Positions 1 to 64,000 of a DNA stretch of 64,000 nucleotides are shown in pieces. Position 1 is the first letter of the stretch. Each line of letters starts with the position of its first letter. The stretch is from contig CACYVC010000005.1 in NCBI GenBank assembly GCA_902777835.1, positions 85,305 through 149,304 of the forward strand, written 5' to 3'. The notes beneath the pieces were generated by a model. That model was not told where the DNA came from. It saw only the letters and a list, made by a program, of their open reading frames with translations, and ran no database searches. Position numbers and translations under genes: made by a program. Source of the DNA: an uncultured Bacteroidales bacterium (GTDB lineage Bacteria; Bacteroidota; Bacteroidia; Bacteroidales; Muribaculaceae).

Positions 1-2309
1 ATCTTGAATAGGGTTCCTGCCCCCATACCATCACCAGTGCGCTTGGCATCTTTGATTATACGAGCAGACTTGACGGCTCTTGAGAAATAATCTCTCAATT
101 CCGCATAGTTGCTGGTGCTTTTTGCGATATTTTGTGTCTTTGGGTTAAAATCGTCAACCATCTCCAGCAATAGCAAAGTCAAGCCTTCTTCATTAGGTCT
201 AAATTCGTCTTTCTTCATATACCAGAAATTACTATTGCTCGGGTCATTAATGACAGTGCCTTTCAAGTCTTCACCCCAGCCATATGAGTCGTTCCATATA
301 ACGGTGCCACTGCTATTTTTAGCCAATGTTCCCACACCGGTATATAACACTTCATTGTTATGATCATCCGCACCATTTTCGGCAAAACCACGTTTGATAT
401 TGCCAGGGATATTCTTGTTTGTATAAACCTCCTTGAGCATGGCGATAATCTGGTCTGGGTCTCTAGCTATGGAATCAAGACTACTTGTATGCTTCAAATT
501 TCCAGTGTCACCGTTCTCATACCAATCATAAGTGAAATTTTTCCATGCTCCAGGATCCAACACTGTAATATCACGTTCCTCCACCTGTGCTGGAACACAA
601 TCAATAGTTATCCAAGGAAGGAATGGTACTCGATAAATGTTTTGATCATTAAGTATTCTGATAAGACCCACATAAGAACTGGTATTATTTCCAAGCCATT
701 GCACACTCGATGCTGTGGCATTTCCGCCTGAACTCTGAGCGTCAATTACAAGATTACCACCATTATATGTGTATGGAGTAGAAAAAGTGAAAGTAACCTC
801 TGTTGTGCCAGTATATATATTGGTCAATGATGTTGATGCAAAATTAGTAGTTGACAGGAAAGAACTGGATGACGCTGAAGTATAAACAGATTGATCTGTC
901 TCACCTATCTTAAGAGTCACAGTGCCACTTTGACCAGGATTTGATGTACTATAATTCTGACGCACGAGTGGATTGTTTGCATGGAATGTAATCTTATTAA
1001 TAACTGTGCCCTTAGTCAATTTCAACTCATTTGCAGGGTATATAATCTGACCATGATTAGAATAATTGAGATATGCTAAATAAAGAGGCAGTATTTCTTC
1101 ATCATCACCAACACCAGCACCCAATTCTGCAGTTTGACTACCAACTCCACTTAATTGCTTAGTATAATTGATGGCTGAAGCTTCACTTTCCTGAGCAGTC
1201 AAAGTGAGTGTAGCGCTATAATTTTGCAATGCTGTAGGAGCAAAAGTCACCATGTAATAGCGTGATTCTTTTGGTTCCAACTCGCCATTACCACCGTTAT
1301 TTAAAGTGAAAACTTGGTATTGGTCATTAGTAATTGCAACAATTGGTGTGAAAGCATTTTCACCAGTATTAGTCACAGTAAAATAAGCATTACTTGTTTG
1401 GTTCACTACAACCTTTCCAAAATCGCCGTTTCCATCTATTGTTGCCTCATAAGGCACTGAATGGATATAATCAATTTTCATTTTGGGAAGGAAGTTACGG
1501 GAATTCACAGTTGTGTTTGATGTAGCACCATAAGAATTTTTATACACACACAAACTGGCATTTGTGTAATTATTCAAACCATACCAACCTGTTCTCTCGT
1601 AGTAATCTGATCCTGTACTAGACTGACCAACCACAAAGTCAACAATCAAGTTTCCACCATTCCATGTGTAAGGCTCAGAGAATGTTATTGTAAGCTCTGA
1701 TGAGCTACCGCTCACATTCAAACTTCCGTCAAACACCAGAGTACAAGTACCACGATTTGTATTCATTGCTGTTTCGTTTGCGATAGTCGAAGACGTTGTT
1801 TCTCCTATTTTCAAAGTAACATTAGCATGATTCAAATCAGTACTTATATTCTCGCTTGTGATCTGATCATTACTATTAAGAGAACCATATGCATAGAAAG
1901 TCAATGATGTAATCTGATCTCCAGGCTTTAATTCGCTTAATAAACTAGCTGGGTATATCATCTGCGATGATGTACCATAGTCAAAATAAGAACCATAGAC
2001 AGGGAAATAAACGCTAAAATTAGTACCATCACAAATTATTTGTGATTTACTAGTAGCTCTAACAGCTACACGTTTGGGAGCATTTTGACTTTTTAAAATT
2101 TGTACAACTTTAAAATCGTCTTTTAATCCGTTTTGATTGTCTTTATTCTCAACTTTCACATTATCATTGAGAACAGACACCTTTGCTTCACCCTCATGTT
2201 GCAGCAACTTCTTTAGTTCCAGCTCATTGATGGGTTCTTGTGCCGCTGCGGGCTGCCAGAGTGGCCAGGCGACAGCGGCGATTAATAGAAATCTCAGAAT
2301 TCGTGTCAT
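1..2309 (-). CDS. Large secreted multi-domain protein, 3' end beyond the window
   Basis: Reading from the ATG at 2307-2309 the frame stays open for 769 codons to the window edge, so the C-terminus is missing. The N-terminus is a signal peptide (hydrophobic core FLLIAAVAWPLW, cleavage after AAA). A module of about 170 residues occurs twice, near residues 95-265 and 400-560. Each copy has a YPA..L or YPANEL line, a VTLKIGET strand and a YT(W/Y)NGGNL strand. Between them, near residues 275-365, is an Ig-like stretch resembling choice-of-anchor D domains (TNTGENAFTP). Residues after 570 are not recognised. It is probably an exported surface protein; no enzymatic motif is seen. It has its own promoter and a long structured leader. 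The product name is inference. Confidence 0.8.
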   Translation of the reverse strand, partial: MTRILRFLLIAAVAWPLWQPAAAQEPINELELKKLLQHEGEAKVSVLNDNVKVENKDNQNGLKDDFKVVQILKSQNAPKRVAVRATSKSQIICDGTNFSVYFPVYGSYFDYGTSSQMIYPASLLSELKPGDQITSLTFYAYGSLNSNDQITSENISTDLNHANVTLKIGETTSSTIANETAMNTNRGTCTLVFDGSLNVSGSSSELTITFSEPYTWNGGNLIVDFVVGQSSTGSDYYERTGWYGLNNYTNASLCVYKNSYGATSNTTVNSRNFLPKMKIDYIHSVPYEATIDGNGDFGKVVVNQTSNAYFTVTNTGENAFTPIVAITNDQYQVFTLNNGGNGELEPKESRYYMVTFAPTALQNYSATLTLTAQESEASAINYTKQLSGVGSQTAELGAGVGDDEEILPLYLAYLNYSNHGQIIYPANELKLTKGTVINKITFHANNPLVRQNYSTSNPGQSGTVTLKIGETDQSVYTSASSSSFLSTTNFASTSLTNIYTGTTEVTFTFSTPYTYNGGNLVIDAQSSGGNATASSVQWLGNNTSSYVGLIRILNDQNIYRVPFLPWITIDCVPAQVEERDITVLDPGAWKNFTYDWYENGDTGNLKHTSSLDSIARDPDQIIAMLKEVYTNKNIPGNIKRGFAENGADDHNNEVLYTGVGTLAKNSSGTVIWNDSYGWGEDLKGTVINDPSNSNFWYMKKDEFRPNEEGLTLLLLEMVDDFNPKTQNIAKSTSNYAELRDYFSRAVKSARIIKDAKRTGDGMGAGTLFK

Positions 2310-2399
2310 AAAAAATAAAATTTTAGATAAGTTATTAATAAAAAACACTTTATAATCTTTATGCGAGACTGTATAATTCATAAATATACAGCAATCAAC

Positions 2400-2548
2400 T
2401 AACGGCATCCAGCCGGCAGTAACCTCTATCCGTTTTAAGACTGCTTTCAGGATGATACCGTTTCCTACTGGCTTAATTTACAATCGTTTGCCCACCCAAT
2501 TTAGTTGGTGATTCTACAAAAAAAATAACCATCCTGACTTTCAGCCTT
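2400..2548 (-). ncRNA. Candidate structured 5' leader RNA (possible riboswitch or cis-regulator)
   Basis: On the minus strand, just after a promoter-like sequence, AAGGCTG (2542-2548) pairs with CAGTCTT (2437-2443, one G-U), and TCAGGATG (2530-2537) pairs perfectly with CATCCTGA (2447-2454). They are separated by a small AAAG/AAG internal loop. Inside is a CACCAA/TTGGGTG hairpin. Downstream, AACGG (2430-2434) pairs with CCGTT (2401-2405). A CAGTA/TACTG match could form a further contact. The RNA would end about 90 nt before the start codon of the large secreted protein. I could not match it to a known riboswitch class: the cobalamin, TPP and c-di-GMP-I consensus cores are absent. Pairing is seen directly; function is inference. 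Confidence 0.5.
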
Positions 2549-2577
2549 CAAACACAATAGACCAAAATCGGCACAAA
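2549..2577 (-). promoter_or_regulatory. Promoter of the leader RNA and large secreted protein
   Basis: On the minus strand TTTG (2574-2577) is followed after 17 nt by TGTGTTTG (2549-2556), close to the Bacteroidota -33 TTTG / -7 TAnnTTTG pattern. Transcription would start at about the first base-paired nucleotide of the structured leader, which supports both calls. Confidence 0.45.
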
Positions 2578-2802
2578 ATTACAAATTATAATTGAAAATG
2601 CAACCATTTCACACGAAAAAAATACCAACTCACATCAAAATCAAAGACCTTGGCAGGGCATTAACAAAAATTAATATATGGTAATATATTAAGATATTAT
2701 TAATTCACATTTTTCACTAAATACTGAATTTACTCACGCAAAGTTGCACCTTCCGGTGTCACAAAGCCGCGCAAGCACGGTAATGATATATGGATGCAGC
2801 TA

Positions 2803-3264
2803 TTATGAAAAAGCGACTAATCCAATATTATCACCAATATTGCTGTTAGAGTTGACTATTTCATTAAAATCACACATTATAAAAGATTTAATGCCATACC
2901 GAGTCATGTATGATACACCAAAGTCCATAATCAATCCATAATGTTTACGCATTAGTTTCATGTATGTTAGAATTTGTCTAATGTGAGATTTTTCTATTCT
3001 CGGAGTTGCTTTCAACTCAATAATTATTTCATTCTCAACAACTATATCAGCATATAGATTTAAATCTAAGGGGTGCCCCTTGTAAAATGTTGGAATCTCT
3101 ACTTGACTTTCAGCATTAATGCCCATGGATCTTAATTCCAACATCAAGGCTTTTTCATAATATTTCTCCACCAAGTAAGGTCCTAATTGTCTCTGAACTG
3201 TAATTGCCGCCTCTCTTAATTTATAATATAGAGAAAGTCTTACATTATCATTTGATAAATCCAT
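2803..3264 (-). CDS. GxxExxY family protein (PD-(D/E)XK-like)
   Basis: A 153-residue protein of the GxxExxY family (PF13366), which has a PD-(D/E)XK nuclease-like fold. The name-giving motif is seen as GPYLVEKYYEKAL near residues 28-40. The nuclease-like core is ADIVVENEIIIELKA near residues 72-86, giving the D...ELK signature. The length is typical. These small proteins are common in Bacteroidota and have no agreed function; a nucleic-acid role is inferred from the fold. The ATG at 3262-3264 fits the family start. It is a single gene flanked downstream by AT-rich sequence and upstream by paired palindromes at 3301-3345. Confidence 0.85.
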   Translation of the reverse strand: MDLSNDNVRLSLYYKLREAAITVQRQLGPYLVEKYYEKALMLELRSMGINAESQVEIPTFYKGHPLDLNLYADIVVENEIIIELKATPRIEKSHIRQILTYMKLMRKHYGLIMDFGVSYMTRYGIKSFIMCDFNEIVNSNSNIGDNIGLVAFS

Positions 3265-3300
3265 TATTTATGTCTTAGTATTTTTACAAAGTATATTTTT

Positions 3301-3346
3301 CCTGCGAAGCAGGCTTTGTGACGAACTCTGTTCGCAGCTTTGTGAG
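3301..3346. repeat. Paired small palindromes with CTTTGTGA direct repeat
   Basis: CCTGCGAAGCAGG (3301-3313) is a perfect hairpin with a GAA loop. CGAACTCTGTTCG (3322-3334) is another with a TCT loop. Each is followed closely by CTTTGTGA (3314-3321 and 3338-3345). No T-run follows, so they do not look like intrinsic terminators. They lie between rlmI and the GxxExxY gene and could be an interspersed REP-like element. Confidence 0.55.
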
Positions 3347-3364
3347 ATTATCGCAACGAGCGGC

Positions 3365-4549
3365 TTACTCTACAAAGAGTACCAACCCTTTCAAGTACTC
3401 GCCTTCGGGGTGGTAGATGTTGATTGGGTGGTCGGCGGGCTGGGTGAGCTGGTGCAGGATGCGCACTTTGCGGCGGCTCTGGGCTGCTGCGGTGAAGACA
3501 GCCACGCGGAACTGCTCTTTGCTCACCGCCTGCGAACATGAGAAAGTAAACAGCACTCCCCCACTCTGTATCTTACTCAACGCCTTGGCATTTAGACGGC
3601 GGTAGCCAATGAGTGCGTTCTTGAGGGCACTCTTGTGCTTAGCAAATGCTGGTGGGTCGAGGATAATAAGGTCGTAAGCGTCACGCTCCATGCGGTCGAG
3701 GTAATCGAAGGCATCCTCAGCAAATGCTTTGTGGCGCTCGTCACCAGGGTAGTTAAGCTCCACGTTGCGCTCTGTGAGCATCACAGCCTTACCCGAACTG
3801 TCAACTGAGTGAACCAATTTGGCGCCACCACGCATGGCATAGAACGAAAAACCTCCAGTGTAGCAGAACATATTGAGCACACGGCGGTCACGGCAGTAGC
3901 GCTCCACTAAGGCGCGGTTCTCGCGCTGGTCAACGAAGAAGCCAGTCTTCTGCCCACGCAGCCAATCCACATGGAACTTAAGGCTGTTCTCCATCGCCAC
4001 ATCGGTGTCGAACTCGCCAATGAGGTACTGGTTCTCAGGATCAAGATGGGCCTTGTAGGGCAACGTTGTCTCGCTCTTGTAATATACATTAATTATATTA
4101 GCGCCAGGCAGGTCAACAAGCGCCTGCGCGATAACCTTGCGGGCAAAATGCATTCCCGGCGAGTGGGCCTGAATAACTGCTGTGGAACCATATACGTCAA
4201 CCACAAGTCCTGGCAGGAAGTCGCCCTCACCATGCACGAGGCGGAACGAGTTGTTGTCGGGGCGCATGAGTCCAAGTGCCTGGCGCACATGCCACGCCTG
4301 CTCAAGGCGGTCGCGATAGAATGCCTCGTCGATAGCGGTGTCACCCCACGCGAGGATGCGCACCATGATGCTGCCCACCTGGTAATGGCCGTTGCCAATG
4401 TGAGTGCCGTCACTACCGAAGACCGACACCAAGTCGCCTTCCTCTATCGTCTCGTCGGCATGGGCTATAGCCCCCGAGAACACCCAAGGATGAAACCGCT
4501 TGAGCGACTCCTCCTTGCCACGCCGCAGGGTTATCTTTTTGTAGTTCAT
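3365..4549 (-). CDS. rlmI: Class I rRNA methyltransferase, RlmI type (23S rRNA m5C)
   Basis: 394 residues. The N-terminal PUA domain covers about residues 2-75 and a Rossmann-fold SAM methyltransferase follows. The SAM loop is VLNMFCYTGGFSFYAM (224-239). The catalytic region is LDPPAFAKHKS (297-307), and the nucleophile is probably Cys338 in TFSCSQ. Members of this family (RlmI/YccW) methylate C5 of a 23S rRNA cytosine, position 1962 in E. coli; the exact target here is inferred. The start codon lies inside a heptamer-repeat tract. The gene follows rseP by 126 nt on the same strand, and that gap is filled by three repeat families. Confidence 0.88.
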   Translation of the reverse strand: MNYKKITLRRGKEESLKRFHPWVFSGAIAHADETIEEGDLVSVFGSDGTHIGNGHYQVGSIMVRILAWGDTAIDEAFYRDRLEQAWHVRQALGLMRPDNNSFRLVHGEGDFLPGLVVDVYGSTAVIQAHSPGMHFARKVIAQALVDLPGANIINVYYKSETTLPYKAHLDPENQYLIGEFDTDVAMENSLKFHVDWLRGQKTGFFVDQRENRALVERYCRDRRVLNMFCYTGGFSFYAMRGGAKLVHSVDSSGKAVMLTERNVELNYPGDERHKAFAEDAFDYLDRMERDAYDLIILDPPAFAKHKSALKNALIGYRRLNAKALSKIQSGGVLFTFSCSQAVSKEQFRVAVFTAAAQSRRKVRILHQLTQPADHPINIYHPEGEYLKGLVLFVE

Positions 4550-4584
4550 AGTTTATAGTTCACAGTTCATAGTTTTCAGTTTTT
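4543..4584. repeat. Degenerate heptamer tract, AGTTCAT family
   Basis: Six consecutive 7-nt units in plus orientation: AGTTCAT, AGTTTAT, AGTTCAC, AGTTCAT, AGTTTTC, AGTTTTT. The rlmI start codon (4547-4549) is inside the first unit, so the tract supplies the ATG. Upstream it abuts the TCTAGA nonamer tract. Confidence 0.85.
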
Positions 4585-4619
4585 CTAGATATTCTAGAAG
4601 TTCTAGAGGATCTAGATTA
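4584..4619. repeat. Nonamer tract, TCTAGA family
   Basis: Four consecutive 9-nt units, each starting TCTAGA: TCTAGATAT, TCTAGAAGT, TCTAGAGGA, TCTAGATTA. The same family recurs at 19279-19323. The hexamer core is palindromic, so the tract reads alike on both strands. Confidence 0.85.
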
Positions 4620-4645
4620 TTGCGCTAAAGGCACACTTTGTCCTC

Positions 4646-4680
4646 ACTTAACACTTAAAACTTTACACTTATCACTTACT
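4646..4680. repeat. Degenerate heptamer tract, GTNNTAA family (minus sense), covers rseP stop
   Basis: Five 7-nt units in plus orientation: ACTTAAC, ACTTAAA, ACTTTAC, ACTTATC, ACTTACT. These read as GTNNTAA-like units on the coding strand. The rseP stop codon (4676-4678) lies inside the tract. Confidence 0.85.
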
Positions 4681-6196
4681 TAACGATAAATCGGTAGAAA
4701 TCGTTTCCTAGTGCGAAGACCATTAGAAGCACAATGAAATAGAATCCTATCCTCAAGCAGATATCCATTGTCTTCTCACTGGGTTTCCATCCGGTAATCA
4801 TCTCAATGAGCAGGAAGAGGACATATCCGCCATCCAGGATTGGGATTGGCAGTATGTTCATAAACGCCAATATTATTGACAGATAGGCTGTAAGGAACCA
4901 GAAGAAATACCAGTTGATTTCTCCGCCAAACAAGCTGCCTATAGCGCCAAAACTACCTAAGCTCTTCACGCCTTCTTTTGAGAAGACATACTTAAACATG
5001 GTGATGTAGTCAACCAACATGTTCCAGCCTTTTTGGAATCCTAATTTGACAGAAGGCAAGAAACCATATTCAACATATTTTACCTCAAAAATATCGAAGG
5101 CTTGCGATACGCCTATGCCAATCTTTCCGGCATCATCAATAGCAACTTTAGCGCTATCAATTTTCCCGTCACGCTCATAAGAAATTATTGACGTGGTGTT
5201 TTTGTTCTTTGCCATCAAGTCGATGAAATCCCTATAGTCAAGAGCTTTAACGCCATTAATGCTCAACAACTTATCACCAGCTTTAAGACCAGCCTTCGCT
5301 GCTCCATCGCCATTAGACACGCTCTTGATAACCATTGGTACTCTATAGTCCATAAAGAGTTGAGGGTGCTCCTTCTTCTGCTCTGCTTCGGCCTCTTTAT
5401 TTGCCTCCATCAGGTAACCATCAGGAATATTGATAGTGACTGTGTCTTTATGGTCACGGAGCACCTTCACCTGCTTGGCATCAAGCAACGCCTGCAAGTT
5501 GCCCACAGGGAGTTCTTTGCCATCGGCACTGAGTGGGATATCACCATCGCGGAAACCGATCTTCTCGGCGCATGGGCTAAAAATCATTCCATCAGTTGCA
5601 TTCTCATATGGGATATATTTGTCGCCATAGTGGTAAGTCATTCCAGCAAAGATAATGCAAGCCGCCAAGAAATTAAACAGCACGCCGCCAATCATAACGA
5701 GGAGGCGCTGCCATGCTGGCCTCGAACGGAACTCCCATGACTTAGGCTTCTCGCTCAACTCCTTAGCGCTAGTGGTCTCGTCAACCATACCTGCGATAGA
5801 GCAATATCCTCCCAGGGGCACCCAACCAACGCCATACACTGTGTCTCGCCAAGTGGATTTTTCGTCCCCACTCTCTGCACCTTCCTCGGCAACAGGTTCA
5901 GCAACTTTCTCGAGAGCGTTATCATCTGTTTTCTCGTCAGACTTCTCACTTTCGTCACTTGGATTCTTCACGAAGAATCCCAATTTGTGATTCTTAGGAT
6001 CCCATCTCACCAAAGAGAACTTAGGATTAAAGAAGAGGTAAAACTTATCTACTCGCATCTTGAACAATCGGGCAAAAGAGTAATGACCGAGTTCATGAAC
6101 AAAAACGAGTAAGCTAAGTGATAGTATTAACTGTAAAGCATTTATCCAAAATGAAGCGGAACCTAATGTCTCAAATAAATTGTGAAAGATATTCAT
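4676..6196 (-). CDS. rseP: RIP metalloprotease RseP (site-2 protease, M50)
   Basis: 506 residues, an integral membrane zinc protease that cleaves membrane-anchored anti-sigma factors or signal peptides within the bilayer. The zinc motif HELGH is at residues 34-38 inside the first membrane segment. The second signature is NILPIPILDGG near residue 445, with C-terminal membrane segments. A PDZ domain (AGLKAGDKLLSING) lies in the middle. After HELGH comes an unusual acidic, lysine-rich insert of about 40 residues (around 77-115) that probably forms a flexible extra-membrane loop. It lies downstream of dxr with a 36-nt gap; the same dxr-rseP neighbourhood is common in bacteria. The stop codon sits inside a repeat tract. 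Confidence 0.93.
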   Translation of the reverse strand: MNIFHNLFETLGSASFWINALQLILSLSLLVFVHELGHYSFARLFKMRVDKFYLFFNPKFSLVRWDPKNHKLGFFVKNPSDESEKSDEKTDDNALEKVAEPVAEEGAESGDEKSTWRDTVYGVGWVPLGGYCSIAGMVDETTSAKELSEKPKSWEFRSRPAWQRLLVMIGGVLFNFLAACIIFAGMTYHYGDKYIPYENATDGMIFSPCAEKIGFRDGDIPLSADGKELPVGNLQALLDAKQVKVLRDHKDTVTINIPDGYLMEANKEAEAEQKKEHPQLFMDYRVPMVIKSVSNGDGAAKAGLKAGDKLLSINGVKALDYRDFIDLMAKNKNTTSIISYERDGKIDSAKVAIDDAGKIGIGVSQAFDIFEVKYVEYGFLPSVKLGFQKGWNMLVDYITMFKYVFSKEGVKSLGSFGAIGSLFGGEINWYFFWFLTAYLSIILAFMNILPIPILDGGYVLFLLIEMITGWKPSEKTMDICLRIGFYFIVLLMVFALGNDFYRFIVK

Positions 6197-6232
6197 TATA
6201 GTTGTGTTTTAATTTTCTAAGGTAAGTGAGAA

Positions 6233-6246
6233 TTATGCATTATTAA
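6233..6246. repeat. Short TTATGCA-type repeat at the dxr stop codon
   Basis: Two 7-nt units, TTATGCA and TTATTAA, cover the dxr stop codon and encode the final Asn-Asn-Ala. With only two units the call rests on similarity to the longer TTATGCA tracts in the window. Confidence 0.5.
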
Positions 6247-7396
6247 TTAAACTTTCGGCATAGTTGCGTGCCTCAGCGTTGGTGGCGATGTAGTCGTTAT
6301 GGGTGGGTGAGGCAATGAATGGCGCCCATGCCATAGTTTTCTCAATCGTGTTATATATGTCGTTAAAGCCTATCTTATCGTGCAGAAATGCGGCGACGGC
6401 AATTTCGTTAGCAGCATTCATCACACATGGCACGTTACCACCGCGACGGGCAGCCTCATAAGCTGTTCCAAGCAGTGGGAATTTCTCGAAGTCAGGTTTT
6501 TCAAAGGTGAGCGACGCATAGTCGGCAATTGTCATGCGGCGCTCTTTGGTAGCCAAGCGTCCTGGCAGTCCCAGCGCGTAACGTATGGGAAGGTGCATAT
6601 CGGGCAAGCCCAGCTGCGCTTTCACCGAGCCATCCACAAACTCTACCATCGAGTGGACTATCGACTGGGGATGCACCACTATCTCGATGTAGTCTTGTGA
6701 GATGCCGTAAAGCCACTTCGCCTCAATCATCTCAAAGCCTTTGTTCATCATTGTGGCGCTGTCGATGGTGATTTTCGCTCCCATTGCCCAGTTGGGGTGG
6801 CGCAAGGCGTCGTTTTTGGTCACAGTGGTAAGTTGCTCACGCAGCATGGTGCGGAATGGTCCGCCCGAAGCCGTGAGGATGAGTTTGGACACATTCTTCA
6901 TATCCTCGCCCACAAGACACTGATAGAATGCTCCATGTTCGCTGTCAACGGGATAAAGCACCGAGTCTGAGTCCTTAAGCAACTCATTGATGAGTTCTCC
7001 TGCCACCACAAGAGTCTCCTTGTTGGCAAGCGCAATCTTCTTGCCAGCCTTAATAGCGGCGATAGTCGATGCAAGACCGCTGTATCCCACCATAGCGGTA
7101 ACCACGGTATCAACTTGGGGCTGTGCAACTAGTTCCGACACCACGCTGTCGCCAGTGTGTACGACAATGCCGGTGCCTTCTAGCGCCTGAGCCACTTTGT
7201 CATAGAGGTCATTGCTGGCAATCACCACATTACGGGGATTAAAACGCAGAGCCTGCTCTATGAGCAAGTCTGCACTGCGGTTTGCCACCAGCAGATCAAC
7301 CTCAAAAAGATTGGGGTACTCTGCAGCAATGTCAAGTGTCTGCCTCCCTATCGAGCCAGTACTTCCTAAAACGGCTATTTTACGCTTTTGTTCCAC
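6233..7396 (-). CDS. dxr: 1-deoxy-D-xylulose 5-phosphate reductoisomerase
   Basis: 387 residues, the full family length. It converts 1-deoxy-D-xylulose 5-phosphate to 2-C-methyl-D-erythritol 4-phosphate with NADPH, the second MEP step, in the cytoplasm. Seen: NADPH loop LGSTGSIGRQ near the N-terminus, ANKETLVVAGE, metal site VDSEHGAFYQ and substrate motif HPQSIVHSM. The start is GTG at 7394-7396; no ATG nearby gives a complete nucleotide-binding strand. The last residues (LINNA) and the stop are encoded within TTATGCA-type repeat sequence. It is probably co-transcribed with rseP. dxs and ispF are elsewhere in the window. Confidence 0.95.
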   Translation of the reverse strand: MEQKRKIAVLGSTGSIGRQTLDIAAEYPNLFEVDLLVANRSADLLIEQALRFNPRNVVIASNDLYDKVAQALEGTGIVVHTGDSVVSELVAQPQVDTVVTAMVGYSGLASTIAAIKAGKKIALANKETLVVAGELINELLKDSDSVLYPVDSEHGAFYQCLVGEDMKNVSKLILTASGGPFRTMLREQLTTVTKNDALRHPNWAMGAKITIDSATMMNKGFEMIEAKWLYGISQDYIEIVVHPQSIVHSMVEFVDGSVKAQLGLPDMHLPIRYALGLPGRLATKERRMTIADYASLTFEKPDFEKFPLLGTAYEAARRGGNVPCVMNAANEIAVAAFLHDKIGFNDIYNTIEKTMAWAPFIASPTHNDYIATNAEARNYAESLINNA

Positions 7397-7417
7397 AAAA
7401 TATGCTTTAAAAACCTA

Positions 7418-7425
7418 CAAAGTTA
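7418..7425 (-). promoter_or_regulatory. -7 promoter element upstream of dxr
   Basis: TAACTTTG on the minus strand matches the Bacteroidota -7 consensus TAnnTTTG and lies 22 nt upstream of the GTG start. Confidence 0.5.
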
Positions 7426-7492
7426 AGCATTTTCGTTCTCTCAGCGAAACGTATAGACATTTTTAACGATTTCAAACAAATTTTGCAAAGAA

Positions 7493-7525
7493 AAAGTCCA
7501 ACATCTCAAATGATGTCGGACTTTA
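7493..7525 (-). terminator. Intrinsic terminator of the dockerin/SUMF1 gene
   Basis: On the minus strand AAAGTCCGACATC pairs with GATGTTGGACTTT across a short loop and is followed by a T-rich run. It lies 25 nt past the stop of the dockerin/SUMF1 gene and upstream of the dxr promoter. Confidence 0.8.
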
Positions 7526-7526
7526 A

Positions 7527-7547
7527 TTATGCATTAATCAATTATCA
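7527..7547. repeat. TTATGCA-type heptamers after the dockerin/SUMF1 gene
   Basis: TTATGCA, TTAATCA and ATTATCA follow each other at 7-nt spacing just beyond the stop codon region and before the terminator. They are degenerate members of the TTATGCA family. Confidence 0.5.
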
Positions 7548-7549
7548 TA

Positions 7550-8506
7550 TTACATAGCGAGACGCAAACCTATGTCATCATCACCAAAGAGAGTTGATGC
7601 TTTAAAACGCTCCGAGATGCGACATTTTTTATCTTTACCATACCAACTGCCACCACGCATAACTTTCTCGCCACCTGTTTCTGGGCCTGTTGGGTTGACC
7701 TGTGCGCCGGCGCTGTAATCAGCATACCAGTCACTACACCACTCCCACACATTACCGCTCATGTCGTAGATGCCAAGTTCGTTAGGAGCCTTAGTTGCGA
7801 CAACATGTGTTTCGTTACCTGAGTTGTTTTTATACCAAGCCACATCGTCAATATTGTTGCTGCCAGAATAAAGATAGCCCTGGCTCTTGTTGCCACCGCG
7901 TGCGGCAAACTCCCATTCAGCCTCGGTTGGGAGGCGGAAATTCAAGCCAGTCATTTCGTTAAGTTTAGCTATAAAATTCTGACACATCTCATAATTAACA
8001 TACTCTACAGGGTATTGCAAGTTACCTTCATGGCCACTGTAGTTCCAGCCCATAACAGCATACCACAGCTCTTGGGTAACCTCGGTTTGACCAATTGAGA
8101 ACGAGCTAACCGTCACTTGATGTACAGGGCCCTCATCATAGTAATCTTCATCACTTTGGTAGTTAGGATTACCCATCGTGAATGTTCCTCCCTTAACGTT
8201 TACCATCACGAAAGTCACACCGTTGACAGTGTACTCTGTTGTACTATTAGGCATGCCATTAAGAAGCGCGTTATAGATCTCAGTAATATCAACAGAAGTG
8301 ATGTATCCATCTTTATTAACATCATAAGAACTTTCGGGAAATTCCAAATTTCCATTTAACAAATAATTGTAAATAACTGTAATATCAACACTGGTCACGC
8401 TGCCGTCACCATTCACGTCCCATTTGCTAGCCGACACTGGCTGAGCAATTGCAACAAGAGCCACTAAAGTTCCTATCACAAATGATAATTTTTTAATGGT
8501 TTTCAT
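7550..8506 (-). CDS. Exported SUMF1/FGE-fold protein with N-terminal dockerin-like repeats
   Basis: 318 residues. The signal peptide covers residues 1-26. A dockerin type I-like pair of calcium-binding loops follows at about 28-85 (DVNGDGSVTSVDIT and DVNKDGYITSVDIT, each followed by YN.LLNG). A formylglycine-generating-enzyme/SUMF1 domain fills about 98-318 (GGTFTMG, QTEVTQELW, RLPTEAEWEFAARGG, NVWEWCSDW, MRGGSWY, GLRLAM). Near the C-terminus there is one Cys (KKCRIS) where true FGE has a catalytic pair, so sulfatase maturation is unlikely. A binding or structural role at the cell surface is inferred. It has its own promoter and terminator. A longer paralogue is the broken gene at 22757-24771. 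Confidence 0.85.
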   Translation of the reverse strand: MKTIKKLSFVIGTLVALVAIAQPVSASKWDVNGDGSVTSVDITVIYNYLLNGNLEFPESSYDVNKDGYITSVDITEIYNALLNGMPNSTTEYTVNGVTFVMVNVKGGTFTMGNPNYQSDEDYYDEGPVHQVTVSSFSIGQTEVTQELWYAVMGWNYSGHEGNLQYPVEYVNYEMCQNFIAKLNEMTGLNFRLPTEAEWEFAARGGNKSQGYLYSGSNNIDDVAWYKNNSGNETHVVATKAPNELGIYDMSGNVWEWCSDWYADYSAGAQVNPTGPETGGEKVMRGGSWYGKDKKCRISERFKASTLFGDDDIGLRLAM

Positions 8507-8536
8507 TAGTACTATATTATTAATTAAATCTTTTTA

Positions 8537-8566
8537 CAAAGATAATAAAAATAAAAGATATGAGCA
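8537..8566 (-). promoter_or_regulatory. Promoter of the dockerin/SUMF1 gene
   Basis: On the minus strand TTG (8564-8566) and TATCTTTG (8537-8544) are separated by 19 nt, matching the Bacteroidota -33/-7 promoter, 31 nt upstream of the ATG. Confidence 0.6.
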
Positions 8567-8605
8567 ATAAATATTTAATTAAAAAATAACTATTTATTCA
8601 CATTT

Positions 8606-9520
8606 TCACATTGAAGCTAATGCCGCTGCTGTGCGTGCAGCAAGGCGAGCATTGTTGAGCACAAGTTGGATGTTGGCATCCAAACTGTTACCGCCAGTAA
8701 TATCCTTAATTTCAGCAAGCATGAACGGAGTCGTCGCCTTGCCTTTAATGCCAAGTTCCACACTCTTTTTCACCGCCTTGTCGATTGCTGCGTTAATGTA
8801 GTCGGGATCGAGCGAATATTCCTCGGGAATAGGGTTAGTAACGAGCATGCCGCCTGCAAGACCCATCTCAAGTTTGGCACGGAAAGCGGCAGCGAGTTCT
8901 TCGGGAGTATCGATGCGATAATCAACTTTAAAACCACTGCGACGAGTATAGAATGCAGGCAGTTCTTCTGTACCAAAGCCTATCACTGGCACGCCCTTAG
9001 TCTCAAGATATTCAAGAGTTAACCCAAGGTCTAGAATTGACTTCGCGCCAGCGCAAATCACCATTACAGAAGTCTGCGCTAGTTCTTCTAGGTCGGCACT
9101 GATGTCCATAGTGGTCTCAGCACCGCGATGCACACCGCCAATGCCGCCAGTGGCAAACACCTTGATGCCAGCCATTGCAGCGATTATCATGGTGGTAGTC
9201 ACCGTAGTGGCACCATCCTCACCACGAGCTATTAACACCGGTAAGTCACGACGTGATGCCTTGGTCACCGCCTGGCCTTTCTTGCCTAAATACTCGATTT
9301 CTTCAGGCGTACAGCCTGCTTTGAGTTTACCGCCAATGATGGCTATGGTTGCTGGCACGGCACCATTTTCGCGTATGGTTTGCTCCACTCTCATCGCAGT
9401 CTCCACATTCTGCGGATAGGGCATACCGTGAGAAATGATTGTTGACTCAAGCGCTACAACTGGTTTGCCAGCGGCAAGAGCATCTTTAACTTCTTGTGAA
9501 ATTGATAAATATTTATTCAT
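8606..9520 (-). CDS. psuG: Pseudouridine-5'-phosphate glycosidase
   Basis: 304 residues, matching PsuG length. It reversibly splits pseudouridine 5'-phosphate into uracil and ribose 5-phosphate, breaking a C-C glycosidic bond. Lys160 in CAGAKSILDL corresponds to the Schiff-base Lys166 of E. coli PsuG, and Asp139 in TTMDISADL corresponds to the metal-binding Asp (same offset). It follows psuK by 39 nt on the same strand, and the pair forms the complete two-step route from pseudouridine. In E. coli the partner kinase is also adjacent. Confidence 0.93.
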   Translation of the reverse strand: MNKYLSISQEVKDALAAGKPVVALESTIISHGMPYPQNVETAMRVEQTIRENGAVPATIAIIGGKLKAGCTPEEIEYLGKKGQAVTKASRRDLPVLIARGEDGATTVTTTMIIAAMAGIKVFATGGIGGVHRGAETTMDISADLEELAQTSVMVICAGAKSILDLGLTLEYLETKGVPVIGFGTEELPAFYTRRSGFKVDYRIDTPEELAAAFRAKLEMGLAGGMLVTNPIPEEYSLDPDYINAAIDKAVKKSVELGIKGKATTPFMLAEIKDITGGNSLDANIQLVLNNARLAARTAAALASM

Positions 9521-9559
9521 ATAGTTTTAAGTTATCAGTTTTGAGTACTTTGTTATCTG

Positions 9560-10450
9560 TCACGAATCTCGATTTTCAATCCATGCACGCAGTGTTGCCG
9601 TGGGAGATTCAAGGGCCAGAGCAGCGGCTTTAATGCCCAAGGCACAAGCGTCTTGCATGGTGGCACCATTCAATTCGGCATGCACAACAGCTGCCATGAA
9701 CGCATCGCCAGCGCCTGTGGCGTTTACCACTATCACGGCCTGCGAGGGCAGCGCCACACTTTGCTTACCATCGTGGCAATACACACCTCTCGAACCCATA
9801 GTGATGTAGATGCGAGTCACGCCTTGATTGAGGAACCAAAGCGCCATCGCCTCCACATCTCCACGAATGCCCGAGAGTGCTACCGCCTCGGCTTGATTTA
9901 CCTTTACAACTAATGGCGCTTGACGATTGATGCCTAACAGTGCTTTTATCTTCTTCGCTTTAGCGGCTGAAGTCGCATCTATATATAAAGGTGCTGCGCA
10001 GTTCTCCATAAGATATCGCAACACCGCTTCGCTTGGGTTGCAATCGGCAACCACTGCGTCGCTGGCATTAATGCTGGCAATGTGAGTCGCCACCATATCG
10101 GGAGTGAGGTGCGTCATCAGCTCCATATCGGCAGCCCCTGCCTGCATCTCGCCATTGTGGTCATTAACACAAATGAAATAGTTACTTCTGGCACCCGCCA
10201 CCTCAAGGATTGGGTCAATAGTTATGCCCACGCGGCGACAGTCGTCGCGCAAAGTAAGTGCAATGCTGTCGTCGCCAAACACGGTAAAGAGCCTCACCTG
10301 CTCGCCCATCAGGCAGAGGTTGTGAGCAATGTTGCGCCCCACCCCGCCAAAGCCAATCTCTACACGACTGGGATTGGAGTCACAAGGCACATATCTCCCA
10401 AGTGGAGAAGCAGTTATATCAACGTTAGCAGCGCCTATTACGGTTATCAT
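9560..10450 (-). CDS. psuK: PfkB-family sugar kinase, probable pseudouridine kinase
   Basis: 296 residues, ribokinase-like fold. The N-terminus ITVIGAANVDITASP and the glycine pair GFGGVGRN form the substrate lid region. The PfkB signature NATGAGDAFMAA near residue 245 holds the catalytic Asp and anion hole. Assignment to pseudouridine rests on the adjacent psuG and on the family, since PfkB kinases have varied substrates. It lies 17 nt downstream of the COG2509 flavoprotein, so it may be in one transcript with it. Confidence 0.85.
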   Translation of the reverse strand: MITVIGAANVDITASPLGRYVPCDSNPSRVEIGFGGVGRNIAHNLCLMGEQVRLFTVFGDDSIALTLRDDCRRVGITIDPILEVAGARSNYFICVNDHNGEMQAGAADMELMTHLTPDMVATHIASINASDAVVADCNPSEAVLRYLMENCAAPLYIDATSAAKAKKIKALLGINRQAPLVVKVNQAEAVALSGIRGDVEAMALWFLNQGVTRIYITMGSRGVYCHDGKQSVALPSQAVIVVNATGAGDAFMAAVVHAELNGATMQDACALGIKAAALALESPTATLRAWIENRDS

Positions 10451-10460
10451 TTTCTTTTAT

Positions 10461-10495
10461 AATTGCATTACGAATTATGCATCATGAATTGATGA
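10461..10495. repeat. Degenerate heptamer tract, TTATGCA family, encodes a protein C-terminus
   Basis: Five 7-nt units: AATTGCA, TTACGAA, TTATGCA, TCATGAA, TTGATGA. The stop codon (10468-10470) and the last residues (QFMMHNS) of the flavoprotein gene are inside it. Confidence 0.75.
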
Positions 10496-12042
10496 AGTGC
10501 CTCGGCACAACGTTCGCCGTCAATTGCGCTCGACACTATGCCACCTGCGTAGCCTGCTCCCTCGCCACAAGGATAGAGACCTTTCACGTCGATGTGATGC
10601 AGCATCTCACTGTCGCGGGTGATGCGCAAAGGCGACGAGGTGCGAGTCTCTACGCCAATGACTATCGCCTCGTTGGTCAAGAAGCCTTTTGCCTGACGGC
10701 CAAAGAGTTTGAAGGCTTTAGTTAATCTATGACTAATAAACTGGGGCAGCCATTGGTCAAGACGTGAGGGCTGTAAACCTGCCGCAAACGATGAGGGAGG
10801 AATCAACTTTGAGGGTTTACCCTGAACGAAGTCGAGCATACGCTGAGCGCCAGCACACTGGCTATTACCAGCCATCTGATAGCAGCGTTGCTCCAATGCT
10901 TCCTGAAAGCGCATCACGCGTAGGATACCGTGCTGGTGGAACCGCTTTGGCACGTCATCGGGGCGAACCTCAACCACCATACCACTATTGGCCCAGTATG
11001 TGCCTCGTGTGCTGGGCGACATGCCATTCACCACTAGTTGGCCCGGCTCGCTAGCCGCTGGCACCACGATGCCGCCAGGACACATACAGAAGGAATATAC
11101 TCCACGGTCATCAATTTGTGTCACAAAACTATACTCCGCTGCTGGCAGATAGTCGCCTCGCCCACCAGAGCGGTGATACTGTATTTGGTCAATTAGATGC
11201 TGCGGATGCTCCAGGCGCACGCCCACGGCAATCCCCTTCTCCTCCATAGCAATATTGGCATCAAAGAGCATCTGATACACATCGCGCGCCGAATGACCTG
11301 TAGCAAGAATAACAGGACCATCAAACTCCTCTCCGGTAGCACATTTCACGCCTATAACCTCGTGCTTCTCGTTGATCTTCAACTCAGTAACGCGGGTATT
11401 GAAATGAACCTCTCCCCCATTATCAAGGATAGTATTACGCATATTTTCGATAATACCTGGCAACTTGTCGCTTCCAATGTGTGGATGAGCATCAATGAGG
11501 ATATCCTCGCTCGCGCCATGCTGATGGAAGATGCCCAAGATGCGTTCCACTGACCCACGTTTCTTGCTGCGGGTGTAGAGTTTGCCATCGCTATAGGCTC
11601 CTGCACCACCCTCGCCAAAGCAGTAGTTGCTGTCGGGGTTCACAATGCCGTTTCGTGAGATTGCCGCCACGTCGAGGCGACGGTCTTTCACATTCTTGCC
11701 ACGCTCAAGCACGATGGGTTTCACACCAAGTTCTATAAGACGCAAAGCAGCAAAGAGTCCTCCTGGGCCCGCACCAACCACAACGGCTTGCTTGTCGCCT
11801 TTCACATGACGATAGACGATGGGCGGCACCAGATAGTCGGCCTTCATAGGTTCATCTATATAGGCACGAACCTTGAGGTTCACCATCACCTTCTCTTTGC
11901 GGGCATCGATAGAGCGCTTAATTATGCGCACGCCACTCAAGCGTCGGCGCATGATTCCTTCCTGCTTTGCCACCACCTCCTCAACGGCATCGATGAAATG
12001 TGCCGTGCGGGGGTCAAGGCGCAGTTGTATCTCTTTTATCAT
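10468..12042 (-). CDS. FAD-dependent oxidoreductase, COG2509 family
   Basis: 524 residues. After an N-terminal ACT/ferredoxin-like extension of about 75 residues (QLRLDPRTAHFID) comes an FAD-binding Rossmann motif (VVGAGPGGLFAALRL, near 87-101) and a second dinucleotide motif near TGHSARDVYQML. The C-terminus PCGEGAGYAGGIVSSAIDG is the conserved family signature. Members are annotated as uncharacterised FAD-dependent dehydrogenases with unknown substrate. The start (ATG 12040-12042) preserves the extension. Its last residues are encoded by a repeat tract. It may head a transcript with psuK and psuG. Confidence 0.85.
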   Translation of the reverse strand: MIKEIQLRLDPRTAHFIDAVEEVVAKQEGIMRRRLSGVRIIKRSIDARKEKVMVNLKVRAYIDEPMKADYLVPPIVYRHVKGDKQAVVVGAGPGGLFAALRLIELGVKPIVLERGKNVKDRRLDVAAISRNGIVNPDSNYCFGEGGAGAYSDGKLYTRSKKRGSVERILGIFHQHGASEDILIDAHPHIGSDKLPGIIENMRNTILDNGGEVHFNTRVTELKINEKHEVIGVKCATGEEFDGPVILATGHSARDVYQMLFDANIAMEEKGIAVGVRLEHPQHLIDQIQYHRSGGRGDYLPAAEYSFVTQIDDRGVYSFCMCPGGIVVPAASEPGQLVVNGMSPSTRGTYWANSGMVVEVRPDDVPKRFHQHGILRVMRFQEALEQRCYQMAGNSQCAGAQRMLDFVQGKPSKLIPPSSFAAGLQPSRLDQWLPQFISHRLTKAFKLFGRQAKGFLTNEAIVIGVETRTSSPLRITRDSEMLHHIDVKGLYPCGEGAGYAGGIVSSAIDGERCAEALHQFMMHNS

Positions 12043-12065
12043 AAACGATTGCTGTTTTGAAAACG

Positions 12066-12073
12066 CAAAGTTA
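12066..12073 (-). promoter_or_regulatory. -7 promoter element upstream of the flavoprotein gene
   Basis: TAACTTTG on the minus strand lies 23 nt before the ATG and matches TAnnTTTG. No clear -33 TTG was located. Confidence 0.45.
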
Positions 12074-12100
12074 GTGAATACTTTTCATTTGGACAAAGAA

Positions 12101-12137
12101 AAATCGCCGCAGCGATGAAAAATCAAAGCTGCGGCGA
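12101..12137 (-). terminator. Intrinsic terminator of the Bax inhibitor-1 family gene
   Basis: On the minus strand TCGCCGCAGC pairs with GCTGCGGCGA around an AT-rich loop, followed by TTTTTC. It lies 25 nt past the stop of the upstream membrane protein gene. Confidence 0.85.
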
Positions 12138-12161
12138 CACATATATGTCTAACACTAAGCA

Positions 12162-12887
12162 TTATTCACGACCACCGAGGAAACGGAGCAGATAGAGGAA
12201 GAGGTTGATGAAGTCGAGATAAAGCGACAGAGCGCCAATAGTGGCGAGTTTACCAGCATTCATCTCATCGGTCTCTTGAGCCATCTCCTTAATCTTTTGT
12301 GTATCCCATGCGGTGAGACCAATGAAGATCACAACTCCTGCAAAGCTGATTATCCAGTCCATTGTACTGTTAGCCAAGAAGATATTCACAACAGAACAAA
12401 TAATCAGTCCAATGAGTGCCATAATCATATAAGTTCCAAGCTTAGTGAGATCTCTCTTAGTGGTGTAGCCATAAATCGACATTGCCAAAAACACTCCCGA
12501 AGTAACGAAGAATGTGAGAGCTATTGATGAGCCTGTATAGATGAAGAATATAGGCGCCAATGTTATGCCGTTAAGAATGGCGTAGGCATAGAACAATGCT
12601 GTTGCCACCGCTGGTTTCAACTTATTGATAGCAAGCGAGAGAGTAAACACCAAGGCAAGCTCTGCTACAACAAGAACTAGGAGCATTTTACCCAATGCCA
12701 TAATAATTTGTGGGTTTGCTGCAACAAACAACGACACAAGCGCTGTAACGAGCAGTCCCAACATCATTTTCACATATACCTTACGCATCACTTGCGACAT
12801 ATAGGTGCTCAGTGACCATTCACTCTGATAAGGTGCTGCCTGCGTCACATGCGACTGTGGCAGCGGGGGAAGATTGTTGTAATTCAT
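12162..12887 (-). CDS. Bax inhibitor-1/YccA family membrane protein
   Basis: 241 residues with seven predicted membrane segments between about residues 35 and 238. The family signature is seen around the sixth to seventh segments (FIGLTAWDTQKIKEM, then LSLYLDFINLFLYLLRFLGG). The cytoplasmic N-terminus is rich in Pro and Gln. Bacterial relatives (YccA, BsYetJ) interact with FtsH or act as pH-sensitive calcium leak channels; which applies here is unknown. It stands between argS (66 nt upstream) and its own strong terminator. Confidence 0.9.
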   Translation of the reverse strand: MNYNNLPPLPQSHVTQAAPYQSEWSLSTYMSQVMRKVYVKMMLGLLVTALVSLFVAANPQIIMALGKMLLVLVVAELALVFTLSLAINKLKPAVATALFYAYAILNGITLAPIFFIYTGSSIALTFFVTSGVFLAMSIYGYTTKRDLTKLGTYMIMALIGLIICSVVNIFLANSTMDWIISFAGVVIFIGLTAWDTQKIKEMAQETDEMNAGKLATIGALSLYLDFINLFLYLLRFLGGRE

Positions 12888-12953
12888 ATCTTATAAGTTT
12901 TTATTTGTTTGTTCTATTTTCTTTCAACAATAAGCAAAAAGCATGCCAAAACT

Positions 12954-14735
12954 CTACATACGCTCGGGAACTTCAATTCCCAACAATGAGAAAGCGCGCT
13001 TGATGACGCTTGCTACAGTGCGAGAGAGCTCCAGGCGGAACACTTTCACGTTCTCGTCTTCCTCCTTTAGGATGCTATAGTCATGGTAGAACTGGTTAAA
13101 CTCCTTGGCAAGTTCGTAAGTGTAGTTCGCAATAAGTGCAGGACTGTAGGTCTTTCCAGCCTCTTCAACCACAGCAGGGAAGTCAGCTACACGTTGAATT
13201 ATGGCGATTTCCTTGTCATTAGGAGTGACAGCTTCCACATTAAGCATTGGCAAATTGTCGCCAGCCTTGCGCTGCAGCGACTGGATGCGAGCGTAGGTAT
13301 ATTGGATGAAAGGACCTGTGTTGCCATTGAAGTCGATACTCTCTTCAGGGTTGAAAAGCATGTTCTTGCGTGGATCAACCTTAAGGATGAAATACTTGAG
13401 TGCACCCATGCCAATGATGCGTGCCACTTCGCGCTTCTCATCATCGGTCATGTCCTCGAGGCGGTCGCTTGTCATCGCCATAGCGTCGTCAACCATCTTG
13501 TCCATAAGGTCGTCGGCATCAACCACTGTTCCCTCGCGTGATTTCATCTTGCCGTGAGGCAACTCAACCATACCATAAGAGAAGTGAATAAGGTTCTTTC
13601 CCCACTTGAAGCCTAATTTGTCAAGCAAGAGCGACAACACCTGGAAGTGGTAGTTCTGCTCATTGCCTACCACATATATCATCTTGTCGATGGGATAATC
13701 TTGATAGCGAAGCTTGGCGGTGCCTATATCTTGAGTCATATATACGCTGGTGCCATCACTGCGGAGCAAGAGTTTGTGGTCAAGACCATCAGGGGTAAGG
13801 TCGGCCCACACGCTGTTGTCTTCCTTGCGGTAGAACACGCCTTTCTCAAGGCCTTCTTCAACTTTTTCTTTACCCTCAAGATAGGTCTGACTCTCGTAGT
13901 AAATCTTGTCAAAATCTACGCCCATGCGCTTGTAAGTCTCGTCAAAGCCAGCATAAACCCAAGAGTTCATCTTCTCCCACAGACTGCGCACCTCGGGATC
14001 ATTATCCTCCCATTTCTTGAGCATCTCGCGGGCCTCCTGCATGAGTGTTGACTGCTTCTCGGCTTCTTCCTCGCTGATGCCTTGAGAGGCTGCTATCTCC
14101 TTGATTTCGGCCTTGTACTTCTTGTCAAAAAGCACATAGAAGTCGCCAATCAGGTGATCGCCCTTCTTGCCCGTGCTCTCGGGAGTCGCTCCGTTGCCCC
14201 ACTTCTGCCATGCAAGCATCGACTTGCAGATGTGAATTCCGCGGTCGTTAACGATGTTGGTCTTAACCACCTTGTTGCCATTGGCCTTCATAATCTGCGA
14301 CAAGCTGAAACCCAACAGGTTGTTACGCACGTGACCCAAGTGAAGTGGCTTGTTGGTATTGGGCGAACTATATTCAATCATCACAAGTTTGCTCTCAGGA
14401 GTTTCCTGCTTAAAACCGTAGTTCTCATCACGGCATATATTGTCGAGTAACTGAGCCCAGAACGAAGGCTTGATAGTGATGTTTAGGAAGCCCTTGATAA
14501 CGTTGAATTTCTCCACAGCTTCGCAGTGAGCAGCCAAATACTCGCCAATCTCTTGCGCTGTAGCGTCTGGTGCCTTGTGCGAGGCCTTCAGGAAGGGAAA
14601 AACCACGATGGTCAGGTTTCCCTCAAACTCCTTGCGAGTGGCTTGGGGCACAATGGTTTGTGGCTCAACTGTTAAGCCATATAATTCATTAACCGCCTGT
14701 GCGGTAGCTTGTGAAAGTATATTCTCAATTGACAT
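12954..14735 (-). CDS. argS: Arginine--tRNA ligase
   Basis: 593 residues, a class I synthetase charging tRNA-Arg. The N-terminal Add-1 domain covers residues 1-100. The HIGH-like motif is HLGHVRNNLLG near residue 128, and the KMSKS position reads KMKSREG near residue 400, a variant common in ArgRS. The C-terminal DALR anticodon-binding domain is present and ends PERM. The ATG at 14733-14735 gives the standard N-terminus (MSIENILSQA). It has a -7 promoter element and lies divergently from the AspT/YidE transporter. Confidence 0.96.
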   Translation of the reverse strand: MSIENILSQATAQAVNELYGLTVEPQTIVPQATRKEFEGNLTIVVFPFLKASHKAPDATAQEIGEYLAAHCEAVEKFNVIKGFLNITIKPSFWAQLLDNICRDENYGFKQETPESKLVMIEYSSPNTNKPLHLGHVRNNLLGFSLSQIMKANGNKVVKTNIVNDRGIHICKSMLAWQKWGNGATPESTGKKGDHLIGDFYVLFDKKYKAEIKEIAASQGISEEEAEKQSTLMQEAREMLKKWEDNDPEVRSLWEKMNSWVYAGFDETYKRMGVDFDKIYYESQTYLEGKEKVEEGLEKGVFYRKEDNSVWADLTPDGLDHKLLLRSDGTSVYMTQDIGTAKLRYQDYPIDKMIYVVGNEQNYHFQVLSLLLDKLGFKWGKNLIHFSYGMVELPHGKMKSREGTVVDADDLMDKMVDDAMAMTSDRLEDMTDDEKREVARIIGMGALKYFILKVDPRKNMLFNPEESIDFNGNTGPFIQYTYARIQSLQRKAGDNLPMLNVEAVTPNDKEIAIIQRVADFPAVVEEAGKTYSPALIANYTYELAKEFNQFYHDYSILKEEDENVKVFRLELSRTVASVIKRAFSLLGIEVPERM

Positions 14736-14767
14736 AATATTATATGTGTTTATAGATTTCCAAACTG

Positions 14768-14775
14768 CAAAATTA
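14768..14775 (-). promoter_or_regulatory. -7 promoter element upstream of argS
   Basis: TAATTTTG on the minus strand, 32 nt before the argS ATG, matches TAnnTTTG. Confidence 0.45.
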
Positions 14776-14788
14776 CAAAAAAGTTTTT

Positions 14789-14809
14789 AGATGTAAGATG
14801 GAAGATGTA
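14789..14809. repeat. Degenerate heptamer tract, AGATGTA family
   Basis: Three 7-nt units, AGATGTA, AGATGGA and AGATGTA, in the divergent gap between argS and the transporter gene. Confidence 0.7.
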
Positions 14810-14862
14810 AGAAATCAGTTTCCTATTATCAGTTTTTTTGTGATTTTGAATATTTGACCGAA

Positions 14863-14890
14863 AACTGACAACTAATTACTGATATCTGAA
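14863..14890. repeat. Degenerate heptamer tract, AACTGAC/CTGATAA family
   Basis: Four 7-nt units: AACTGAC, AACTAAT, TACTGAT, ATCTGAA. They lie just upstream of the transporter promoter. Related units occur at 19324-19337 and 28500-28520. Confidence 0.65.
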
Positions 14891-14900
14891 ATCTTTTTAC

Positions 14901-14908
14901 TATCTTTG
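14901..14908 (+). promoter_or_regulatory. -7 promoter element of the AspT/YidE transporter gene
   Basis: TATCTTTG matches TAnnTTTG and lies 71 nt before the ATG. The intervening leader has no structure I can support. Confidence 0.55.
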
Positions 14909-14979
14909 CACTTTAAAATAAAAGATTTGCAACACCTATTGAAAAAGGTGGAAAAAACTGAATACTATTTTTTGAGGCA

Positions 14980-16656
14980 ATGAATTGGTTCACAGATATA
15001 TTGACTGGTACTGGAGTGGCACATTCCATTTTTATCTACGCCATAGTGATTGCTCTTGGTGTGATTTTAGGCAAGGTAAAGATAAAAGGCATCTCGCTTG
15101 GTGCCACATTTGTGCTCTTTGTGGGCATCCTTGCTGGACATTTGGGTCTAGAGATTGACACGAATACCCTGAAATTCATCCAAGAGTTTGGTCTCATTTT
15201 GTTCATCTTCTCCATAGGTCTTCAGGTTGGTCCATCATTCTTCTCGTCGTTCAAACACGGTGGCTTGCTGCTCAATGGACTGGCTGTCACTATTATATTC
15301 CTAAATATCACCGTAGCATTAGGCATCTATTTTGGCATAGGCGGAGTTAATATCACCGACATGGTGGGAATTCTCTCTGGTGCTGTCACTAATACGCCTG
15401 GACTCGGTGCTGCTCAACAGACCCTTATTGAGACCCAAGGCGATGCCGCAATACCTCTCAACGAGTCGATGTCGATGGGTTATGCAGCAGCCTACCCTCT
15501 TGGCGTTGTGGGCATTATATTATCATTCATTGTGCTGAAAGCGATTTTCAATATTGGTGTTGACAAAGAAGCAAAAGAGATTGAAGACGAAAACACCAAC
15601 TCTCAACTTCAGCCACACCTTGTGACATATAAGGTTACAAACCAACTCATTATAGGCAAGACCATCCATCACCTGCATCAGATTATTGACCACAACTTCA
15701 TCATCTCACGCATCCGCAAGGGTGATGGTCATGTTCACATCCCTGTGAGCGAGACGATTATCGAAGAGGGCGACCTACTGCTTGTGGTAATGAGTCAGCA
15801 AGACGAGGAGATGTTCGACGCTGTGCTCGGGCCTCACGAGAAGATGGACTGGAAAGCCGATCCTGATCCAGTGACAGCAAGGCACATACTCGTGACTAAG
15901 AGTGAGTTGTCGGGGCGCAAACTCGGTTCGTTGCGCTTGCGCATGGGTTACAAAGTCAACGTCACTCGCGTGCACCGTGCCGGTCTTGACCTGCTCGCCA
16001 GCCCAAATCTTGCCTTGCAGGTGGGAGACCGCCTCACCGTGGTTGGCAACATTAACGACATCAACCGCCTTGCCAAGCGCATGGGCAACTCTGAGAAAAC
16101 CCTTGACCACCCCAACATCTTCACGATGTTCATTGGCATTGTGCTGGGCATCATTTTGGGTAGCATACCACTTATGCTGCCAGGCATGAGTGTTCCTATG
16201 AAACTTGGTTTGGCTGGTGGACCACTCATCGTGGCAATCCTGCTCGGACGTTATGGCTACAAATTCAAACTCATCACCTACACTAGCAGCAGCTCCAACC
16301 TGCTGTTGCGCGAACTCGGCATCTGCCTCTTCCTCGCAAGCGTGGGCATCGCCGCTGGCGGAAACTTTGCCGAAACGGTGTTTAACGCTCAAGGTGCGCG
16401 GTGGGTACTTTATGGTTTCATGATTACTTTCATACCATTGTTGATTGTCACAATCGTGGCGCGCGGCAAGTTCAAACTCAACTACTGCACCATAATGGGA
16501 ATGGTGTCAGGCGCAACTACCGACCCTCCCGCCCTAGCCTACGCTAACAAAACGGCAAGCAACGACGCTCCAGCAGTGGCTTATAGTACCGTCTATCCAC
16601 TCACCATGTTCCTGCGAGTGATAACGGCCCAGCTTATCATCCTAGCACTGGCGTGA
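14980..16656 (+). CDS. AspT/YidE/YbjL-family antiporter-like transporter
   Basis: 558 residues. Two membrane halves of about five segments each (residues about 15-185 and 375-555) share the duplicated motif GAVTNTPGLGAAQQ / GATTDPPALAYAN, a hallmark of AspT/YidE antiporters. Between them are two TrkA-C (RCK C) domains near residues 210-290 and 300-370, thought to be regulatory ligand-binding modules. AspT exchanges aspartate and alanine; the substrate here is unknown. marC follows 76 nt downstream on the same strand, with a repeat tract between. Confidence 0.88.
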   Translation: MNWFTDILTGTGVAHSIFIYAIVIALGVILGKVKIKGISLGATFVLFVGILAGHLGLEIDTNTLKFIQEFGLILFIFSIGLQVGPSFFSSFKHGGLLLNGLAVTIIFLNITVALGIYFGIGGVNITDMVGILSGAVTNTPGLGAAQQTLIETQGDAAIPLNESMSMGYAAAYPLGVVGIILSFIVLKAIFNIGVDKEAKEIEDENTNSQLQPHLVTYKVTNQLIIGKTIHHLHQIIDHNFIISRIRKGDGHVHIPVSETIIEEGDLLLVVMSQQDEEMFDAVLGPHEKMDWKADPDPVTARHILVTKSELSGRKLGSLRLRMGYKVNVTRVHRAGLDLLASPNLALQVGDRLTVVGNINDINRLAKRMGNSEKTLDHPNIFTMFIGIVLGIILGSIPLMLPGMSVPMKLGLAGGPLIVAILLGRYGYKFKLITYTSSSSNLLLRELGICLFLASVGIAAGGNFAETVFNAQGARWVLYGFMITFIPLLIVTIVARGKFKLNYCTIMGMVSGATTDPPALAYANKTASNDAPAVAYSTVYPLTMFLRVITAQLIILALA

Positions 16657-16696
16657 AACAAGGAGGTAAGTTAATGAATTTAAACACTAAATGTCA

Positions 16697-16724
16697 TTAT
16701 GCATTTTGCATTATGAATTATGCA
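16697..16724. repeat. Degenerate heptamer tract, TTATGCA family
   Basis: Four 7-nt units: TTATGCA, TTTTGCA, TTATGAA, TTATGCA. They fill the gap between the transporter gene and marC and end 8 nt before the marC start. Confidence 0.8.
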
Positions 16725-16732
16725 TTAGATAA

Positions 16733-17302
16733 ATGAATTTCTCTCAGATATTAAGTTCGGCATTGGTGCTGCTCAGCATCATTGATATTGTGGGCTCAGT
16801 GCCCATTATAATGGATTTGCGCTCTAAAGGTCGCGAAGTAAATGCTTGGAAAGCAACAATATACTCTGCCATCCTAATGGTGGGATTCTATTACGGCGGC
16901 TACTGGATTCTCGAGATTTTCAACTGCAACATCCAGTCGTTTGCCGCAGCTGGCGGCTTCTTGATGTTCCTAATGGCGCTTGAGATGATTCTCGATGTGG
17001 AAATCTTCAAGAACAACACTCCAGGCGGCGGGGCAACACTTGTCCCCATGGTGTTCCCGCTCATTGCAGGGGCTGGAGTACTCACCACACTAATCTCACT
17101 CAAGGCTATGTATGCCGACGTGAACATACTCATTGGCTTAGCGATCAATATGGTGTGGGTGTTTGTCGTCATTAAGTCCACCGACAAGATACAAAAGTTC
17201 CTTGGCGAAGGAGGCATCTTCTTCCTGCGTAAGTTCTTCGGCATCATCTTACTTGCCATGTCGGTAAAGATGATGAGCGAAAACCTTGCTAAATTGTTCT
17301 AA
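16733..17302 (+). CDS. MarC family integral membrane protein
   Basis: 189 residues with about six membrane segments, matching the UPF0056/MarC family length and its start (inner-membrane helix ILSSALVLLSIIDIVGSVPI). The motif PLIAGAGVLTTLISL in the middle is typical. Family function is not established; an early link to multiple antibiotic resistance was not upheld. It lies downstream of the AspT/YidE gene and 113 nt before porV. Confidence 0.88.
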   Translation: MNFSQILSSALVLLSIIDIVGSVPIIMDLRSKGREVNAWKATIYSAILMVGFYYGGYWILEIFNCNIQSFAAAGGFLMFLMALEMILDVEIFKNNTPGGGATLVPMVFPLIAGAGVLTTLISLKAMYADVNILIGLAINMVWVFVVIKSTDKIQKFLGEGGIFFLRKFFGIILLAMSVKMMSENLAKLF

Positions 17303-17415
17303 CACGCCAAAAAGAACAATCCACTACTTTCATTTATGAAAGACAAAATACAATAAAAGCGGCATATTGGAGTTATATATACATAATGAAACTCTAATTT
17401 GTCTGTTTTTTGATT

Positions 17416-18606
17416 ATGAAGAAATCATCAAGAATACTCGTGGCACTGGCGTTGCTGATGACTAGCACCGCAGTTTTTGCCGACGATGACATTGTAAAAG
17501 AAGAATTCAACCCAATCACCACTGGCGTAACATCGCTGAGCATCACACCCGATGCACGTGGTGCTTCAATGGGTGACCAGGGTGCCGCTACCGACCCCGA
17601 CGTGAACTCGCAATTCTGGAACCCATCAAAATATGCTTTTGCCTATAGCAAGGCAGGTGTTTCTATATCATACACCCCCTGGCTGCGCAAACTCGTAAAC
17701 GACATCTTCCTTGCAAACCTTTCGGGTTACTGGAAGATAGGTAGTAACGACAATCAATCGGTGAGTGCGTCTATGCGTTATTTCTCTCTTGGTGAAATCA
17801 ACAGTGCCGACGATGGCGGCAACTCACTGGCAAGCATCAACCCCTTTGAGATGGCGTTCGACGTTGGTTACTCACGCAAGTTGAGTGAGAAATTCTCTAT
17901 GGGCGTAGTGCTGCGTTACATCTATAGCGACCTGGGATACTCCAGCTACAGCGGTACCGACCAGACTACTGGCGCTTCGGCATTCTCAGCCGACATTTCA
18001 GGCTTCCTCTGCACCTATCCTATGGTAGGACGCAACGAGTGCCAATGGACTCTGGGTTTCAATATCTCTAACATCGGTTCAAAGGTGAGTTACAACGGCG
18101 GTGATGACCCCGCATTCTTACCCACCAATTTCAAACTCGGTACTGCGTTCACCTTCCCACTTGCCGACTACCACAACCTCACACTCAGTGGTGAGCTCAA
18201 CAAACTGCTTGTGCCGGCACGTCCGCGCTTGACAAACTATGAGAACCAAGAGGCTTATGAGCAGGCATTGCAGAATTGGAAGGACATGTCGTCAATTACG
18301 GGTATCTTCAAGTCATTTAACGATGCTCCCGGCGGCTTCAAAGAGGAGTTGCGAGAGATAAACTTCTCGATTGGTGCTGAATATAGTTACAATCAACAGT
18401 TCTTCTTGCGTGGCGGTTACTTCAGCGAGAACAAGTACAAGGGTAATCGTAAGTACTTCGGTCTCGGTGCCGGATTTGCGCTCAGTGTCATAAAGCTCGA
18501 CGCTGCCTACATGATTGCAACAGCACAGAACAGCCCACTCGACCAAACACTGAGGTTCACCCTTACGTTTGACATGGACGGCATACGCAACTTGTTTAAC
18601 AAGTAA
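17416..18606 (+). CDS. porV: Type IX secretion outer-membrane protein PorV
   Basis: 396 residues. The start is taken at the ATG 17416-17418, followed by a signal peptide (MKKSSRILVALALLMTSTAVFA); an in-frame TTG six bases upstream is less likely. The conserved PorV N-terminus is seen (TPDARGASMGDQGAAT, then SQFWNPSKYAF), followed by FadL-like beta-strands ending LRFTLTFDM. PorV (LptO) binds C-terminal signals of type IX cargo and presents them to the translocon and the attachment complex at the outer membrane. No other por genes are adjacent. Its presence implies that type IX cargo is exported, consistent with the large surface proteins at 57776-64000. Confidence 0.9.
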   Translation: MKKSSRILVALALLMTSTAVFADDDIVKEEFNPITTGVTSLSITPDARGASMGDQGAATDPDVNSQFWNPSKYAFAYSKAGVSISYTPWLRKLVNDIFLANLSGYWKIGSNDNQSVSASMRYFSLGEINSADDGGNSLASINPFEMAFDVGYSRKLSEKFSMGVVLRYIYSDLGYSSYSGTDQTTGASAFSADISGFLCTYPMVGRNECQWTLGFNISNIGSKVSYNGGDDPAFLPTNFKLGTAFTFPLADYHNLTLSGELNKLLVPARPRLTNYENQEAYEQALQNWKDMSSITGIFKSFNDAPGGFKEELREINFSIGAEYSYNQQFFLRGGYFSENKYKGNRKYFGLGAGFALSVIKLDAAYMIATAQNSPLDQTLRFTLTFDMDGIRNLFNK

Positions 18607-18735
18607 TTTTCAAAAGTTAAATTTTGATATAAGAAAAAGGAAGAGAAAGTTGCAAAAGCACCTTTTTGTTCCTTTTTCTCATTCTTATAGAAGAGATTGC
18701 AATGCTTGAAATCATTGCACTGTCTTCGATAAACA

Positions 18736-18795
18736 ACGATAAACGACCAACGATAAACGATAAACGATAAACGACCAACGATAAACGATAAACGA
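18736..18795. repeat. Heptamer tract, ACGATAA family, abutting the ispF start
   Basis: Eight 7-nt units: ACGATAA, ACGACCA, ACGATAA three times, ACGACCA, ACGATAA twice, then a partial ACGA directly before the ispF ATG. The CCA variants recur after one and then three ACGATAA units, which gives a higher-order pattern. Confidence 0.9.
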
Positions 18796-18797
18796 AT

Positions 18798-19274
18798 ATG
18801 CGCATAGGATACGGCTTCGACGTTCACCGCCTGGTAGAAGGCAGAGAGTTATGGATTGGTGGCGTGAAAATCGACCACGACAAGGGACTGCTGGGACATA
18901 GCGATGCCGATGTGGCAATTCATGCCCTTTGCGACGCGCTGCTCGGTGCAGCAGCTCTGCGCGACATAGGCTATCACTTCCCCGACAGCGACCCACAATA
19001 CAAGGGAATCGACAGTCGCAAACTCCTGCGTGAAGTGATGCGTCTGCTAGGCGAGAAAGGCTACACGCTGGGCAACTGCGATATCACCATCTGCGCCGAG
19101 CAGCCCAAGATGAACCCGCACATCCCAGCCATGCAGCAGCAGCTTGCAGAGTGCATGGACTGCGACCCATCACAGGTGTCCATCAAAGCCACTACCACCG
19201 AGCGCCTAGGCTACACCGGCCGTGGCGAAGGCATAGCCGCCCACGCCGTAGCAATTATAATGCACAAAGCATGA
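18798..19274 (+). CDS. ispF: 2-C-methyl-D-erythritol 2,4-cyclodiphosphate synthase
   Basis: 158 residues, standard for IspF. It cyclises CDP-methylerythritol 2-phosphate to MEcPP with release of CMP in the MEP pathway. The zinc site DVH is at the N-terminus (GYGFDVHRL) and the conserved [19 protein letters not shown] follows. The C-terminal motif is [20 protein letters not shown]. It is a trimer in known structures. It sits 3' of porV behind a heptamer-repeat tract that runs right up to the ATG, and converges on glpB. Confidence 0.96.
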
Positions 19275-19278
19275 ATTG

Positions 19279-19323
19279 TTTAGATTATCTAGAGGATCTA
19301 AACTATCTAGTAGTTCTAGACAA
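19279..19323. repeat. Nonamer tract, TCTAGA family
   Basis: Five 9-nt units: TTTAGATTA, TCTAGAGGA, TCTAAACTA, TCTAGTAGT, TCTAGACAA, in the convergent gap between ispF and glpB. Same family as 4584-4619. Confidence 0.8.
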
Positions 19324-19337
19324 CTGATAACTGACAA
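19324..19337. repeat. Heptamers, CTGATAA family, at the glpB 3' end
   Basis: CTGATAA and CTGACAA follow directly on the nonamer tract and end at the glpB stop codon (19338-19340). The word matches the TGATAAC-type heptamer known from cyanobacterial STRR repeats. Confidence 0.6.
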
Positions 19338-20576
19338 TCACATCTGCCTTGCCACCTGCAGGGCAGTCATTACTGCTACACCAGTGTCATCGGCGAGTTT
19401 GAGGCTATTATGGCCACTCAATATTGAGCCAATAGCATAGAGGTTCTCTATGACTTGACCATCCTTGATGGCATGAAACTCGTTATCTGTTGCAACGCCA
19501 AATTCCATATATGGTTGGGCGTCAAACATACATTCCTTGCTCCATTCGCCTCGCTTGCCTACATAGTCCACGTCAAGTCCAAAAATAGGTTCTACAATTC
19601 CCTCTTCGCTCGACTGAAGTCCTCCACTCATGAACGACCCTGTTGCAAGCACAAAGTTATCGGCGACAATATCCTGGTCGGGGAAGTTTTTAGCTTCAAC
19701 ACTCACTACCCTATTATCTACTATCTTGCCGTTTTTCACCATACTACCCAGCAAGAATGTGCCACCATTTTTCACAAAGAGTTTACGCAGCTTCGATAGT
19801 AGGAAAGAACCTGCGATGCTTGGGGGCAGAGTGGACACAAACTTCACTGGAGCCTTAACTTGATGAGCAATCTTAGCTGCTGTGTCGTCGCCATCAAGTC
19901 CAAAAACTGCTGGCAACACTACAACCTCAGCATCGCCCATGTTAGACCTAATCTTGCGTGCCAAGTCATTGAGCACGCCATCATTCTGCATGAGCTTGGC
20001 AACAGCAGTAGAGCGCATCACAGTGGGGTTGCTAGTAAGTTTATCCACAGTGCCTAACTTTATGTCACACATATGGCAATCACAACCCAGGCGGGTCATC
20101 GCAGCTGCTATGAAATCGGCCGAGAAATCAAGGAATCCATGAATATTGACAAGCGCCACCTTGCGCCAAGGCAAAGAGTTAGCATCATCGGTCGTCACAT
20201 AATTGTCGAGAGTAAGCCATGAGGGGCGCAAGAGGCCCATCGGTGTCATGCGATAATGGTTGTGACTGCTGTCGCCATAAAAATTCAACCCTGCACCCGA
20301 GAATATCACTGGAGCCATAGCCGAGTTATGCGCTACATTCGACACGCCCATCTTTGAATAAGGGTGATTGGGACTAAGACCACCTATCGCATCGAGAGGC
20401 CGTAACACCTCATTACCCTGCTCGTCAAAGCCAAGCAGGTCGATAGATCCAGAACTGAAGTTGAGTTTGCTCTGTCCTTTCACCATCAGGGCAACGTTCT
20501 TGCCATTAGCGGCAAGGGCTATTCCACACGAGATGGCACTCATTCCGCCACCTATCACTATCACATCATATCTCAT
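19338..20576 (-). CDS. glpB: Anaerobic glycerol-3-phosphate dehydrogenase subunit B
   Basis: 412 residues, close to the E. coli length of 419. FAD-binding N-terminus VIVIGGGMSAISCGIALAANGK. The C-terminus has a typical second flavoprotein motif (YAIGSILSGHNSL). GlpB is the FMN/FAD subunit of the GlpABC complex that oxidises sn-glycerol 3-phosphate and passes electrons to menaquinone. It starts 7 nt after the glpA stop, so the pair is an operon. The membrane-anchoring iron-sulfur subunit GlpC, normally next, is missing: the sequence runs into repeats and convergent ispF. Confidence 0.9.
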   Translation of the reverse strand: MRYDVIVIGGGMSAISCGIALAANGKNVALMVKGQSKLNFSSGSIDLLGFDEQGNEVLRPLDAIGGLSPNHPYSKMGVSNVAHNSAMAPVIFSGAGLNFYGDSSHNHYRMTPMGLLRPSWLTLDNYVTTDDANSLPWRKVALVNIHGFLDFSADFIAAAMTRLGCDCHMCDIKLGTVDKLTSNPTVMRSTAVAKLMQNDGVLNDLARKIRSNMGDAEVVVLPAVFGLDGDDTAAKIAHQVKAPVKFVSTLPPSIAGSFLLSKLRKLFVKNGGTFLLGSMVKNGKIVDNRVVSVEAKNFPDQDIVADNFVLATGSFMSGGLQSSEEGIVEPIFGLDVDYVGKRGEWSKECMFDAQPYMEFGVATDNEFHAIKDGQVIENLYAIGSILSGHNSLKLADDTGVAVMTALQVARQM

Positions 20577-20583
20577 GGCATCA

Positions 20584-22203
20584 TTATTTTGAATTATTCA
20601 TATTCAGTCCGCATAGACCTTCATAAATTAGTGTCGTGAGTTGAGCCTCGCTGAGGGTAGAGCCCCACGCCACAGGACGCATGCCCTTCCAGCGTTCGTT
20701 CATAAACGACGCCAGGTCGGCAAGTACAGCCTCGGCATCACCACCTGCCTTGCACAGCAATGTAGCGGCGCGGCAAGCACAAAGCTTGCCCTGACACGAC
20801 CCCATACCCATGCGGGTGCGGCGGCGCAAGTTGGTGAGATTGCTCACGTGCAGTTTCTCGATGGCATATTTCATCTCACCCACGCTGGCATGCTCACATT
20901 CACACACCATTGCTTTGTCCTCAGCGCTCTTTTCCTTAATTTCTTTAGTCAACGAGCCATGACGGTCCTGAGCCGCCTTCACCGTGACAGCGTGCTGATG
21001 ACCTCGCTTCTTGGGGGCCTTCTCGTCACTGCCTGGCAATGGCAGGATAGCGGTAGTGCAGGCACCCACTTTGTTGATCTTTTGGCACACCAAGTCGGTG
21101 GCCCTTTCGGCCATGAGCCTATAGGTCATCAGCTTGCCACCAGTGATGGTGATGAATCCGTCCATGCCATCACGCTCCTTATGGTCGAGACACACAATGC
21201 CGCGGCTGATGCTGCGACCCGACGGATCGTCGTCGCTGGCAACCAGTGGACGCACACCGGCATAAGCGCGCAAGATGCGCGTGCGTGCCAATGTGGGCAC
21301 CATTTTAACGCCCTCTTTGAGCAGTATCTCCACTTCTTCGGGAGTAACACGCATGTTATCAATCTCTGTGATGGGCACGCGGTCACTTGTGGTGCCAAGC
21401 ATACTCACTATCTTGTCAGGAACCAGGATGTCGCCGTTGGCAGGCTTGCGGCAGCGGTTGATAACCATGTTGTTAACACGGCGACTGAAGATGAGTAGCG
21501 AGCCCTTTGCTGGGAACATATTGATGATAATACCAGCTTGCTTAGCAATGAGTGTGCCCCAAATGCCGGCAGCATTAACGGTGACAGGAGCATAGGCTGT
21601 GCTAATCTCACCTGTGAGGTTATTACGCAGCTTCACACCTATCACACGGGCATTCTCAACTATCATCTCAATAACCTCATGATAAGTGAGTGCCACAGCG
21701 CCATAACGGCGAGCATCGAGCAGATTGGCGGTCGTCAAAGTGAAAGGGTCGATAGAAGCATCAGGCACTCGCACTGCGCCTATTATCGTTGGGTTGACCG
21801 AGGGTTCTATCATTCGTGCCTCGGCGGGATCGATAATCTCAGCATTGATGCCAGCCCGCAGACATGCCTCAACGAAGGTCGCCTGATAGGCCAAGTCGTC
21901 ATCGGGAAGGGTGACAAACAAGCCATCGGTCTCTTCAATGCAGTGGCGGGCAATTTGGCGCAATATCATGTTCTCGCCTATGCACTCCTCGGCGCTCTCC
22001 TGGTCGGTGACGGCATAGCGCGCTCCACTGTGCAGCAAGCCGTGGTTACGGCCCGTGGCGCCGTGAGTGAAGTCGAAGCGCTCCACCAGCAGCACCTTCA
22101 GGCCACGCAGCGCGCAGTCTCGTGCCGTGCCGGCTCCAGTGATGCCACCACCTATTATTATGACATCATATTCTTGAGTAAAAGGATTGTTATTCTCTTG
22201 CAT
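20584..22203 (-). CDS. glpA: Anaerobic glycerol-3-phosphate dehydrogenase subunit A
   Basis: 539 residues, close to E. coli GlpA (542). The N-terminal FAD motif is VIIIGGGITGAGTARDCALRG, followed by the DAO fold with RNHGLLHSGARY. A C-terminal BFD-like [2Fe-2S] domain has the cysteines CECEH and GSCQGKLCACR (roughly residues 428-475). It is the catalytic subunit converting glycerol 3-phosphate to dihydroxyacetone phosphate. It has its own promoter and is first in a two-gene operon with glpB. No glycerol transporter or kinase gene is nearby. Confidence 0.92.
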   Translation of the reverse strand: MQENNNPFTQEYDVIIIGGGITGAGTARDCALRGLKVLLVERFDFTHGATGRNHGLLHSGARYAVTDQESAEECIGENMILRQIARHCIEETDGLFVTLPDDDLAYQATFVEACLRAGINAEIIDPAEARMIEPSVNPTIIGAVRVPDASIDPFTLTTANLLDARRYGAVALTYHEVIEMIVENARVIGVKLRNNLTGEISTAYAPVTVNAAGIWGTLIAKQAGIIINMFPAKGSLLIFSRRVNNMVINRCRKPANGDILVPDKIVSMLGTTSDRVPITEIDNMRVTPEEVEILLKEGVKMVPTLARTRILRAYAGVRPLVASDDDPSGRSISRGIVCLDHKERDGMDGFITITGGKLMTYRLMAERATDLVCQKINKVGACTTAILPLPGSDEKAPKKRGHQHAVTVKAAQDRHGSLTKEIKEKSAEDKAMVCECEHASVGEMKYAIEKLHVSNLTNLRRRTRMGMGSCQGKLCACRAATLLCKAGGDAEAVLADLASFMNERWKGMRPVAWGSTLSEAQLTTLIYEGLCGLNMNNSK

Positions 22204-22250
22204 TTCGAGAGAGTTGTTCGTTTAATTTTTAAAGGCTATGAACCAAACGA

Positions 22251-22258
22251 CAAAGATA
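22251..22258 (-). promoter_or_regulatory. -7 promoter element of glpA-glpB
   Basis: TATCTTTG on the minus strand, 47 nt before the glpA ATG, matches TAnnTTTG. Confidence 0.5.
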
Positions 22259-22334
22259 CAACAAAAATAATCTTCCACATCGTTTTTAACCCTTTTTATT
22301 AACACTTTTCAAAAAAATCATCCTATCGGTGTCA

Positions 22335-22466
22335 AAAATGCTCACGCTCGCAAGGTATTGAGCAAACTCATGCTTTTGACTCGCTTAACCGCATTTTTAA
22401 ATAAAATGCTCACGCTCGCAAGGTATTGAGCAAGCTCATACTTTTGACTCGCTTAACCGCATTTTT
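22335..22466. repeat. Two 64-bp direct repeats, two mismatches
   Basis: Copies at 22335-22398 and 22403-22466 begin AAAATGCTCACGCTCGCAAG and end GCATTTTT. They differ only at AAACTCATG versus AAGCTCATA. They are separated by four bases, giving a 68-bp period. Function unknown. Confidence 0.85.
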
Positions 22467-22705
22467 CTGAGAAATCTAAAATAATGAATATTATAATCTT
22501 TTGAAAATCAATTTCTAAAATATCAAAATATTCAGAAGTTTCAGTTTTTTATAATTTCGTTCAAATTTTGACTCACTCTCAGCTAATTACATGATATCTT
22601 ACACTCTGTGAAGTCATTAATCTACTTAAGAAACTTGTATTTGAAATTTTTGCCCTCGCTAACGCTCGGGCAAGATTATGTATCGCCTCACGAAATCGCA
22701 TTAAC

Positions 22706-22760
22706 ATGATTTTGCCTTTTTAGGCACGGCTTCGCACGAGCCATATTTTGGCAAAATCAT
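22706..22760. repeat. 11-bp perfect inverted repeat overlapping the 3' end of the broken SUMF1 gene
   Basis: ATGATTTTGCC (22706-22716) is complementary to GGCAAAATCAT (22750-22760), enclosing a GC-rich imperfect hairpin. The right arm contains the stop codon of the SUMF1 gene (22757-22759). That gene ends NGLG and lacks the usual FRLA tail. It may act as a terminator or may be an inserted palindromic element. Confidence 0.6.
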
Positions 22761-24771
22761 CCGAGGCCGTTGCGGCGGTCCTCGGGGTAGTAGTAGTTGC
22801 GATTCGACACGCGACAGGCCCCGGCATTGTTGCTCCAGCAGCCACCACGGGGCACACGGTCATAGCCCGACACAGGACCGGTGGGGTTGGTCTGTGCACC
22901 TGCACTGTAGCTGCCATACCAGTCCTGACACCACTCCCACACGTTGCCGCTCATGTCATAGATGCCAAGCTCATTGGGCTGCTTGGTCGCTACAGTGTGA
23001 GTGCCGTAGTCAGGACTGCTACTTCCAACATTATATGCATTATCCCTATACCACGCCACATCATCAATATTGTTGCTGCCACTGTACTTGTAGCCCTGGC
23101 TGAGGCTGCCCCCACGCGCGGCGTACTCCCACTCAGCCTCGGTGGGCAGGCGGAAATTCTTTCCCGTCATCTGGTTCAGTTTCATGATAAACTCCTGGCA
23201 GTCGCCCCAATTTACCTTTTCCACTGGACGCTGCAGATTGGTGCCGTAAGACCCCCCGTTGAAATGGCTTGGGTTGCTGCCCATCACCGCTTGCCATAGT
23301 TCCTGAGTCACCTCGGTCTGACCTATGCTGAAACTGCTCAATGTCACTTGATGGGTAGGATACTCCGTATCGTATGCGTCACTGCCCTGCTCGGCGGTGG
23401 CACCCATCGTGAACGTGCCGCCCTCAACTGAAATCATCTTGAACGTGACGCCATTAACGGTGTATTCTGTCTCGTTGTTGAGTTGTGGGTTGCCATTCAA
23501 GAGAATATTGTACATGACTGTGATGTCAACGCTGGTGATATATCCATCGCCGTCAATGTCGCTTGTGGCGGCGAAGGTCTCGTCACCATTGAGCAGGTAG
23601 TTGTAAATACAGGTTATGTCAACACTAGTCAAGCGGCCATCACCATTCACATCGCCAAAAGGCCGCTTCACGGTCACCTCGCAGGTGGCGGGCACAGCAT
23701 TACCATCGCTCGAGCCCACTGTGATTACCGCAGTGCCGGGCTTAGTGGCAAGAAGCCTTATCTGGCCATTTTTCCACTGTGTTGCTATTACATCGTTGTC
23801 GCTACAGGTGAAGGTATATTCTACTGGGATAATATCAGGAGAGTGAGAGGGTGTAATTGTCGCAATATCATCCATATTGAGAGTGAGTTCAGTCTTGTCA
23901 AGCGATATAACCACTGTCTCCTCCTCAACTGTGACATGGCAAGTGGCGAAATGCGCCCCGCATATTACAACAATATCGGCCTCACCTACCGCTTTAGTCG
24001 ATAGCGAGCCATTACTGCCCACCTCAACCACACTTGAGTTGGTCGAGAACCATAGCGTTGACATGCCTGTGGGGATTGAATCTATTGACGCGGTCAGTTG
24101 GGCCGTCTCGCCAATCTTCATGGTGAGAGCCACTTCGCTTAATGTGATGTTCACATTCTCTACCCACACCGCATCGTCATTGAACGAGTCAAATTCTCCC
24201 CAATAATCATCCATAAAATAAGGCGCGAGGGTTTGGGGCGGCACATGCAGGGTACCTGAGTAGCTGTTGAAGGTGCTGGCGTCGCACACTGCAGGCTCTG
24301 CGCCATAGCAATAGACCTGATAGGGTGAGATGCCCAGGCCCTTGATGCTGGTCACGCTCGGAGCGAGGTAGAGGTTGCGCACGCTCGATGCTAGCAGCCC
24401 GAGAACACATTACTGCCCATTGTTGTTACCGATTGAGGAATTGCCACAAAGGTCAAATTGCTGCAGCCTCTGAAGGCCTGGCTGCCAATCGAGGTCACCG
24501 AGCCTGGGATAATCACAGCACTCAAGCCAGAGCAATTATAAAAAGCCTGGTCGCCAATAGCGGTAACGGAGTAGCTGGTGCCGTTGTAAGTGACACTTTC
24601 AGGAATAATGACCGCGTCGGCATAACTGCCGCCGCTGGTAACAGTCACGGTGCCATCGCCGTTGAGGTTATAGCACAAGCCATCGGCCATAAAGTCGTAG
24701 GCACTCGCCAGCTGCGGCACAAGAGCCGCTATTATAGCGAGCAGGAAGGTTTTGAATAGAGTTTTCTTCAT
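22757..24771 (-). pseudogene. Frameshifted secreted protein: BspA-type LRR, Ig-like, dockerin and SUMF1 modules
   Basis: Two frames make one protein. Codons from the ATG at 24769-24771 give a signal peptide and two BspA-type leucine-rich repeats (residues about 70-126) and stop at TAG 24391-24393. The sequence continues in another frame (ASSVRNLYLAPSV...) from about 24390 to 22757. A net loss of one base (or gain of two) near the TAG would explain this. The second part has two Ig-like Big2 domains, a dockerin-like pair (DVNGDGRLTSVDIT, DIDGDGYITSVDIT) and a SUMF1 domain (RLPTEAEWEYAARGG, NVWEWCQDW, RGGCWSN). The end NGLG lacks the usual FRLA residues. It may be a true pseudogene or a sequencing error. 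Intact paralogue at 7550-8506. Confidence 0.8.
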
Positions 24772-24840
24772 TGTGTTTTCAATTTATGTTAATATTTTCT
24801 TTTGCTCTGTAGGTTTAACTTGCAAATTTACATTAATATA

Positions 24841-24872
24841 TTTGCTACTTTCACAGAAAAAAGGTATTTTTG
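24841..24872 (+). promoter_or_regulatory. Promoter of the UDP-glucose dehydrogenase homologue
   Basis: TTTG (24841-24844), a 20-nt spacer and TATTTTTG (24865-24872) match the Bacteroidota promoter. The -7 element ends 27 nt before the ATG. Confidence 0.65.
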
Positions 24873-24899
24873 TTCGCACTTTTAAAAAATATCTAAATC

Positions 24900-26210
24900 A
24901 TGAATATTCTTATCGTTGGAACAGGATATGCCGGGCTTGTTACTGGAGCCTGTTTTGCCGACCTCGGCGTAAATGTAACTTGTGTCGATTCTGATGCGCG
25001 AAAAATCAACTTGCTGCTCTATGGTGGTCTGCCCATCTACGAGCAAGGCCTTGAAGACATGGTAAAACGCTCGGTAGCAGCCCGAAGGCTCAACTTCACG
25101 AGCAATTTTGCCAACGTGTTCGACAATGTAGATTATGTGTTCTGTGCTGTTGACACACCACCTGCCGAGAACGGTGGCACCGACCTCACACAAGTGAAAA
25201 ACACAGCAATACAGTTTGCCCAAAACATTAACAACTATGCCGTGTTTATCATCAAATCGACAGTGCCTTTGGGCACTTCCAAAAAAATCAAGCAGCTCAT
25301 AAAGGAGATTCTCGACGAGCGACACGTAGATTTCGATTTCGATGTGGTATCTAACCCCGATTTCCTCACCGAAGGCAACGCCATCAAGAACTTCATGAAA
25401 CCCGACCGCATCATCCTCGGCGTGGATAACGAGCGTTCACGCAAAGCGATGGATACACTCTATCACCCACTAAAGTTCAAGTATTTCCCTGTAATATATA
25501 CCGACTCGACAACTGCCGAGATGATTAAATATGCAGCCACCTCAATGCTCGCCACTCGAGTGAGCTTTATGAACGAAATCGCCAATCTGTGCGAGATTGT
25601 GGGAGCCGACATCAACACTGTGCGCCACGGCGTGGGTACCGACAGCCGCATAGGCTCTAAATACATCTACCCTGGTTGCGGATACGGCGGCACACTATTT
25701 CCTAAAGACATCAACGACCTTATCAATATTGCCGAGGAAAACGGATATTCAATGGAGGTGCTTAAAGCCGTTGACAAGGTCAATACCAAGCAGAAACATC
25801 GACTCTTTGAGAAGTTCCGCGACTTTTACGGAGGCGATATCAAGGGCAAGACAGTAGCATTGTGGGGACTCTCATTCAAGCCCAACACCGATGACATCCG
25901 CGAGTCGCCATCAATCACCACCATCGATCTACTCCTGCAGGCGGGCTGCCACGTGCGCGTCTATGACCCAGTGGCCATGAACGCCATCAAGTTCCGCTGG
26001 AACGACATTTACTGCGCTCTCGACATCTACGATGCCGTCAATAAGGCCGACGCCGTGATGCTCGTCACCGAGTGGCGACAGTTCCGCGTGCCATCATGGG
26101 AAAAGGTGAAAGAATCAATGAACACCCCCCTTGTCATCGACGGCCGCAACATCTACGACGGCAAAGAACTTGAAGAAAAGGGATTCAGCTACTTTTGCAT
26201 TGGCAAATAA
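24900..26210 (+). CDS. UDP-glucose 6-dehydrogenase homologue lacking catalytic Cys and Asn
   Basis: 436 residues with all three domains of the UDP-glucose/GDP-mannose dehydrogenase family: NAD-binding VGTGYAGLVTGACFADLG (6-23), the central helix region and the C-terminal UDP-binding domain (SFKPNTDDIRESPS). Ugd oxidises UDP-glucose to UDP-glucuronate using a catalytic Cys in GGSCFPKD. Here residues 263-270 read GGTLFPKD, so Cys is Leu266. The usual Asn in KYAANA reads Thr214 (KYAATS), and the usual VGTP reads VDTP (84-87). Lys210, Glu158 and Asp270 remain. The base calls are unambiguous. It is either a divergent dehydrogenase or an inactive paralogue. It has its own promoter and is followed at its stop codon by a heptamer tract. 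Confidence 0.85.
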   Translation: MNILIVGTGYAGLVTGACFADLGVNVTCVDSDARKINLLLYGGLPIYEQGLEDMVKRSVAARRLNFTSNFANVFDNVDYVFCAVDTPPAENGGTDLTQVKNTAIQFAQNINNYAVFIIKSTVPLGTSKKIKQLIKEILDERHVDFDFDVVSNPDFLTEGNAIKNFMKPDRIILGVDNERSRKAMDTLYHPLKFKYFPVIYTDSTTAEMIKYAATSMLATRVSFMNEIANLCEIVGADINTVRHGVGTDSRIGSKYIYPGCGYGGTLFPKDINDLINIAEENGYSMEVLKAVDKVNTKQKHRLFEKFRDFYGGDIKGKTVALWGLSFKPNTDDIRESPSITTIDLLLQAGCHVRVYDPVAMNAIKFRWNDIYCALDIYDAVNKADAVMLVTEWRQFRVPSWEKVKESMNTPLVIDGRNIYDGKELEEKGFSYFCIGK

Positions 26211-26245
26211 GTGTTAAGTGTTAAGTAGTAAGTGTTAAGTGTTAA
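26211..26245. repeat. Heptamer tract, GTNNTAA family, directly after the Ugd-like stop codon
   Basis: Five 7-nt units: GTGTTAA, GTGTTAA, GTAGTAA, GTGTTAA, GTGTTAA, starting at the base after the stop codon. Because 7 is not a multiple of 3, the TAA falls in all three frames within three units. Confidence 0.9.
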
Positions 26246-26270
26246 GTCATTTTTCTTTGAAAAATAAACA

Positions 26271-26650
26271 ATGACTCGGTCTTTTATGGAACAAGATGTC
26301 AAGCGTATTAAATCAAGAGATTTTGCACTTAGGATAATTAAATTATATCGCTTTCTAGTAGATAAAATAAAAAAGCTTTTGAGATAGGCAAACAGATTTT
26401 ACGGTGTGGAACATCTATAGGTGCAAATGTTGCAGAAGCTGAATGTTCTGAAAGTGATAGTGACTTTGTCCATAAACTCACAATTGCCCTTAAAGAAGCT
26501 AATGAAACAGAGTTTTGGTTGGATTTGTTATGGAGGTCAGACCTGATATCAACACAACAATATGAATCTCTTAATGAAGATTGCGTCGAATTAATAAAGA
26601 TATTAAAGTCTATTATTAACTCAATGAAGCAAAAGAAGAAAAAGCCTTAA
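26271..26650 (+). pseudogene. Frameshifted four-helix bundle protein (23S rRNA intervening-sequence family)
   Basis: The ATG frame gives EQDVKRIKSRDFALRIIKLY then stops at about 26385. The family sequence resumes one frame over (FEIGKQILRCGTSIGANVAE, then ALKEANETEFWLDLL and LIKILKSIIN) and ends at TAA 26648-26650. A one-base change in the A-rich run around 26365-26372 would join the two into about 126 residues, the usual length. The family (PF05635) folds as a pentamer-forming four-helix bundle and is linked to rRNA intervening sequences and other loci; function is unknown. It may be a pseudogene or a homopolymer sequencing error. Confidence 0.8.
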
Positions 26651-26667
26651 TTTTTAAGGCTTTTTTA
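26642..26667. terminator. Intrinsic terminator overlapping the four-helix-bundle stop codon
   Basis: AGCCTTAA and TTAAGGCT form a perfect 8-bp stem with a three-base loop, followed by TTTTTT. The stem contains the TAA stop. It directly precedes a heptamer tract. Confidence 0.85.
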
Positions 26668-26722
26668 CTTAACACTTTACACTTAAAACTTAAAACTTTA
26701 CACTTAACACTTAACACTTAAA
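26667..26722. repeat. Long heptamer tract, GTNNTAA family (minus sense), encodes the pseudouridine synthase C-terminus
   Basis: Eight 7-nt units in plus orientation: ACTTAAC, ACTTTAC, ACTTAAA twice, ACTTTAC, ACTTAAC twice, ACTTAAA. The last 19 bases lie inside the RluA-type gene, supplying its stop codon and residues LSVKC. Confidence 0.9.
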
Positions 26723-27804
26723 ACAAACTCTTCCCATCGCTTTATTAGTCCTGCCATGTCAGGTGGCAATTCGCTGTCGAAATCCATCTGCTGGCCTGTT
26801 GTGGGGTGGACGAAGCCTAACGTCTTGGCATGAAGGGCTTGTCGTGGACACAACTTAAAGCAATTATGGATAAACTGAGTGTAGCTCGACGAGGTGTTGC
26901 CGCGCAGTATCTTGTCGCCACCATAGCGCTCGTCATTGAAGAGCGGATGCCCTATGTGGCGCATGTGCACCCTTATCTGATGAGTGCGGCCTGTCTCGAG
27001 TTGGCACTGCACCACTGCCACATGGTTTAGGTTCTCAATGGTGTGATAGTGAGTGACGGCATGCTTGCCCTGATCACCTTCAGGGAACACCGCCATCTGC
27101 AAGCGATCGCGCAAGCTGCGCCCAATGTTGCCCTCGATGGTTCCGTCAAGTTCCTTCATAGCGCCCCACACCACTGCGATGTACTGTCGCTTGGTTGTCT
27201 TGTTGAAAAACTGCAAACCAAGCGACGTCTTGGCATTAGGCGTCTTTGCGACAACAAGCAGGCCGCTAGTGTCCTTGTCGATGCGGTGCACCAGTCCCAT
27301 GCGCGGGTCGGTGACATCATAGTCAGGATTGTCCTTGAAGTGCCAAGCGAGAGCATTGACCAGCGTGCCGTCGTAATTTCCATGCCCTGGATGCACACAC
27401 ATCCCGGCAGGCTTGTTCACCACTAGCAGGTCATCATCTTCATAGACAATATTAAGGGGAATGTCTTGAGCAATTATCTCGTTCTCATAACGCGGACGGT
27501 CCATCACCACCGATATCTCGTCGCCGGGATGCACACGGTAGTTGCTCTTAACAGGGCGGCCGTTCACACGAATGCACTGCGCCTCGGCGGCGTTCTGAAT
27601 TCGGTTGCGTGATGTGCCCTTGATGCGCTCAACCAAGTACTTGTCGATGCGCAGCAACACGTGACCTGGCTCCACCACATAGTGGTAGTGCTCCCAGTAG
27701 TCACGTCCGTTCTCAGTAAAATCGGGATCGGAGAAGTCACTCTGAATCTCTAGCCCAGAGTCATCTATCAAATCCTCGTAATCGGCATTCATTGCAAAAA
27801 ACAT
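26704..27804 (-). CDS. RluA-family pseudouridine synthase (RluD-like)
   Basis: 366 residues. An N-terminal S4 RNA-binding domain (about 65-125, RIDKYLVERIKGTSRNRIQ) precedes the synthase domain with the catalytic Asp in HRIDKDTSGLLVVAK and the conserved RTHQIRVHM. It isomerises uridines in 23S rRNA; the RluD sites (1911, 1915, 1917) are the usual target of this type, but the site is not proven here. Two starts are possible: 27802-27804 or 27790-27792. The last residues (LSVKC) are encoded by a heptamer tract, so the C-terminal tail is probably not functional. It follows the PASTA gene by 39 nt. Confidence 0.9.
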   Translation of the reverse strand: MFFAMNADYEDLIDDSGLEIQSDFSDPDFTENGRDYWEHYHYVVEPGHVLLRIDKYLVERIKGTSRNRIQNAAEAQCIRVNGRPVKSNYRVHPGDEISVVMDRPRYENEIIAQDIPLNIVYEDDDLLVVNKPAGMCVHPGHGNYDGTLVNALAWHFKDNPDYDVTDPRMGLVHRIDKDTSGLLVVAKTPNAKTSLGLQFFNKTTKRQYIAVVWGAMKELDGTIEGNIGRSLRDRLQMAVFPEGDQGKHAVTHYHTIENLNHVAVVQCQLETGRTHQIRVHMRHIGHPLFNDERYGGDKILRGNTSSSYTQFIHNCFKLCPRQALHAKTLGFVHPTTGQQMDFDSELPPDMAGLIKRWEEFVLSVKC

Positions 27805-27843
27805 GAAAGGTGGGTTCTACACAATATAGCCCCCACCTAACTA

Positions 27844-28500
27844 TTAATTAAATCCATTTGCTTTATCCTCGGCACGTGCCTTCTCGCGTTGTTTCTGCTG
27901 CAGGGAGTCTTTCTCGCTGTCGGGAATCACGTCAAATGGCATCTCGTTGATGCGTCCATCGCCCACTTCGATGCTCACCTGGTCGGTAATCGACACCTTG
28001 CTACCTGGAGCCACTGGATGTCCATTTACCTTTACAGCGAGAACAAGTCCTCGGTCGGCACTTGGCACGGTATCAATAATGACATGCTTAAATCCCATAT
28101 TTTTCAACCTGCTCTCAGCATCTCGGCACGATGTCTCGGCAAGTGGAGGCAAGTTCACCATCATGGGATTGAAAGCATTGATAGTAAGGCGTATGGGACG
28201 GGTCTTCTTTGCCATCGTGTTGCCTCTGGGCTCCTGCTCAAGCACCATACCAGGCTTTATCTCACTATTGTATAGCGAGTCTGAGATTTCCCACTCAAAT
28301 CCCGCCTCCTCAATCTTGCGAATGGCATTATCGAGGGTCATGTTCCTCACACTAGGCACCTTAACCTCCTTGCCGTGCTGCGTGAACACGTCGAAGAGCA
28401 TATACATGGCATACAATCCCGCCATTAGCACTATTATAACACCCAAGCAATTAAGCATTACTGGATGCTTTTTTCCAAATTCTCCAAACATATTTACCAT
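27844..28500 (-). CDS. PASTA-domain membrane protein
   Basis: 218 residues. A short cytoplasmic N-terminus is followed by one membrane segment (CLGVIIVLMAGLYAMYMLF, about 19-37) and then two to three PASTA repeats (KVPSVRNMTLDNAIRKIEEAG and similar, residues 45-190), ending in a charged tail. PASTA modules bind cell-wall muropeptides or beta-lactams in Gram-positive kinases and penicillin-binding proteins. This stand-alone form, with no kinase, is common in Bacteroidota and its role is unknown. It shares strand and close spacing with the pseudouridine synthase and TPR genes. Confidence 0.85.
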   Translation of the reverse strand: MVNMFGEFGKKHPVMLNCLGVIIVLMAGLYAMYMLFDVFTQHGKEVKVPSVRNMTLDNAIRKIEEAGFEWEISDSLYNSEIKPGMVLEQEPRGNTMAKKTRPIRLTINAFNPMMVNLPPLAETSCRDAESRLKNMGFKHVIIDTVPSADRGLVLAVKVNGHPVAPGSKVSITDQVSIEVGDGRINEMPFDVIPDSEKDSLQQKQREKARAEDKANGFN

Positions 28501-28520
28501 CAGTTATCAGGTGTCAGTTG
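28500..28520. repeat. Heptamers of the TCAGTTA (CTGATAA) family at the PASTA gene start
   Basis: TCAGTTA, TCAGGTG and TCAGTTG run upstream from the first base of the PASTA gene start codon. On the coding strand they read as CTGA-containing units. Confidence 0.6.
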
Positions 28521-28529
28521 GGCGCAGCC

Positions 28530-28557
28530 ACTTAACACTTAAAACTTGAAACTTAAA
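28530..28557. repeat. Heptamer tract, GTNNTAA family, downstream of the TPR gene
   Basis: Four 7-nt units in plus orientation: ACTTAAC, ACTTAAA, ACTTGAA, ACTTAAA, 11 nt past the TPR gene stop codon. Confidence 0.75.
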
Positions 28558-28567
28558 AATTTAACTC

Positions 28568-30172
28568 TTATCGCTCCTGGAAATTGAGTTGCGACTGGTT
28601 GATGAGCATGTTGAACGTGGGCTCGCTACGCAACGGAGCAAGGTTCACATAGGGAGCCTCGTTAATCTTGATATCATAGAGTCCACCATAGCCATTAGCG
28701 AGGCACGACTCAAGATATTTCATGGCTTGAGCCTTATTGCCCATGGCAGCATGCAAAGCAGCAGCATAGTAGTAAGACTCTCCACCAGTAGCTGATGTCT
28801 CTTTGATTTTTTGCTCAGCCCATGCGGCAGCTTCACTATCACGACCTAACTCATGCAGAGCAAAACCACGCAGCGAAGTGACATCGTCATCGGGTAAACT
28901 GAGCACCTTCTGGAAGTCGGTAGTAGCAGCTGATGCATTCTTCAGGTGGCTCTTATTTAGCCATCCACGCAGCATGAGCAACTCGGTATTCTCAGGCTCG
29001 GCAGCAACAGCCTTGTCAAGAAGTGGAAGCGCCTCTTTATACTTCTTTTGCTCGATGAGCAGTCGTGCCTTCTCCTTCAGTGCTGAAACATTGTTGGGGT
29101 CAATCACCAAGGCTTGGTCAAGAGTGTTGATAGCAGTGGTGAAATTGTTGCCCTTGCCTTGACGGCGCTCTATCAAGCTACGCTGCACATAACCCTCTGG
29201 AAGAGTGGGATCGCTAGCAATAGCTTTGTTGGCATAAATATATGCCTGGTCGTAGTCGCCAAGCTGGTACAGGCATTTAGCCACATCATTATAGATAGAA
29301 GGATATTCTAGCAGATTGTTGTCGGTAATAGCCTTGAGATCGCGCAACGCTTGACCATAGTGGTTATACTTGAGTGCAATGGCCGAGCACACACGATAGA
29401 AAATACCCACACGAGGGTTGTCGTCGGTAACGCCGCGCAGAGTAGCTATCACGTCGTCGTAGTGGTTATCGGCAAGATCAAAGATGCGGCTAATCGACTC
29501 ACCATTGTCATCGGTAGAACTCATAGCAATGAGATAGGTTTCGCAGGCATCACGGTACTTACCGAGTTGCTCCTGAACGTGGGCACGATTCAAATAAACC
29601 TGAGGCTCAGCAGGGAATATCCCTACAGCCTGGTTCACCCAGTTCATTGCTTCTTCTGAATTGCCCTTATCAGCCTCTATGCAAGCGAGGCCATACATCG
29701 CGTCGAAGTTGCGTGGCACACGTTGCAAAATAGTCTTAAACTGGGCCGCAGCAGTTTCGAAGTCACCTTTAGCGTAAGCAATCTTACCCTTCATATCCAC
29801 CCATGCGAGGCTGGCAGGATCGATAGTGGAAGCCTTATCAACATCGGCAAGGGCTGCGTCATAGTTTCTTCTTAACTCATAAAGCTTTGCGCGCAGCATA
29901 TAAGCGTCAAAGAGCAGTTCAGTCTCTTTAGCAGGAGCCAATTGAATAGTACGGTCCACATCGTTCAATGCAGCATCGTAGTTTCCATTGAAATAATGCT
30001 GATTACTACGCATGAAAAGGGTGTTGTAATCGTTAGGATTTTTGGCGATATAATCGTCATAAACCTTCATCACCGCCTGGGTGATTTTGTCTTCGCCCTG
30101 AGCGGCAACTTGAAAGATAGTGCCCGAAACAAGCACAAGTGCTACAAGCACTAAAAATTTCTTGATTTTCAT
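28568..30172 (-). CDS. Secreted tetratricopeptide repeat protein
   Basis: 534 residues. Signal peptide about 1-24 (FLVLVALVLVSGTIFQVAA), then a continuous array of about twelve TPR-like helix pairs through residue 510 (for example YNTLFMRSNQHYFNGNYDAA and AMYGLACIEADKGNSEEA). TPR solenoids mediate protein-protein contacts; this one would act in the periplasm or at the outer membrane. No enzymatic domain is seen. The last part (GGLYDIKINEAPYVNLAPLR) resembles the end of Bacteroidota TPR proteins of unknown role. It lies 23 nt downstream of kdsA. Confidence 0.88.
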   Translation of the reverse strand: MKIKKFLVLVALVLVSGTIFQVAAQGEDKITQAVMKVYDDYIAKNPNDYNTLFMRSNQHYFNGNYDAALNDVDRTIQLAPAKETELLFDAYMLRAKLYELRRNYDAALADVDKASTIDPASLAWVDMKGKIAYAKGDFETAAAQFKTILQRVPRNFDAMYGLACIEADKGNSEEAMNWVNQAVGIFPAEPQVYLNRAHVQEQLGKYRDACETYLIAMSSTDDNGESISRIFDLADNHYDDVIATLRGVTDDNPRVGIFYRVCSAIALKYNHYGQALRDLKAITDNNLLEYPSIYNDVAKCLYQLGDYDQAYIYANKAIASDPTLPEGYVQRSLIERRQGKGNNFTTAINTLDQALVIDPNNVSALKEKARLLIEQKKYKEALPLLDKAVAAEPENTELLMLRGWLNKSHLKNASAATTDFQKVLSLPDDDVTSLRGFALHELGRDSEAAAWAEQKIKETSATGGESYYYAAALHAAMGNKAQAMKYLESCLANGYGGLYDIKINEAPYVNLAPLRSEPTFNMLINQSQLNFQER

Positions 30173-30195
30173 AGTTTTATATTATTTGTATGTTA

Positions 30196-31008
30196 TTATT
30201 TATCAATCTCGTTTATCGCCTGTTTCAACGTTGTCAGGCGTGATAATAGACCATCGAGCAAGTCGAGCTGCAGCATATTGGCGCCATCACTCTTGGCCAC
30301 GGCAGGGTTGGGATGGGTCTCGATGAAGATGCCATCGGCACCAGTGGCGATTGCAGCTCGGGCAACAGTCTCGATGAGCTCAGGGCGACCTCCAGTAACA
30401 CCGGCGCTCTGATTGGGCTGTTGCAACGAATGAGTGATGTCCATAATAACCGGAGCATATTGCTTCATAACAGGTATGCCACGGTAGTCAACCATCAGGT
30501 CATGATAGCCAAAGGTAGTGCCACGCTCAGTGATTGCCACCTCGTTGTTTCCCGAGTCAATTACTTTTTGAACAGCAAAGCGCATAGACTCTGGAGAGAG
30601 AAACTGCCCTTTCTTGATGTTCACCATCTTGCCGGCACGTGCTGCTGCCACTAGCAACTCGGTCTGGCGGCACAAGAATGCAGGTATCTGCAAAATATCG
30701 ACATATTGCGATGCCATTGCAGCCTCATCAGGGGTGTGGATATCGGTCACCACAGGTATGTGGAAGGTCTCACCCACCTTGCGCAGAATCTTCAACGCCT
30801 TCTCATCGCCAATTCCTGTGAACGAGTCGAGGCGTGAGCGGTTCGCCTTGCGGTAGCTGCCTTTAAAAACATAGGGAATGTTAAACCTAGTGGTTGACTC
30901 AAGCACTCTCTCGGCAATGCTGAGCGCCATCTCTTCCCCCTCGATGACACATGGTCCGGCAAAGAGGAAAAAATTACCCGTAGATGATGATTTCAGATAG
31001 TCAAGCAT
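30196..31008 (-). CDS. kdsA: 3-deoxy-8-phosphooctulonate synthase
   Basis: 270 residues. It condenses arabinose 5-phosphate with phosphoenolpyruvate to make KDO 8-phosphate for lipopolysaccharide inner core synthesis. Seen: FLFAGPCVIE at the N-terminus, the DIHTPDEA and QIPAFLCRQTELL motifs, ERGTTFGYHDLMVDYRG, and IFIETHPNPAVAKSDG near the C-terminus. The family has metal-dependent and independent forms; I do not assign one. It is part of the minus-strand run between rsmE and the TPR gene. Confidence 0.95.
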   Translation of the reverse strand: MLDYLKSSSTGNFFLFAGPCVIEGEEMALSIAERVLESTTRFNIPYVFKGSYRKANRSRLDSFTGIGDEKALKILRKVGETFHIPVVTDIHTPDEAAMASQYVDILQIPAFLCRQTELLVAAARAGKMVNIKKGQFLSPESMRFAVQKVIDSGNNEVAITERGTTFGYHDLMVDYRGIPVMKQYAPVIMDITHSLQQPNQSAGVTGGRPELIETVARAAIATGADGIFIETHPNPAVAKSDGANMLQLDLLDGLLSRLTTLKQAINEIDK

Positions 31009-31056
31009 TTTATTCTTCTAAAGAAGGAGTTAAACTATATCACTTACGTCCTCTAC

Positions 31057-31091
31057 ACTTATCACTTAATACTTACTACTTAACACTTAAT
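31057..31091. repeat. Heptamer tract, GTNNTAA family, encodes the RsmE C-terminus
   Basis: Five 7-nt units in plus orientation: ACTTATC, ACTTAAT, ACTTACT, ACTTAAC, ACTTAAT. The rsmE stop codon (31080-31082) and its last residues IKC lie inside. Confidence 0.88.
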
Positions 31092-31790
31092 GACATGCAT
31101 CGTTGCCACTGCCATTAGGGCGGCAGTCTCGGTGCGCAGGCGACTCTCGCCCAAGGTCACTGGCACAAAACCAGCTTTCAATGCAGCCTCTACCTCCTGC
31201 GGGTCGAAGTCGCCTTCGGGACCAATCAACACCACTGCGTCGCGACTAGAATCATAAACTTGCGCCAGCGATTTGCGCTCATCGCGTGGCAATGACTCGT
31301 CGCAGTAGGCAATGAAACGCTGAGCATCGCTATTCTCGGCGAGGAAGTCCTCGATGGGTGTGAGCTCGTCGAGTTGTGGCAACTGTGCCTTGAGCGACTG
31401 CTTCATGGCTGCTACTATTATCTTGTGTAACCGCTCAGTTTTCAGCACCTTGCGCTCGCTGTGACGGCATAGCAGCGGTGTGAAGCGATCTACACCCATC
31501 TCGGTGCATTTCTCGGCCATCCACTCGATGCGGTCGAGGTTCTTGGTGGGCGCTACAGCTATCATTATCTTGCTGCCCCAATGCGGCGGGCAAGACTCCT
31601 GAGAGATGATTTCAACCCCACAATGCTTGGCGTGAGCCATTGCAATGCGGCAGTTATATAGCATGCCAGCGCCATCAATCACCTCGATTTCGTCGCCCTC
31701 GACAAGCCTCAACACTCGCACGCAGTGGCGAGACTCCTCCTCAGGAAGAGCAAGCGTAGCAGCTATGTCGGGGGCGAAAAATCGATGCAT
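31080..31790 (-). CDS. rsmE: 16S rRNA m3U1498 methyltransferase
   Basis: 236 residues. A SPOUT-class methyltransferase that methylates N3 of U1498 in 16S rRNA. An N-terminal PUA-like domain (1-70) is followed by the SPOUT fold with the knot motifs AVAPTKNLDRIEWMAEKCTE, VVLIGPEGDFDPQEVEAA and LGESRLRTETAALMAV. The last residues IKC and the stop come from a heptamer-repeat tract, and a near-identical tail ending VKC occurs in the unrelated pseudouridine synthase. It lies between the nucleoside permease gene and kdsA. Confidence 0.93.
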   Translation of the reverse strand: MHRFFAPDIAATLALPEEESRHCVRVLRLVEGDEIEVIDGAGMLYNCRIAMAHAKHCGVEIISQESCPPHWGSKIMIAVAPTKNLDRIEWMAEKCTEMGVDRFTPLLCRHSERKVLKTERLHKIIVAAMKQSLKAQLPQLDELTPIEDFLAENSDAQRFIAYCDESLPRDERKSLAQVYDSSRDAVVLIGPEGDFDPQEVEAALKAGFVPVTLGESRLRTETAALMAVATMHVIKC

Positions 31791-31803
31791 CTCTTTATTT
31801 CTA

Positions 31804-31838
31804 AATGCATAATGCTCAATGCATAATGCACAATTATA
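31804..31838. repeat. Heptamer tract, TTATGCA family (minus sense), between permease gene and rsmE
   Basis: Five 7-nt units in plus orientation: AATGCAT, AATGCTC, AATGCAT, AATGCAC, AATTATA. Confidence 0.8.
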
Positions 31839-31852
31839 ATGAACTCAAAATG

Positions 31853-33148
31853 TTACGCAGTCTTAAGTCTTTCAGCCTCTTCCTTTCGGGGGTCCTTAAA
31901 GATGAAGAAGAATGAAACAGCAACCACAAGGGCATAAGCGGCAAAAATGTACCATGATGTGGCCCAACCACTCATCACTGCCTCTGAACCTTTATCAATC
32001 ACTTCTTGGGCATTTACAAAATGGTCAACAATAGCCTGAGCGCTCAATGTTCCGATTGTAGCACCAATACCGTTGGTCATTACCATGAACAAGCCCTGCG
32101 CACTACTGCGAATTGAGGCATCAGTCTGTTGGTCAACATATAGAGCTCCCGAGATGTTGAAGAAGTCGAAAGCCACACCATAAACCACACAAGAGAGTAC
32201 AAACAAGATAACGCCAGGCATTCCAGGATTACCCATACCAAAGAAACCAAAGCGGAATACCCAAGCAAACATTGCTATGAGCATCACGTTCTTGATTCCG
32301 AAGCGTTTCATGCAGAATGGGATGAGCAGGATGCACAACGTTTCACTAATTTGTGATAACGAAATCAGCGCATTAGCGTGTTGAGCAGCAAATGTGTCGG
32401 CATACTCCTTAATGCCCTCAAAGGCAGTAAGGAATGGATTGGCAAAGCCATTGGTAATCTGAAGTGACACACCAAGAAGCATCGAGAAGATGAAGAATAT
32501 CGCCATCTTCTTTTGCTTGAACAGTGTGAAGGCACGAAGACCAAATACATCGACCAGTGAACTGCTCTCTGCATTCTTATTAACTGGGCACTTAGGCATG
32601 AACAGAGCATATAAGGCAAGAAGCAAACTGAAACCTCCCGACATGAAGAACTGTCCATAGTTGTGCTGAAGACCAGTAAAGTCAACGGTGAGCATTGCAC
32701 AAATGAAACCTATGGTGCCAAACACACGAATGGGCGGGAAGGCCTTGACTGTATCCATTCCTGCCTTTGTCAATGCATTAAAAGCAACCGAGTTGGCAAG
32801 TCCAATAGTTGGCATGAAGAATGCTACACTGATTGTATAGGGCAAGAACAATGGCCAGAATGATGGGTTATCGCCTGCCGACATAGCATAAGTTCCTGCA
32901 ATGAGCATGAACACACCTGCTATAACATGAGCCAAACTAAGAACCTTCTGTGCCTGAATCCAACGGTCAGCAACAATACCAAGCAAAGCTGGCATAAACA
33001 GTGACACAATACCCTGAATTGCATAGAACCATCCTATATCGCCTGCTAGGCCATGAGTGGCTAAATACCCTCCCATGCAAGTAAGATAAGAACCCCACAC
33101 AGCGAACTCCAGGAAGTTCATGATGATCAACTTAATCTTTAGATTCAT
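31853..33148 (-). CDS. Nucleoside:H+ symporter, MFS (NupG type)
   Basis: 431 residues with twelve predicted membrane segments. The N-terminal signature KLIIMNFLEFAVWGSYLT matches the nucleoside symporter family (PF03825; E. coli NupG and XapB). It imports nucleosides using the proton gradient; the substrate range is inferred. In this genome it could feed the psuK-psuG pathway as well as general nucleoside salvage, though it is not linked to those genes. The bifunctional nuclease gene precedes it by 36 nt on the same strand. Confidence 0.9.
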   Translation of the reverse strand: MNLKIKLIIMNFLEFAVWGSYLTCMGGYLATHGLAGDIGWFYAIQGIVSLFMPALLGIVADRWIQAQKVLSLAHVIAGVFMLIAGTYAMSAGDNPSFWPLFLPYTISVAFFMPTIGLANSVAFNALTKAGMDTVKAFPPIRVFGTIGFICAMLTVDFTGLQHNYGQFFMSGGFSLLLALYALFMPKCPVNKNAESSSLVDVFGLRAFTLFKQKKMAIFFIFSMLLGVSLQITNGFANPFLTAFEGIKEYADTFAAQHANALISLSQISETLCILLIPFCMKRFGIKNVMLIAMFAWVFRFGFFGMGNPGMPGVILFVLSCVVYGVAFDFFNISGALYVDQQTDASIRSSAQGLFMVMTNGIGATIGTLSAQAIVDHFVNAQEVIDKGSEAVMSGWATSWYIFAAYALVVAVSFFFIFKDPRKEEAERLKTA

Positions 33149-33184
33149 AGTGATTTTTGTTTTTGTGTTATTATATAATTTTTA

Positions 33185-33784
33185 TTATTCTGCTATATCA
33201 TCAGTTTTTGGCTCATTGCCAAGTTTCTCGTTGATAGCCTTTTGTATGCTAGCAGCGAGTTCATATTTCTCAAGTGCTACAGCACGGTTGAGTTTCTTTT
33301 GCAACTCGTCAACCGTCATGTCGCTTAAAGTGCGCTTGGGTTTCACTGCCACTTTGCCTTGTTCACCGTCTTTGATAAGAAAACCAGTCTTATCAAGCAC
33401 CTCCTGAGTGGTGTAGATAGGAGAATTGGTACGCAATGCTAGAGCGATGGCGTCACTGGTGCGTGACTCGAGTTCTATGTCTTGGTCGTTGGTCGAGAGT
33501 TTAAGTTTCGACATAAACACGCCTTCACTGAACTTGTAAATCAGCACCTCGTCGAGACTGATACCAAAGGCATGAAACATGCTCACCATCAAGTCGTGTG
33601 ACAAGGGTCGAGGCGGAATCACATGCTCGAGTCGCATGGCGATGGACTGAGCTTCGGGCACACCTACCACAATAGGCACCCTCAGGTCGCCGTCACGCTG
33701 CTTAAGCAATAGGGCATAAGCACCAGACTGAATCTGGCTATATGTAATGCCCATAACGTCCATTTCTATCTTGTTTTCAGTCAT
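33185..33784 (-). CDS. Bifunctional nuclease (DUF151) family protein with UVR motif
   Basis: 199 residues. The DUF151/BFN domain spans about residues 5-135 (YALLLKQRDGDLRVPIVVG, RPLSHDLM, SRTSDAIALALR). A UVR-like UvrB/UvrC motif ends the protein (LQKKLNRAVALEKYELAASI), which suggests a contact with a UvrABC- or Clp-type partner. Some members have RNase and DNase activity; here it is inferred. It sits 54 nt after mnmA on the same strand. Confidence 0.88.
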   Translation of the reverse strand: MTENKIEMDVMGITYSQIQSGAYALLLKQRDGDLRVPIVVGVPEAQSIAMRLEHVIPPRPLSHDLMVSMFHAFGISLDEVLIYKFSEGVFMSKLKLSTNDQDIELESRTSDAIALALRTNSPIYTTQEVLDKTGFLIKDGEQGKVAVKPKRTLSDMTVDELQKKLNRAVALEKYELAASIQKAINEKLGNEPKTDDIAE

Positions 33785-33808
33785 TTATCTTAATATTTCC
33801 TAGAATCC

Positions 33809-33843
33809 ACTTAAAACTTAATACTTACTACTTAACACTTAAA
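33809..33843. repeat. Heptamer tract, GTNNTAA family, covering the mnmA stop codon
   Basis: Five 7-nt units in plus orientation: ACTTAAA, ACTTAAT, ACTTACT, ACTTAAC, ACTTAAA. The mnmA stop (33839-33841) is in the last unit. The unit order closely matches the tracts at 31057 and 34937. Confidence 0.88.
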
Positions 33844-34906
33844 GAGTTATCACTCCACTGCCGTAACATAGGTGCTGTTCTTTATCGTAGATTACTGCAA
33901 ACTGCCCTGGTGCAATGCCTTGGATATCCTCATCACTCTCAATGAGCCACTGGTTGCCATCAACGTGTGAAATATGCCCCTTGGCAAAGTGCGGAGTGTG
34001 ACGGTTCTTGAAAGTAATTTCGTGAGTGCCACCACTCCCCTGCCACGGGTTGCCGCTGATGAAGTGCATCTCATCGAGATGTATCTCACGACCATATTGC
34101 TTGCTTGTGCCATAGCCGTTGCTCACATATATGGCGTTGTCCATGATGTTTTTCTTTACCACATACCAAGGACCGCCACTTAGTCCCAAACCCTTACGCT
34201 GGCCTATGGTGTGGAACCAGTATCCATTGTGCTCGCCCAGTTTGCGACCAGTCTCAATCTCGATGATGGGCCCCTTTTTCACACCCAAATGGCGTCGTAT
34301 GAAGTCGTTATAGTTAATCTGACCCAGAAAGCAGATGCCTTGGCTGTCTTTGCGGCTTGCGTTGGGAAGCTTCACTTGCTGAGCAATCTCACGCACACGC
34401 GCCTTGGGCATCGACCCAATGGGGAAGATAAGGTGCTTGAGCTGGTCGTAGGTAATCTGGGCCAGGAAATCGGTCTGATCCTTTACTGCATCGGCTGCTG
34501 TGGCAAGATATTTGGTACCATCAATCTCACAGGTGGTGGCATAGTGACCAGTAGCTGTTAAGTCAAAGTCCTTGCCCCATCGCTGCTCAAAATACCCAAA
34601 CTTAATCATGCGGTTGCACATCATGTCGGGGTTAGGAGTGAGACCTGCCTTGACGGTGCGCAGAGCATATTCCATCACATTGTCCCAATACTCCTCGTGA
34701 AGCGACACCACTTCAAGAGGCAGACCATAGCGGTGAGCAATGAGGTTGCACATCTCAATGTCTTCCTCGGCACTGCAGTCGCCCTCGTCGTTGTCCATGC
34801 CAATGCGTATGTAGAACAACTGCAAGTCATGCTGAGCCTGCTCCACAAGCTCATGCACAACTACTGCGCTGTCAACTCCACCCGATACAAGAACCGCTAT
34901 ATTCAT
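33839..34906 (-). CDS. mnmA: tRNA-specific 2-thiouridylase MnmA
   Basis: 355 residues. It thiolates U34 of tRNA-Lys, -Glu and -Gln. The PP-loop ATPase motif [15 protein letters not shown] is at the N-terminus. The catalytic Cys pair is likely the one in [13 protein letters not shown] (near residue 96) and the one in [13 protein letters not shown] (near 190). The C-terminal beta-barrel is complete. It shares the xm5s2U modification pathway with mnmE at 54237-55607. It is downstream of the DoxX gene; the stop codon falls in a repeat tract. Confidence 0.93.
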
Positions 34907-34936
34907 ATTTTAGCTTTAGTTGTACGTGTTATAACC

Positions 34937-34971
34937 ACTTAAAACTTAACACTTACTACTTAACACTTAGT
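34937..34971. repeat. Heptamer tract, GTNNTAA family, between the DoxX gene and mnmA
   Basis: Five 7-nt units in plus orientation: ACTTAAA, ACTTAAC, ACTTACT, ACTTAAC, ACTTAGT. It ends two bases before the DoxX stop codon. Confidence 0.88.
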
Positions 34972-34973
34972 TA

Positions 34974-35468
34974 TCACGCTTTCTCTAGCACCTCGCTCTC
35001 CTCGTCATCTTTCTCACTAATAGTGTGGATAGCAATTAGGTAGTCGAGTGAAATCTTGCCAGGACCAGCGAGCAACATATACACAAAAATTCCCAAGAAC
35101 ATGATGGGATAACCTGGCTCAAAGAAGAACATCTGCTGAGCCGCACCCGCCACGTTAGTGGCACTAGGCATTATCGTCTCGGCGTAAATCATCACACCTA
35201 TCGAAGGCAGTAGTGCAAAACGCGTGAGTAGTCCTAAAATGATAAACACTGAGCACACGATTTCTATAACCACTATTGCCGCCATAGCAGTCTCACTGAG
35301 CCCCATTGCAGTGTGGGTAAACTCGTTGAGGTGCATCATCTGTCTTACTCCAAGCTGCAGGAACATCAAACCTGTGAACAGACGCAGGAACAAGCGCGAC
35401 AAGTTACTGTAGGTGTGGCCCACATTTATCATGAACAGGTTCTGAAACCACTTTGGAATCTTTGTCAT
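34974..35468 (-). CDS. DoxX family membrane protein
   Basis: 164 residues with four membrane segments (about 22-40, 55-80, 85-105, 120-140), the usual DoxX arrangement. Motif LFLRLFTGLMFLQLGVRQM opens the domain. Members range from thiosulfate:quinone oxidoreductase subunits to proteins of unknown role; no specific function can be assigned. The charged C-terminus (EKDDEESEVLEKA) is cytoplasmic. It lies 34 nt after the DUF5106 gene on the same strand. Confidence 0.85.
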   Translation of the reverse strand: MTKIPKWFQNLFMINVGHTYSNLSRLFLRLFTGLMFLQLGVRQMMHLNEFTHTAMGLSETAMAAIVVIEIVCSVFIILGLLTRFALLPSIGVMIYAETIMPSATNVAGAAQQMFFFEPGYPIMFLGIFVYMLLAGPGKISLDYLIAIHTISEKDDEESEVLEKA

Positions 35469-35502
35469 AGTCTTTATAGTGTTTGATTGTTTACTTGATG
35501 AT

Positions 35503-36393
35503 TTAATTCGACACCATGTTTTTCATGAAATCGACTGTCTTGTTCTTGGCTATCACGCGGAACTCCTCGTCGAGGACATACAGGCATGGCATTATGCGCA
35601 TATCAAGTTTACTGGCAACGTCCTTGCTGGCGCCCACCTCCCACTTCTCGCTATAGTTGCGTGAGTCGGCATCCCACTGCTTGGGGACATCTCCAATAAT
35701 GATATTTATAACCTTGATATGCCCCTGCTCAACAAGCTGGCCAAAGGTGATGTCGGTGCTCAAGCGCATACGCTCTATCGAACTGCCACTATCACCATCA
35801 CTGAAAATCACCACATACAAAGCAGCACCTTCGGAGCGGTTGTCGGTAAGGTGGCGACGAGCACCTGTGATTGATGTATATTCAAAGTCGAGTAGCGGCT
35901 GCCCCAGCTTACTGGTGCTCAGTCGTTTGATTTGCTCGCTATAGTGATTGCGAACCTCCTTCTTTGCCCAACTAGCATCGGCAACGCTCTGTGCGAATGT
36001 AAGATACAGATCATCAACCACATCAGTATCATGATAAAAAAGTATATACTCGGCTATACTTGCCAACTTCAAGAAGTTGTCGTGATTGGCCTGCGACTTG
36101 AACATGAGGTTACGAACTGAACCCAACGATACATTCACATTGGCACCAGCTTTCATAATATCGAAATAAGTGAGCATTGCCTCAATCAAGAGGCTGTCGT
36201 TTTCCTCAGCTAAGGGCTTAGTGAGCTCGCAGTTGTCCCAAAAATGCTGGACGCTATAGTTGCAACGGCTTTCGATGCTCGTACATGTATCGGGGGCAAC
36301 CGGATACTCAAACAAAGTGGCCACCTGACACAACGCATTACTTGCTGAAAACAAACCTATTACAACTAATATTAAACGTAAAATCTTATTCAT
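35503..36393 (-). CDS. DUF5106 / thioredoxin-like exported protein
   Basis: 296 residues. Signal peptide about 1-22. The N-terminal half is all-helical (DUF5106-like, residues 25-165), and the C-terminal half resembles a thioredoxin fold (LYVVIFSDGDSGSS near 200, MRIMPCLYVLDEEFRVI near 270). No CXXC pair is present; the position normally holding it reads DGDSGSS, so redox activity is unlikely. The cis-Pro region (IMPCLYVLD) is kept. Common in Bacteroidales; function unknown. Confidence 0.8.
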   Translation of the reverse strand: MNKILRLILVVIGLFSASNALCQVATLFEYPVAPDTCTSIESRCNYSVQHFWDNCELTKPLAEENDSLLIEAMLTYFDIMKAGANVNVSLGSVRNLMFKSQANHDNFLKLASIAEYILFYHDTDVVDDLYLTFAQSVADASWAKKEVRNHYSEQIKRLSTSKLGQPLLDFEYTSITGARRHLTDNRSEGAALYVVIFSDGDSGSSIERMRLSTDITFGQLVEQGHIKVINIIIGDVPKQWDADSRNYSEKWEVGASKDVASKLDMRIMPCLYVLDEEFRVIAKNKTVDFMKNMVSN

Positions 36394-36492
36394 CTATATA
36401 AATAATAATTATTATATTACTATTTAACTTGCTAAGGTACGGCAAAAAAAAACAACACACAAACATATTGCACTAAAAAAAACTTAAAGCCA

Positions 36493-36530
36493 TAAAAAAT
36501 CCCCCTCCAGCAAATGCTGCCAGAGGGGGA
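36493..36530 (-). terminator. Intrinsic terminator of tRNA-Thr
   Basis: On the minus strand CCCCCTCTGGCAGCA pairs with TGCTGGAGGGGG around a short loop and is followed by ATTTTTT. It lies just past the 3' end of the tRNA. Confidence 0.88.
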
Positions 36531-36536
36531 AGAAGG

Positions 36537-36609
36537 AGCCACGAACGGGACTCGAACCCGTGACCTACGCGTTACGAATGCGTTGCTCTACCGACTGAGC
36601 TATTGTGGC
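36537..36609 (-). tRNA. tRNA-Thr (anticodon CGT)
   Basis: A 73-nt cloverleaf on the minus strand: acceptor GCCACAA/TCGTGGC with one mismatch, D arm GCTC/GAGC, anticodon loop TTCGTAA with CGT reading ACG, T arm ACGGG-TTCGAGT-CCCGT, discriminator T. CCA is not encoded. A strong terminator follows. It lies between the DUF5106 and DUF4270 genes. Confidence 0.95.
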
Positions 36610-36626
36610 TAATATAGCTGTTGTAG

Positions 36627-38051
36627 CTAATATAATATCTGCTTACTATAGGTAAGTATTATCTTTGCATCTAGGAGATTAAGCTTCGCCAGACACGGCC
36701 GAGACACCGCAGGAGCTATCTTTGTGACAACTTCGCTATTAGCGCTCGATGTGTAGTAATAGTAACTCGAAGTGGTGTTAGTGTATTTTGTCACATCGAT
36801 AGGCATAATCACAAAGTTCATGTCGTCTTCAGTGGCTATGCCACCCTTTTTGTTGATGATGTCAAGAACATAGCTTCTAAGACCAGAGAACGTATAGACC
36901 TTTTCCTGTTCATTGTACTCGGCATAGAATGCGTCTTTGTTGTTGGTCAACGAGTCCTTTTCAAAGAAAGTATCACGATATCCCTCTTTCACCATCAGCA
37001 GATACTTGGGAGGAGCTATATCATATTTGTTAGCAATCTCAATCACAGGAATCTCAAGGGTCAAATTATTGATGACACTCAACGCATCGCGTGAATCTTC
37101 GTTGAAGTGGTTGATGATTTCCTGAATTGGGAAATGAGCATGAATCTCATATCCTGCGGGACCCATCACAATGGCATCGCCAGCAGCGATTTTAGAAAGC
37201 ACCGATGGCGCCGCATCAAGAGAGATGTTGTTGTTATACACCACCTCGGGTGTTACTGCCATATAGCTCTGTTTCATAGCAGGATATATGGTGTCGGTAG
37301 TCTCATCAAGTTTCTCATACTTGCGATAATAGCTCACAAACTCAATATCATAGAAGTTCATCACGTGGCCCTCGCCATAACTATTCTTGATGTAGATACC
37401 TGGAAAGTAGGAAGCGAAATCTTTAGGAGTTTTAAATGTTGAGGGATTCGCTTTGTACTCATTGAAAATATCACGAGCATAGCTCACAGGTACAGGAACC
37501 TTAATCTCGTAATAACTTACAGATGCGCCACTTTGAGACGTATATTCAGTTTTTAACGACATATCGTCAGCCGAATATGCAACCGAGCCCATCAGCGCGT
37601 CTTCGCTATAGTAACCTTCGGGATTAAAATCGGTGTAAATGGGATTAGGAAGCTGCTTGTTGAGCTTATACACGTTCATGCGCATAGGTGCCAACTTGTC
37701 GCCAACAACGTCGCTAGTAGCCACCCTCATCACCAGGAAGCATGAATCCACCCACTGAGCTCCGCCATGCACGCCCACAGTGTCGATAGTAGTAGATGGC
37801 ATGAACTGCGCCACCACATCACTGGAGAGGGCGCCATAACCATCGGCAGTCACCTTGCCTATGAGCTGGATGCTGCTGCGTGAGCGCAAGTGTGAACTTC
37901 TTACACTCGTTCCACCAATGACAAAACTATCATCCTCAATTACCGCAGAATGAATGTCGGAGATTGATGTGCCTATCACATCATCGGTACAAGAGTTAAA
38001 GCCAACAACAATGGCAAGAGTTGACAGTAACGCAAAAAATATCTTTCTCAT
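36627..38051 (-). CDS. DUF4270 family lipoprotein
   Basis: 474 residues. A lipoprotein signal with lipobox ending near Cys21 (LAIVVGFNSC) followed by DD, which fits periplasmic or surface anchoring. The remainder is beta-rich and matches DUF4270 (PF14092), widespread in Bacteroidales. Its usual neighbour is a glycogen synthase-like GT5 gene, found here 46 nt upstream on the same strand. Function unknown. Confidence 0.88.
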   Translation of the reverse strand: MRKIFFALLSTLAIVVGFNSCTDDVIGTSISDIHSAVIEDDSFVIGGTSVRSSHLRSRSSIQLIGKVTADGYGALSSDVVAQFMPSTTIDTVGVHGGAQWVDSCFLVMRVATSDVVGDKLAPMRMNVYKLNKQLPNPIYTDFNPEGYYSEDALMGSVAYSADDMSLKTEYTSQSGASVSYYEIKVPVPVSYARDIFNEYKANPSTFKTPKDFASYFPGIYIKNSYGEGHVMNFYDIEFVSYYRKYEKLDETTDTIYPAMKQSYMAVTPEVVYNNNISLDAAPSVLSKIAAGDAIVMGPAGYEIHAHFPIQEIINHFNEDSRDALSVINNLTLEIPVIEIANKYDIAPPKYLLMVKEGYRDTFFEKDSLTNNKDAFYAEYNEQEKVYTFSGLRSYVLDIINKKGGIATEDDMNFVIMPIDVTKYTNTTSSYYYYTSSANSEVVTKIAPAVSRPCLAKLNLLDAKIILTYSKQILY

Positions 38052-38097
38052 TTTAAATCAATACTCATTAACGACCTGTTTTCGTTTTTCTAACCAC

Positions 38098-38910
38098 TTA
38101 CAAACTGTGATAGAATTCTATACAACGGTCAACAAAAGTGCTATCGTCCGACTCTTGGTAAGGCAGGAATGGAAGCCCCGATTCCTCTACCATCTTCAAC
38201 ACCTCGGGGTTGACATTCTCACTGCATTGCACCACCGCCTGACAATGCTCAAGAGCAAGACGCATCAAATCAACATAATTGGCACTTCTGTCCATAATGG
38301 GAGCAAGATCCTCATCGCTGAAGCCGTCAAACTTAAGTTTCTTATAGAGGTCCTCACTGAGAGGGCTCACCATTTCCTCATCAAAGAGCGACATCACAAC
38401 TTTTGAGTCACGGAACGAAGGATCATCACCATAAATCTTACTGATATACAATGGGGCAAGAGCCGTAATCCAGCCGCTGCAATGGATAATACCAGGAGCC
38501 CAACGCTGCTTCTTCACAGCCTCAAGCACACCGCGAACATAAAATATTGAACGCTCATCGTTGTCCTCGGGGTGAGAGTTTATCTCCAATTCCTTGGTGA
38601 TTTCGGGAGTGAAATAGTCGTCACTGAAAATGAAATACACCTGCAAGCGAGCTGGTTGCAAAGTTGCAACCTTGATTATCAGGGGATGATCCATGTCATC
38701 AATGATAAGGTTCATTCCTGACAGACGAATCACGGGATGCAATTGGTTGCGGCGGTCGTTGACAAATCCATACTTAGGCATGAAAGTGCGAACCTCAGCA
38801 CCTTTCTCCTGAACTCGCTGCGCTAACTGGCGGCTGAAGTTTCCCATCTCGCTCTCGGGAAGATAGGGAGATATCTCCTGCAATATGAACAGAACTTTAT
38901 TGAAATCCAT
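38098..38910 (-). CDS. Glycogen/starch synthase catalytic (GT5) domain protein
   Basis: 270 residues. The start is taken at ATG 38908-38910 (MDFNKVLFILQEISPY); an in-frame start 81 nt upstream would add an unrelated, basic extension and would overlap the promoter. Only the N-terminal GT5 Rossmann domain is present (GNFSRQLAQRVQEKGAEVR, IIHCSGWITALAPLYI). The C-terminal ADP-glucose binding domain of true glycogen synthases is absent. Such short forms are typical of Bacteroidales and sit next to DUF4270 genes. Enzymatic activity is uncertain. Confidence 0.82.
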   Translation of the reverse strand: MDFNKVLFILQEISPYLPESEMGNFSRQLAQRVQEKGAEVRTFMPKYGFVNDRRNQLHPVIRLSGMNLIIDDMDHPLIIKVATLQPARLQVYFIFSDDYFTPEITKELEINSHPEDNDERSIFYVRGVLEAVKKQRWAPGIIHCSGWITALAPLYISKIYGDDPSFRDSKVVMSLFDEEMVSPLSEDLYKKLKFDGFSDEDLAPIMDRSANYVDLMRLALEHCQAVVQCSENVNPEVLKMVEESGLPFLPYQESDDSTFVDRCIEFYHSL

Positions 38911-38942
38911 TGTGAAGTGTATAGTTATCTTTAATTTAATTG

Positions 38943-38950
38943 CAAAGGTA
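38943..38950 (-). promoter_or_regulatory. -7 promoter element of the GT5-DUF4270 operon
   Basis: TACCTTTG on the minus strand, 32 nt before the chosen ATG at 38910. Its position argues against the longer GT5 start at 38991. Confidence 0.6.
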
Positions 38951-39044
38951 GCATTTTTTCTCCTAATAAAGAAATTAATCGCCAAATGCACAAAGTTTTT
39001 AACTTAATTTTAATCACAACACATCACAAGGAATACTTTTTTAA

Positions 39045-39081
39045 GAAAAAACGAGCAAAGTATAAACCCTGCTCGTTTTCG
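39045..39081 (-). terminator. Intrinsic terminator of asnS
   Basis: On the minus strand AAAACGAGCA pairs with TGCTCGTTTT and is followed by a T-rich run, about 30 nt past the asnS stop. Confidence 0.85.
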
Positions 39082-39111
39082 CTTTTATTGATATAGTAAC
39101 AAATACTTTCT

Positions 39112-40506
39112 TTAGAACTCGCAATTATTGGGAGTACGGGGGAAGGCGATGACGTCGCGTATGTTGGCCATGCCAGTCACAAATAGTACAAGACGCTCAA
39201 AGCCAAGGCCGAAGCCACTGTGAGGCACAGTGCCATACTTGCGTGTGTCGAGATACCACCACATGTCTTTCATAGGTATTCCAAGCTCATTGATGCGGGT
39301 CAAGAGCTTATCATAATCGGCTTCACGCTCTGAGCCACCGATGATTTCGCCAATCTGGGGGAACAGCACGTCCATAGCGCGTACCGTCTTGCCATCGTCG
39401 TTCTGTTTCATGTAGAACGCCTTGATTTCCTTAGGATAATCGGTAAGGATTACAGGACGCTTGAAGTGCTTCTCCACCAAGTAACGCTCATGCTCGCTCT
39501 GCAAGTCAACGCCCCATTTCACTGGGAACTCAAACTTGGCACCACTCTCCTCAAGAATCTTGATGCCCTCGGTATATGTCAAGCGCACAAACTCATCTTT
39601 GAGCACGCTATTGAGGCGCTCAATAAGGGTGTTGTCATACATCTTGTTCAGGAACTCGATGTCGTCCTGGCAATGGTCAAGAGCATACTTCACGCAATAT
39701 TTGATGAATTCCTCTGCGAGGTCCATATTGTCATTGATGTCGTAGAATGCCATCTCGGGTTCAATCATCCAGAACTCAGCCAAGTGACGGGGAGTGTTGC
39801 TGTTCTCAGCGCGGAAAGTGGGACCAAAGGTGTAGATGGCACCTAGCGAGGTGGCGCCAAGCTCACCCTCGAGCTGACCACTCACTGTGAGACTTGTCAT
39901 CTTGCCAAAGAAATCCTTGCTGTAATCAATCTTGCCGTCCTCGGTGCGGGGCATGTCGTTCACGTCGAGGGTAGTAACTTGGAACATCTCACCTGCTCCC
40001 TCGGCATCACTTGAGGTGATGAGAGGAGTGTGAAGGTAGAAGAACCCCTTATCGTTGAAGAACTTGTGAATGGCAAATGCCAAATGGTGACGGATGCGGA
40101 AGATGGCACCAAAGGTGTTGGTGCGCATGCGCAAGTGTCCTATTTCACGCAGGAACTCTAGAGTGTGGCCCTTCTTCTGCAAAGGATACTCCTCGGCCGA
40201 TGCAGTGCCATACACCTCAATCTCCTCGGCCTGAACCTCATAGCTCTGACCCTTGCCCATCGAAGCAACTAGCGTACCTATCACGCACAGGCTGGAGCCA
40301 GTGGTGATGGGTTTGAGCTGCTCATCGGTGAATTTCTCAAGATTTACAACGATTTGAAGGTTGTTGATAGTGGAGCCATCGTTAAGTGCGATAAACTGCA
40401 CGTGCTTGTTGCCACGACGGGTCCTAACCCAACCTTTCACACACACTTGTTGGCCTTCGAGTTCGCCACTGAAGACGTCAACAATTTTTGTTCGTTTTAT
40501 TGCCAT
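39112..40506 (-). CDS. asnS: Asparagine--tRNA ligase
   Basis: 464 residues, class IIb synthetase. An OB-fold anticodon-binding domain at 15-105 ([19 protein letters not shown]) precedes the class II core with motif 2 ([20 protein letters not shown]) and motif 3 ([15 protein letters not shown]). It distinguishes itself from AspRS by the AsnRS-like motif 2 loop and length. Between asnS and the upstream pseudouridine synthase are a repeat tract and an inverted repeat. Confidence 0.96.
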
Positions 40507-40535
40507 AATAAATTATATCTTTTAAATGCTATGAG

Positions 40536-40572
40536 GCGCTTCACTGTTCCCAAATCGGGGCGCGAAGCACCT
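40536..40572. repeat. Imperfect inverted repeat GAGGCGCTTC / GAAGCACCTC
   Basis: Ten-base arms with one mismatch enclose about 17 nt. Without a clear T-run on either strand it is not a confident terminator. It lies between the pseudouridine synthase gene and asnS. Confidence 0.4.
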
Positions 40573-40600
40573 CACTAATCACTAATCTCTAATCCCAAAT
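40573..40600. repeat. Heptamer tract, CACTAAT family
   Basis: Four 7-nt units: CACTAAT, CACTAAT, CTCTAAT, CCCAAAT. On the coding strand they read ATTAGTG-like. It lies between asnS and the pseudouridine synthase gene. Confidence 0.75.
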
Positions 40601-40628
40601 CTCATTTTTTGTTCAAAAAACGAATGAA

Positions 40629-41957
40629 TTATTCAAATGAGTTTTGTTTCAAGAAGTTAACCTCTTCCTGTGTGAGGTAGCGCCACTTGCCGCGAGCAAG
40701 GTTCTTCTTGGTCAAACCAGCGAAATACACGCGGTCGAGTTTCACTACATGATATCCCAACGCCTCAAAGATGCGGCGAACCACACGGTTGCGGCCAGAG
40801 TGAATCTCAATACCAGCCTGCTTGCGGTCGGTGGGGCTCACGTAGCTCACTGCGTCGGCATGGATAGGACCATCGTCAAGCTCTACTCCATCGGCTATGT
40901 GCTGCATGTCTTCCTCGCTGATGGGCTTATCTACCCACACTTGATATATTTTCTTCTTAACATATTGTGGATGAGTAAGTTTTGATGCCAGATCACCATC
41001 ATTGGTAAGCAGCAGCACGCCAGTAGTGTTGCGGTCTAAACGGCCTACTGGATAAATGCGCTCATCGCAGGCACCCTTAACATAGTCCATCACGGTCTTG
41101 CGGCCGTTGGGGTCATCACTAGTAGTAACACAGTCTTTAGGCTTGTTGAGAAGCACATAGCACTTCTTCTCGGCAACTACCACCTGATCGTTATATTCCA
41201 CAATATCTTTAGGAGTGATCTTGATACCGAGCTGGTCAACGACTTCACCATTAACCTTGATAACGCCCTTTTGTATCAGCTCATCGGCCTCACGACGCGA
41301 ACAAATGCCGGCGTTGGCCATGAACTTGTTGAGGCGCATGGTGGTGTTAGGATCAATCATTGGCTCCTCATACTCAATGCGTTGTGGGCGGGGAGTGAAA
41401 CGCATCTGTGGACGTGGACCCTGCATTTTGTGACCACCGCGCTGATTGCGGTTGCTGTAGCCACCGCGCTGCTGGTAACCGCCACGCTGCTGATAGCCGC
41501 CTTGCTGGCGATAGTTGCGCTGCTGGTAACCACCGCGTTGCTGGTAACCACCCTGCTGTGGACGGTTGTAGGTGCGCTGCTGGTAGCTGTTACCTTCTTG
41601 CTGCTCACCCTCACCCTGCTGTGGGTAACGCTGGTTGTAACCACCTTGCTGAGGACGGTTGTAATTGCGCTGCTGGTAGCCGCGTTGCTGATAACCGCCA
41701 CGCTGTTGGTAGCCGCGTTGTTGATAACCGCCACGCTGCTGGTAGCCACCACGTTGCTGATAGCCGCCTTGTGGTCGGTTGTAATTGCGTTGTTGGTAAC
41801 CACCTTGATACTCACCACTTGCGTCTTCACCCGATTGTGTTTCACGATTGTAATCGGCATTTTCTACTCTTGGAGTAGTCATCTCATTCTCGTCCATAAC
41901 AGGACGCGACTCACTAATACGTGGTCGTTTCGGTTTTTTCTCTAAGTTCTCATCCAT
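40629..41957 (-). CDS. RsuA/RluB-family pseudouridine synthase with YQQR/RGG-rich N-terminal tail
   Basis: 442 residues. Residues about 200-442 are a standard RsuA/RluB/E/F synthase: S4 domain (RLNKFMANAGICSRREADEL), catalytic Asp in VGRLDRNTTGVLLLTNDGD, and GRNRVVRRIFEALGY. Residues about 45-185 are a low-complexity tail built from GGYQQR units (twelve YQQR) mixed with NYNRPQ. It is rich in Tyr, Gln, Gly and Arg and nearly lacks acidic and aliphatic residues outside one QGEGEQQEG patch. Such RGG/Tyr-rich tails bind RNA and drive condensation in eukaryotic proteins; that role is inferred here. Its promoter is at 42076. Confidence 0.9.
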   Translation of the reverse strand: MDENLEKKPKRPRISESRPVMDENEMTTPRVENADYNRETQSGEDASGEYQGGYQQRNYNRPQGGYQQRGGYQQRGGYQQRGYQQRGGYQQRGYQQRNYNRPQQGGYNQRYPQQGEGEQQEGNSYQQRTYNRPQQGGYQQRGGYQQRNYRQQGGYQQRGGYQQRGGYSNRNQRGGHKMQGPRPQMRFTPRPQRIEYEEPMIDPNTTMRLNKFMANAGICSRREADELIQKGVIKVNGEVVDQLGIKITPKDIVEYNDQVVVAEKKCYVLLNKPKDCVTTSDDPNGRKTVMDYVKGACDERIYPVGRLDRNTTGVLLLTNDGDLASKLTHPQYVKKKIYQVWVDKPISEEDMQHIADGVELDDGPIHADAVSYVSPTDRKQAGIEIHSGRNRVVRRIFEALGYHVVKLDRVYFAGLTKKNLARGKWRYLTQEEVNFLKQNSFE

Positions 41958-42075
41958 AGCTGAGATTGAATCTAATAAGGGTTATTAATATTTTTTTCGT
42001 GACCTCTCGGTCGCGTTAACAGATTTTTATTTAGGTTTTTATTTCGTTTCTTTTTATTACCTCGCAAACTTTTTG

Positions 42076-42083
42076 CAAAGATA
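42076..42083 (-). promoter_or_regulatory. -7 promoter element of the YQQR-tailed pseudouridine synthase gene
   Basis: TATCTTTG on the minus strand, which predicts a leader of about 110 nt. Confidence 0.55.
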
Positions 42084-42208
42084 ATGCTTTTAGTTGAATA
42101 AAAAAGCAATGAGGCATTATTTTTCTTCTTTTTTTTAATAATAATTAATTAACGGTCCAAAAAAAACGGCAAAAAACCACTTTTTTTCAAAAAAAATCGC
42201 CCAAAGCA

Positions 42209-42238
42209 TTGCAGATAAGAAAAAATGTAGTACCTTTG
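42209..42238 (+). promoter_or_regulatory. Promoter of rpsO
   Basis: TTG (42209-42211), a 19-nt spacer and TACCTTTG (42231-42238), 37 nt before the ATG. It matches the Bacteroidota consensus well. Confidence 0.7.
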
Positions 42239-42275
42239 CCCCGCAATTTTGCGCAAATTTTTAAAAATTAACACA

Positions 42276-42551
42276 ATGTACTTAGATCAAGAGAAGAAAA
42301 AAGAGATCTTTGGCACCTACGGCAAAAGCAATACTGATACTGGCTCACCCGAAGCTCAGATAGCATTATTCTCATACCGTATTGCCCACTTGACCGAGCA
42401 TTTGAAGGTCAACAAGAAGGATCATACGACTCAACGTGCACTTAAGATGCTTGTAGGTAAGCGTCGTCGTCTGTTGGATTATCTTATCCGCACCGACATC
42501 AACCGCTACCGTGCTATCATTGCCAAGAAGGAGCTTGGCATCCGCAAGTAA
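42276..42551 (+). CDS. rpsO: 30S ribosomal protein S15
   Basis: 91 residues, the expected length of about 89-91. The start is ATG 42276-42278 (MYLDQEKKKEIFGTYG); an upstream in-frame start would add nine unrelated residues. It binds 16S rRNA in the central domain. Seen: TGSPEAQIALFSYRIAHLTEHL and RRRLLDYLIRTDINRYRAII. It has its own promoter and a strong terminator. Confidence 0.97.
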   Translation: MYLDQEKKKEIFGTYGKSNTDTGSPEAQIALFSYRIAHLTEHLKVNKKDHTTQRALKMLVGKRRRLLDYLIRTDINRYRAIIAKKELGIRK

Positions 42552-42582
42552 TCACTTATTTGCACCGCGCAGACGTAAGTGG

Positions 42583-42626
42583 AAAGCCCCTGCAAGAGAA
42601 GAAGTCTTGAAGGGGCTTTTGTTTTT
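42583..42626 (+). terminator. Intrinsic terminator of rpsO
   Basis: AAAGCCCCT pairs with AGGGGCTTT, with an inner CAAGA/TCTTG stem, followed by TTGTTTTT. Confidence 0.88.
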
Positions 42627-42639
42627 ATAACATGAACTC

Positions 42640-43248
42640 ATGAGACACCTATTAGTAATACTACTCTTTGCTTCCATCTCACTGTTGGCCAAGGCACAGG
42701 ACGAGGTGCTTGAGGGCGACCTGCTTTTTGCTTATAGCTCAACCACGGGGCTAGCAATCAGCGAGGCCACAGTGCACGACGCCACGGCCCCACCCATCTA
42801 TCATGTGGCAATTGCCACATGGGTCGACGGCAAGCTATATGCCCTCGAGGCAATCGACGAGGGAGTGACTCTCACCCCATTCGAGAAATTCAGTGAGCGC
42901 TCACTAAATCAAGGTGGCATGTTGATTGGAAGATTACACGACCGCAGTGGCATCGACCAGAGCGTGAGTAATGCAATGGAGCATCTAGGAAAGCCCTACG
43001 ATGACCTTTACATGATTGACACACAAGAGATTTATTGCAGCGAGCTCGTGCAGCTGAGCTACGTTAACAGTAAGGGCCAGCGCCTTTTTCCGCTCATCAA
43101 CATGTCGTTCCATGACGCGCAAGGTCACATCATTGACTATTGGAGAGAACACTATGCAAAACATGGTATGGCAGTCCCTGAAGGCGCCCTCGGCACCAAC
43201 CCTGCCCAAATCGCCCACAACCCGGCAGTCATAATCCTCTCACATTAA
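42640..43248 (+). CDS. YiiX/YebB-like NlpC/P60 superfamily hydrolase
   Basis: 202 residues. Signal peptide about 1-19. A permuted papain-like fold of the YiiX type: the His is probably in PIYHVAIAT (near residue 50) and the nucleophilic Cys in QEIYCSELVQ (near 129), with LGKPYDDLYMID between. Relatives are peptidoglycan or lipid amidases; the substrate is unknown. Exported, so likely periplasmic. It converges on trxB, with a bidirectional terminator between them. Confidence 0.85.
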   Translation: MRHLLVILLFASISLLAKAQDEVLEGDLLFAYSSTTGLAISEATVHDATAPPIYHVAIATWVDGKLYALEAIDEGVTLTPFEKFSERSLNQGGMLIGRLHDRSGIDQSVSNAMEHLGKPYDDLYMIDTQEIYCSELVQLSYVNSKGQRLFPLINMSFHDAQGHIIDYWREHYAKHGMAVPEGALGTNPAQIAHNPAVIILSH

Positions 43249-43251
43249 TAT

Positions 43252-43293
43252 AAAAAAAGTGGTCTGAAAGGAATCCTTCTAGACCACTTTTTT
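43252..43293. terminator. Bidirectional terminator between the YiiX-like gene and trxB
   Basis: AAAAAAGTGGTCT pairs with AGACCACTTTTTT around an inner AAGG-CCTT hairpin. T-runs lie on both strands, serving the two convergent genes. Confidence 0.9.
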
Positions 43294-43324
43294 CAATATT
43301 CAATAGAATCGCACTTATTAATTG

Positions 43325-44257
43325 TTATAATGCTGCCAAAAACTTCTCCACATCAAGGGCTGCACGGCAACCGGTACCTGCCGCCGCCACGGCCTGACGG
43401 TAACGCGGATCAGCGACGTCGCCAGCGGCAAACACGCCCTCCACACTTGTAGCTGTAGTGGCCTTATCGGTCACAATATAACCTTGTTCATCAAGTTCAA
43501 GCTGTCCGCCCAAGAAAGCAGTATTTGGCTGATGGCCGATAGCAAGGAAAAAGCCATCGATAGCGATGTCAAATGCCTCCTCCTTGTCGGTGCCTTTATA
43601 TTTTATAAGGTGTGCTCCCTCTACCCCATTCTCTCCAAAGAGGCCTAGAGTGTTGGTATTGAACAGAATTTCGATGTTATCTTTCTCCTTCACACGCTGT
43701 TGCATGGCTGCACTGGCGCGCAGATAGTCCTTGCGAACAATCATATACACCTTGCTAGCCAAGTTACTCAGGTAGTGAGCCTCCTCGCAGGCTGTGTCGC
43801 CACCGCCCACTACGGCAACCACCTTCTTGCGGTAGAAGAAACCGTCGCAAGTGGCACATGCCGACACACCTTGACCTGCATATTTCTTTTCGTCGTCAAG
43901 GCCAAGGTATTTGGCCGAGGCTCCTGTGGCTACTATCACGGTGTCGGCCTCAATGGTTTCGCCGCCATCAAGTGTTGCAACAAATGGACGCTTGCTCAAA
44001 TCTACGCTTTTCACAAAACCAGAGCGTACGTCGGCACCCACATTCACCGCCTGCTCACGCATCTTCATCATCAAATCATACCCCTCTACTCCCGTTGGGA
44101 AACCAGGGAAATTCTCGATGGTTGTAGTGGTTGTCAACTGTCCGCCAGGTTGCAGACCCTCAAAGAGCACATTTTTCACATTGGCACGGGCGGTATAAAT
44201 CGCAGCGGTATATCCCGCAGGACCCGAACCGATTATCAAACATTGAACTTTTTCCAT
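43325..44257 (-). CDS. trxB: Thioredoxin-disulfide reductase
   Basis: 310 residues. An FAD- and NADPH-dependent reductase of thioredoxin. FAD motif LIIGSGPAGYTAAIYTARA at the N-terminus, redox pair CATC (Cys134, Cys137), NADPH motif VVGGGDTACEEAHYL, and the C-terminal FAD contact VFAAGDVADPRYRQAVAAAG. Standard length. It is downstream of the lolA-like gene on the same strand, spaced 65 nt. Confidence 0.96.
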   Translation of the reverse strand: MEKVQCLIIGSGPAGYTAAIYTARANVKNVLFEGLQPGGQLTTTTTIENFPGFPTGVEGYDLMMKMREQAVNVGADVRSGFVKSVDLSKRPFVATLDGGETIEADTVIVATGASAKYLGLDDEKKYAGQGVSACATCDGFFYRKKVVAVVGGGDTACEEAHYLSNLASKVYMIVRKDYLRASAAMQQRVKEKDNIEILFNTNTLGLFGENGVEGAHLIKYKGTDKEEAFDIAIDGFFLAIGHQPNTAFLGGQLELDEQGYIVTDKATTATSVEGVFAAGDVADPRYRQAVAAAGTGCRAALDVEKFLAAL

Positions 44258-44322
44258 ATAATTATTTTAGTAAACAATCGTTCAGCATGTTGCGTTGTCA
44301 ACGAAACTCAAGCAACCTAACA

Positions 44323-44937
44323 TCATCTCAAGTCCACAACTTCGGTACCAGCAGGCACTTGACTTTTATTGAACTCAAAGGTGCTGGCGTTAACACTGGC
44401 GTTCTTGTTGTAGTTGCTGATAGTGATAGTGGCTTTTGCGCCGTTGGTCTGCACTATCTCTGCCTTACTAATAAGCCACGTGGTGGTTGAAACTGTGACC
44501 AGCAAGTGCTTGACATTGCTCTTTTTCTTTGGAGTGAAACGCAAAGTATAGGTGCCGTTGCCCTTACCTCCCTTCGAAACAATATAGGTGCTTTTGAAGT
44601 TTTGCGCAACGCTATATGGGTTGGTCATCTGGAGGTCGGCGGCAGTGGGTGTGGTAATATTCACTTCGTCGGTAGCAGTGGAATAGCTCCACATAGTGGT
44701 GCCGTTATACCAGCACTTTACATCATTGGCCAAGAGACGGAACTTCTTGCCGCTCATCACCAGCGTGCCACTCGAATTGCCTTGCGACGACGTCATCACA
44801 TAGTTAGCACTAATGGCGTTACTCGATTTCATCGCACCAAGCACCTTGTCAACAACACTTGATGGCGACTGCGCGCTGGCAGTAGCAGCCATCACTATCA
44901 ATGATAATATCAATAAAACTGTTTTTCTCATATCCAT
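44323..44937 (-). CDS. LolA-like outer-membrane lipoprotein carrier protein
   Basis: 204 residues. Signal peptide about 1-24 (start 44937, or 44931 if the second Met is used). The rest fits the LolA/LolB half-barrel fold in size and strand pattern (YVMTSSQGNSSGTLVMSGKK, LANDVKCWYNGTTMWSYS). LolA shuttles lipoproteins through the periplasm. The position between ftsK and trxB matches the LolA context seen in other bacteria. Sequence identity to classical LolA is low, so the function is probable, not certain. Confidence 0.78.
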   Translation of the reverse strand: MDMRKTVLLILSLIVMAATASAQSPSSVVDKVLGAMKSSNAISANYVMTSSQGNSSGTLVMSGKKFRLLANDVKCWYNGTTMWSYSTATDEVNITTPTAADLQMTNPYSVAQNFKSTYIVSKGGKGNGTYTLRFTPKKKSNVKHLLVTVSTTTWLISKAEIVQTNGAKATITISNYNKNASVNASTFEFNKSQVPAGTEVVDLR

Positions 44938-45007
44938 TTTTTCTTCTTTAGACCAATTACGAAGGCGTTAGGTTTAAAGTTTCCAGCAAATGTGAGCATG
45001 GGACCAA

Positions 45008-47542
45008 TCAAAGCATCTGATCAAGTTCCATAGGACTCATTAGCACCTTACGGGGCTTGCCACCACTAGCGGGGCCCACAATGCCAGCAGCCTCTAGTTG
45101 GTCCATAATGCGTCCAGCACGGTTGTAGCCAATGTTGTAGCTGCGCTGCAGCGAAGAAGTCGATGCCATGTCCTTTTGTACCACCAGGCGTGCAATCTCC
45201 TCAAAGAGTGGATCGCGGTCGTTAGCACCGCCACCAGCCGACATGCCGCTAGCGTCAAATCCGCCACCTGTCTCACCCTCATAGTCGGGCAAGATGTAAG
45301 GCTGCTCGTGGCTCACCTCGGTATCGGCATCCTCCTGCTCCTTGATATAGTAGCAGATGTTTACAATCTCGGGAGTATCGATAAATGGACACTGCAGACG
45401 AGTTATCTCGCCATTAGCCGAGAACAGCATGTCACCACGGCCAATAAGTTGCTGAGCACCAGGACGATCGAGGATAATGCGACTGTCAACCAGCTGCGAC
45501 ACGCGGAATGCGATGCGACCAGGGAAGTTTGCCTTAATAAGACCTGTAATGACATTAGACGATGGTCTTTGAGTTGCGATAATCATGTGGATACCCACGG
45601 CACGAGCCTTTTGAGCGATGCGCACAATGGGTGTCTCCACCTCCTTGCCAGCGGTCATAATCAGGTCACTGAACTCATCTACAATCACCACAATGTAAGG
45701 CATATACTGGTAGAACTCGCCCTTCTCATTCATCTTGTGACGCAGTTCCTTGCGCCAACGCTTGTTGTAGTCTTCCAGCTTGCGCTCGCCCACTTCCTCA
45801 AGCACGAGGTAGCGGTTCTCCATCTCCTGAACAAGTGAGTTAAGGGTCTGCACCACTTTAGCTGTATCGGTAATGATGGCTTTATCCTCGCCTTCAACCT
45901 TGGCAAAGAAGTATTTCTCGAGCGAGGAATAGAGGCTGAACTCCACCTTCTTGGGGTCAACAAGCACAAATTTCAGTTCGCTTGGGCCTTTCTTATAGAG
46001 TAAAGAGGCAATAATAGCATTAAGTCCAACCGATTTACCTTGTCCGGTAGCACCAGCCACAAGCAAGTGAGGCATCTTGGTGAGGTCGGCAACAAACACA
46101 TCGTTGCTCACAGTGCTGCCAAGCACCATAGGCAACGCGGCCTTGCTCTCCTGGAATGCACGCGAAGCGATAGCCTCACGCATTGGCACCACCTGCGGGT
46201 CATGGTTAGGCACCTCAATGCCAATAGTTCCACGGCCTGGCATTGGCGCGATGATGCGTATGCCTAGAGCCGCCAAGCTCAAGGCTATATCGTCCTCAAG
46301 GTTGCGAATCTTGCTGATGCGCACGCCTTCTTCAGGCACTATCTCAAAGAGAGTCACTGTGGGACCCACATGAGCGATAATGGTCTTGATGGCAATGCCA
46401 TACTGTCCTAACGTCTCAACAATGCGACGTTTGTTGGCCTCTTGCTCTGCGACATCAACGTTATCGACATTAGTCTTGAGGTCGGCAAGCAGGTCAAGAG
46501 TCGGGAAACGATAATGCATATACTCACCTGTTGGGTCATGAGGGTTGGTAATACCCTTGGCAAGTTCTATATCTTTGGACTTCTCTATCTTCATATCAGG
46601 CTCTTTGTCACCACGACCTGACTTGCGAGAAGCACGGCGCTCCTTTTTATCATTAACAGGGGGGTCCTGCTTGTTGTCTTGATTATGGCGACTGCGCATT
46701 GGCACAGTCTCACTATGCTCATCGCCTTTGAAATCGCCCAACTCGGCAGTCATCTCAGTAGTGTTGCCATCATTTGCATCCTTTCCTTTATGTAAAATGC
46801 GTAACTTCCTGACTTTCTTGACAGTATTTATAACATCAACAATAAGCTGGTAGCATATCAATATCCACAACACCAACAAGATGAGGTTTACAGCTATCAT
46901 GCCTGGAATGCCCACCAGACCATAGAGCCACTGGTTAGCATAATGCCCCAAATCGCCACCTGGCCTGAAAAAAGAGAATTCGGCAAAGAACGTGCATGCC
47001 GAAACCACCATCGAAAAGGTGAGCATACTATATAGCGACGTGAAAGTGTAAGGATAGAAATTGGCACGACGGCGGCGCATTATCCTAAGGCCTATGACAA
47101 AACACCACACCACGATAATAAATGCCGCATAACCCACACCATTCTTGATGAAGAACTCGGCAGTGGCGGCGCCTATCGACCCGCCCAGGTTCTTCACTTT
47201 TGGTGTTGCCTCAGCAGGGTCAATAGCCGTTTTCATCTGCTGCTCTGTCATCTCAACTTTTGCATTATTGATAACATTGCCATTATACACCTTTCCCTGA
47301 TCGGCACCTCCAGAGAAAAGTACAAACGACAAGAAAGTGATCAACAAATACACTCCAAGTATCATCAGTATCACACCACCAGCAAGGCGGGTGCGATCAT
47401 GACTGAAGAAATTCAGGAACCGCCTCCAAGCAGAAACCTCCTCAATCTCTTGACGCTTGTTTTTCTCTTCTTGTTTCTTCTTTGAGCGCTCCTTTATCGC
47501 CGACGTATCGACGTGCTCAAACATTTGACTCTCTTTACTCAT
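45008..47542 (-). CDS. ftsK: DNA translocase FtsK/SpoIIIE
   Basis: 844 residues. A short cytoplasmic N-terminus, four membrane segments between about 45 and 235, a charged linker (250-330), then the RecA-like motor with Walker A GATGQGKSVG near residue 495 and Walker B YIVVIVDEFSDLI. The C-terminal gamma winged-helix domain (LQRSYNIGYNRAGRIMDQL) reads KOPS-type sequences. It pumps chromosome ends and activates XerCD at division. It lies downstream of trkH and upstream of the lolA-like gene on the minus strand. Confidence 0.95.
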   Translation of the reverse strand: MSKESQMFEHVDTSAIKERSKKKQEEKNKRQEIEEVSAWRRFLNFFSHDRTRLAGGVILMILGVYLLITFLSFVLFSGGADQGKVYNGNVINNAKVEMTEQQMKTAIDPAEATPKVKNLGGSIGAATAEFFIKNGVGYAAFIIVVWCFVIGLRIMRRRRANFYPYTFTSLYSMLTFSMVVSACTFFAEFSFFRPGGDLGHYANQWLYGLVGIPGMIAVNLILLVLWILICYQLIVDVINTVKKVRKLRILHKGKDANDGNTTEMTAELGDFKGDEHSETVPMRSRHNQDNKQDPPVNDKKERRASRKSGRGDKEPDMKIEKSKDIELAKGITNPHDPTGEYMHYRFPTLDLLADLKTNVDNVDVAEQEANKRRIVETLGQYGIAIKTIIAHVGPTVTLFEIVPEEGVRISKIRNLEDDIALSLAALGIRIIAPMPGRGTIGIEVPNHDPQVVPMREAIASRAFQESKAALPMVLGSTVSNDVFVADLTKMPHLLVAGATGQGKSVGLNAIIASLLYKKGPSELKFVLVDPKKVEFSLYSSLEKYFFAKVEGEDKAIITDTAKVVQTLNSLVQEMENRYLVLEEVGERKLEDYNKRWRKELRHKMNEKGEFYQYMPYIVVIVDEFSDLIMTAGKEVETPIVRIAQKARAVGIHMIIATQRPSSNVITGLIKANFPGRIAFRVSQLVDSRIILDRPGAQQLIGRGDMLFSANGEITRLQCPFIDTPEIVNICYYIKEQEDADTEVSHEQPYILPDYEGETGGGFDASGMSAGGGANDRDPLFEEIARLVVQKDMASTSSLQRSYNIGYNRAGRIMDQLEAAGIVGPASGGKPRKVLMSPMELDQML

Positions 47543-47603
47543 TTTTTCATTTCATTCACACCCTCGTTAGGGCAATTCTACAATATACTCGTTATTTTAT
47601 TTT

Positions 47604-49106
47604 TCAATCTTTCTTCCAGAAACTAGGGGTTAGCAACGCAAGAACAGTGAACACCTCTAGACGACCTATCATCATCTCTATTGCCAGCAGCCATTTGCAC
47701 ACATCGGGAATCATGGCAAACTTGTCGTCGCCACCCGTCATCTCGCCATAGCCAAAGCCAATGTTGCTGATAGCCGACAGCGAATTAAAAAACGCATCAA
47801 AGGCCGGTAAGCCAAACAAAGTGAGAATCACCGCCATAAACACCATCACCGCCACATAAATCGACAGGAATGCCAACACTTTCTCAACAATCACATGTGG
47901 CACCGACTTGCCGTCAAGTCGCACTGATGTCACCGCATTGCTATGCACCACCTTATACAACTCGTTCTTTATATTCTTCAGCAACACTACAAAGCGGTCG
48001 ATCTTGGCACCACCGGCAGTAGAACCCGCCATACCTCCAAAGAACATAAGCAGCATCAAGAAAAAGAAGATAAACTCGCCTTCATGCTCATAGTCGTAGG
48101 TGGCAAAGCCTGTTGACGTAATGGCTGAAATGGTGTCAAACACCGAAAGCACCAAAGCATAGTCCCACTCCTCAACAAAGCCCATATAAATGATGCGGGC
48201 GAAAACCACCACCGAGCCGAAAATGATTACAAAGAAATACCACTTAAGGGTGTCGCTGCGCTTGAACTCGCTGAACTTGCCACGAACCACCACATTGTAG
48301 ATGATGGTGAAATTGATACCACACACTGCCATGAACACTATAATCACTATATCGGTGTAATAGTCGTGCCAGAAGTGGAGGCCATTGTTCTTGGTTGAGA
48401 AACCACCAGTGGATACCGTGCTCATTGTGTGACATATAGCATCATACCAGTCCATGGGACCAACAGTTAGCAACACGGCAAGAACTACCGTAAACACCAG
48501 GTATATTCCCCACAAACTCTTGGCGGTCTGACTCACGCGAGGACGCATGCGCTCATGGGTGATGCCTGTCACTTCGCTGTTGAAGAGCGACACGCCGCCC
48601 TTATAGTTGAGCATAGGGATAACCGCAAGGGTGAACAGGATGATTCCCATACCGCCTATCCATTGCATCATCGAGCGCCAGAAAAGCACACCTCGTGGCA
48701 GGGCTTCAACATTGGTGATTACCGACGCTCCTGTAGTGGTAAATCCCGACATCGACTCAAAGAATCCATCGGTGACACTCGTCACAGTGCCCGAGAACAT
48801 GAACGGCAACATTCCAAAGATAGAGAAAAATATCCACACAGTGGCAGTGAGCAGCAGGCCCTCTCGCTTGCGCATTGTCTTGCTCTTGGGCTTGATGAAA
48901 TGGTTCATCACCAAGCCTGTGGCAAATGTTAATGCCACCGAAACACCAAACTCTGCTGCTACCAGCATCTCCTCATAAATAATAGCAACCACCAGAGGCA
49001 CTACCATAAATAATGCCTCAATCATAAGAAGCCATCCCACAACTCTCAGCACAATGGCAAAGTTGAAGGTGTGACTAAACTTGCGTGGTGCTACCAATAA
49101 ATGCAT
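47604..49106 (-). CDS. trkH: Trk system potassium uptake protein TrkH
   Basis: 500 residues. A multi-span membrane protein with four repeated pore loops. Selectivity-filter-like motifs include SGFTTTGAS, TGGFSTKN, TSTGFA and NIGFGYG. It conducts K+ (and Na+) under control of the cytoplasmic TrkA ring encoded immediately upstream, 54 nt away. The order dxs-trkA-trkH indicates a single transcript. Confidence 0.93.
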   Translation of the reverse strand: MHLLVAPRKFSHTFNFAIVLRVVGWLLMIEALFMVVPLVVAIIYEEMLVAAEFGVSVALTFATGLVMNHFIKPKSKTMRKREGLLLTATVWIFFSIFGMLPFMFSGTVTSVTDGFFESMSGFTTTGASVITNVEALPRGVLFWRSMMQWIGGMGIILFTLAVIPMLNYKGGVSLFNSEVTGITHERMRPRVSQTAKSLWGIYLVFTVVLAVLLTVGPMDWYDAICHTMSTVSTGGFSTKNNGLHFWHDYYTDIVIIVFMAVCGINFTIIYNVVVRGKFSEFKRSDTLKWYFFVIIFGSVVVFARIIYMGFVEEWDYALVLSVFDTISAITSTGFATYDYEHEGEFIFFFLMLLMFFGGMAGSTAGGAKIDRFVVLLKNIKNELYKVVHSNAVTSVRLDGKSVPHVIVEKVLAFLSIYVAVMVFMAVILTLFGLPAFDAFFNSLSAISNIGFGYGEMTGGDDKFAMIPDVCKWLLAIEMMIGRLEVFTVLALLTPSFWKKD

Positions 49107-49160
49107 AAATCTTTATCTTTTTTATCGTTCTTCTTTGTTGCTCGGTTATCTAACCACTTT

Positions 49161-50492
49161 TTATCCAAACATTCTCTCTATCTTGTGTATAGCACCCGAT
49201 AGACAAAAGACAACCACCTTATCGCCTGCCATCAGTTGGGTGTCGCCATTTACCAACTGTCCCACGCCACCGCGTACCATTCCGGCAATCGTCATGTCGC
49301 GGCTGAGCTTCAAATCTTTGACCATAGCTTTGGTGACCTTAGCTCCAGCACCCACTTCGAGCTCGGCGACCTCGGCATCGGCAAGGGCAAGGCACTTGGC
49401 ATTGTCGGTGTCGTCATCAATCATCATTTGGAAAATGGTGCTCGAGGCAATAAGTTTCTTGTTGATGATTGTGCCAATATTGAAGTTCTCGGCCTCGTTG
49501 ATAAACTGAAGGTTCTCAACTTGGGCTATTGTCTTCTTCATGCCTAATTCTTTAGCCATGATGCAGCTCAGGATGTTGCTCTCGCTGCTGTCGCCCATAG
49601 CGGCAAACACGTCATAGTCTTCCACGCCTTCTTCCTCAAGCACATCGTTGTTGCCTGCCTCATAATGCACAATGTTGCACTCGGGCAACTCATCGGCAAG
49701 TTCCTCACAACGCGCACGGTCGCTATGCATGATCTTCACCTTGTACTTGCCCGATATTAGCTGGGCCAATTGCCTCACTATCTCGTTGCCGCCATTGATG
49801 AGCACTCGTTCAACCTTATGATTGTCTTTTCCGCACACTTCCATCACCGCATTCACATTATTGGGGGTAGTGGCAATGTAGAGGATGTCGTTAGCCAAGA
49901 GATCGTCATATCCACCAGGGATGATAATCTCACGGTTGCGCTTTATGGCATTCACGTGCATAAAACTTGATATATGCCCCAAGTCCTTGAGTTTGTGATT
50001 CACAAGGCGGGAATTTTCCCTAATCTTCACTCCCACCACAATGAGCTGACCATTAAGCATCTCAAACCAGTTTCTTACCCAGTTGTGCTCAATAGCAGTC
50101 TTAATCTCGAGGGCAGCAAGATACTCAGGATAGATGAGAGCATCTATGCCATATGAGGAGAAGAACTTCTTGGAAGCGGGTTTCATGAACTCGAAGTTGT
50201 CGATGCGAGCTACCGCCTTACGGCAACCTAGACTCTTAGCCATAGAACTGGCTATAACGTTGATGGTCTCATGGGGAGTGACTGCTATAAAGATATCAGC
50301 ACTCCCTACTTTGATGCTTTTGAGCACATCAAACGACACTGCGCTGCCTATAACTGTCATTAGGTTATAGTTGTCGAGGTTGTGAAGTTTTTTCACATCC
50401 TTGTCAACAACGATAATGTCTTGCTCCTCATTAGAGAGCATTTTGGCCAAGTGGGTGCCCACTTCGCCAGCTCCGGCGATCACGATTCTCAT
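49161..50492 (-). CDS. trkA: Trk system potassium uptake regulatory protein TrkA
   Basis: 443 residues made of two RCK units, each with an NAD-binding Rossmann fold (IVIAGAGEVGTHLAKML at the N-terminus, and VLINGGNEIVRQLAQL near 230) and a TrkA-C domain. It forms the nucleotide-gated ring on TrkH. Its start codon overlaps the dxs stop by four bases (ATGA), implying translational coupling to dxs. The second Rossmann motif is GGNEIV instead of GxGxxG, a common deviation. Confidence 0.93.
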   Translation of the reverse strand: MRIVIAGAGEVGTHLAKMLSNEEQDIIVVDKDVKKLHNLDNYNLMTVIGSAVSFDVLKSIKVGSADIFIAVTPHETINVIASSMAKSLGCRKAVARIDNFEFMKPASKKFFSSYGIDALIYPEYLAALEIKTAIEHNWVRNWFEMLNGQLIVVGVKIRENSRLVNHKLKDLGHISSFMHVNAIKRNREIIIPGGYDDLLANDILYIATTPNNVNAVMEVCGKDNHKVERVLINGGNEIVRQLAQLISGKYKVKIMHSDRARCEELADELPECNIVHYEAGNNDVLEEEGVEDYDVFAAMGDSSESNILSCIMAKELGMKKTIAQVENLQFINEAENFNIGTIINKKLIASSTIFQMMIDDDTDNAKCLALADAEVAELEVGAGAKVTKAMVKDLKLSRDMTIAGMVRGGVGQLVNGDTQLMAGDKVVVFCLSGAIHKIERMFG

Positions 50493-52414
50493 CTGTCGGT
50501 ATCTTTTAGCAATAGTTTCACTTCTTTCTCAATCGATGCGGGGTCGAGACCACACATCTCATGCAACTGTTTCACGGTACCCTGGTCAACAAACGTGTCG
50601 GCCACGCCCAAGCGCACCAATCGTGCGCTGATGTTACGATCTGCAAGCCATTCGGCGACTGCGCCGCCCAAGCCTCCAGTAGTAGTGCCTTCCTCAATGG
50701 TAATAATCTTGCGGTAGCGACTTGCCACCTCCTGCAAGATTTCCTCGTCTAGGGGTTTAAGGAATATCATGTCATAGTGTGCCACATCAATACCCTGCTC
50801 GTGGAGCGAGGCACAAGCCTCTATCACATTGGTGCCAATGGTGCCTAAGCTCAGTATAGCCACGTCATTGCCGTCGCAAATTTTGCGGCCTTTACCAAGG
50901 GGCAAAACCATTGGGTCATTGTGCCAGTCAACGATTTTCCCGGCTCCACGAGGGTAACGGATGGAGAATGGACCATCGTTGTAGTTGTTGGCAGTGAACA
51001 TAAGGTTTCGCAGACTGTGCTCGTCCATTGGGGCACTAACCACCATGCCAGGGATGGCACGCATGAATGCCATGTCAAACAGGCCATGATGCGTAACGCC
51101 GTCCTCTCCTACCAGACCAGCACGGTCAAGGCAGAAGGTCACTGGCAACCGCGCTATAGACACGTCGTTGATGATAGAGTCGTAGGCGCGCTGCAAGAAG
51201 GCGCTATAGATAGCCACGTAAGGTTTCAGACCTTCTTTGGCCAAGCCTCCTGCAAAGGTCACGGCATGTCCCTCACTGATGCCCACGTCGAAAGTGCGGG
51301 TGGGATAAGCCTCCTGCATCAACGACACTGAGGTTCCCGAAGGCATTGCAGCAGTGATAGCGACAATCTTGTCATCGTCCTTGGCCATCTCCACTAGTGT
51401 CTTACCAAACACATCCTGGAACTTCAATGGCTTGCCGCTCGACGAACCCTTTATGCGCTCACCAGTATCTTCGTCAAACTTGCCTGGCGCATGCCAAGTT
51501 GTGGGGTCCTTCTCGGCGGGCTCATAACCCTTGCCCTTAACGGTGCGAACATGCACCAACTTGGGGCCGGTCATGTCTTTAATGTCGCTGAAAGTTTTCA
51601 CCAAGCGCTTCACGTCGTGACCGTCGAAGGGGCCGAAATAGCGGATGTTCAAACCTTCAAATATATTTTGTCGCCCAGTGAGCATCGACTTCATGGCGTT
51701 ATTGAAACGCATCACTACTCCCTTACCACTGTCGCCAATAACGTGATGCTTGCGCATAAACTGATAAGTCTTGTAGCGCATATTGTTATAGCGCTTCGAC
51801 GCCGTGAGTCGTGTCATATACTCACCTAGAGCACCTACTGGGCGGTCAATCGACATATCGTTGTCATTGAGCACGATGAGCAGGTTATTCTTGTGATTAG
51901 AGGCATTATTTATTCCCTCAAAAGCCAAGCCACCACTTATCGACGCGTCGCCAATAACAGCCACAACTCGGCGATCGAGCTTGTGCTGAAGCTCGCTGGC
52001 AATCGACATGCCCAGCGCTGCCGATATGGAGTTACTGGCATGACCAGCCTGGAAGGTGTCATACTCGCTCTCGCTCGGGTTAGGGAAACCGCTCAAACCG
52101 TCTTTCTTGCGATTGGTAGAAAAACTATCGCGACGGCCTGTCAATATTTTGTGCGCGTAGGCCTGATGACCAACATCCCAAACCAAACGATCGTCGGGAG
52201 TGTTGAACACATAGTGCAACGCCACGGCAATCTCCACGGCACCCATGCTCGAGGCGAAGTGGCCAGGATTCTCGCTCAGTTCATGCACTATAAACCGGCG
52301 CAGCTCATCACACACCGCAGGCAGTTGCTCCACGTCGAGTTTCTTGAGGTCGGCGGGACTGTCAATCTTCGCCAACAACGGAAAATGCTCCTGTATATAT
52401 TCTTTGCTTGACAT
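50489..52414 (-). CDS. dxs: 1-deoxy-D-xylulose 5-phosphate synthase
   Basis: 641 residues. A TPP enzyme that joins pyruvate and glyceraldehyde 3-phosphate, the first MEP step. The TPP motif begins VIGDASISGG and ends LNDNDMSI, with GDA in place of the usual GDG. The catalytic Glu is in GISEGHAVTFAGG. The transketolase C-domain is complete. It lies five bases after the stop of a 58-residue membrane protein gene and overlaps trkA by 4 nt. dxr and ispF are in other operons of the window. Confidence 0.95.
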   Translation of the reverse strand: MSSKEYIQEHFPLLAKIDSPADLKKLDVEQLPAVCDELRRFIVHELSENPGHFASSMGAVEIAVALHYVFNTPDDRLVWDVGHQAYAHKILTGRRDSFSTNRKKDGLSGFPNPSESEYDTFQAGHASNSISAALGMSIASELQHKLDRRVVAVIGDASISGGLAFEGINNASNHKNNLLIVLNDNDMSIDRPVGALGEYMTRLTASKRYNNMRYKTYQFMRKHHVIGDSGKGVVMRFNNAMKSMLTGRQNIFEGLNIRYFGPFDGHDVKRLVKTFSDIKDMTGPKLVHVRTVKGKGYEPAEKDPTTWHAPGKFDEDTGERIKGSSSGKPLKFQDVFGKTLVEMAKDDDKIVAITAAMPSGTSVSLMQEAYPTRTFDVGISEGHAVTFAGGLAKEGLKPYVAIYSAFLQRAYDSIINDVSIARLPVTFCLDRAGLVGEDGVTHHGLFDMAFMRAIPGMVVSAPMDEHSLRNLMFTANNYNDGPFSIRYPRGAGKIVDWHNDPMVLPLGKGRKICDGNDVAILSLGTIGTNVIEACASLHEQGIDVAHYDMIFLKPLDEEILQEVASRYRKIITIEEGTTTGGLGGAVAEWLADRNISARLVRLGVADTFVDQGTVKQLHEMCGLDPASIEKEVKLLLKDTDR

Positions 52415-52419
52415 TTAAA

Positions 52420-52596
52420 TCATTTCTTATTCTTCACATATTTCTTGTAGAGCGGCACAAACACAATGATTCCACTTGCCACAATAGCAAATATCACCAT
52501 AAAATCGATACGAGGGGTGCGCGTCAAGATTATGTAAACCAAGAAGATCCACAATCCTAAAATGCAAGCAAAACGTATCCAATTTCCTGTTGTCAT
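52420..52596 (-). CDS. Small membrane protein (58 residues) in the dxs operon
   Basis: An ATG at 52594-52596 opens a 58-codon frame ending at TGA 52420-52422, five bases before dxs. The protein has two hydrophobic helices (about 7-24 and 32-51) joined by TRTPRID and a basic C-terminus (KKYVKNKK). Promoter-like TAACTTTG lies 44 nt upstream. The tight spacing and coding-like composition support a real gene. I do not recognise the family; the helix-loop-helix pattern gives no function. Confidence 0.72.
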   Translation of the reverse strand: MTTGNWIRFACILGLWIFLVYIILTRTPRIDFMVIFAIVASGIIVFVPLYKKYVKNKK

Positions 52597-52640
52597 CTAC
52601 AAAAAATATAGTCTAAAAACAAAAAACTCTTGTTTAACTT

Positions 52641-52648
52641 GCAAAGTT
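52641..52648 (-). promoter_or_regulatory. -7 promoter element of the small protein-dxs-trkA-trkH operon
   Basis: TAACTTTG on the minus strand, 44 nt before the small-protein ATG. Confidence 0.5.
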
Positions 52649-52882
52649 ACGAAAACAATTTCAATAACTACCGTTATTGACAAAAGTTTTTAATGTTATT
52701 TTTTATTTTTCCTGTTTTTATCAGCGCCTAGCGTTGTAATCTCACCTATCTTGCCTTTACGAGTTAATCATAATTATCCTTATGAAGAAGTGGCTAACTG
52801 TTTATTTTTTAATATCGTCGGTGATAATTCAGTGCGGTGTTTAAAACTTTTCAGACTAATTTATGCAAGGTTTCTTGAATTC

Positions 52883-52917
52883 TTTGCCAATTATTATGAA
52901 TAATTATTGTACCTTTG
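52883..52917 (+). promoter_or_regulatory. Promoter of the M28 peptidase gene
   Basis: TTTG (52883-52886), a 23-nt spacer and TACCTTTG (52910-52917), 47 nt before the ATG. Confidence 0.55.
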
Positions 52918-52964
52918 CTAAAACTGCTAATGAGAAAAGAGTAATTGACAATTCCTAAATAGTT

Positions 52965-54221
52965 ATGAAAAAGACAATTATAATCTTATTTTTGGCACTG
53001 GCAAGTATGGTGGCTGGCGCGCAAGACTTGGAGCATTTTAAGCGTGTAATTAAAGAGTTGAGCTCCGAAAAGTATCAAGGGCGTGGCTATGCCAAAGACG
53101 GCGCCAACAAAGCAGGAGAATTCTTGCAGAAAGAGTTTGAAAAAGCAGGAGTTGATGAGATTTTCATTCAACCTTTTAAGCTGGATATCAACACATTCTG
53201 TGGTAAGATGGAAATGTGGGCCGACGGCAAGAAACTCCGTGCTGGCGTTGATTTTTCTATGCGAGAGTACTCACCTGGAGTGCACGGCACATTCCCTGTT
53301 TATCATGTAGATACTCTGAACTTTGATGCTGAGCGCATGTTTGCCGACTTGGCAAAGCCAGAGTACGCCAACTGTTTGGTGGCCTGCGAATTCTGGTTCA
53401 CCTATCGCCATAAAGATGCTTTCTCACGCTTGCAGAAAAACGGAGAATGCCCTAACGCTGGACTCATCTACACATGGGAGGCACCCATCAAGTTTTTCAA
53501 AGCCTATGGTGACCATGTGGTGGATAAACCCATTCTTTGGGTAACACCTGAGGCGATAGATGGAGTTAAAAACGTCAAAGTGAATGTTGACAACAAGTTC
53601 CTTAAGGATTATGAGTGCTTCAACGTCATTGCCAAAGTTACTGGGCAGCGCCATGACAGTTGCTACGTTTTTACAGCGCATTACGACCACATCGGCAATC
53701 TGGGAAAGAACATTTTCTATGCTGGAGCCAACGATAATGCCTCGGGCACCGCGGCCGTCGTGACATTGGCCAAACACTACGCAAAATACCGTCCTCAATA
53801 TGACATGTACTTCATTGCATTCTCGGGAGAGGATGCCAACCTGCGTGGTTCAAATTGGTATGTAGAGCACCCAATAGTTCCTCTTCAGCAAATCAAGTAT
53901 CTGTTTAATATAGATATGATTGGCGACAACAATCCTGTTCAGTATTGTGAGGTGAGCGATGAGGGCATGCACGGATTCTCGCTCTTTGAGCAAATTAATG
54001 AAAGTAAGCACTATTTCAAGTCCTTAAATCGTGGCGACTTGGCAGCCAACAGCGACCATTATCCCTTTGCCAAGCGCCATGTGCCATGCATATTCTTGGA
54101 GAACGAGAAAGGTGACGCCTTCCAATACTACCACACCATCTTCGACACCTATGAGACAGTTCGCTTCGACAGCTACGAACCCATATTCAAGATGGTGCGT
54201 GATTTTGTGGAACTATATTAG
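52965..54221 (+). CDS. M28 family zinc aminopeptidase, exported
   Basis: 418 residues. Signal peptide about 1-19. The M28 metal site is nearly complete: HYDH (ligand His), NDNASGTAA (bridging Asp), SGEDANLRGS (catalytic Glu, then Asp where Glu is the usual ligand), NIDMIGDN and NSDHYPFA (ligand His). A PA-like insert lies between about 90 and 210. It probably removes N-terminal residues from peptides in the periplasm or outside. It stands alone between divergent and convergent neighbours. Confidence 0.9.
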   Translation: MKKTIIILFLALASMVAGAQDLEHFKRVIKELSSEKYQGRGYAKDGANKAGEFLQKEFEKAGVDEIFIQPFKLDINTFCGKMEMWADGKKLRAGVDFSMREYSPGVHGTFPVYHVDTLNFDAERMFADLAKPEYANCLVACEFWFTYRHKDAFSRLQKNGECPNAGLIYTWEAPIKFFKAYGDHVVDKPILWVTPEAIDGVKNVKVNVDNKFLKDYECFNVIAKVTGQRHDSCYVFTAHYDHIGNLGKNIFYAGANDNASGTAAVVTLAKHYAKYRPQYDMYFIAFSGEDANLRGSNWYVEHPIVPLQQIKYLFNIDMIGDNNPVQYCEVSDEGMHGFSLFEQINESKHYFKSLNRGDLAANSDHYPFAKRHVPCIFLENEKGDAFQYYHTIFDTYETVRFDSYEPIFKMVRDFVELY

Positions 54222-54236
54222 GTAAAAAAACGATAG

Positions 54237-55607
54237 TTATTTACCAATGCAAAAATGGCTAAAAATCTCCCCTAAAATGTCATTTGTAGAGATTTCACCC
54301 GTGATTTCTCCTAGGTAGTGCATGCACTCGCGGATGTCTTGGCTGAGAAGGTCGCCGCTGAGGCCTGTGGCGAGACCATGCAGGGTGCGGTCGAGTGCTT
54401 CGCTTGCTCGCACGAGAGCGTGATAATGACGTGCGTTGGTAACGATCACGGCATTCTCATCTGTCACTTGTGGCAGTGCTGCAGTAGTGATGATTTCTTG
54501 CTTAAGCTGCTCGATTCCTGCGCCTTCTCGCGCCGAGATTTCAGCAACCTTAACATCAATTCCTTTTAGTTTCTCAACAATGGGCTGTGTGTCGCCGGCA
54601 TCGATTTTGTTGACCACAGCAATCACTGCCTTATCGTGACAGTGCTCTGAGATTTGTGTGTGAAAATCATCTATCTCAGCAATTGGAGCGGTGGCATCGA
54701 CCACCCACAGAACGATGCGTGCCTCGTCCATCTTCTTGAACGATCGCTCTATGCCCATTGTCTCTATAACGTCGCTCGACTCGCGAATGCCTGCAGTGTC
54801 GATAAATCGCAGCAGAGTGCCGCCCATCACTATGGTGTCTTCAATCACATCGCGGGTAGTCCCCTTGATGTCGCTAACTAGGGCTCGGTCATCGCCGAGC
54901 AGGGTGTTAAGCAGAGTTGACTTGCCAGCGTTGGTAGGACCAACGATTGCCACTGGCAGACCGTTTTTTATGGCGTTTCCAGCCTGATAGGACTGTGCCA
55001 ATGAGTCGATTACGTTTTTTATGTCGGTAGCGAGGGCAGTAAGTCGTTCACGGTCGGCAAAAGTAACATCCTCCTCGCTGAAGTCGAGTTCAAGTTCTAT
55101 CAACGACACGAACTGCAGCAACTGCGAACGCAGTGTGCTCAGTTGGCGGCTGAATGCGCCACGCATCTGGTTCATCGCCACATGGTGAGATGCACGTGAC
55201 TGTGAGGCAATCACGTCGGCAATCGCCTCAGCCTGAGAGAGATCCATCTTGCCATTGGCAAAGGCACGCTTGGTAAACTCTCCACCTGTTGCGGCGCGGC
55301 ATCCGGCATCAATAAGAGAGCTGACAATCTGCTGTTGAATCCACATTGAGCCGTGGCATGAGATTTCTACCACATCCTCACCTGTGAACGAGTTGGGGGC
55401 GCGAAAAAGTGTAAGCACTGCCTCGTCGAGGATTTCTCCTAGCGAGTCGAGTATATGCCCGAAGTGCGCGGTGTGACTAGCCATTTCGGCGATGGGTTTT
55501 CCACGCCAGCGTTGTTGCACTATGTTTAGAGCATCGTCACCGCTCACTCTTATCACCGCTATACCTCCCATGCCGTGGGGAGTAGATACTGCGCAGATTG
55601 TGTCCAT
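54237..55607 (-). CDS. mnmE: tRNA modification GTPase MnmE
   Basis: 456 residues. With MnmG it installs the 5-carboxymethylaminomethyl group on U34 of tRNAs. The N-terminal tetrahydrofolate-binding domain is followed by a helical domain and an inserted G domain (G1 GPTNAGKSTLLN near 227, G3 DTAG, G4 NKID). The C-terminal CIGK carries the essential Cys. It converges with the M28 gene, separated by 15 nt. Together with mnmA it completes part of the xm5s2U pathway. Confidence 0.96.
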   Translation of the reverse strand: MDTICAVSTPHGMGGIAVIRVSGDDALNIVQQRWRGKPIAEMASHTAHFGHILDSLGEILDEAVLTLFRAPNSFTGEDVVEISCHGSMWIQQQIVSSLIDAGCRAATGGEFTKRAFANGKMDLSQAEAIADVIASQSRASHHVAMNQMRGAFSRQLSTLRSQLLQFVSLIELELDFSEEDVTFADRERLTALATDIKNVIDSLAQSYQAGNAIKNGLPVAIVGPTNAGKSTLLNTLLGDDRALVSDIKGTTRDVIEDTIVMGGTLLRFIDTAGIRESSDVIETMGIERSFKKMDEARIVLWVVDATAPIAEIDDFHTQISEHCHDKAVIAVVNKIDAGDTQPIVEKLKGIDVKVAEISAREGAGIEQLKQEIITTAALPQVTDENAVIVTNARHYHALVRASEALDRTLHGLATGLSGDLLSQDIRECMHYLGEITGEISTNDILGEIFSHFCIGK

Positions 55608-55613
55608 TATTTT

Positions 55614-55648
55614 AGTTCATAGTTAAGAGTTCATAGTTTATAGTTGTG
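55614..55648. repeat. Heptamer tract, AGTTCAT family, upstream of mnmE
   Basis: Five 7-nt units: AGTTCAT, AGTTAAG, AGTTCAT, AGTTTAT, AGTTGTG, starting seven bases from the mnmE start codon. Confidence 0.8.
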
Positions 55649-55678
55649 AGCCTCGACCTCCAAACATGATGAGAAGAA

Positions 55679-55713
55679 TTATGCATTGTGAATTATGCAT
55701 TGTGCATTGATTA
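55679..55713. repeat. Heptamer tract, TTATGCA family, downstream of the first nuclease gene
   Basis: Five 7-nt units: TTATGCA, TTGTGAA, TTATGCA, TTGTGCA, TTGATTA, ending two bases from the nuclease stop codon. Two repeat families thus share the mnmE-nuclease gap. Confidence 0.85.
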
Positions 55714-55714
55714 A

Positions 55715-56581
55715 TCACCACTGCTCGAAGTTATAGGTGCTTTCTACAGCGCGCTCCACGTTGTCGGGTAGAGCACTGAAGAAGTCGTGGCCAGTGATAC
55801 GTTCCACATCATCGACCGAGCATGCATGGCGTTTCACGCCTCCACCACTTTCAAAGTTGTCGTATATGAAACCTATGGCGCGGTTGCGGTTGGGGTCTAG
55901 TACCACCTTGAAGAATCCGCTCGGCACCACAATGTTGTTATCGTTACCTATGCGTTTCTCTGTGCCATTGAAGACAGGTCCAGTGGCTATGATGATAATG
56001 CCTTTGCTCTTAGCCCAGGCATGGACTTTCAGCTCCAGCTTATTCCAGCTGCCACCGTTGAGATTGTGGTCTTGCGGGCAGATGTTTGTCATCAGGAAAC
56101 AGTCTAGCATCGACTGTCGGCTCCAGCGCATGTCGTTAGCGGGCGCCATGTGTCCACGGTCATATCCGCTTTTCTTATATTCCCACCACTCGGGGCATCC
56201 TGCTACCGATGCATCGCGATTGAACTTATAGTTACGGCGCATCTCAGCGTTAGGTCCGTCGGTTATTATAACCATGTCGGCAGTAAGCACATAACTCACA
56301 CAATTAGGCACTCGGTAGGCGGTGTTGAAGTTCACTGTCATCGCCTCATAACGTTTTATGGTGTTGCGATATTTTGAGTTGATTTTCACGTCGGTCAGAC
56401 TTCTGATATTGCTCGACGAATTGTCAACCCTCTCCACTCTCTCCGTTTTCTCCACCTTCTCGGTGCGATTTTCGTTGCGGTTGTTGTGCTTCTTTCTCCT
56501 AGCGTCAATACTAACAGTAGTGCCGGCCACCACCGCAATGGCGACTATCACACAAATCGTTTTGCTAAACCTCATCTTCAT
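55715..56581 (-). CDS. Secreted DNA/RNA non-specific endonuclease
   Basis: 288 residues. Signal peptide about 1-27. A basic, low-complexity stretch (DARRKKHNNRNENRTEKVEK, 27-55) precedes the beta-beta-alpha metal nuclease domain (PF01223). That domain has the catalytic motif YDRGHMAPANDM near residue 145 and Asn metal ligand region NICPQDHNLNGGSWNKLE. Such enzymes cut both strands and RNA without sequence specificity; nutrient scavenging or defence against extracellular DNA are inferred roles. A paralogue is immediately upstream. Confidence 0.92.
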   Translation of the reverse strand: MKMRFSKTICVIVAIAVVAGTTVSIDARRKKHNNRNENRTEKVEKTERVERVDNSSSNIRSLTDVKINSKYRNTIKRYEAMTVNFNTAYRVPNCVSYVLTADMVIITDGPNAEMRRNYKFNRDASVAGCPEWWEYKKSGYDRGHMAPANDMRWSRQSMLDCFLMTNICPQDHNLNGGSWNKLELKVHAWAKSKGIIIIATGPVFNGTEKRIGNDNNIVVPSGFFKVVLDPNRNRAIGFIYDNFESGGGVKRHACSVDDVERITGHDFFSALPDNVERAVESTYNFEQW

Positions 56582-56637
56582 AATGACATCATTTTTTAGT
56601 TATATCATCCACGCCATAGCAAAAACGATGCCAAAGG

Positions 56638-57507
56638 TTATCGGCTGAGCCATTGGTTTGTGTTGCAAGTCGATTCAAGTTGATTTTCCACGTTGTCGGG
56701 CAATGAGTTAAAGAAGTTCATGCCAGTGCGTCTCTCCACCTCGTCAATGCTCACAGCATAACTCTTAAGAGAGCCCCCGCAAGCGCGGTTGGGGCAGATA
56801 AATGCGATAGCTTTCATGGGAGTGGTCTTTGGAGACAGGATTACCTTGAAAAACGCATCAGGAACCGCAATATCCATGTCTTTGCCGATAGTTTCGGGGT
56901 TCTTATCAACAATAGGTCCAGTGATAACTATTAGCGACTTATCACGCCGTGCCCACTCACGCACTTTGAGTTCTATGTCGTTCCACATTCCCGCATTCAA
57001 CTCATTATCCTGAGGACAGATATTAGTGAGATAAAACGTCTCGTTCATAGCCTGCTCATCCCATTTCATATCGCCAGCCGGAGCCATGTGACCACGGTCA
57101 TAACCCGAGTCGCGGTAGTCCCACCAGTTGGGGCAACCTGTTACGTTTTTATCACGCTCAAAGTCACCTTCACGCTCTCTACGACCTTTGGCTTCGTCGG
57201 CAGTTATTTCATAAACAACGCAGTTTGGAATGTGCAAATTCTTGTTGAAGTGCACTGTGAATCCCTTGTATTTCACAACATTATCACTCATACCCTGAGG
57301 CATCATCACAGTCTCGTAGTTATAGTCCTGGATTGGAGTCTGACTTGTGTTTTGGTCAGTGGTTACGAGAGTTTGCGACTGCTCTGTGACGATAGAGTCT
57401 TGCACTTCGCCATCATCATTCTTATTCAGGAAATAAACAATAACGGCCACGGCGACAATCCATGCGCCCCATTTCATCCACTGTATAGCTTGATTCTTAT
57501 TTGCCAT
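56638..57507 (-). CDS. Membrane-anchored DNA/RNA non-specific endonuclease
   Basis: 289 residues, paralogous to the next gene downstream. An N-terminal membrane anchor (WMKWGAWIVAVAVIVYFL, about 10-27) with no clear cleavage site, an acidic or polar linker to about 75, then the nuclease domain with YDRGHMAPAGDM near 147 and NICPQDNELNAGMWNDIE. Two tandem copies with different N-termini (basic tail versus acidic linker) suggest different locations. The pair lies in one operon (56-nt gap). Confidence 0.92.
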   Translation of the reverse strand: MANKNQAIQWMKWGAWIVAVAVIVYFLNKNDDGEVQDSIVTEQSQTLVTTDQNTSQTPIQDYNYETVMMPQGMSDNVVKYKGFTVHFNKNLHIPNCVVYEITADEAKGRREREGDFERDKNVTGCPNWWDYRDSGYDRGHMAPAGDMKWDEQAMNETFYLTNICPQDNELNAGMWNDIELKVREWARRDKSLIVITGPIVDKNPETIGKDMDIAVPDAFFKVILSPKTTPMKAIAFICPNRACGGSLKSYAVSIDEVERRTGMNFFNSLPDNVENQLESTCNTNQWLSR

Positions 57508-57535
57508 TTTGCATGATATTTTTTACAAAGTTAGG

Positions 57536-57543
57536 GAGTTTTC
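57536..57543 (-). promoter_or_regulatory. -7 promoter element of the nuclease pair
   Basis: TAACTTTG on the minus strand, 28 nt before the ATG. A second copy of the motif lies at 57621-57628. An imperfect inverted repeat (TTCTTCACAT ... ATGTGTGAAGAA, 57541-57568) overlaps the -7/-33 interval and could be an operator. Confidence 0.5.
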
Positions 57544-57775
57544 TTCACATGGCAAAATGTGTGAAGAAAAAAGGAACTATTGCTATACCCACACCATCAA
57601 CACATCAACTACACCACTTGCAAAGTTAGAGCAAAAATAAAGTTTTCAACAAGGAGCAAAATAATACTAATTTTTTTTTGATTATTTAATATCAATTATT
57701 AATTTTGCCACACATTATATAAAATAAATAACATCAAAAAACTAATCATATTAACTATTTAAAAACTCTTTGTGT

Positions 57776-60700
57776 ATGAAGAAATTACTAACATTTTTAA
57801 TGATGTCCGTCCTCGCCATAGGCGTGGGATGGGCAGAGACAGTTACTAAGACAATAGCTGAGATTGCTACAGCTAATAATTGGAGTGATGCTACTGTTTA
57901 TTCATCATTCTCTTTAGATTCTCACATAACTGTCAGTTGTACTTCAGGAAATAATACAGGAAAGTATTACTTAAGTGATGACACATGGCGTATGTATGCA
58001 AATGAAAATGCAATTATAACCGTAAGTGCCGCAGGCAATTACACCATTAGCTCTATTACTTTTACTTTTACTGTTAAGGATAATGGTACTCTTAATTATG
58101 GAAACAACTCGATAAGTTCTGCATCACCTGTGGTGGTTAGTGGTAGTTCTGCTTCTTTTACAGTAAGTCAATCTAGTGGTACTAAAGGAAAAGTATTTAT
58201 ATCCGAGATTTCTGTGACTTATTCTAATAGTGGAACAACGCCATCCACATATTATTTGACATTACCTTCAGGGTTGACTGGTGGCACTGTGACTGCATCA
58301 GGGGCTGATGATTTGACTTCCATAACCGCAGGAACAGAAATGACAGTAACTGCAAATCCAAGCACTGATTATGTTCTTGACTGGATGAAAGCTAATGGCA
58401 CTGTTGTTGAGAACCCTTACACATTCAACATATATGCAGATACCGAAATCACAGCCGCATTCAAAGAAAAACCATCCTATTTGTTCTATGAATCTTGGAG
58501 TGGCACCACAGGAACTGGAGGAAACGATGGATCTTGGAGTGGTTCCATAGCTACTAACAATATAATCTCAGATAATACTGGATGGAGTTTTGAGAATTCC
58601 AAAGGAGGAGCAAACTGTATTAAAATGGCTACTGGTAGTACCGTTGGTAAAGCTATTACTCCAACGATAACTGGACTTACAATAGGAACTACCTACACCT
58701 TAACATTTAGAGCTGCTGGTTGGAATGGTGAAGGTGCACCTTTATATATTTCAGCAAATGGAGGAACTTTACCACAGAGTAGTGTAACAACAGAATCTTC
58801 TATTTGGAATGAATACACTATAAATTTCTTGGCAACTTCATCAGAAGCACAATTTACATTCACAACCACTAACAAAAAACGCACATTTCTTGATGATGTG
58901 TTACTTGAAGAGGCAATTTTGCCTGAAGTTGCTACTCCAGTTATTGCAGGCGAGACACCTTTCTTGACAAGCACAGAAGTAACAATTACTTGCGCGACAG
59001 AAGGAACGACTATTTATTATACTACTGATGGGACAAATCCAACAAATGAATCAAATGAATCAACTGAATATGTTGGTCCCTTTGAGATTAATGAGTCCAA
59101 AACCGTGAAGGCAATCGCTTACGACGCCAATAACAATGCATCGACAGTGGCAAGTAAAGAGTTTGTTAAGACTCCTACTCCTTCAACTGTAGCTGAAATA
59201 GTTGATTTGGCAGATGGCACAACATTTGTATTCAATGGAAATTTGGTAGTAAGCGCCCAAAGTGAGGAGTATCTCTATGCACAAGATGCAACAGGCGGCA
59301 TGTTACTATACGGTTCAGCTCCAACTTTTAATAAGGGCGATGTAATTCCTACGGGCTTCGGTGCAAAAAAGACCACCTTCAAGGGTGCTCCTGAACTTAA
59401 GGAGATGACTAATATGCAGAACGCAACCGAGACAGAACAAATTAATGCCTTGGCGATTACTCCGAATCAAGTAACTGTTGAAAACGCATTCAAGTATGCT
59501 GTCATCAAGGGAGCTACTATTAGCGGCAACACCATAGCTGTTGGTGAAGAAACAGTCGCTATATACAATCGTTTCGGTGTGACTGTTCCAACTGATGGTA
59601 AGACTTATGACATATATGGTGTTACTGGTTGGTTTGAAGGAGCTCAGTTTATGCCTTTAGAATTTGTGGCAGAAGCAGAACCTGAATATTATCTTGTTGG
59701 TTCTTTCAATCAGGTATTTAATGAGGAGACCAATAAATATGATTGGATACAGCAGGATCCAAACTACAAGTTCACCTTGAATGATGACGGCAAATATGTT
59801 CTCAATGGAGTGACTTTTCCAGATAATGTTGAATTCAAGATTTTAAAGGTAAAGGGAAGTCAAATCATATGGTGTGGTGGTCCCGCCGATGGTGAAGTAT
59901 ACGGAATTCATGGAGAATGGTATAAAGATATTCCATTAACTATGAATGGCGGCAAGAATTATAAAATTGATGCCGCTGGCACATTCAATTTTGCGATGAC
60001 CATTGATAACAACAATAGCAGTAATAATAAATTTACTGTTATTAAGTCTCCAGTAGTCTTAAAGGGCTCTTTTGATGGTTGGACTGAGAATGGTGTCGAG
60101 TTGGAAGCCAATGATAATGGTTGGGTAATTACACAGCAACTTGATGCAGGCGAGAATGCCGGATTTGGTTTCCGTGATGGTTGGGGCAATTGGCATGGAG
60201 GCAATGGAAAAGAGATTGCTTCAACAGACCTTGGCACAAACCTCACAATGGGAACAGACGGGAACTTTAAGATGGCTACTGCTGGTAAATATAAACTTGC
60301 TATTAATAGTGACCTCACTACACTTGTTGCGACAAGAGTTTTGACACCTCACAATATCGTTGTTGATAGTGACATAGAGAATGGAACTATTGAAATTAAG
60401 GAGAACAAGACTACAGCAGTAGAAGGTGAGATTGTGACAATTATTGTTACACCAGATGAGGGCTATGAGCTTGGTGCCCTTACTGTAACAAATACAGTTA
60501 CACAAGAATCTATTGAAGTCACTGAAGACTACACATTCGTGATGCCTGACGCCGATGTGCTTGTCTCTGGTGAATTCATTGAGGTTCTTGAGGCAATGTT
60601 CAACTTTGATGCAAATTATGCAACGTTGTTCCCAACGATCACTGGTCCTTCATCTGGTTCTGGTGATACTTATGTCTCGGATGGTGATATTACTAAACCA

Positions 60701-62341
60701 GTAACAGCAACAGTTGATGGCGTGTCACTTACTGTGTCACCTAACCCTGAAGGTACTCCAAACCGCATTTGGGCTACTTCACCGCGTTTACGCATGTATG
60801 GTGGTACTATCACAATTACTGCTCCTAATGGGTACAAGTTGACTGGTATGGAGATTTCTCAAGGTAAGTGGAACGAAGGCAATACTGCTAATGTTGGAAC
60901 TCTAACAAGTACTTCTTGGAGTGGTGAAGCTACTAGTGTCGTCATTACAATAGCTGGCAACACTCAATTTAAATATATGAATGTTACATGTTGTGAGATT
61001 CCGGATGACCAAGTTATGGATCCAGTGATAGAGGGTGAGACTCCATTCTTGGAGAGCACAACAGTAACAATTACTTGTGCAACCGAAGGTGCTGAAATCC
61101 GCTACACGCTTAATGGGCAGGATCCAACAGCTGAGTCTAATCTCTATACAGAGCCTTTTACTATTAATGAGGCTTTAACAGTTAAGGCAATCGCATTTAA
61201 GAATGGCAATAGCAGCAGCATTGTCAGCAAAGAGTTTAAGAAGATACCAAGAGTTGCTACAATAGCTGAATATATTGATCTTAATGACAATGCTGAGTTT
61301 GTCTTCACTGGTGATGCTGTGGTTACTTATCAGAATGGCAGCAACACTTGGATTAAGGACGAAACGGGTTATGCTTTGATTTATGCTTCAGGTCAGCCTG
61401 AATATAATAATGGAAATGTCATACCTACTGGATGGGGAGGTAAGAAGACCATTTATAATGGCATCCCAGAGATTACTAATGTGACTGGTTTGGAGAATGC
61501 TACTGAGACAGCAGAGGCAGCTCCTGTAGAAAAACTTGTCAATGAGATTACCGCAAGCGATGTAAATGCCTTCTATCGAATCAGTGAGATTACTTTGAGT
61601 GCAAATACCAACAATTTCAACATTGTTGATGGCAATAATGTACTTTCTGGTTATAATAAGTTTGGAATAACAATGCCTGAGGATATTGAAGGCAAGATAT
61701 TCAATGTTGTAGGTGTTGTGACTCTTTACAATAATGGACCAGAGTTTTACATAATAAGCTACGAAGAGGTGATAGAGCCAGTAACTCTCGACGGCGTGGC
61801 ATTTACTGCTGACCGTCAGTGGGCTACTTGGTATGGTGACGCTAATCTTGCATTGCCTGAGGGCGTTACTGCCTATGTTGTTACTGGTGTTCAAGGCGAG
61901 GCTGTTGCGGTTGAGGCATTAGATTACATTCCTGCCAATACAGGCGTGCTGCTTAACAGAGAGACTGCAGCCGAGAGCGTTAGCGCAATGCCTTATACTG
62001 GCGAGGCTGGCACAATTCCAACCAACTTGCTCGTGGGTAGCCTTGAGGCTCAAACTATAAGCAACGCTTACTTGCTCTACAACAACCAGTTTATCCTGGC
62101 TCAGGATGGCACAACAGTTGGTGCTCATCGTTGCTACTTGCCTGCTAGTGCTAGCACTCAAGGTGCTCCTAGGCTCTTGATTGGCGATCCTGGCACTGTG
62201 ACTGGTATTGAGGACTTGCGTTATGACAGCAATGGCAAACCCATTGGCTACTATGACTTGACTGGCCGCTACGTTGGCACTTCGCTTAACGGCAAACGTG
62301 GTATCTTTATCACTAGCGACGGCAAGAAGGTGGTTCGTTAA
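57776..62341 (+). CDS. Very large secreted modular surface protein with type IX-like C-terminus
   Basis: 1521 residues from the ATG at 57776 (an in-frame TTG six bases upstream is ignored). Signal peptide about 1-21. An Ig-like region is followed by an InlB-like repeat (about 160-235), a carbohydrate-binding-like sandwich (240-390), and a chitobiase C-terminal-like Ig domain plus OB-like domain (about 390-640). Then come starch-module-like domains (640-860), an InlB-like repeat (about 865-940), a beta module, and a second chitobiase-C/OB pair (about 1085-1330). The end (YYDLTGRYVGT, then RGIFITSDGKKVVR) resembles a type IX sorting tail. No catalytic site is recognised. Glycan binding is inferred. 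PorV in this window would be part of its export route. Confidence 0.85.
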   Translation: MKKLLTFLMMSVLAIGVGWAETVTKTIAEIATANNWSDATVYSSFSLDSHITVSCTSGNNTGKYYLSDDTWRMYANENAIITVSAAGNYTISSITFTFTVKDNGTLNYGNNSISSASPVVVSGSSASFTVSQSSGTKGKVFISEISVTYSNSGTTPSTYYLTLPSGLTGGTVTASGADDLTSITAGTEMTVTANPSTDYVLDWMKANGTVVENPYTFNIYADTEITAAFKEKPSYLFYESWSGTTGTGGNDGSWSGSIATNNIISDNTGWSFENSKGGANCIKMATGSTVGKAITPTITGLTIGTTYTLTFRAAGWNGEGAPLYISANGGTLPQSSVTTESSIWNEYTINFLATSSEAQFTFTTTNKKRTFLDDVLLEEAILPEVATPVIAGETPFLTSTEVTITCATEGTTIYYTTDGTNPTNESNESTEYVGPFEINESKTVKAIAYDANNNASTVASKEFVKTPTPSTVAEIVDLADGTTFVFNGNLVVSAQSEEYLYAQDATGGMLLYGSAPTFNKGDVIPTGFGAKKTTFKGAPELKEMTNMQNATETEQINALAITPNQVTVENAFKYAVIKGATISGNTIAVGEETVAIYNRFGVTVPTDGKTYDIYGVTGWFEGAQFMPLEFVAEAEPEYYLVGSFNQVFNEETNKYDWIQQDPNYKFTLNDDGKYVLNGVTFPDNVEFKILKVKGSQIIWCGGPADGEVYGIHGEWYKDIPLTMNGGKNYKIDAAGTFNFAMTIDNNNSSNNKFTVIKSPVVLKGSFDGWTENGVELEANDNGWVITQQLDAGENAGFGFRDGWGNWHGGNGKEIASTDLGTNLTMGTDGNFKMATAGKYKLAINSDLTTLVATRVLTPHNIVVDSDIENGTIEIKENKTTAVEGEIVTIIVTPDEGYELGALTVTNTVTQESIEVTEDYTFVMPDADVLVSGEFIEVLEAMFNFDANYATLFPTITGPSSGSGDTYVSDGDITKPVTATVDGVSLTVSPNPEGTPNRIWATSPRLRMYGGTITITAPNGYKLTGMEISQGKWNEGNTANVGTLTSTSWSGEATSVVITIAGNTQFKYMNVTCCEIPDDQVMDPVIEGETPFLESTTVTITCATEGAEIRYTLNGQDPTAESNLYTEPFTINEALTVKAIAFKNGNSSSIVSKEFKKIPRVATIAEYIDLNDNAEFVFTGDAVVTYQNGSNTWIKDETGYALIYASGQPEYNNGNVIPTGWGGKKTIYNGIPEITNVTGLENATETAEAAPVEKLVNEITASDVNAFYRISEITLSANTNNFNIVDGNNVLSGYNKFGITMPEDIEGKIFNVVGVVTLYNNGPEFYIISYEEVIEPVTLDGVAFTADRQWATWYGDANLALPEGVTAYVVTGVQGEAVAVEALDYIPANTGVLLNRETAAESVSAMPYTGEAGTIPTNLLVGSLEAQTISNAYLLYNNQFILAQDGTTVGAHRCYLPASASTQGAPRLLIGDPGTVTGIEDLRYDSNGKPIGYYDLTGRYVGTSLNGKRGIFITSDGKKVVR

Positions 62342-62391
62342 TGCACAAATGGGCTAACGCCGCATTTTAACGCATAATTAATGATAACATG

Positions 62392-62430
62392 CTCCCTGGC
62401 CCCTTCTGGAAGTAGAAGGGGCTTAGGGAG
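62392..62430. other. Strong GC-rich hairpin downstream of the large surface protein gene
   Basis: CTCCCT-GG-CCCCTTCT ... AGAAGGGG-CTT-AGGGAG forms a long two-part stem. No T-run follows on either strand, so it may be an RNA-stabilising or attenuating hairpin in the gap before the next large gene and not a classic intrinsic terminator. Confidence 0.65.
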
Positions 62431-62480
62431 ATAAGAAGAACTTGATAATTAACTATATATACTAACTAATTTTATTCATT

Positions 62481-64000
62481 ATGGTAAACAAACTAACACG
62501 AAGACTGATTGGCATCCTCGCAATGATGGTGCTGATGATGACGACATCGCTGTCAGTTCAAGCCACTTGTTATTTTGCTGGTTCTGCTACTAATTGGCAA
62601 ACTGGTAGAGAGGCGATGAATGATGATGATGGAGATGGAATTTGGACTTATTCCAAAGCATTCGCTGAGGGTGAAACGTTCAAAATCATGGTTGATGACA
62701 CCTGGTATGGAATGCCAGCTAGTGGTACTTATTGGTTAACAGCCGATAAACTTAACACTGGCGTAGAGATGCAAATGCAAGAGGGCAATGAAAACCTCGA
62801 AGTCAAAGTTGCCGGCACCTACACCATTCTCTTTGATTCTAATTCGAAGAAGTTACGCATGGGTGCAGAAGCTCCTGTTACAGTGAAGGTTGGCATTCAG
62901 AATGGTAATGTTAGTGTTGACAAAGCTACTGCTATTCCTGGCGAGACTGTGACAATCACAGCTACTCCAGCCAATGGTTTTTACATCGAGGCAGGCAACA
63001 TCACTGTTGAGAAGACCATTAACGGTGGTTCGGCCCAGGCCCCAGGCCTCAAGGCCGAGGGACCAGGTGTGGGTGGCTATGTTACACCTATCGTTGCTGG
63101 TGAAGAAGCTAACACCTTCACCTTTGCAATGCCCGAATCTCCTTATGGAGCACAAGTAAGCGCTGAGTTCCAAGCTCGCATTCCTATCACTATAGCTATG
63201 ATTCAGCCAAATCCTATTCCAGATCAGGATTATACAGGTGAGCAGGTTAAACCTGTAATTACAGTTAAGGATGGCGAGACCACTCTCGTTGAGGGAACTG
63301 ACTATACATTAGAATATGGTGCTAACGTTGAAGACGAGGGTACTATTATTGTAACTGGTATTGGCAAATATACAGGTACAGTAACATTGACCTTCACTAT
63401 TAAGCAAGGCATATTTTATGTCAATATTGATGAGAACATCACTCATGGTAGCGTAACGGCTAACCCTAGCAGTGGTGAAGAAGACACTTTGATTACTATT
63501 ACCCTCACTGCAGAACTTGGTTATGTGCCTGAATCTCTAACCATTGATGGTCAAACAGTAGATGTAAATGCTTTATTGGAAATTGCACCACTACAAACAG
63601 GTGAGCGTCAATATAGGGTCGACCCATCTTTCCCCATGCCTAATCATAACATTTTTGTTACTGCTACTTTCAAGCTGGCAGACTACGCTATCAACATAAC
63701 TCAAGGTGCTAACGGTACTGTTGCTTCAGATCATGAGACAGCGCATTATGGTGAGTCGGTCACTATTACAGCAACTCCAATTGGTGACTATAAGCTCGAG
63801 ACTCTCGTTGTTGATGGAGCCGATGTAATCGATTTGGTTAATAATAATACCTATACCTTCACAATGCCTAATCACAATGTTGAAGTTTCGGCTACTTTTG
63901 TTGCACTTCCTGTGACTTATCAAATCAACTATGGCAAGCAGGGCAACCCATGGACAGAGACTGGTTCGATTACAATGACCAAGAATGCTGAAGGCAAGTG
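62481..64000 (+). CDS. Large secreted modular protein with InlB-like repeats, 3' end beyond the window
   Basis: Open from ATG 62481 for 506 codons to the window edge. Signal peptide about 1-29 (GILAMMVLMMTTSLSVQA). A starch-binding or SusE-like beta-sandwich (CYFAGSATNWQTGREAMN, about 30-130) is followed by repeated modules of the InlB/divergent B-repeat kind, each ending in a NHN..V.ATF line, at about 135-235, 310-405 and 405-475. One segment near residues 184-196 (SAQAPGLKAEGPG) is encoded by a GC-rich heptamer-periodic tract unlike the rest of the gene. It follows the 1521-residue gene by 139 nt and is probably a functional relative; the sorting tail is not visible. Confidence 0.85.
   Translation, partial: MVNKLTRRLIGILAMMVLMMTTSLSVQATCYFAGSATNWQTGREAMNDDDGDGIWTYSKAFAEGETFKIMVDDTWYGMPASGTYWLTADKLNTGVEMQMQEGNENLEVKVAGTYTILFDSNSKKLRMGAEAPVTVKVGIQNGNVSVDKATAIPGETVTITATPANGFYIEAGNITVEKTINGGSAQAPGLKAEGPGVGGYVTPIVAGEEANTFTFAMPESPYGAQVSAEFQARIPITIAMIQPNPIPDQDYTGEQVKPVITVKDGETTLVEGTDYTLEYGANVEDEGTIIVTGIGKYTGTVTLTFTIKQGIFYVNIDENITHGSVTANPSSGEEDTLITITLTAELGYVPESLTIDGQTVDVNALLEIAPLQTGERQYRVDPSFPMPNHNIFVTATFKLADYAINITQGANGTVASDHETAHYGESVTITATPIGDYKLETLVVDGADVIDLVNNNTYTFTMPNHNVEVSATFVALPVTYQINYGKQGNPWTETGSITMTKNAEGK
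63032..63066. repeat. GC-rich degenerate heptamer tract inside a reading frame
   Basis: Five 7-nt units: GGCCCAG, GCCCCAG, GCCTCAA, GGCCGAG, GGACCAG. It is within the coding sequence of the last gene, with base composition far above its surroundings. Same period as the intergenic tracts but a different word. Confidence 0.65.

Follow-up and report, generated by a model that had tools for sequence, protein, structure and literature searches.

Heptamer tandem arrays in an uncultured Bacteroidales bacterium and its relatives are anchored on the edges of open reading frames (ORFs). Where an array lies near an ORF, one of its strands begins, 5′ end first, at the ORF and runs away from it, regardless of the direction of the gene. 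This polarity is the main regularity of the arrays and was absent from the original prediction, which concerned the repeats of the window, i.e. the whole 64-kb stretch of DNA analyzed here.

Abundance and words of the heptamer arrays

Arrays were detected by lag matching (match +1, mismatch -1.5, score 12) in the window and in a 464-kb sample of the same genome (G000), composed of the window and 20 stretches of 20 kb. ORFs were taken from a longest-ORF script, not from a gene finder, and their start codons are uncertain. Among the window gaps, 43 are 20 nt or longer; they contain 14 arrays of period 7 and one of period 9, with none at periods 4-6, 8 or 10-13. In the genome sample 64 period-7 arrays were found, distributed over 54 of 297 gaps, and each other period from 4 to 13 is represented by 0 to 3 arrays (none at period 6, one at period 8). 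The excess of period 7 had been claimed originally and is upheld by randomization, as no period-7 array appeared in 50 dinucleotide shuffles of the window gaps or in 5 shuffles of the genome sample. The heptamer arrays are real and occur far beyond chance.

The 415 kb of coding sequence called in the G000 sample are free of arrays; elsewhere, arrays inside called coding sequence number seven in genome G017 and one each in G139 and G134. With their 7-nt tandem units, several copies, intergenic position and dispersal over the genome, the arrays belong to the bacterial heptamer SSR/STRR kind.

The vocabulary is large: 30 canonical majority words were distinguished among the 64 arrays, the commonest being AACACTT (10 arrays), AACTATG (7), AATGCAC/T (6) and AACTGAT (4). 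Genome G017 favours AATTATG (11 of 32) and AACAACT (4 of 32). The word may also shift in register along one array, as seen at L014:7401, L024:18689 and L016:18676; in the first of these (7401-7455) the unit passes from TCCACGT through AACGATA to AACTATG and the period is kept. Variable columns cluster and a constant core of 4 to 6 bases remains. In arrays with two variable columns (v), these are adjacent or one apart, the observed patterns being CCCCCvv (25 arrays), CCCCvCv (14) and CCCvCCv (1). Only some words hold a palindrome when inspected by eye, e.g. ATGCAT in AATGCAT. The words GGTGGAA, GAGAGTT and GAACGAG tend, also by eye, to sit farther out.

A distinct repeat is formed by the palindrome TCTAGA, whose close neighbour pairs are spaced by 9 nt in 12 of 16 cases in the G000 sample, 29 of 34 in G139 and 1 of 3 in G017. 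Genome G099 has no close TCTAGA pair, and the hexamer is absent from 367 kb of other genera of the family. The 120 flanks at the distal ends of arrays share no single motif; their commonest hexamers, as raw counts, are TGCGCC (11), GCGCCT (10), TCTAGA (9) and GACAAG (9).

Features of the window are summarized in Table 1. Eight word families had been named there, and seven of them form arrays; the eighth, CTGATAA, stays below the threshold in the window and forms arrays elsewhere in the genome (AACTGAT, 4 arrays).

Table 1. Repeat arrays of the window and the two genes that border the rseP–rlmI gap (array words are given as read on the outward strand where an orientation is indicated)
Feature	Positions	Strand	Remarks
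rlmI-like gene	3365..4549	-	PUA-like and SAM methyltransferase domains
TAGTTCA/TAGTTTA array, period 7	4542..4583	+	overlaps the start of the rlmI-like gene and reads away from it
four TCTAGA palindromes	4584..4616		spacing exactly 9 nt (sequence, TRF)
TAAGTGA/TAAGTGT array, period 7	4645..4678	-	from the stop codon of the rseP-like gene, reads away from it
rseP-like gene	4676..6196	-	M50 peptidase with PDZ
AGATGTA array	14789..14812		divergent gap, remote from both ORFs
AATGCAT-family array	16695..16727	-	outward from a gene start (gene at 16733)
TCGTTTA-family array	18735..18795	-	outward from a gene start (gene at 18798)
TAAGTGT array	26208..26247	+	begins at a stop codon (gene end at 26210)
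TAAGTGT array	26667..26718	-	outward from the stop of the right-hand gene
TAAGTTT array	28529..28564	-	outward from a stop
TAAGTGT array	31056..31090	-	outward from a stop
AATGCAT array	31804..31834	+	upstream of the start of the left gene, outward; found at the lower threshold of 9
TAAGTGT array	33809..33842	-	outward from a stop
TAAGTGT array	34937..34969	-	outward from a stop
TCACTAA/GATTAGT array	40572..40604		similar stretch in the corresponding gap of G099
TAGTTCA array	55613..55645	+	outward from the start of the left gene
AATGCAC array	55678..55709	-	outward from the stop of the right gene; orthologs in G099 and G108

The gap between the rseP-like and rlmI-like genes (positions 4550-4675) carries three repeat families back to back, as predicted. 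Both the six AGTTCAT-type heptamers (at about 4542-4583) and the four TCTAGA copies at a spacing of nine (beginning at 4584, 4593, 4602 and 4611) were recovered from the sequence and by TRF. The third family had been described as five GTNNTAA heptamers; the array is present and comprises nearly five TAAGTGT-type units on the minus strand, 34 nt in all. The original statement that repeats fill nearly the whole gap was a little strong: they cover about 98 of 126 nt and leave 28 nt (4617-4644) free of repeats.

Outward polarity of arrays at ORF edges

An array was considered near if one ORF was at most 20 nt away and the other more distant by 20 nt or more (106 of 164 arrays; ORFs of at least 100 aa). 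When look-alike arrays were compared in pairs for their outward reading, 771 pairs over all species were concordant vs 21 discordant, the pairs not being independent of each other; within single genomes the ratios were 125 to 0 (G000), 26 to 0 (G017) and 56 to 4 (G139). Concordance was alike for start-start, start-stop and stop-stop pairs. Among those of the 106 near arrays that have at least two look-alikes, 90 of 91 are outward.

The nearer ORF could also be predicted from the word alone at loci collected later: correctly for 29 of 29 arrays in G000 and 21 of 22 in the distant species G147, i.e. 50 of 51, in a set that is not fully independent of the discovery set, as some later G000 arrays may be orthologous to discovery arrays of G139, G099 and G108, and one 20-kb stretch of G147 belonged to the discovery pool. 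The later loci were picked by the word patterns TAAGTG, CACTTAA and TAGTT and hence test orientation, not abundance. They comprise 106 arrays (64 from G147 and 42 from G000), of which 63 are clear and near one ORF; 51 of these 63 were classed by vote, and 25 arrays, counted over all positions, had no class. Three of four near but ambiguous arrays obey the outward rule. When arrays were assigned by position and a simple core word, 96 of the 106 discovery arrays were outward, 1 inward and 9 unassigned; the corresponding numbers for the 63 later arrays are 48, 4 and 11. By this same assignment, the outward words of the discovery set occur at starts and stops in the proportions 16/16 for AGTT (with 1 inward), 8/17 for TAAGT, 4/14 for AATGC, 6/2 for CGTT and 1/7 for AATTC.

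The same rule emerges from the positions of array ends. Pooling the discovery and later loci gives 270 arrays, 49 of which could not be oriented. Among the remaining 221, an ORF is no more than 20 nt away from the 5′ end in 160 arrays and from the 3′ end in 24, with an expectation of about 74 in either case; 22 of these 24 also have their 5′ end within 20 nt of an ORF. In gaps of at least 180 nt the 5′ end is that close in 45 of 87 arrays and the 3′ end in 1 of 87 (12.5 expected). Arrays more than 20 nt from both ORFs ignore the nearest one (47 to 32 pairs; 13 of 26 arrays in the later loci).

Not all gene borders are used alike. In the G000 sample arrays occupy 49 of 510 borders, about nine borders in ten being without an array, and the rates are 21/177 at co-directional stops, 19/177 at co-directional starts, 9/70 at convergent stops and 0/86 at divergent starts. 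Divergent starts account for 4 of the 106 near arrays of the discovery set (in G017, G108 and G122) and for 4 arrays in the later loci, one of them in G000. The arrays thus appear to avoid borders that would bear promoters.

Distribution in the genus and the family

Heptamer arrays mark the genus and are thin in the other sampled genera. They were found in G000, G017, G139, G099 and G108. Samples of 20 kb from each of 20 further species of the genus contained 33 arrays, in 12 of these species; 20 other genera of the family, with at most 20 kb each and one with only 387 bases, yielded five arrays in three of them. The original prediction had named relatives lacking such tracts as one observation that would speak against it, and the relatives carry arrays. 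Periods 8 and 9 are also represented in G017 (9 and 4 arrays) and in G139 (6 and 8).

Of 61 genomes of the genus, 8 contain the pattern CACTTAANACTTAANACTTAA; G000 has 39 sites, the distant G147 has 40 and G139 has 15. The reversed control of this pattern, itself a heptamer word, has no site in these three genomes and matches 6 other genomes of the 61. The pattern TAACTGATAACTGATAACT, the TAACTGA word in tandem, is present in 9 of 61 genomes of the genus, and triplicate TAGTTNA in 10 of 99 genomes of a family sample. A plasmid search with a repeat query gave no match, although such queries may be masked as low complexity.

Turnover and inheritance between species

Thirty-five syntenic gaps were compared with up to three relatives at a threshold of 9. 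An array is present in at least one species in 19 of them, in more than one in 12, and in all available species in 3. Array bases predict gap length (slope 1.43, r 0.72, in 71 species pairs that are not independent), which indicates that the arrays are insertions. In the gap at 7397-7549, as judged by eye, about 12 AATGCAC-type units separate the stop codon in G139 from a stretch seemingly conserved in all four species, and the other species retain fragments of this word.

Orthologous arrays are more alike (0.887, 12 pairs) than non-orthologous arrays of the same family (0.828, 57 pairs; p 0.004), and 7 of the 12 orthologous pairs, compared with one genome per species, differ in length by at most 3 nt. 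The array at 18735-18795 has an ortholog in G099 and a remnant in G139. At the between-species scale the arrays are slow and inherited, not hypervariable.

Possible outward accretion and its alternatives

The arrays are insertions with a seven-base step, anchored on an ORF at one end and outward in polarity, whose words drift in register and which are inherited with turnover. We tentatively favour, as a possibility that falls well short of an established mechanism, outward accretion in steps of seven by 3′-end extension at the distal 3′ side of the array. Arrays would be born in short promoter-free gaps (operon spacers and convergent gaps). The outward strand would gain DNA chiefly on its 3′ side, in steps of seven bases, and each new unit would be an imperfect copy of the previous one, so that words drift in register; other repeats would accumulate beyond the distal end. 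The ORFs would form the inner boundary because a 7-nt step inside an ORF shifts the frame. As the outward strand is 3′-ended at any break or single-strand gap between genes, the simplest reading is a slippage-like or template-resetting extension of the 3′ end during repair synthesis. Over evolutionary time the arrays would be inherited and would expand or decay.

Several observations count against accretion. No gradient of unit quality or decay was found along the arrays. Four arrays of the later loci are inward by the simple word count, arrays more than 20 nt from an ORF break the outward rule, divergent starts are poor in arrays but not free of them, and G017, G139 and G134 have arrays in coding sequence. 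A break would allow seeding from either end, but the gap at 7397-7549 was seeded from the ORF side only. Clustered variable columns with a constant core are not predicted by neutral drift, nor is the recurrence of words in distant species predicted by local copying alone.

Three structural candidates were rejected. Cyclisation of mRNA through matched 5′ and 3′ ends fails because none of six genes with arrays at both ends has the same word family at the two. A hairpin across the gap is not favoured by facing arrays, which share a family in 4 of 15 gaps, close to the 30% of random G000 pairs. A G-quadruplex is not compatible with the composition of the arrays, since GGG-run potential (four GGG runs) occurs in 0 of 221; four GG runs are present in 16 of 221.

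Selection acting on RNA offers a different and rather unlikely reading, in which RNA that runs beyond an ORF (past its stop in sense, past its start in antisense) carries the array as an exit signal, and a putative protein would read the core of 4-6 bases every seven bases and stop, process or mark such transcripts. It would account for a polarity that is set relative to ORFs and identical at both ends. Room for selection on a core word is left by the clustering of variable columns (25, 14 and 1 arrays in the three patterns above) and by an array in the gap at 55608-55714, which has the same copy number and the same variant third unit in G000 as in G108. Such a signal would, however, be present at only 49 of 510 borders and would have many differing cores, and at the rseP-rlmI pair arrays lie between the genes in some species while almost no gap is left in others. 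Plain replication slippage that favours 7-nt steps, an idea of Mrazek 2007 as quoted in the excerpts of MacGregor 2015 (PMC4679880), has no polarity of its own and would owe the outward pattern to selection or composition; this too we regard as rather doubtful. The same excerpts quote Mrazek 2007 for a seven-base polymerase contact and for heptamers as the most abundant class, and rank them first in abundance among long SSR classes for most genomes (PMC4679880). Arrays do lengthen the gap, decay and re-expand, and array-free gaps are biased slightly toward keto bases in the outward direction at starts (0.543). At stops these gaps have no such bias (0.467), and base composition at gene borders was for this reason rejected as the cause of polarity. 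Moreover, the discovery set has the keto-poor AATGC outward at 4 starts and 14 stops and nowhere inward (later loci: one outward, one inward on the start side), and 18 of 59 start-side arrays, by their outward orientation, place an ATG in the sense strand upstream of the gene, an arrangement that selection for clean initiation would disfavour at starts.

It is quite unlikely that the arrays act as a translational stop tape, in which a stop-bearing heptamer closes three frames within three units and insulates neighbouring ORFs. On the sense strand 72 of 101 stop-side arrays do stop all three frames (mean 56.1 and maximum 70 in the column-permuted null), as do 47 of 59 start-side arrays (null 25.9, maximum 37), but the antisense strand is also raised (66/101, null 40.8; 39/59, null 30.9). 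We take the three-frame stop excess on both strands as a minor clue; a stop tape does not require period 7, leaves polarity unexplained, and words such as GTGGAAG have no stop. Known Chi sites are 5-8 nt long and G/T-rich. Chi-like polar sites, which would be read on the outward strand by an enzyme of the RecBCD/AddAB type entering a gene from a break in the gap and would shield genes from resection, fit the orientation at both gene ends and the outward G+T fraction of near arrays (0.622), but the many unrelated words and the scarcity of arrays at divergent starts make them highly improbable. A dispersing element (RAYT/REP-like, reverse-transcribed or horizontally moved) that sets arrays beside ORFs is very doubtful as well. 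Words are common to many loci of one genome and are shared patchily with distant species, as such an element would predict, and G000 has one reverse transcriptase (RT), whose best model, in a single weak best hit, is RT_UG17 of the DRT10 class (79 bits). On the other side, words drift in register, and the presence of Y1 transposase or RT does not track the arrays.

This last comparison covered 24 incomplete genomes, in which RVT_1 was found in 10 and not found in the array-bearing G128, G119 and G122, although divergent RTs may escape detection; Y1 transposase (Y1_Tnp) was found in 20, including genera without arrays in our samples, and Ku in none. Within these genomes neither RT, Y1 transposase nor Ku tracks the arrays, and all three were provisionally set aside as candidate enzymes. 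For outward accretion, a bacterial enzyme that makes tandem-repeat DNA by template resetting is the DRT10 telomerase-like RT, as far as presented in the abstracted text of PMC12632851; the likeness concerns only the general kind of enzyme, and its action on chromosomes or any need for it here would be putative.

Relation to known heptamer repeats

Heterocystous cyanobacteria carry STRR heptamer arrays of several words. The comparison with these repeats made in the original prediction is apt: period and intergenic position are the same, and TGATAAC, when rotated, gives the AACTGAT/TAACTGA word of the present arrays. In 250 of the 366 kb of plasmid A of Trichormus variabilis we found 8 intergenic period-7 arrays, too few for polarity, vs 0-1 at each other period from 4 to 13. 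Paludibacter propionicigenes is a member of the Bacteroidales.

According to the excerpts of MacGregor 2015 (PMC4679880), TAACTGA direct repeats occur in Beggiatoaceae, cyanobacteria and five Bacteroidetes, P. propionicigenes included, and other heptamers are mentioned in gaps of Gramella and Aequorivita. The claim that Bacteroidales have no described counterpart must consequently be narrowed: a one-word case had been described (PMC4679880, in the part consulted), whereas a many-word, genus-wide case was not met among the literature matches listed, which hold no description for Bacteroidales beyond PMC4679880 and PMC4692102. The TAACTGA word is also tandem here, but as a minority (AACTGAT, 4 of 64 arrays). 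In Table 1 of the former paper, 147 of 170 TAACTGA sets of BOGUAY point toward the start codon; they are TCAGTTA when read outward and match the AGTT class found here. Related heptamers are rarely or never repeated in BOGUAY, as far as the excerpts state, unlike the 30 canonical words of our 64 arrays. The same source reports for Flexibacter litoralis one set reversed directly after a stop, and for Microcystis a mixed picture (8 of 22 intergenic sets reversed relative to the start, 6 forward and 8 between stops), which counts against a universal polarity rule (PMC4679880).

The excerpts of Rehm 2015 (PMC4692102) describe GGGAATC-type heptamers of Xanthomonas campestris/axonopodis and GGGGA(C/T)T in Nostoc PCC 7120, and mention heptanucleotides of Calothrix. 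The repeats lie almost exclusively nearer to the 5′ neighbouring ORF (28 nt on average) than to the downstream one (160 nt), whatever the ORF orientation; convergent pairs of repeat sites are close together in Xanthomonas, and G-quadruplexes are discussed. Our arrays resemble these GGGAATC-type arrays, as there described, in period 7, degenerate columns, mostly intergenic position and the same outward polarity. They differ from that single G-rich word type (PMC4692102) in having many words, no GGG quadruplex potential, drift in register and turnover between species. Heptamer arrays and the polarity of G-rich words were already known, and the new parts are the many-word vocabulary and the generalised outward polarity. 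We consider it unlikely that one process, a directional activity that adds 7-nt repeats with relaxed sequence choice to a 3′-ended strand and builds up intergenic sequence outward from ORF edges, made the arrays of Bacteroidota, Cyanobacteria, Xanthomonas and Beggiatoaceae alike, whether G-quadruplex-capable or not.

Several phyla are known to carry heptamer arrays, and there is no agreed cause for them. Polarity is now seen for words without GGG runs, at both gene ends and in a distant phylum, which turns attention from quadruplexes to a question that can be tested: what process or selection sees the edge of an ORF but not the direction of the gene? The genus, with its many species and differing dominant words, is a natural experiment on how such words originate and are replaced.

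Repeats associated with heptamer arrays

In some species of the genus a second repeat system was distinguished, composed of TCTAGA palindromes with 9-nt spacing. Close TCTAGA pairs were spaced 9 nt in 12 of 16 cases in the sample of G000 (the genome of the window) and in 29 of 34 in that of G139 (another species of the genus). Few TCTAGA motifs at this spacing were present in the sample of G017 and no 9-nt-spaced pairs in that of G099 (both of the same genus), and 367 kb sampled from other genera contained no TCTAGA. The window also contains a tandemly duplicated 68-bp unit. This unit represents a dispersed repeat family, with fragments giving at least about 30 dispersed matches across G139, G099 and G108 (a further species of the genus) among the matches listed.

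Features distinguished in the window and sampled stretches (L numbers)
Feature	Location
TCTAGA, 9-nt spacing	window 4584-4616
TCTAGA, 9-nt spacing, further loci	L003, L075-L077, L088-L094 (G139), L098 (G119, same genus)
68-bp unit, tandem copies	window 22335-22466
IVP ORF between arrays	window 26211-26703
IVP ORF, G139 counterpart	L075:12861-13235
Gap-filling array	L024:17240-17341
Reverse transcriptase	G000:C9:62426-63007 (L149)

Genes and gap structure

An inverted pair of TAAGTGT arrays encloses an ORF of the 23S_rRNA_IVP family (Pfam match of the G139 copy, 1.7e-27), whose frame is interrupted in the window and intact in G139. By-eye comparison revealed near-identity of the two inserts over their length, and the lack of the insert in G099. 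The ORF was possibly transferred recently into this array-flanked gap. The top PADLOC model for the G000 reverse transcriptase was RT_UG17 (DRT10 class), at 79 bits with only part of the profile covered.

Distal array ends, i.e. those facing away from the anchoring ORF, are frequently adjoined by other repeats: raw counts without background in pooled distal flanks were 11/120 for TGCGCC, 9/120 for TCTAGA and 9/120 for GACAAG. Some gaps are thus layered, in the order (by eye) ORF, heptamers, other repeats, heptamers, ORF. Elsewhere, a single array with stop-side orientation occupies a full 102-nt gap from stop codon to start codon, so the leader of the downstream gene is T-rich and built of heptamers.
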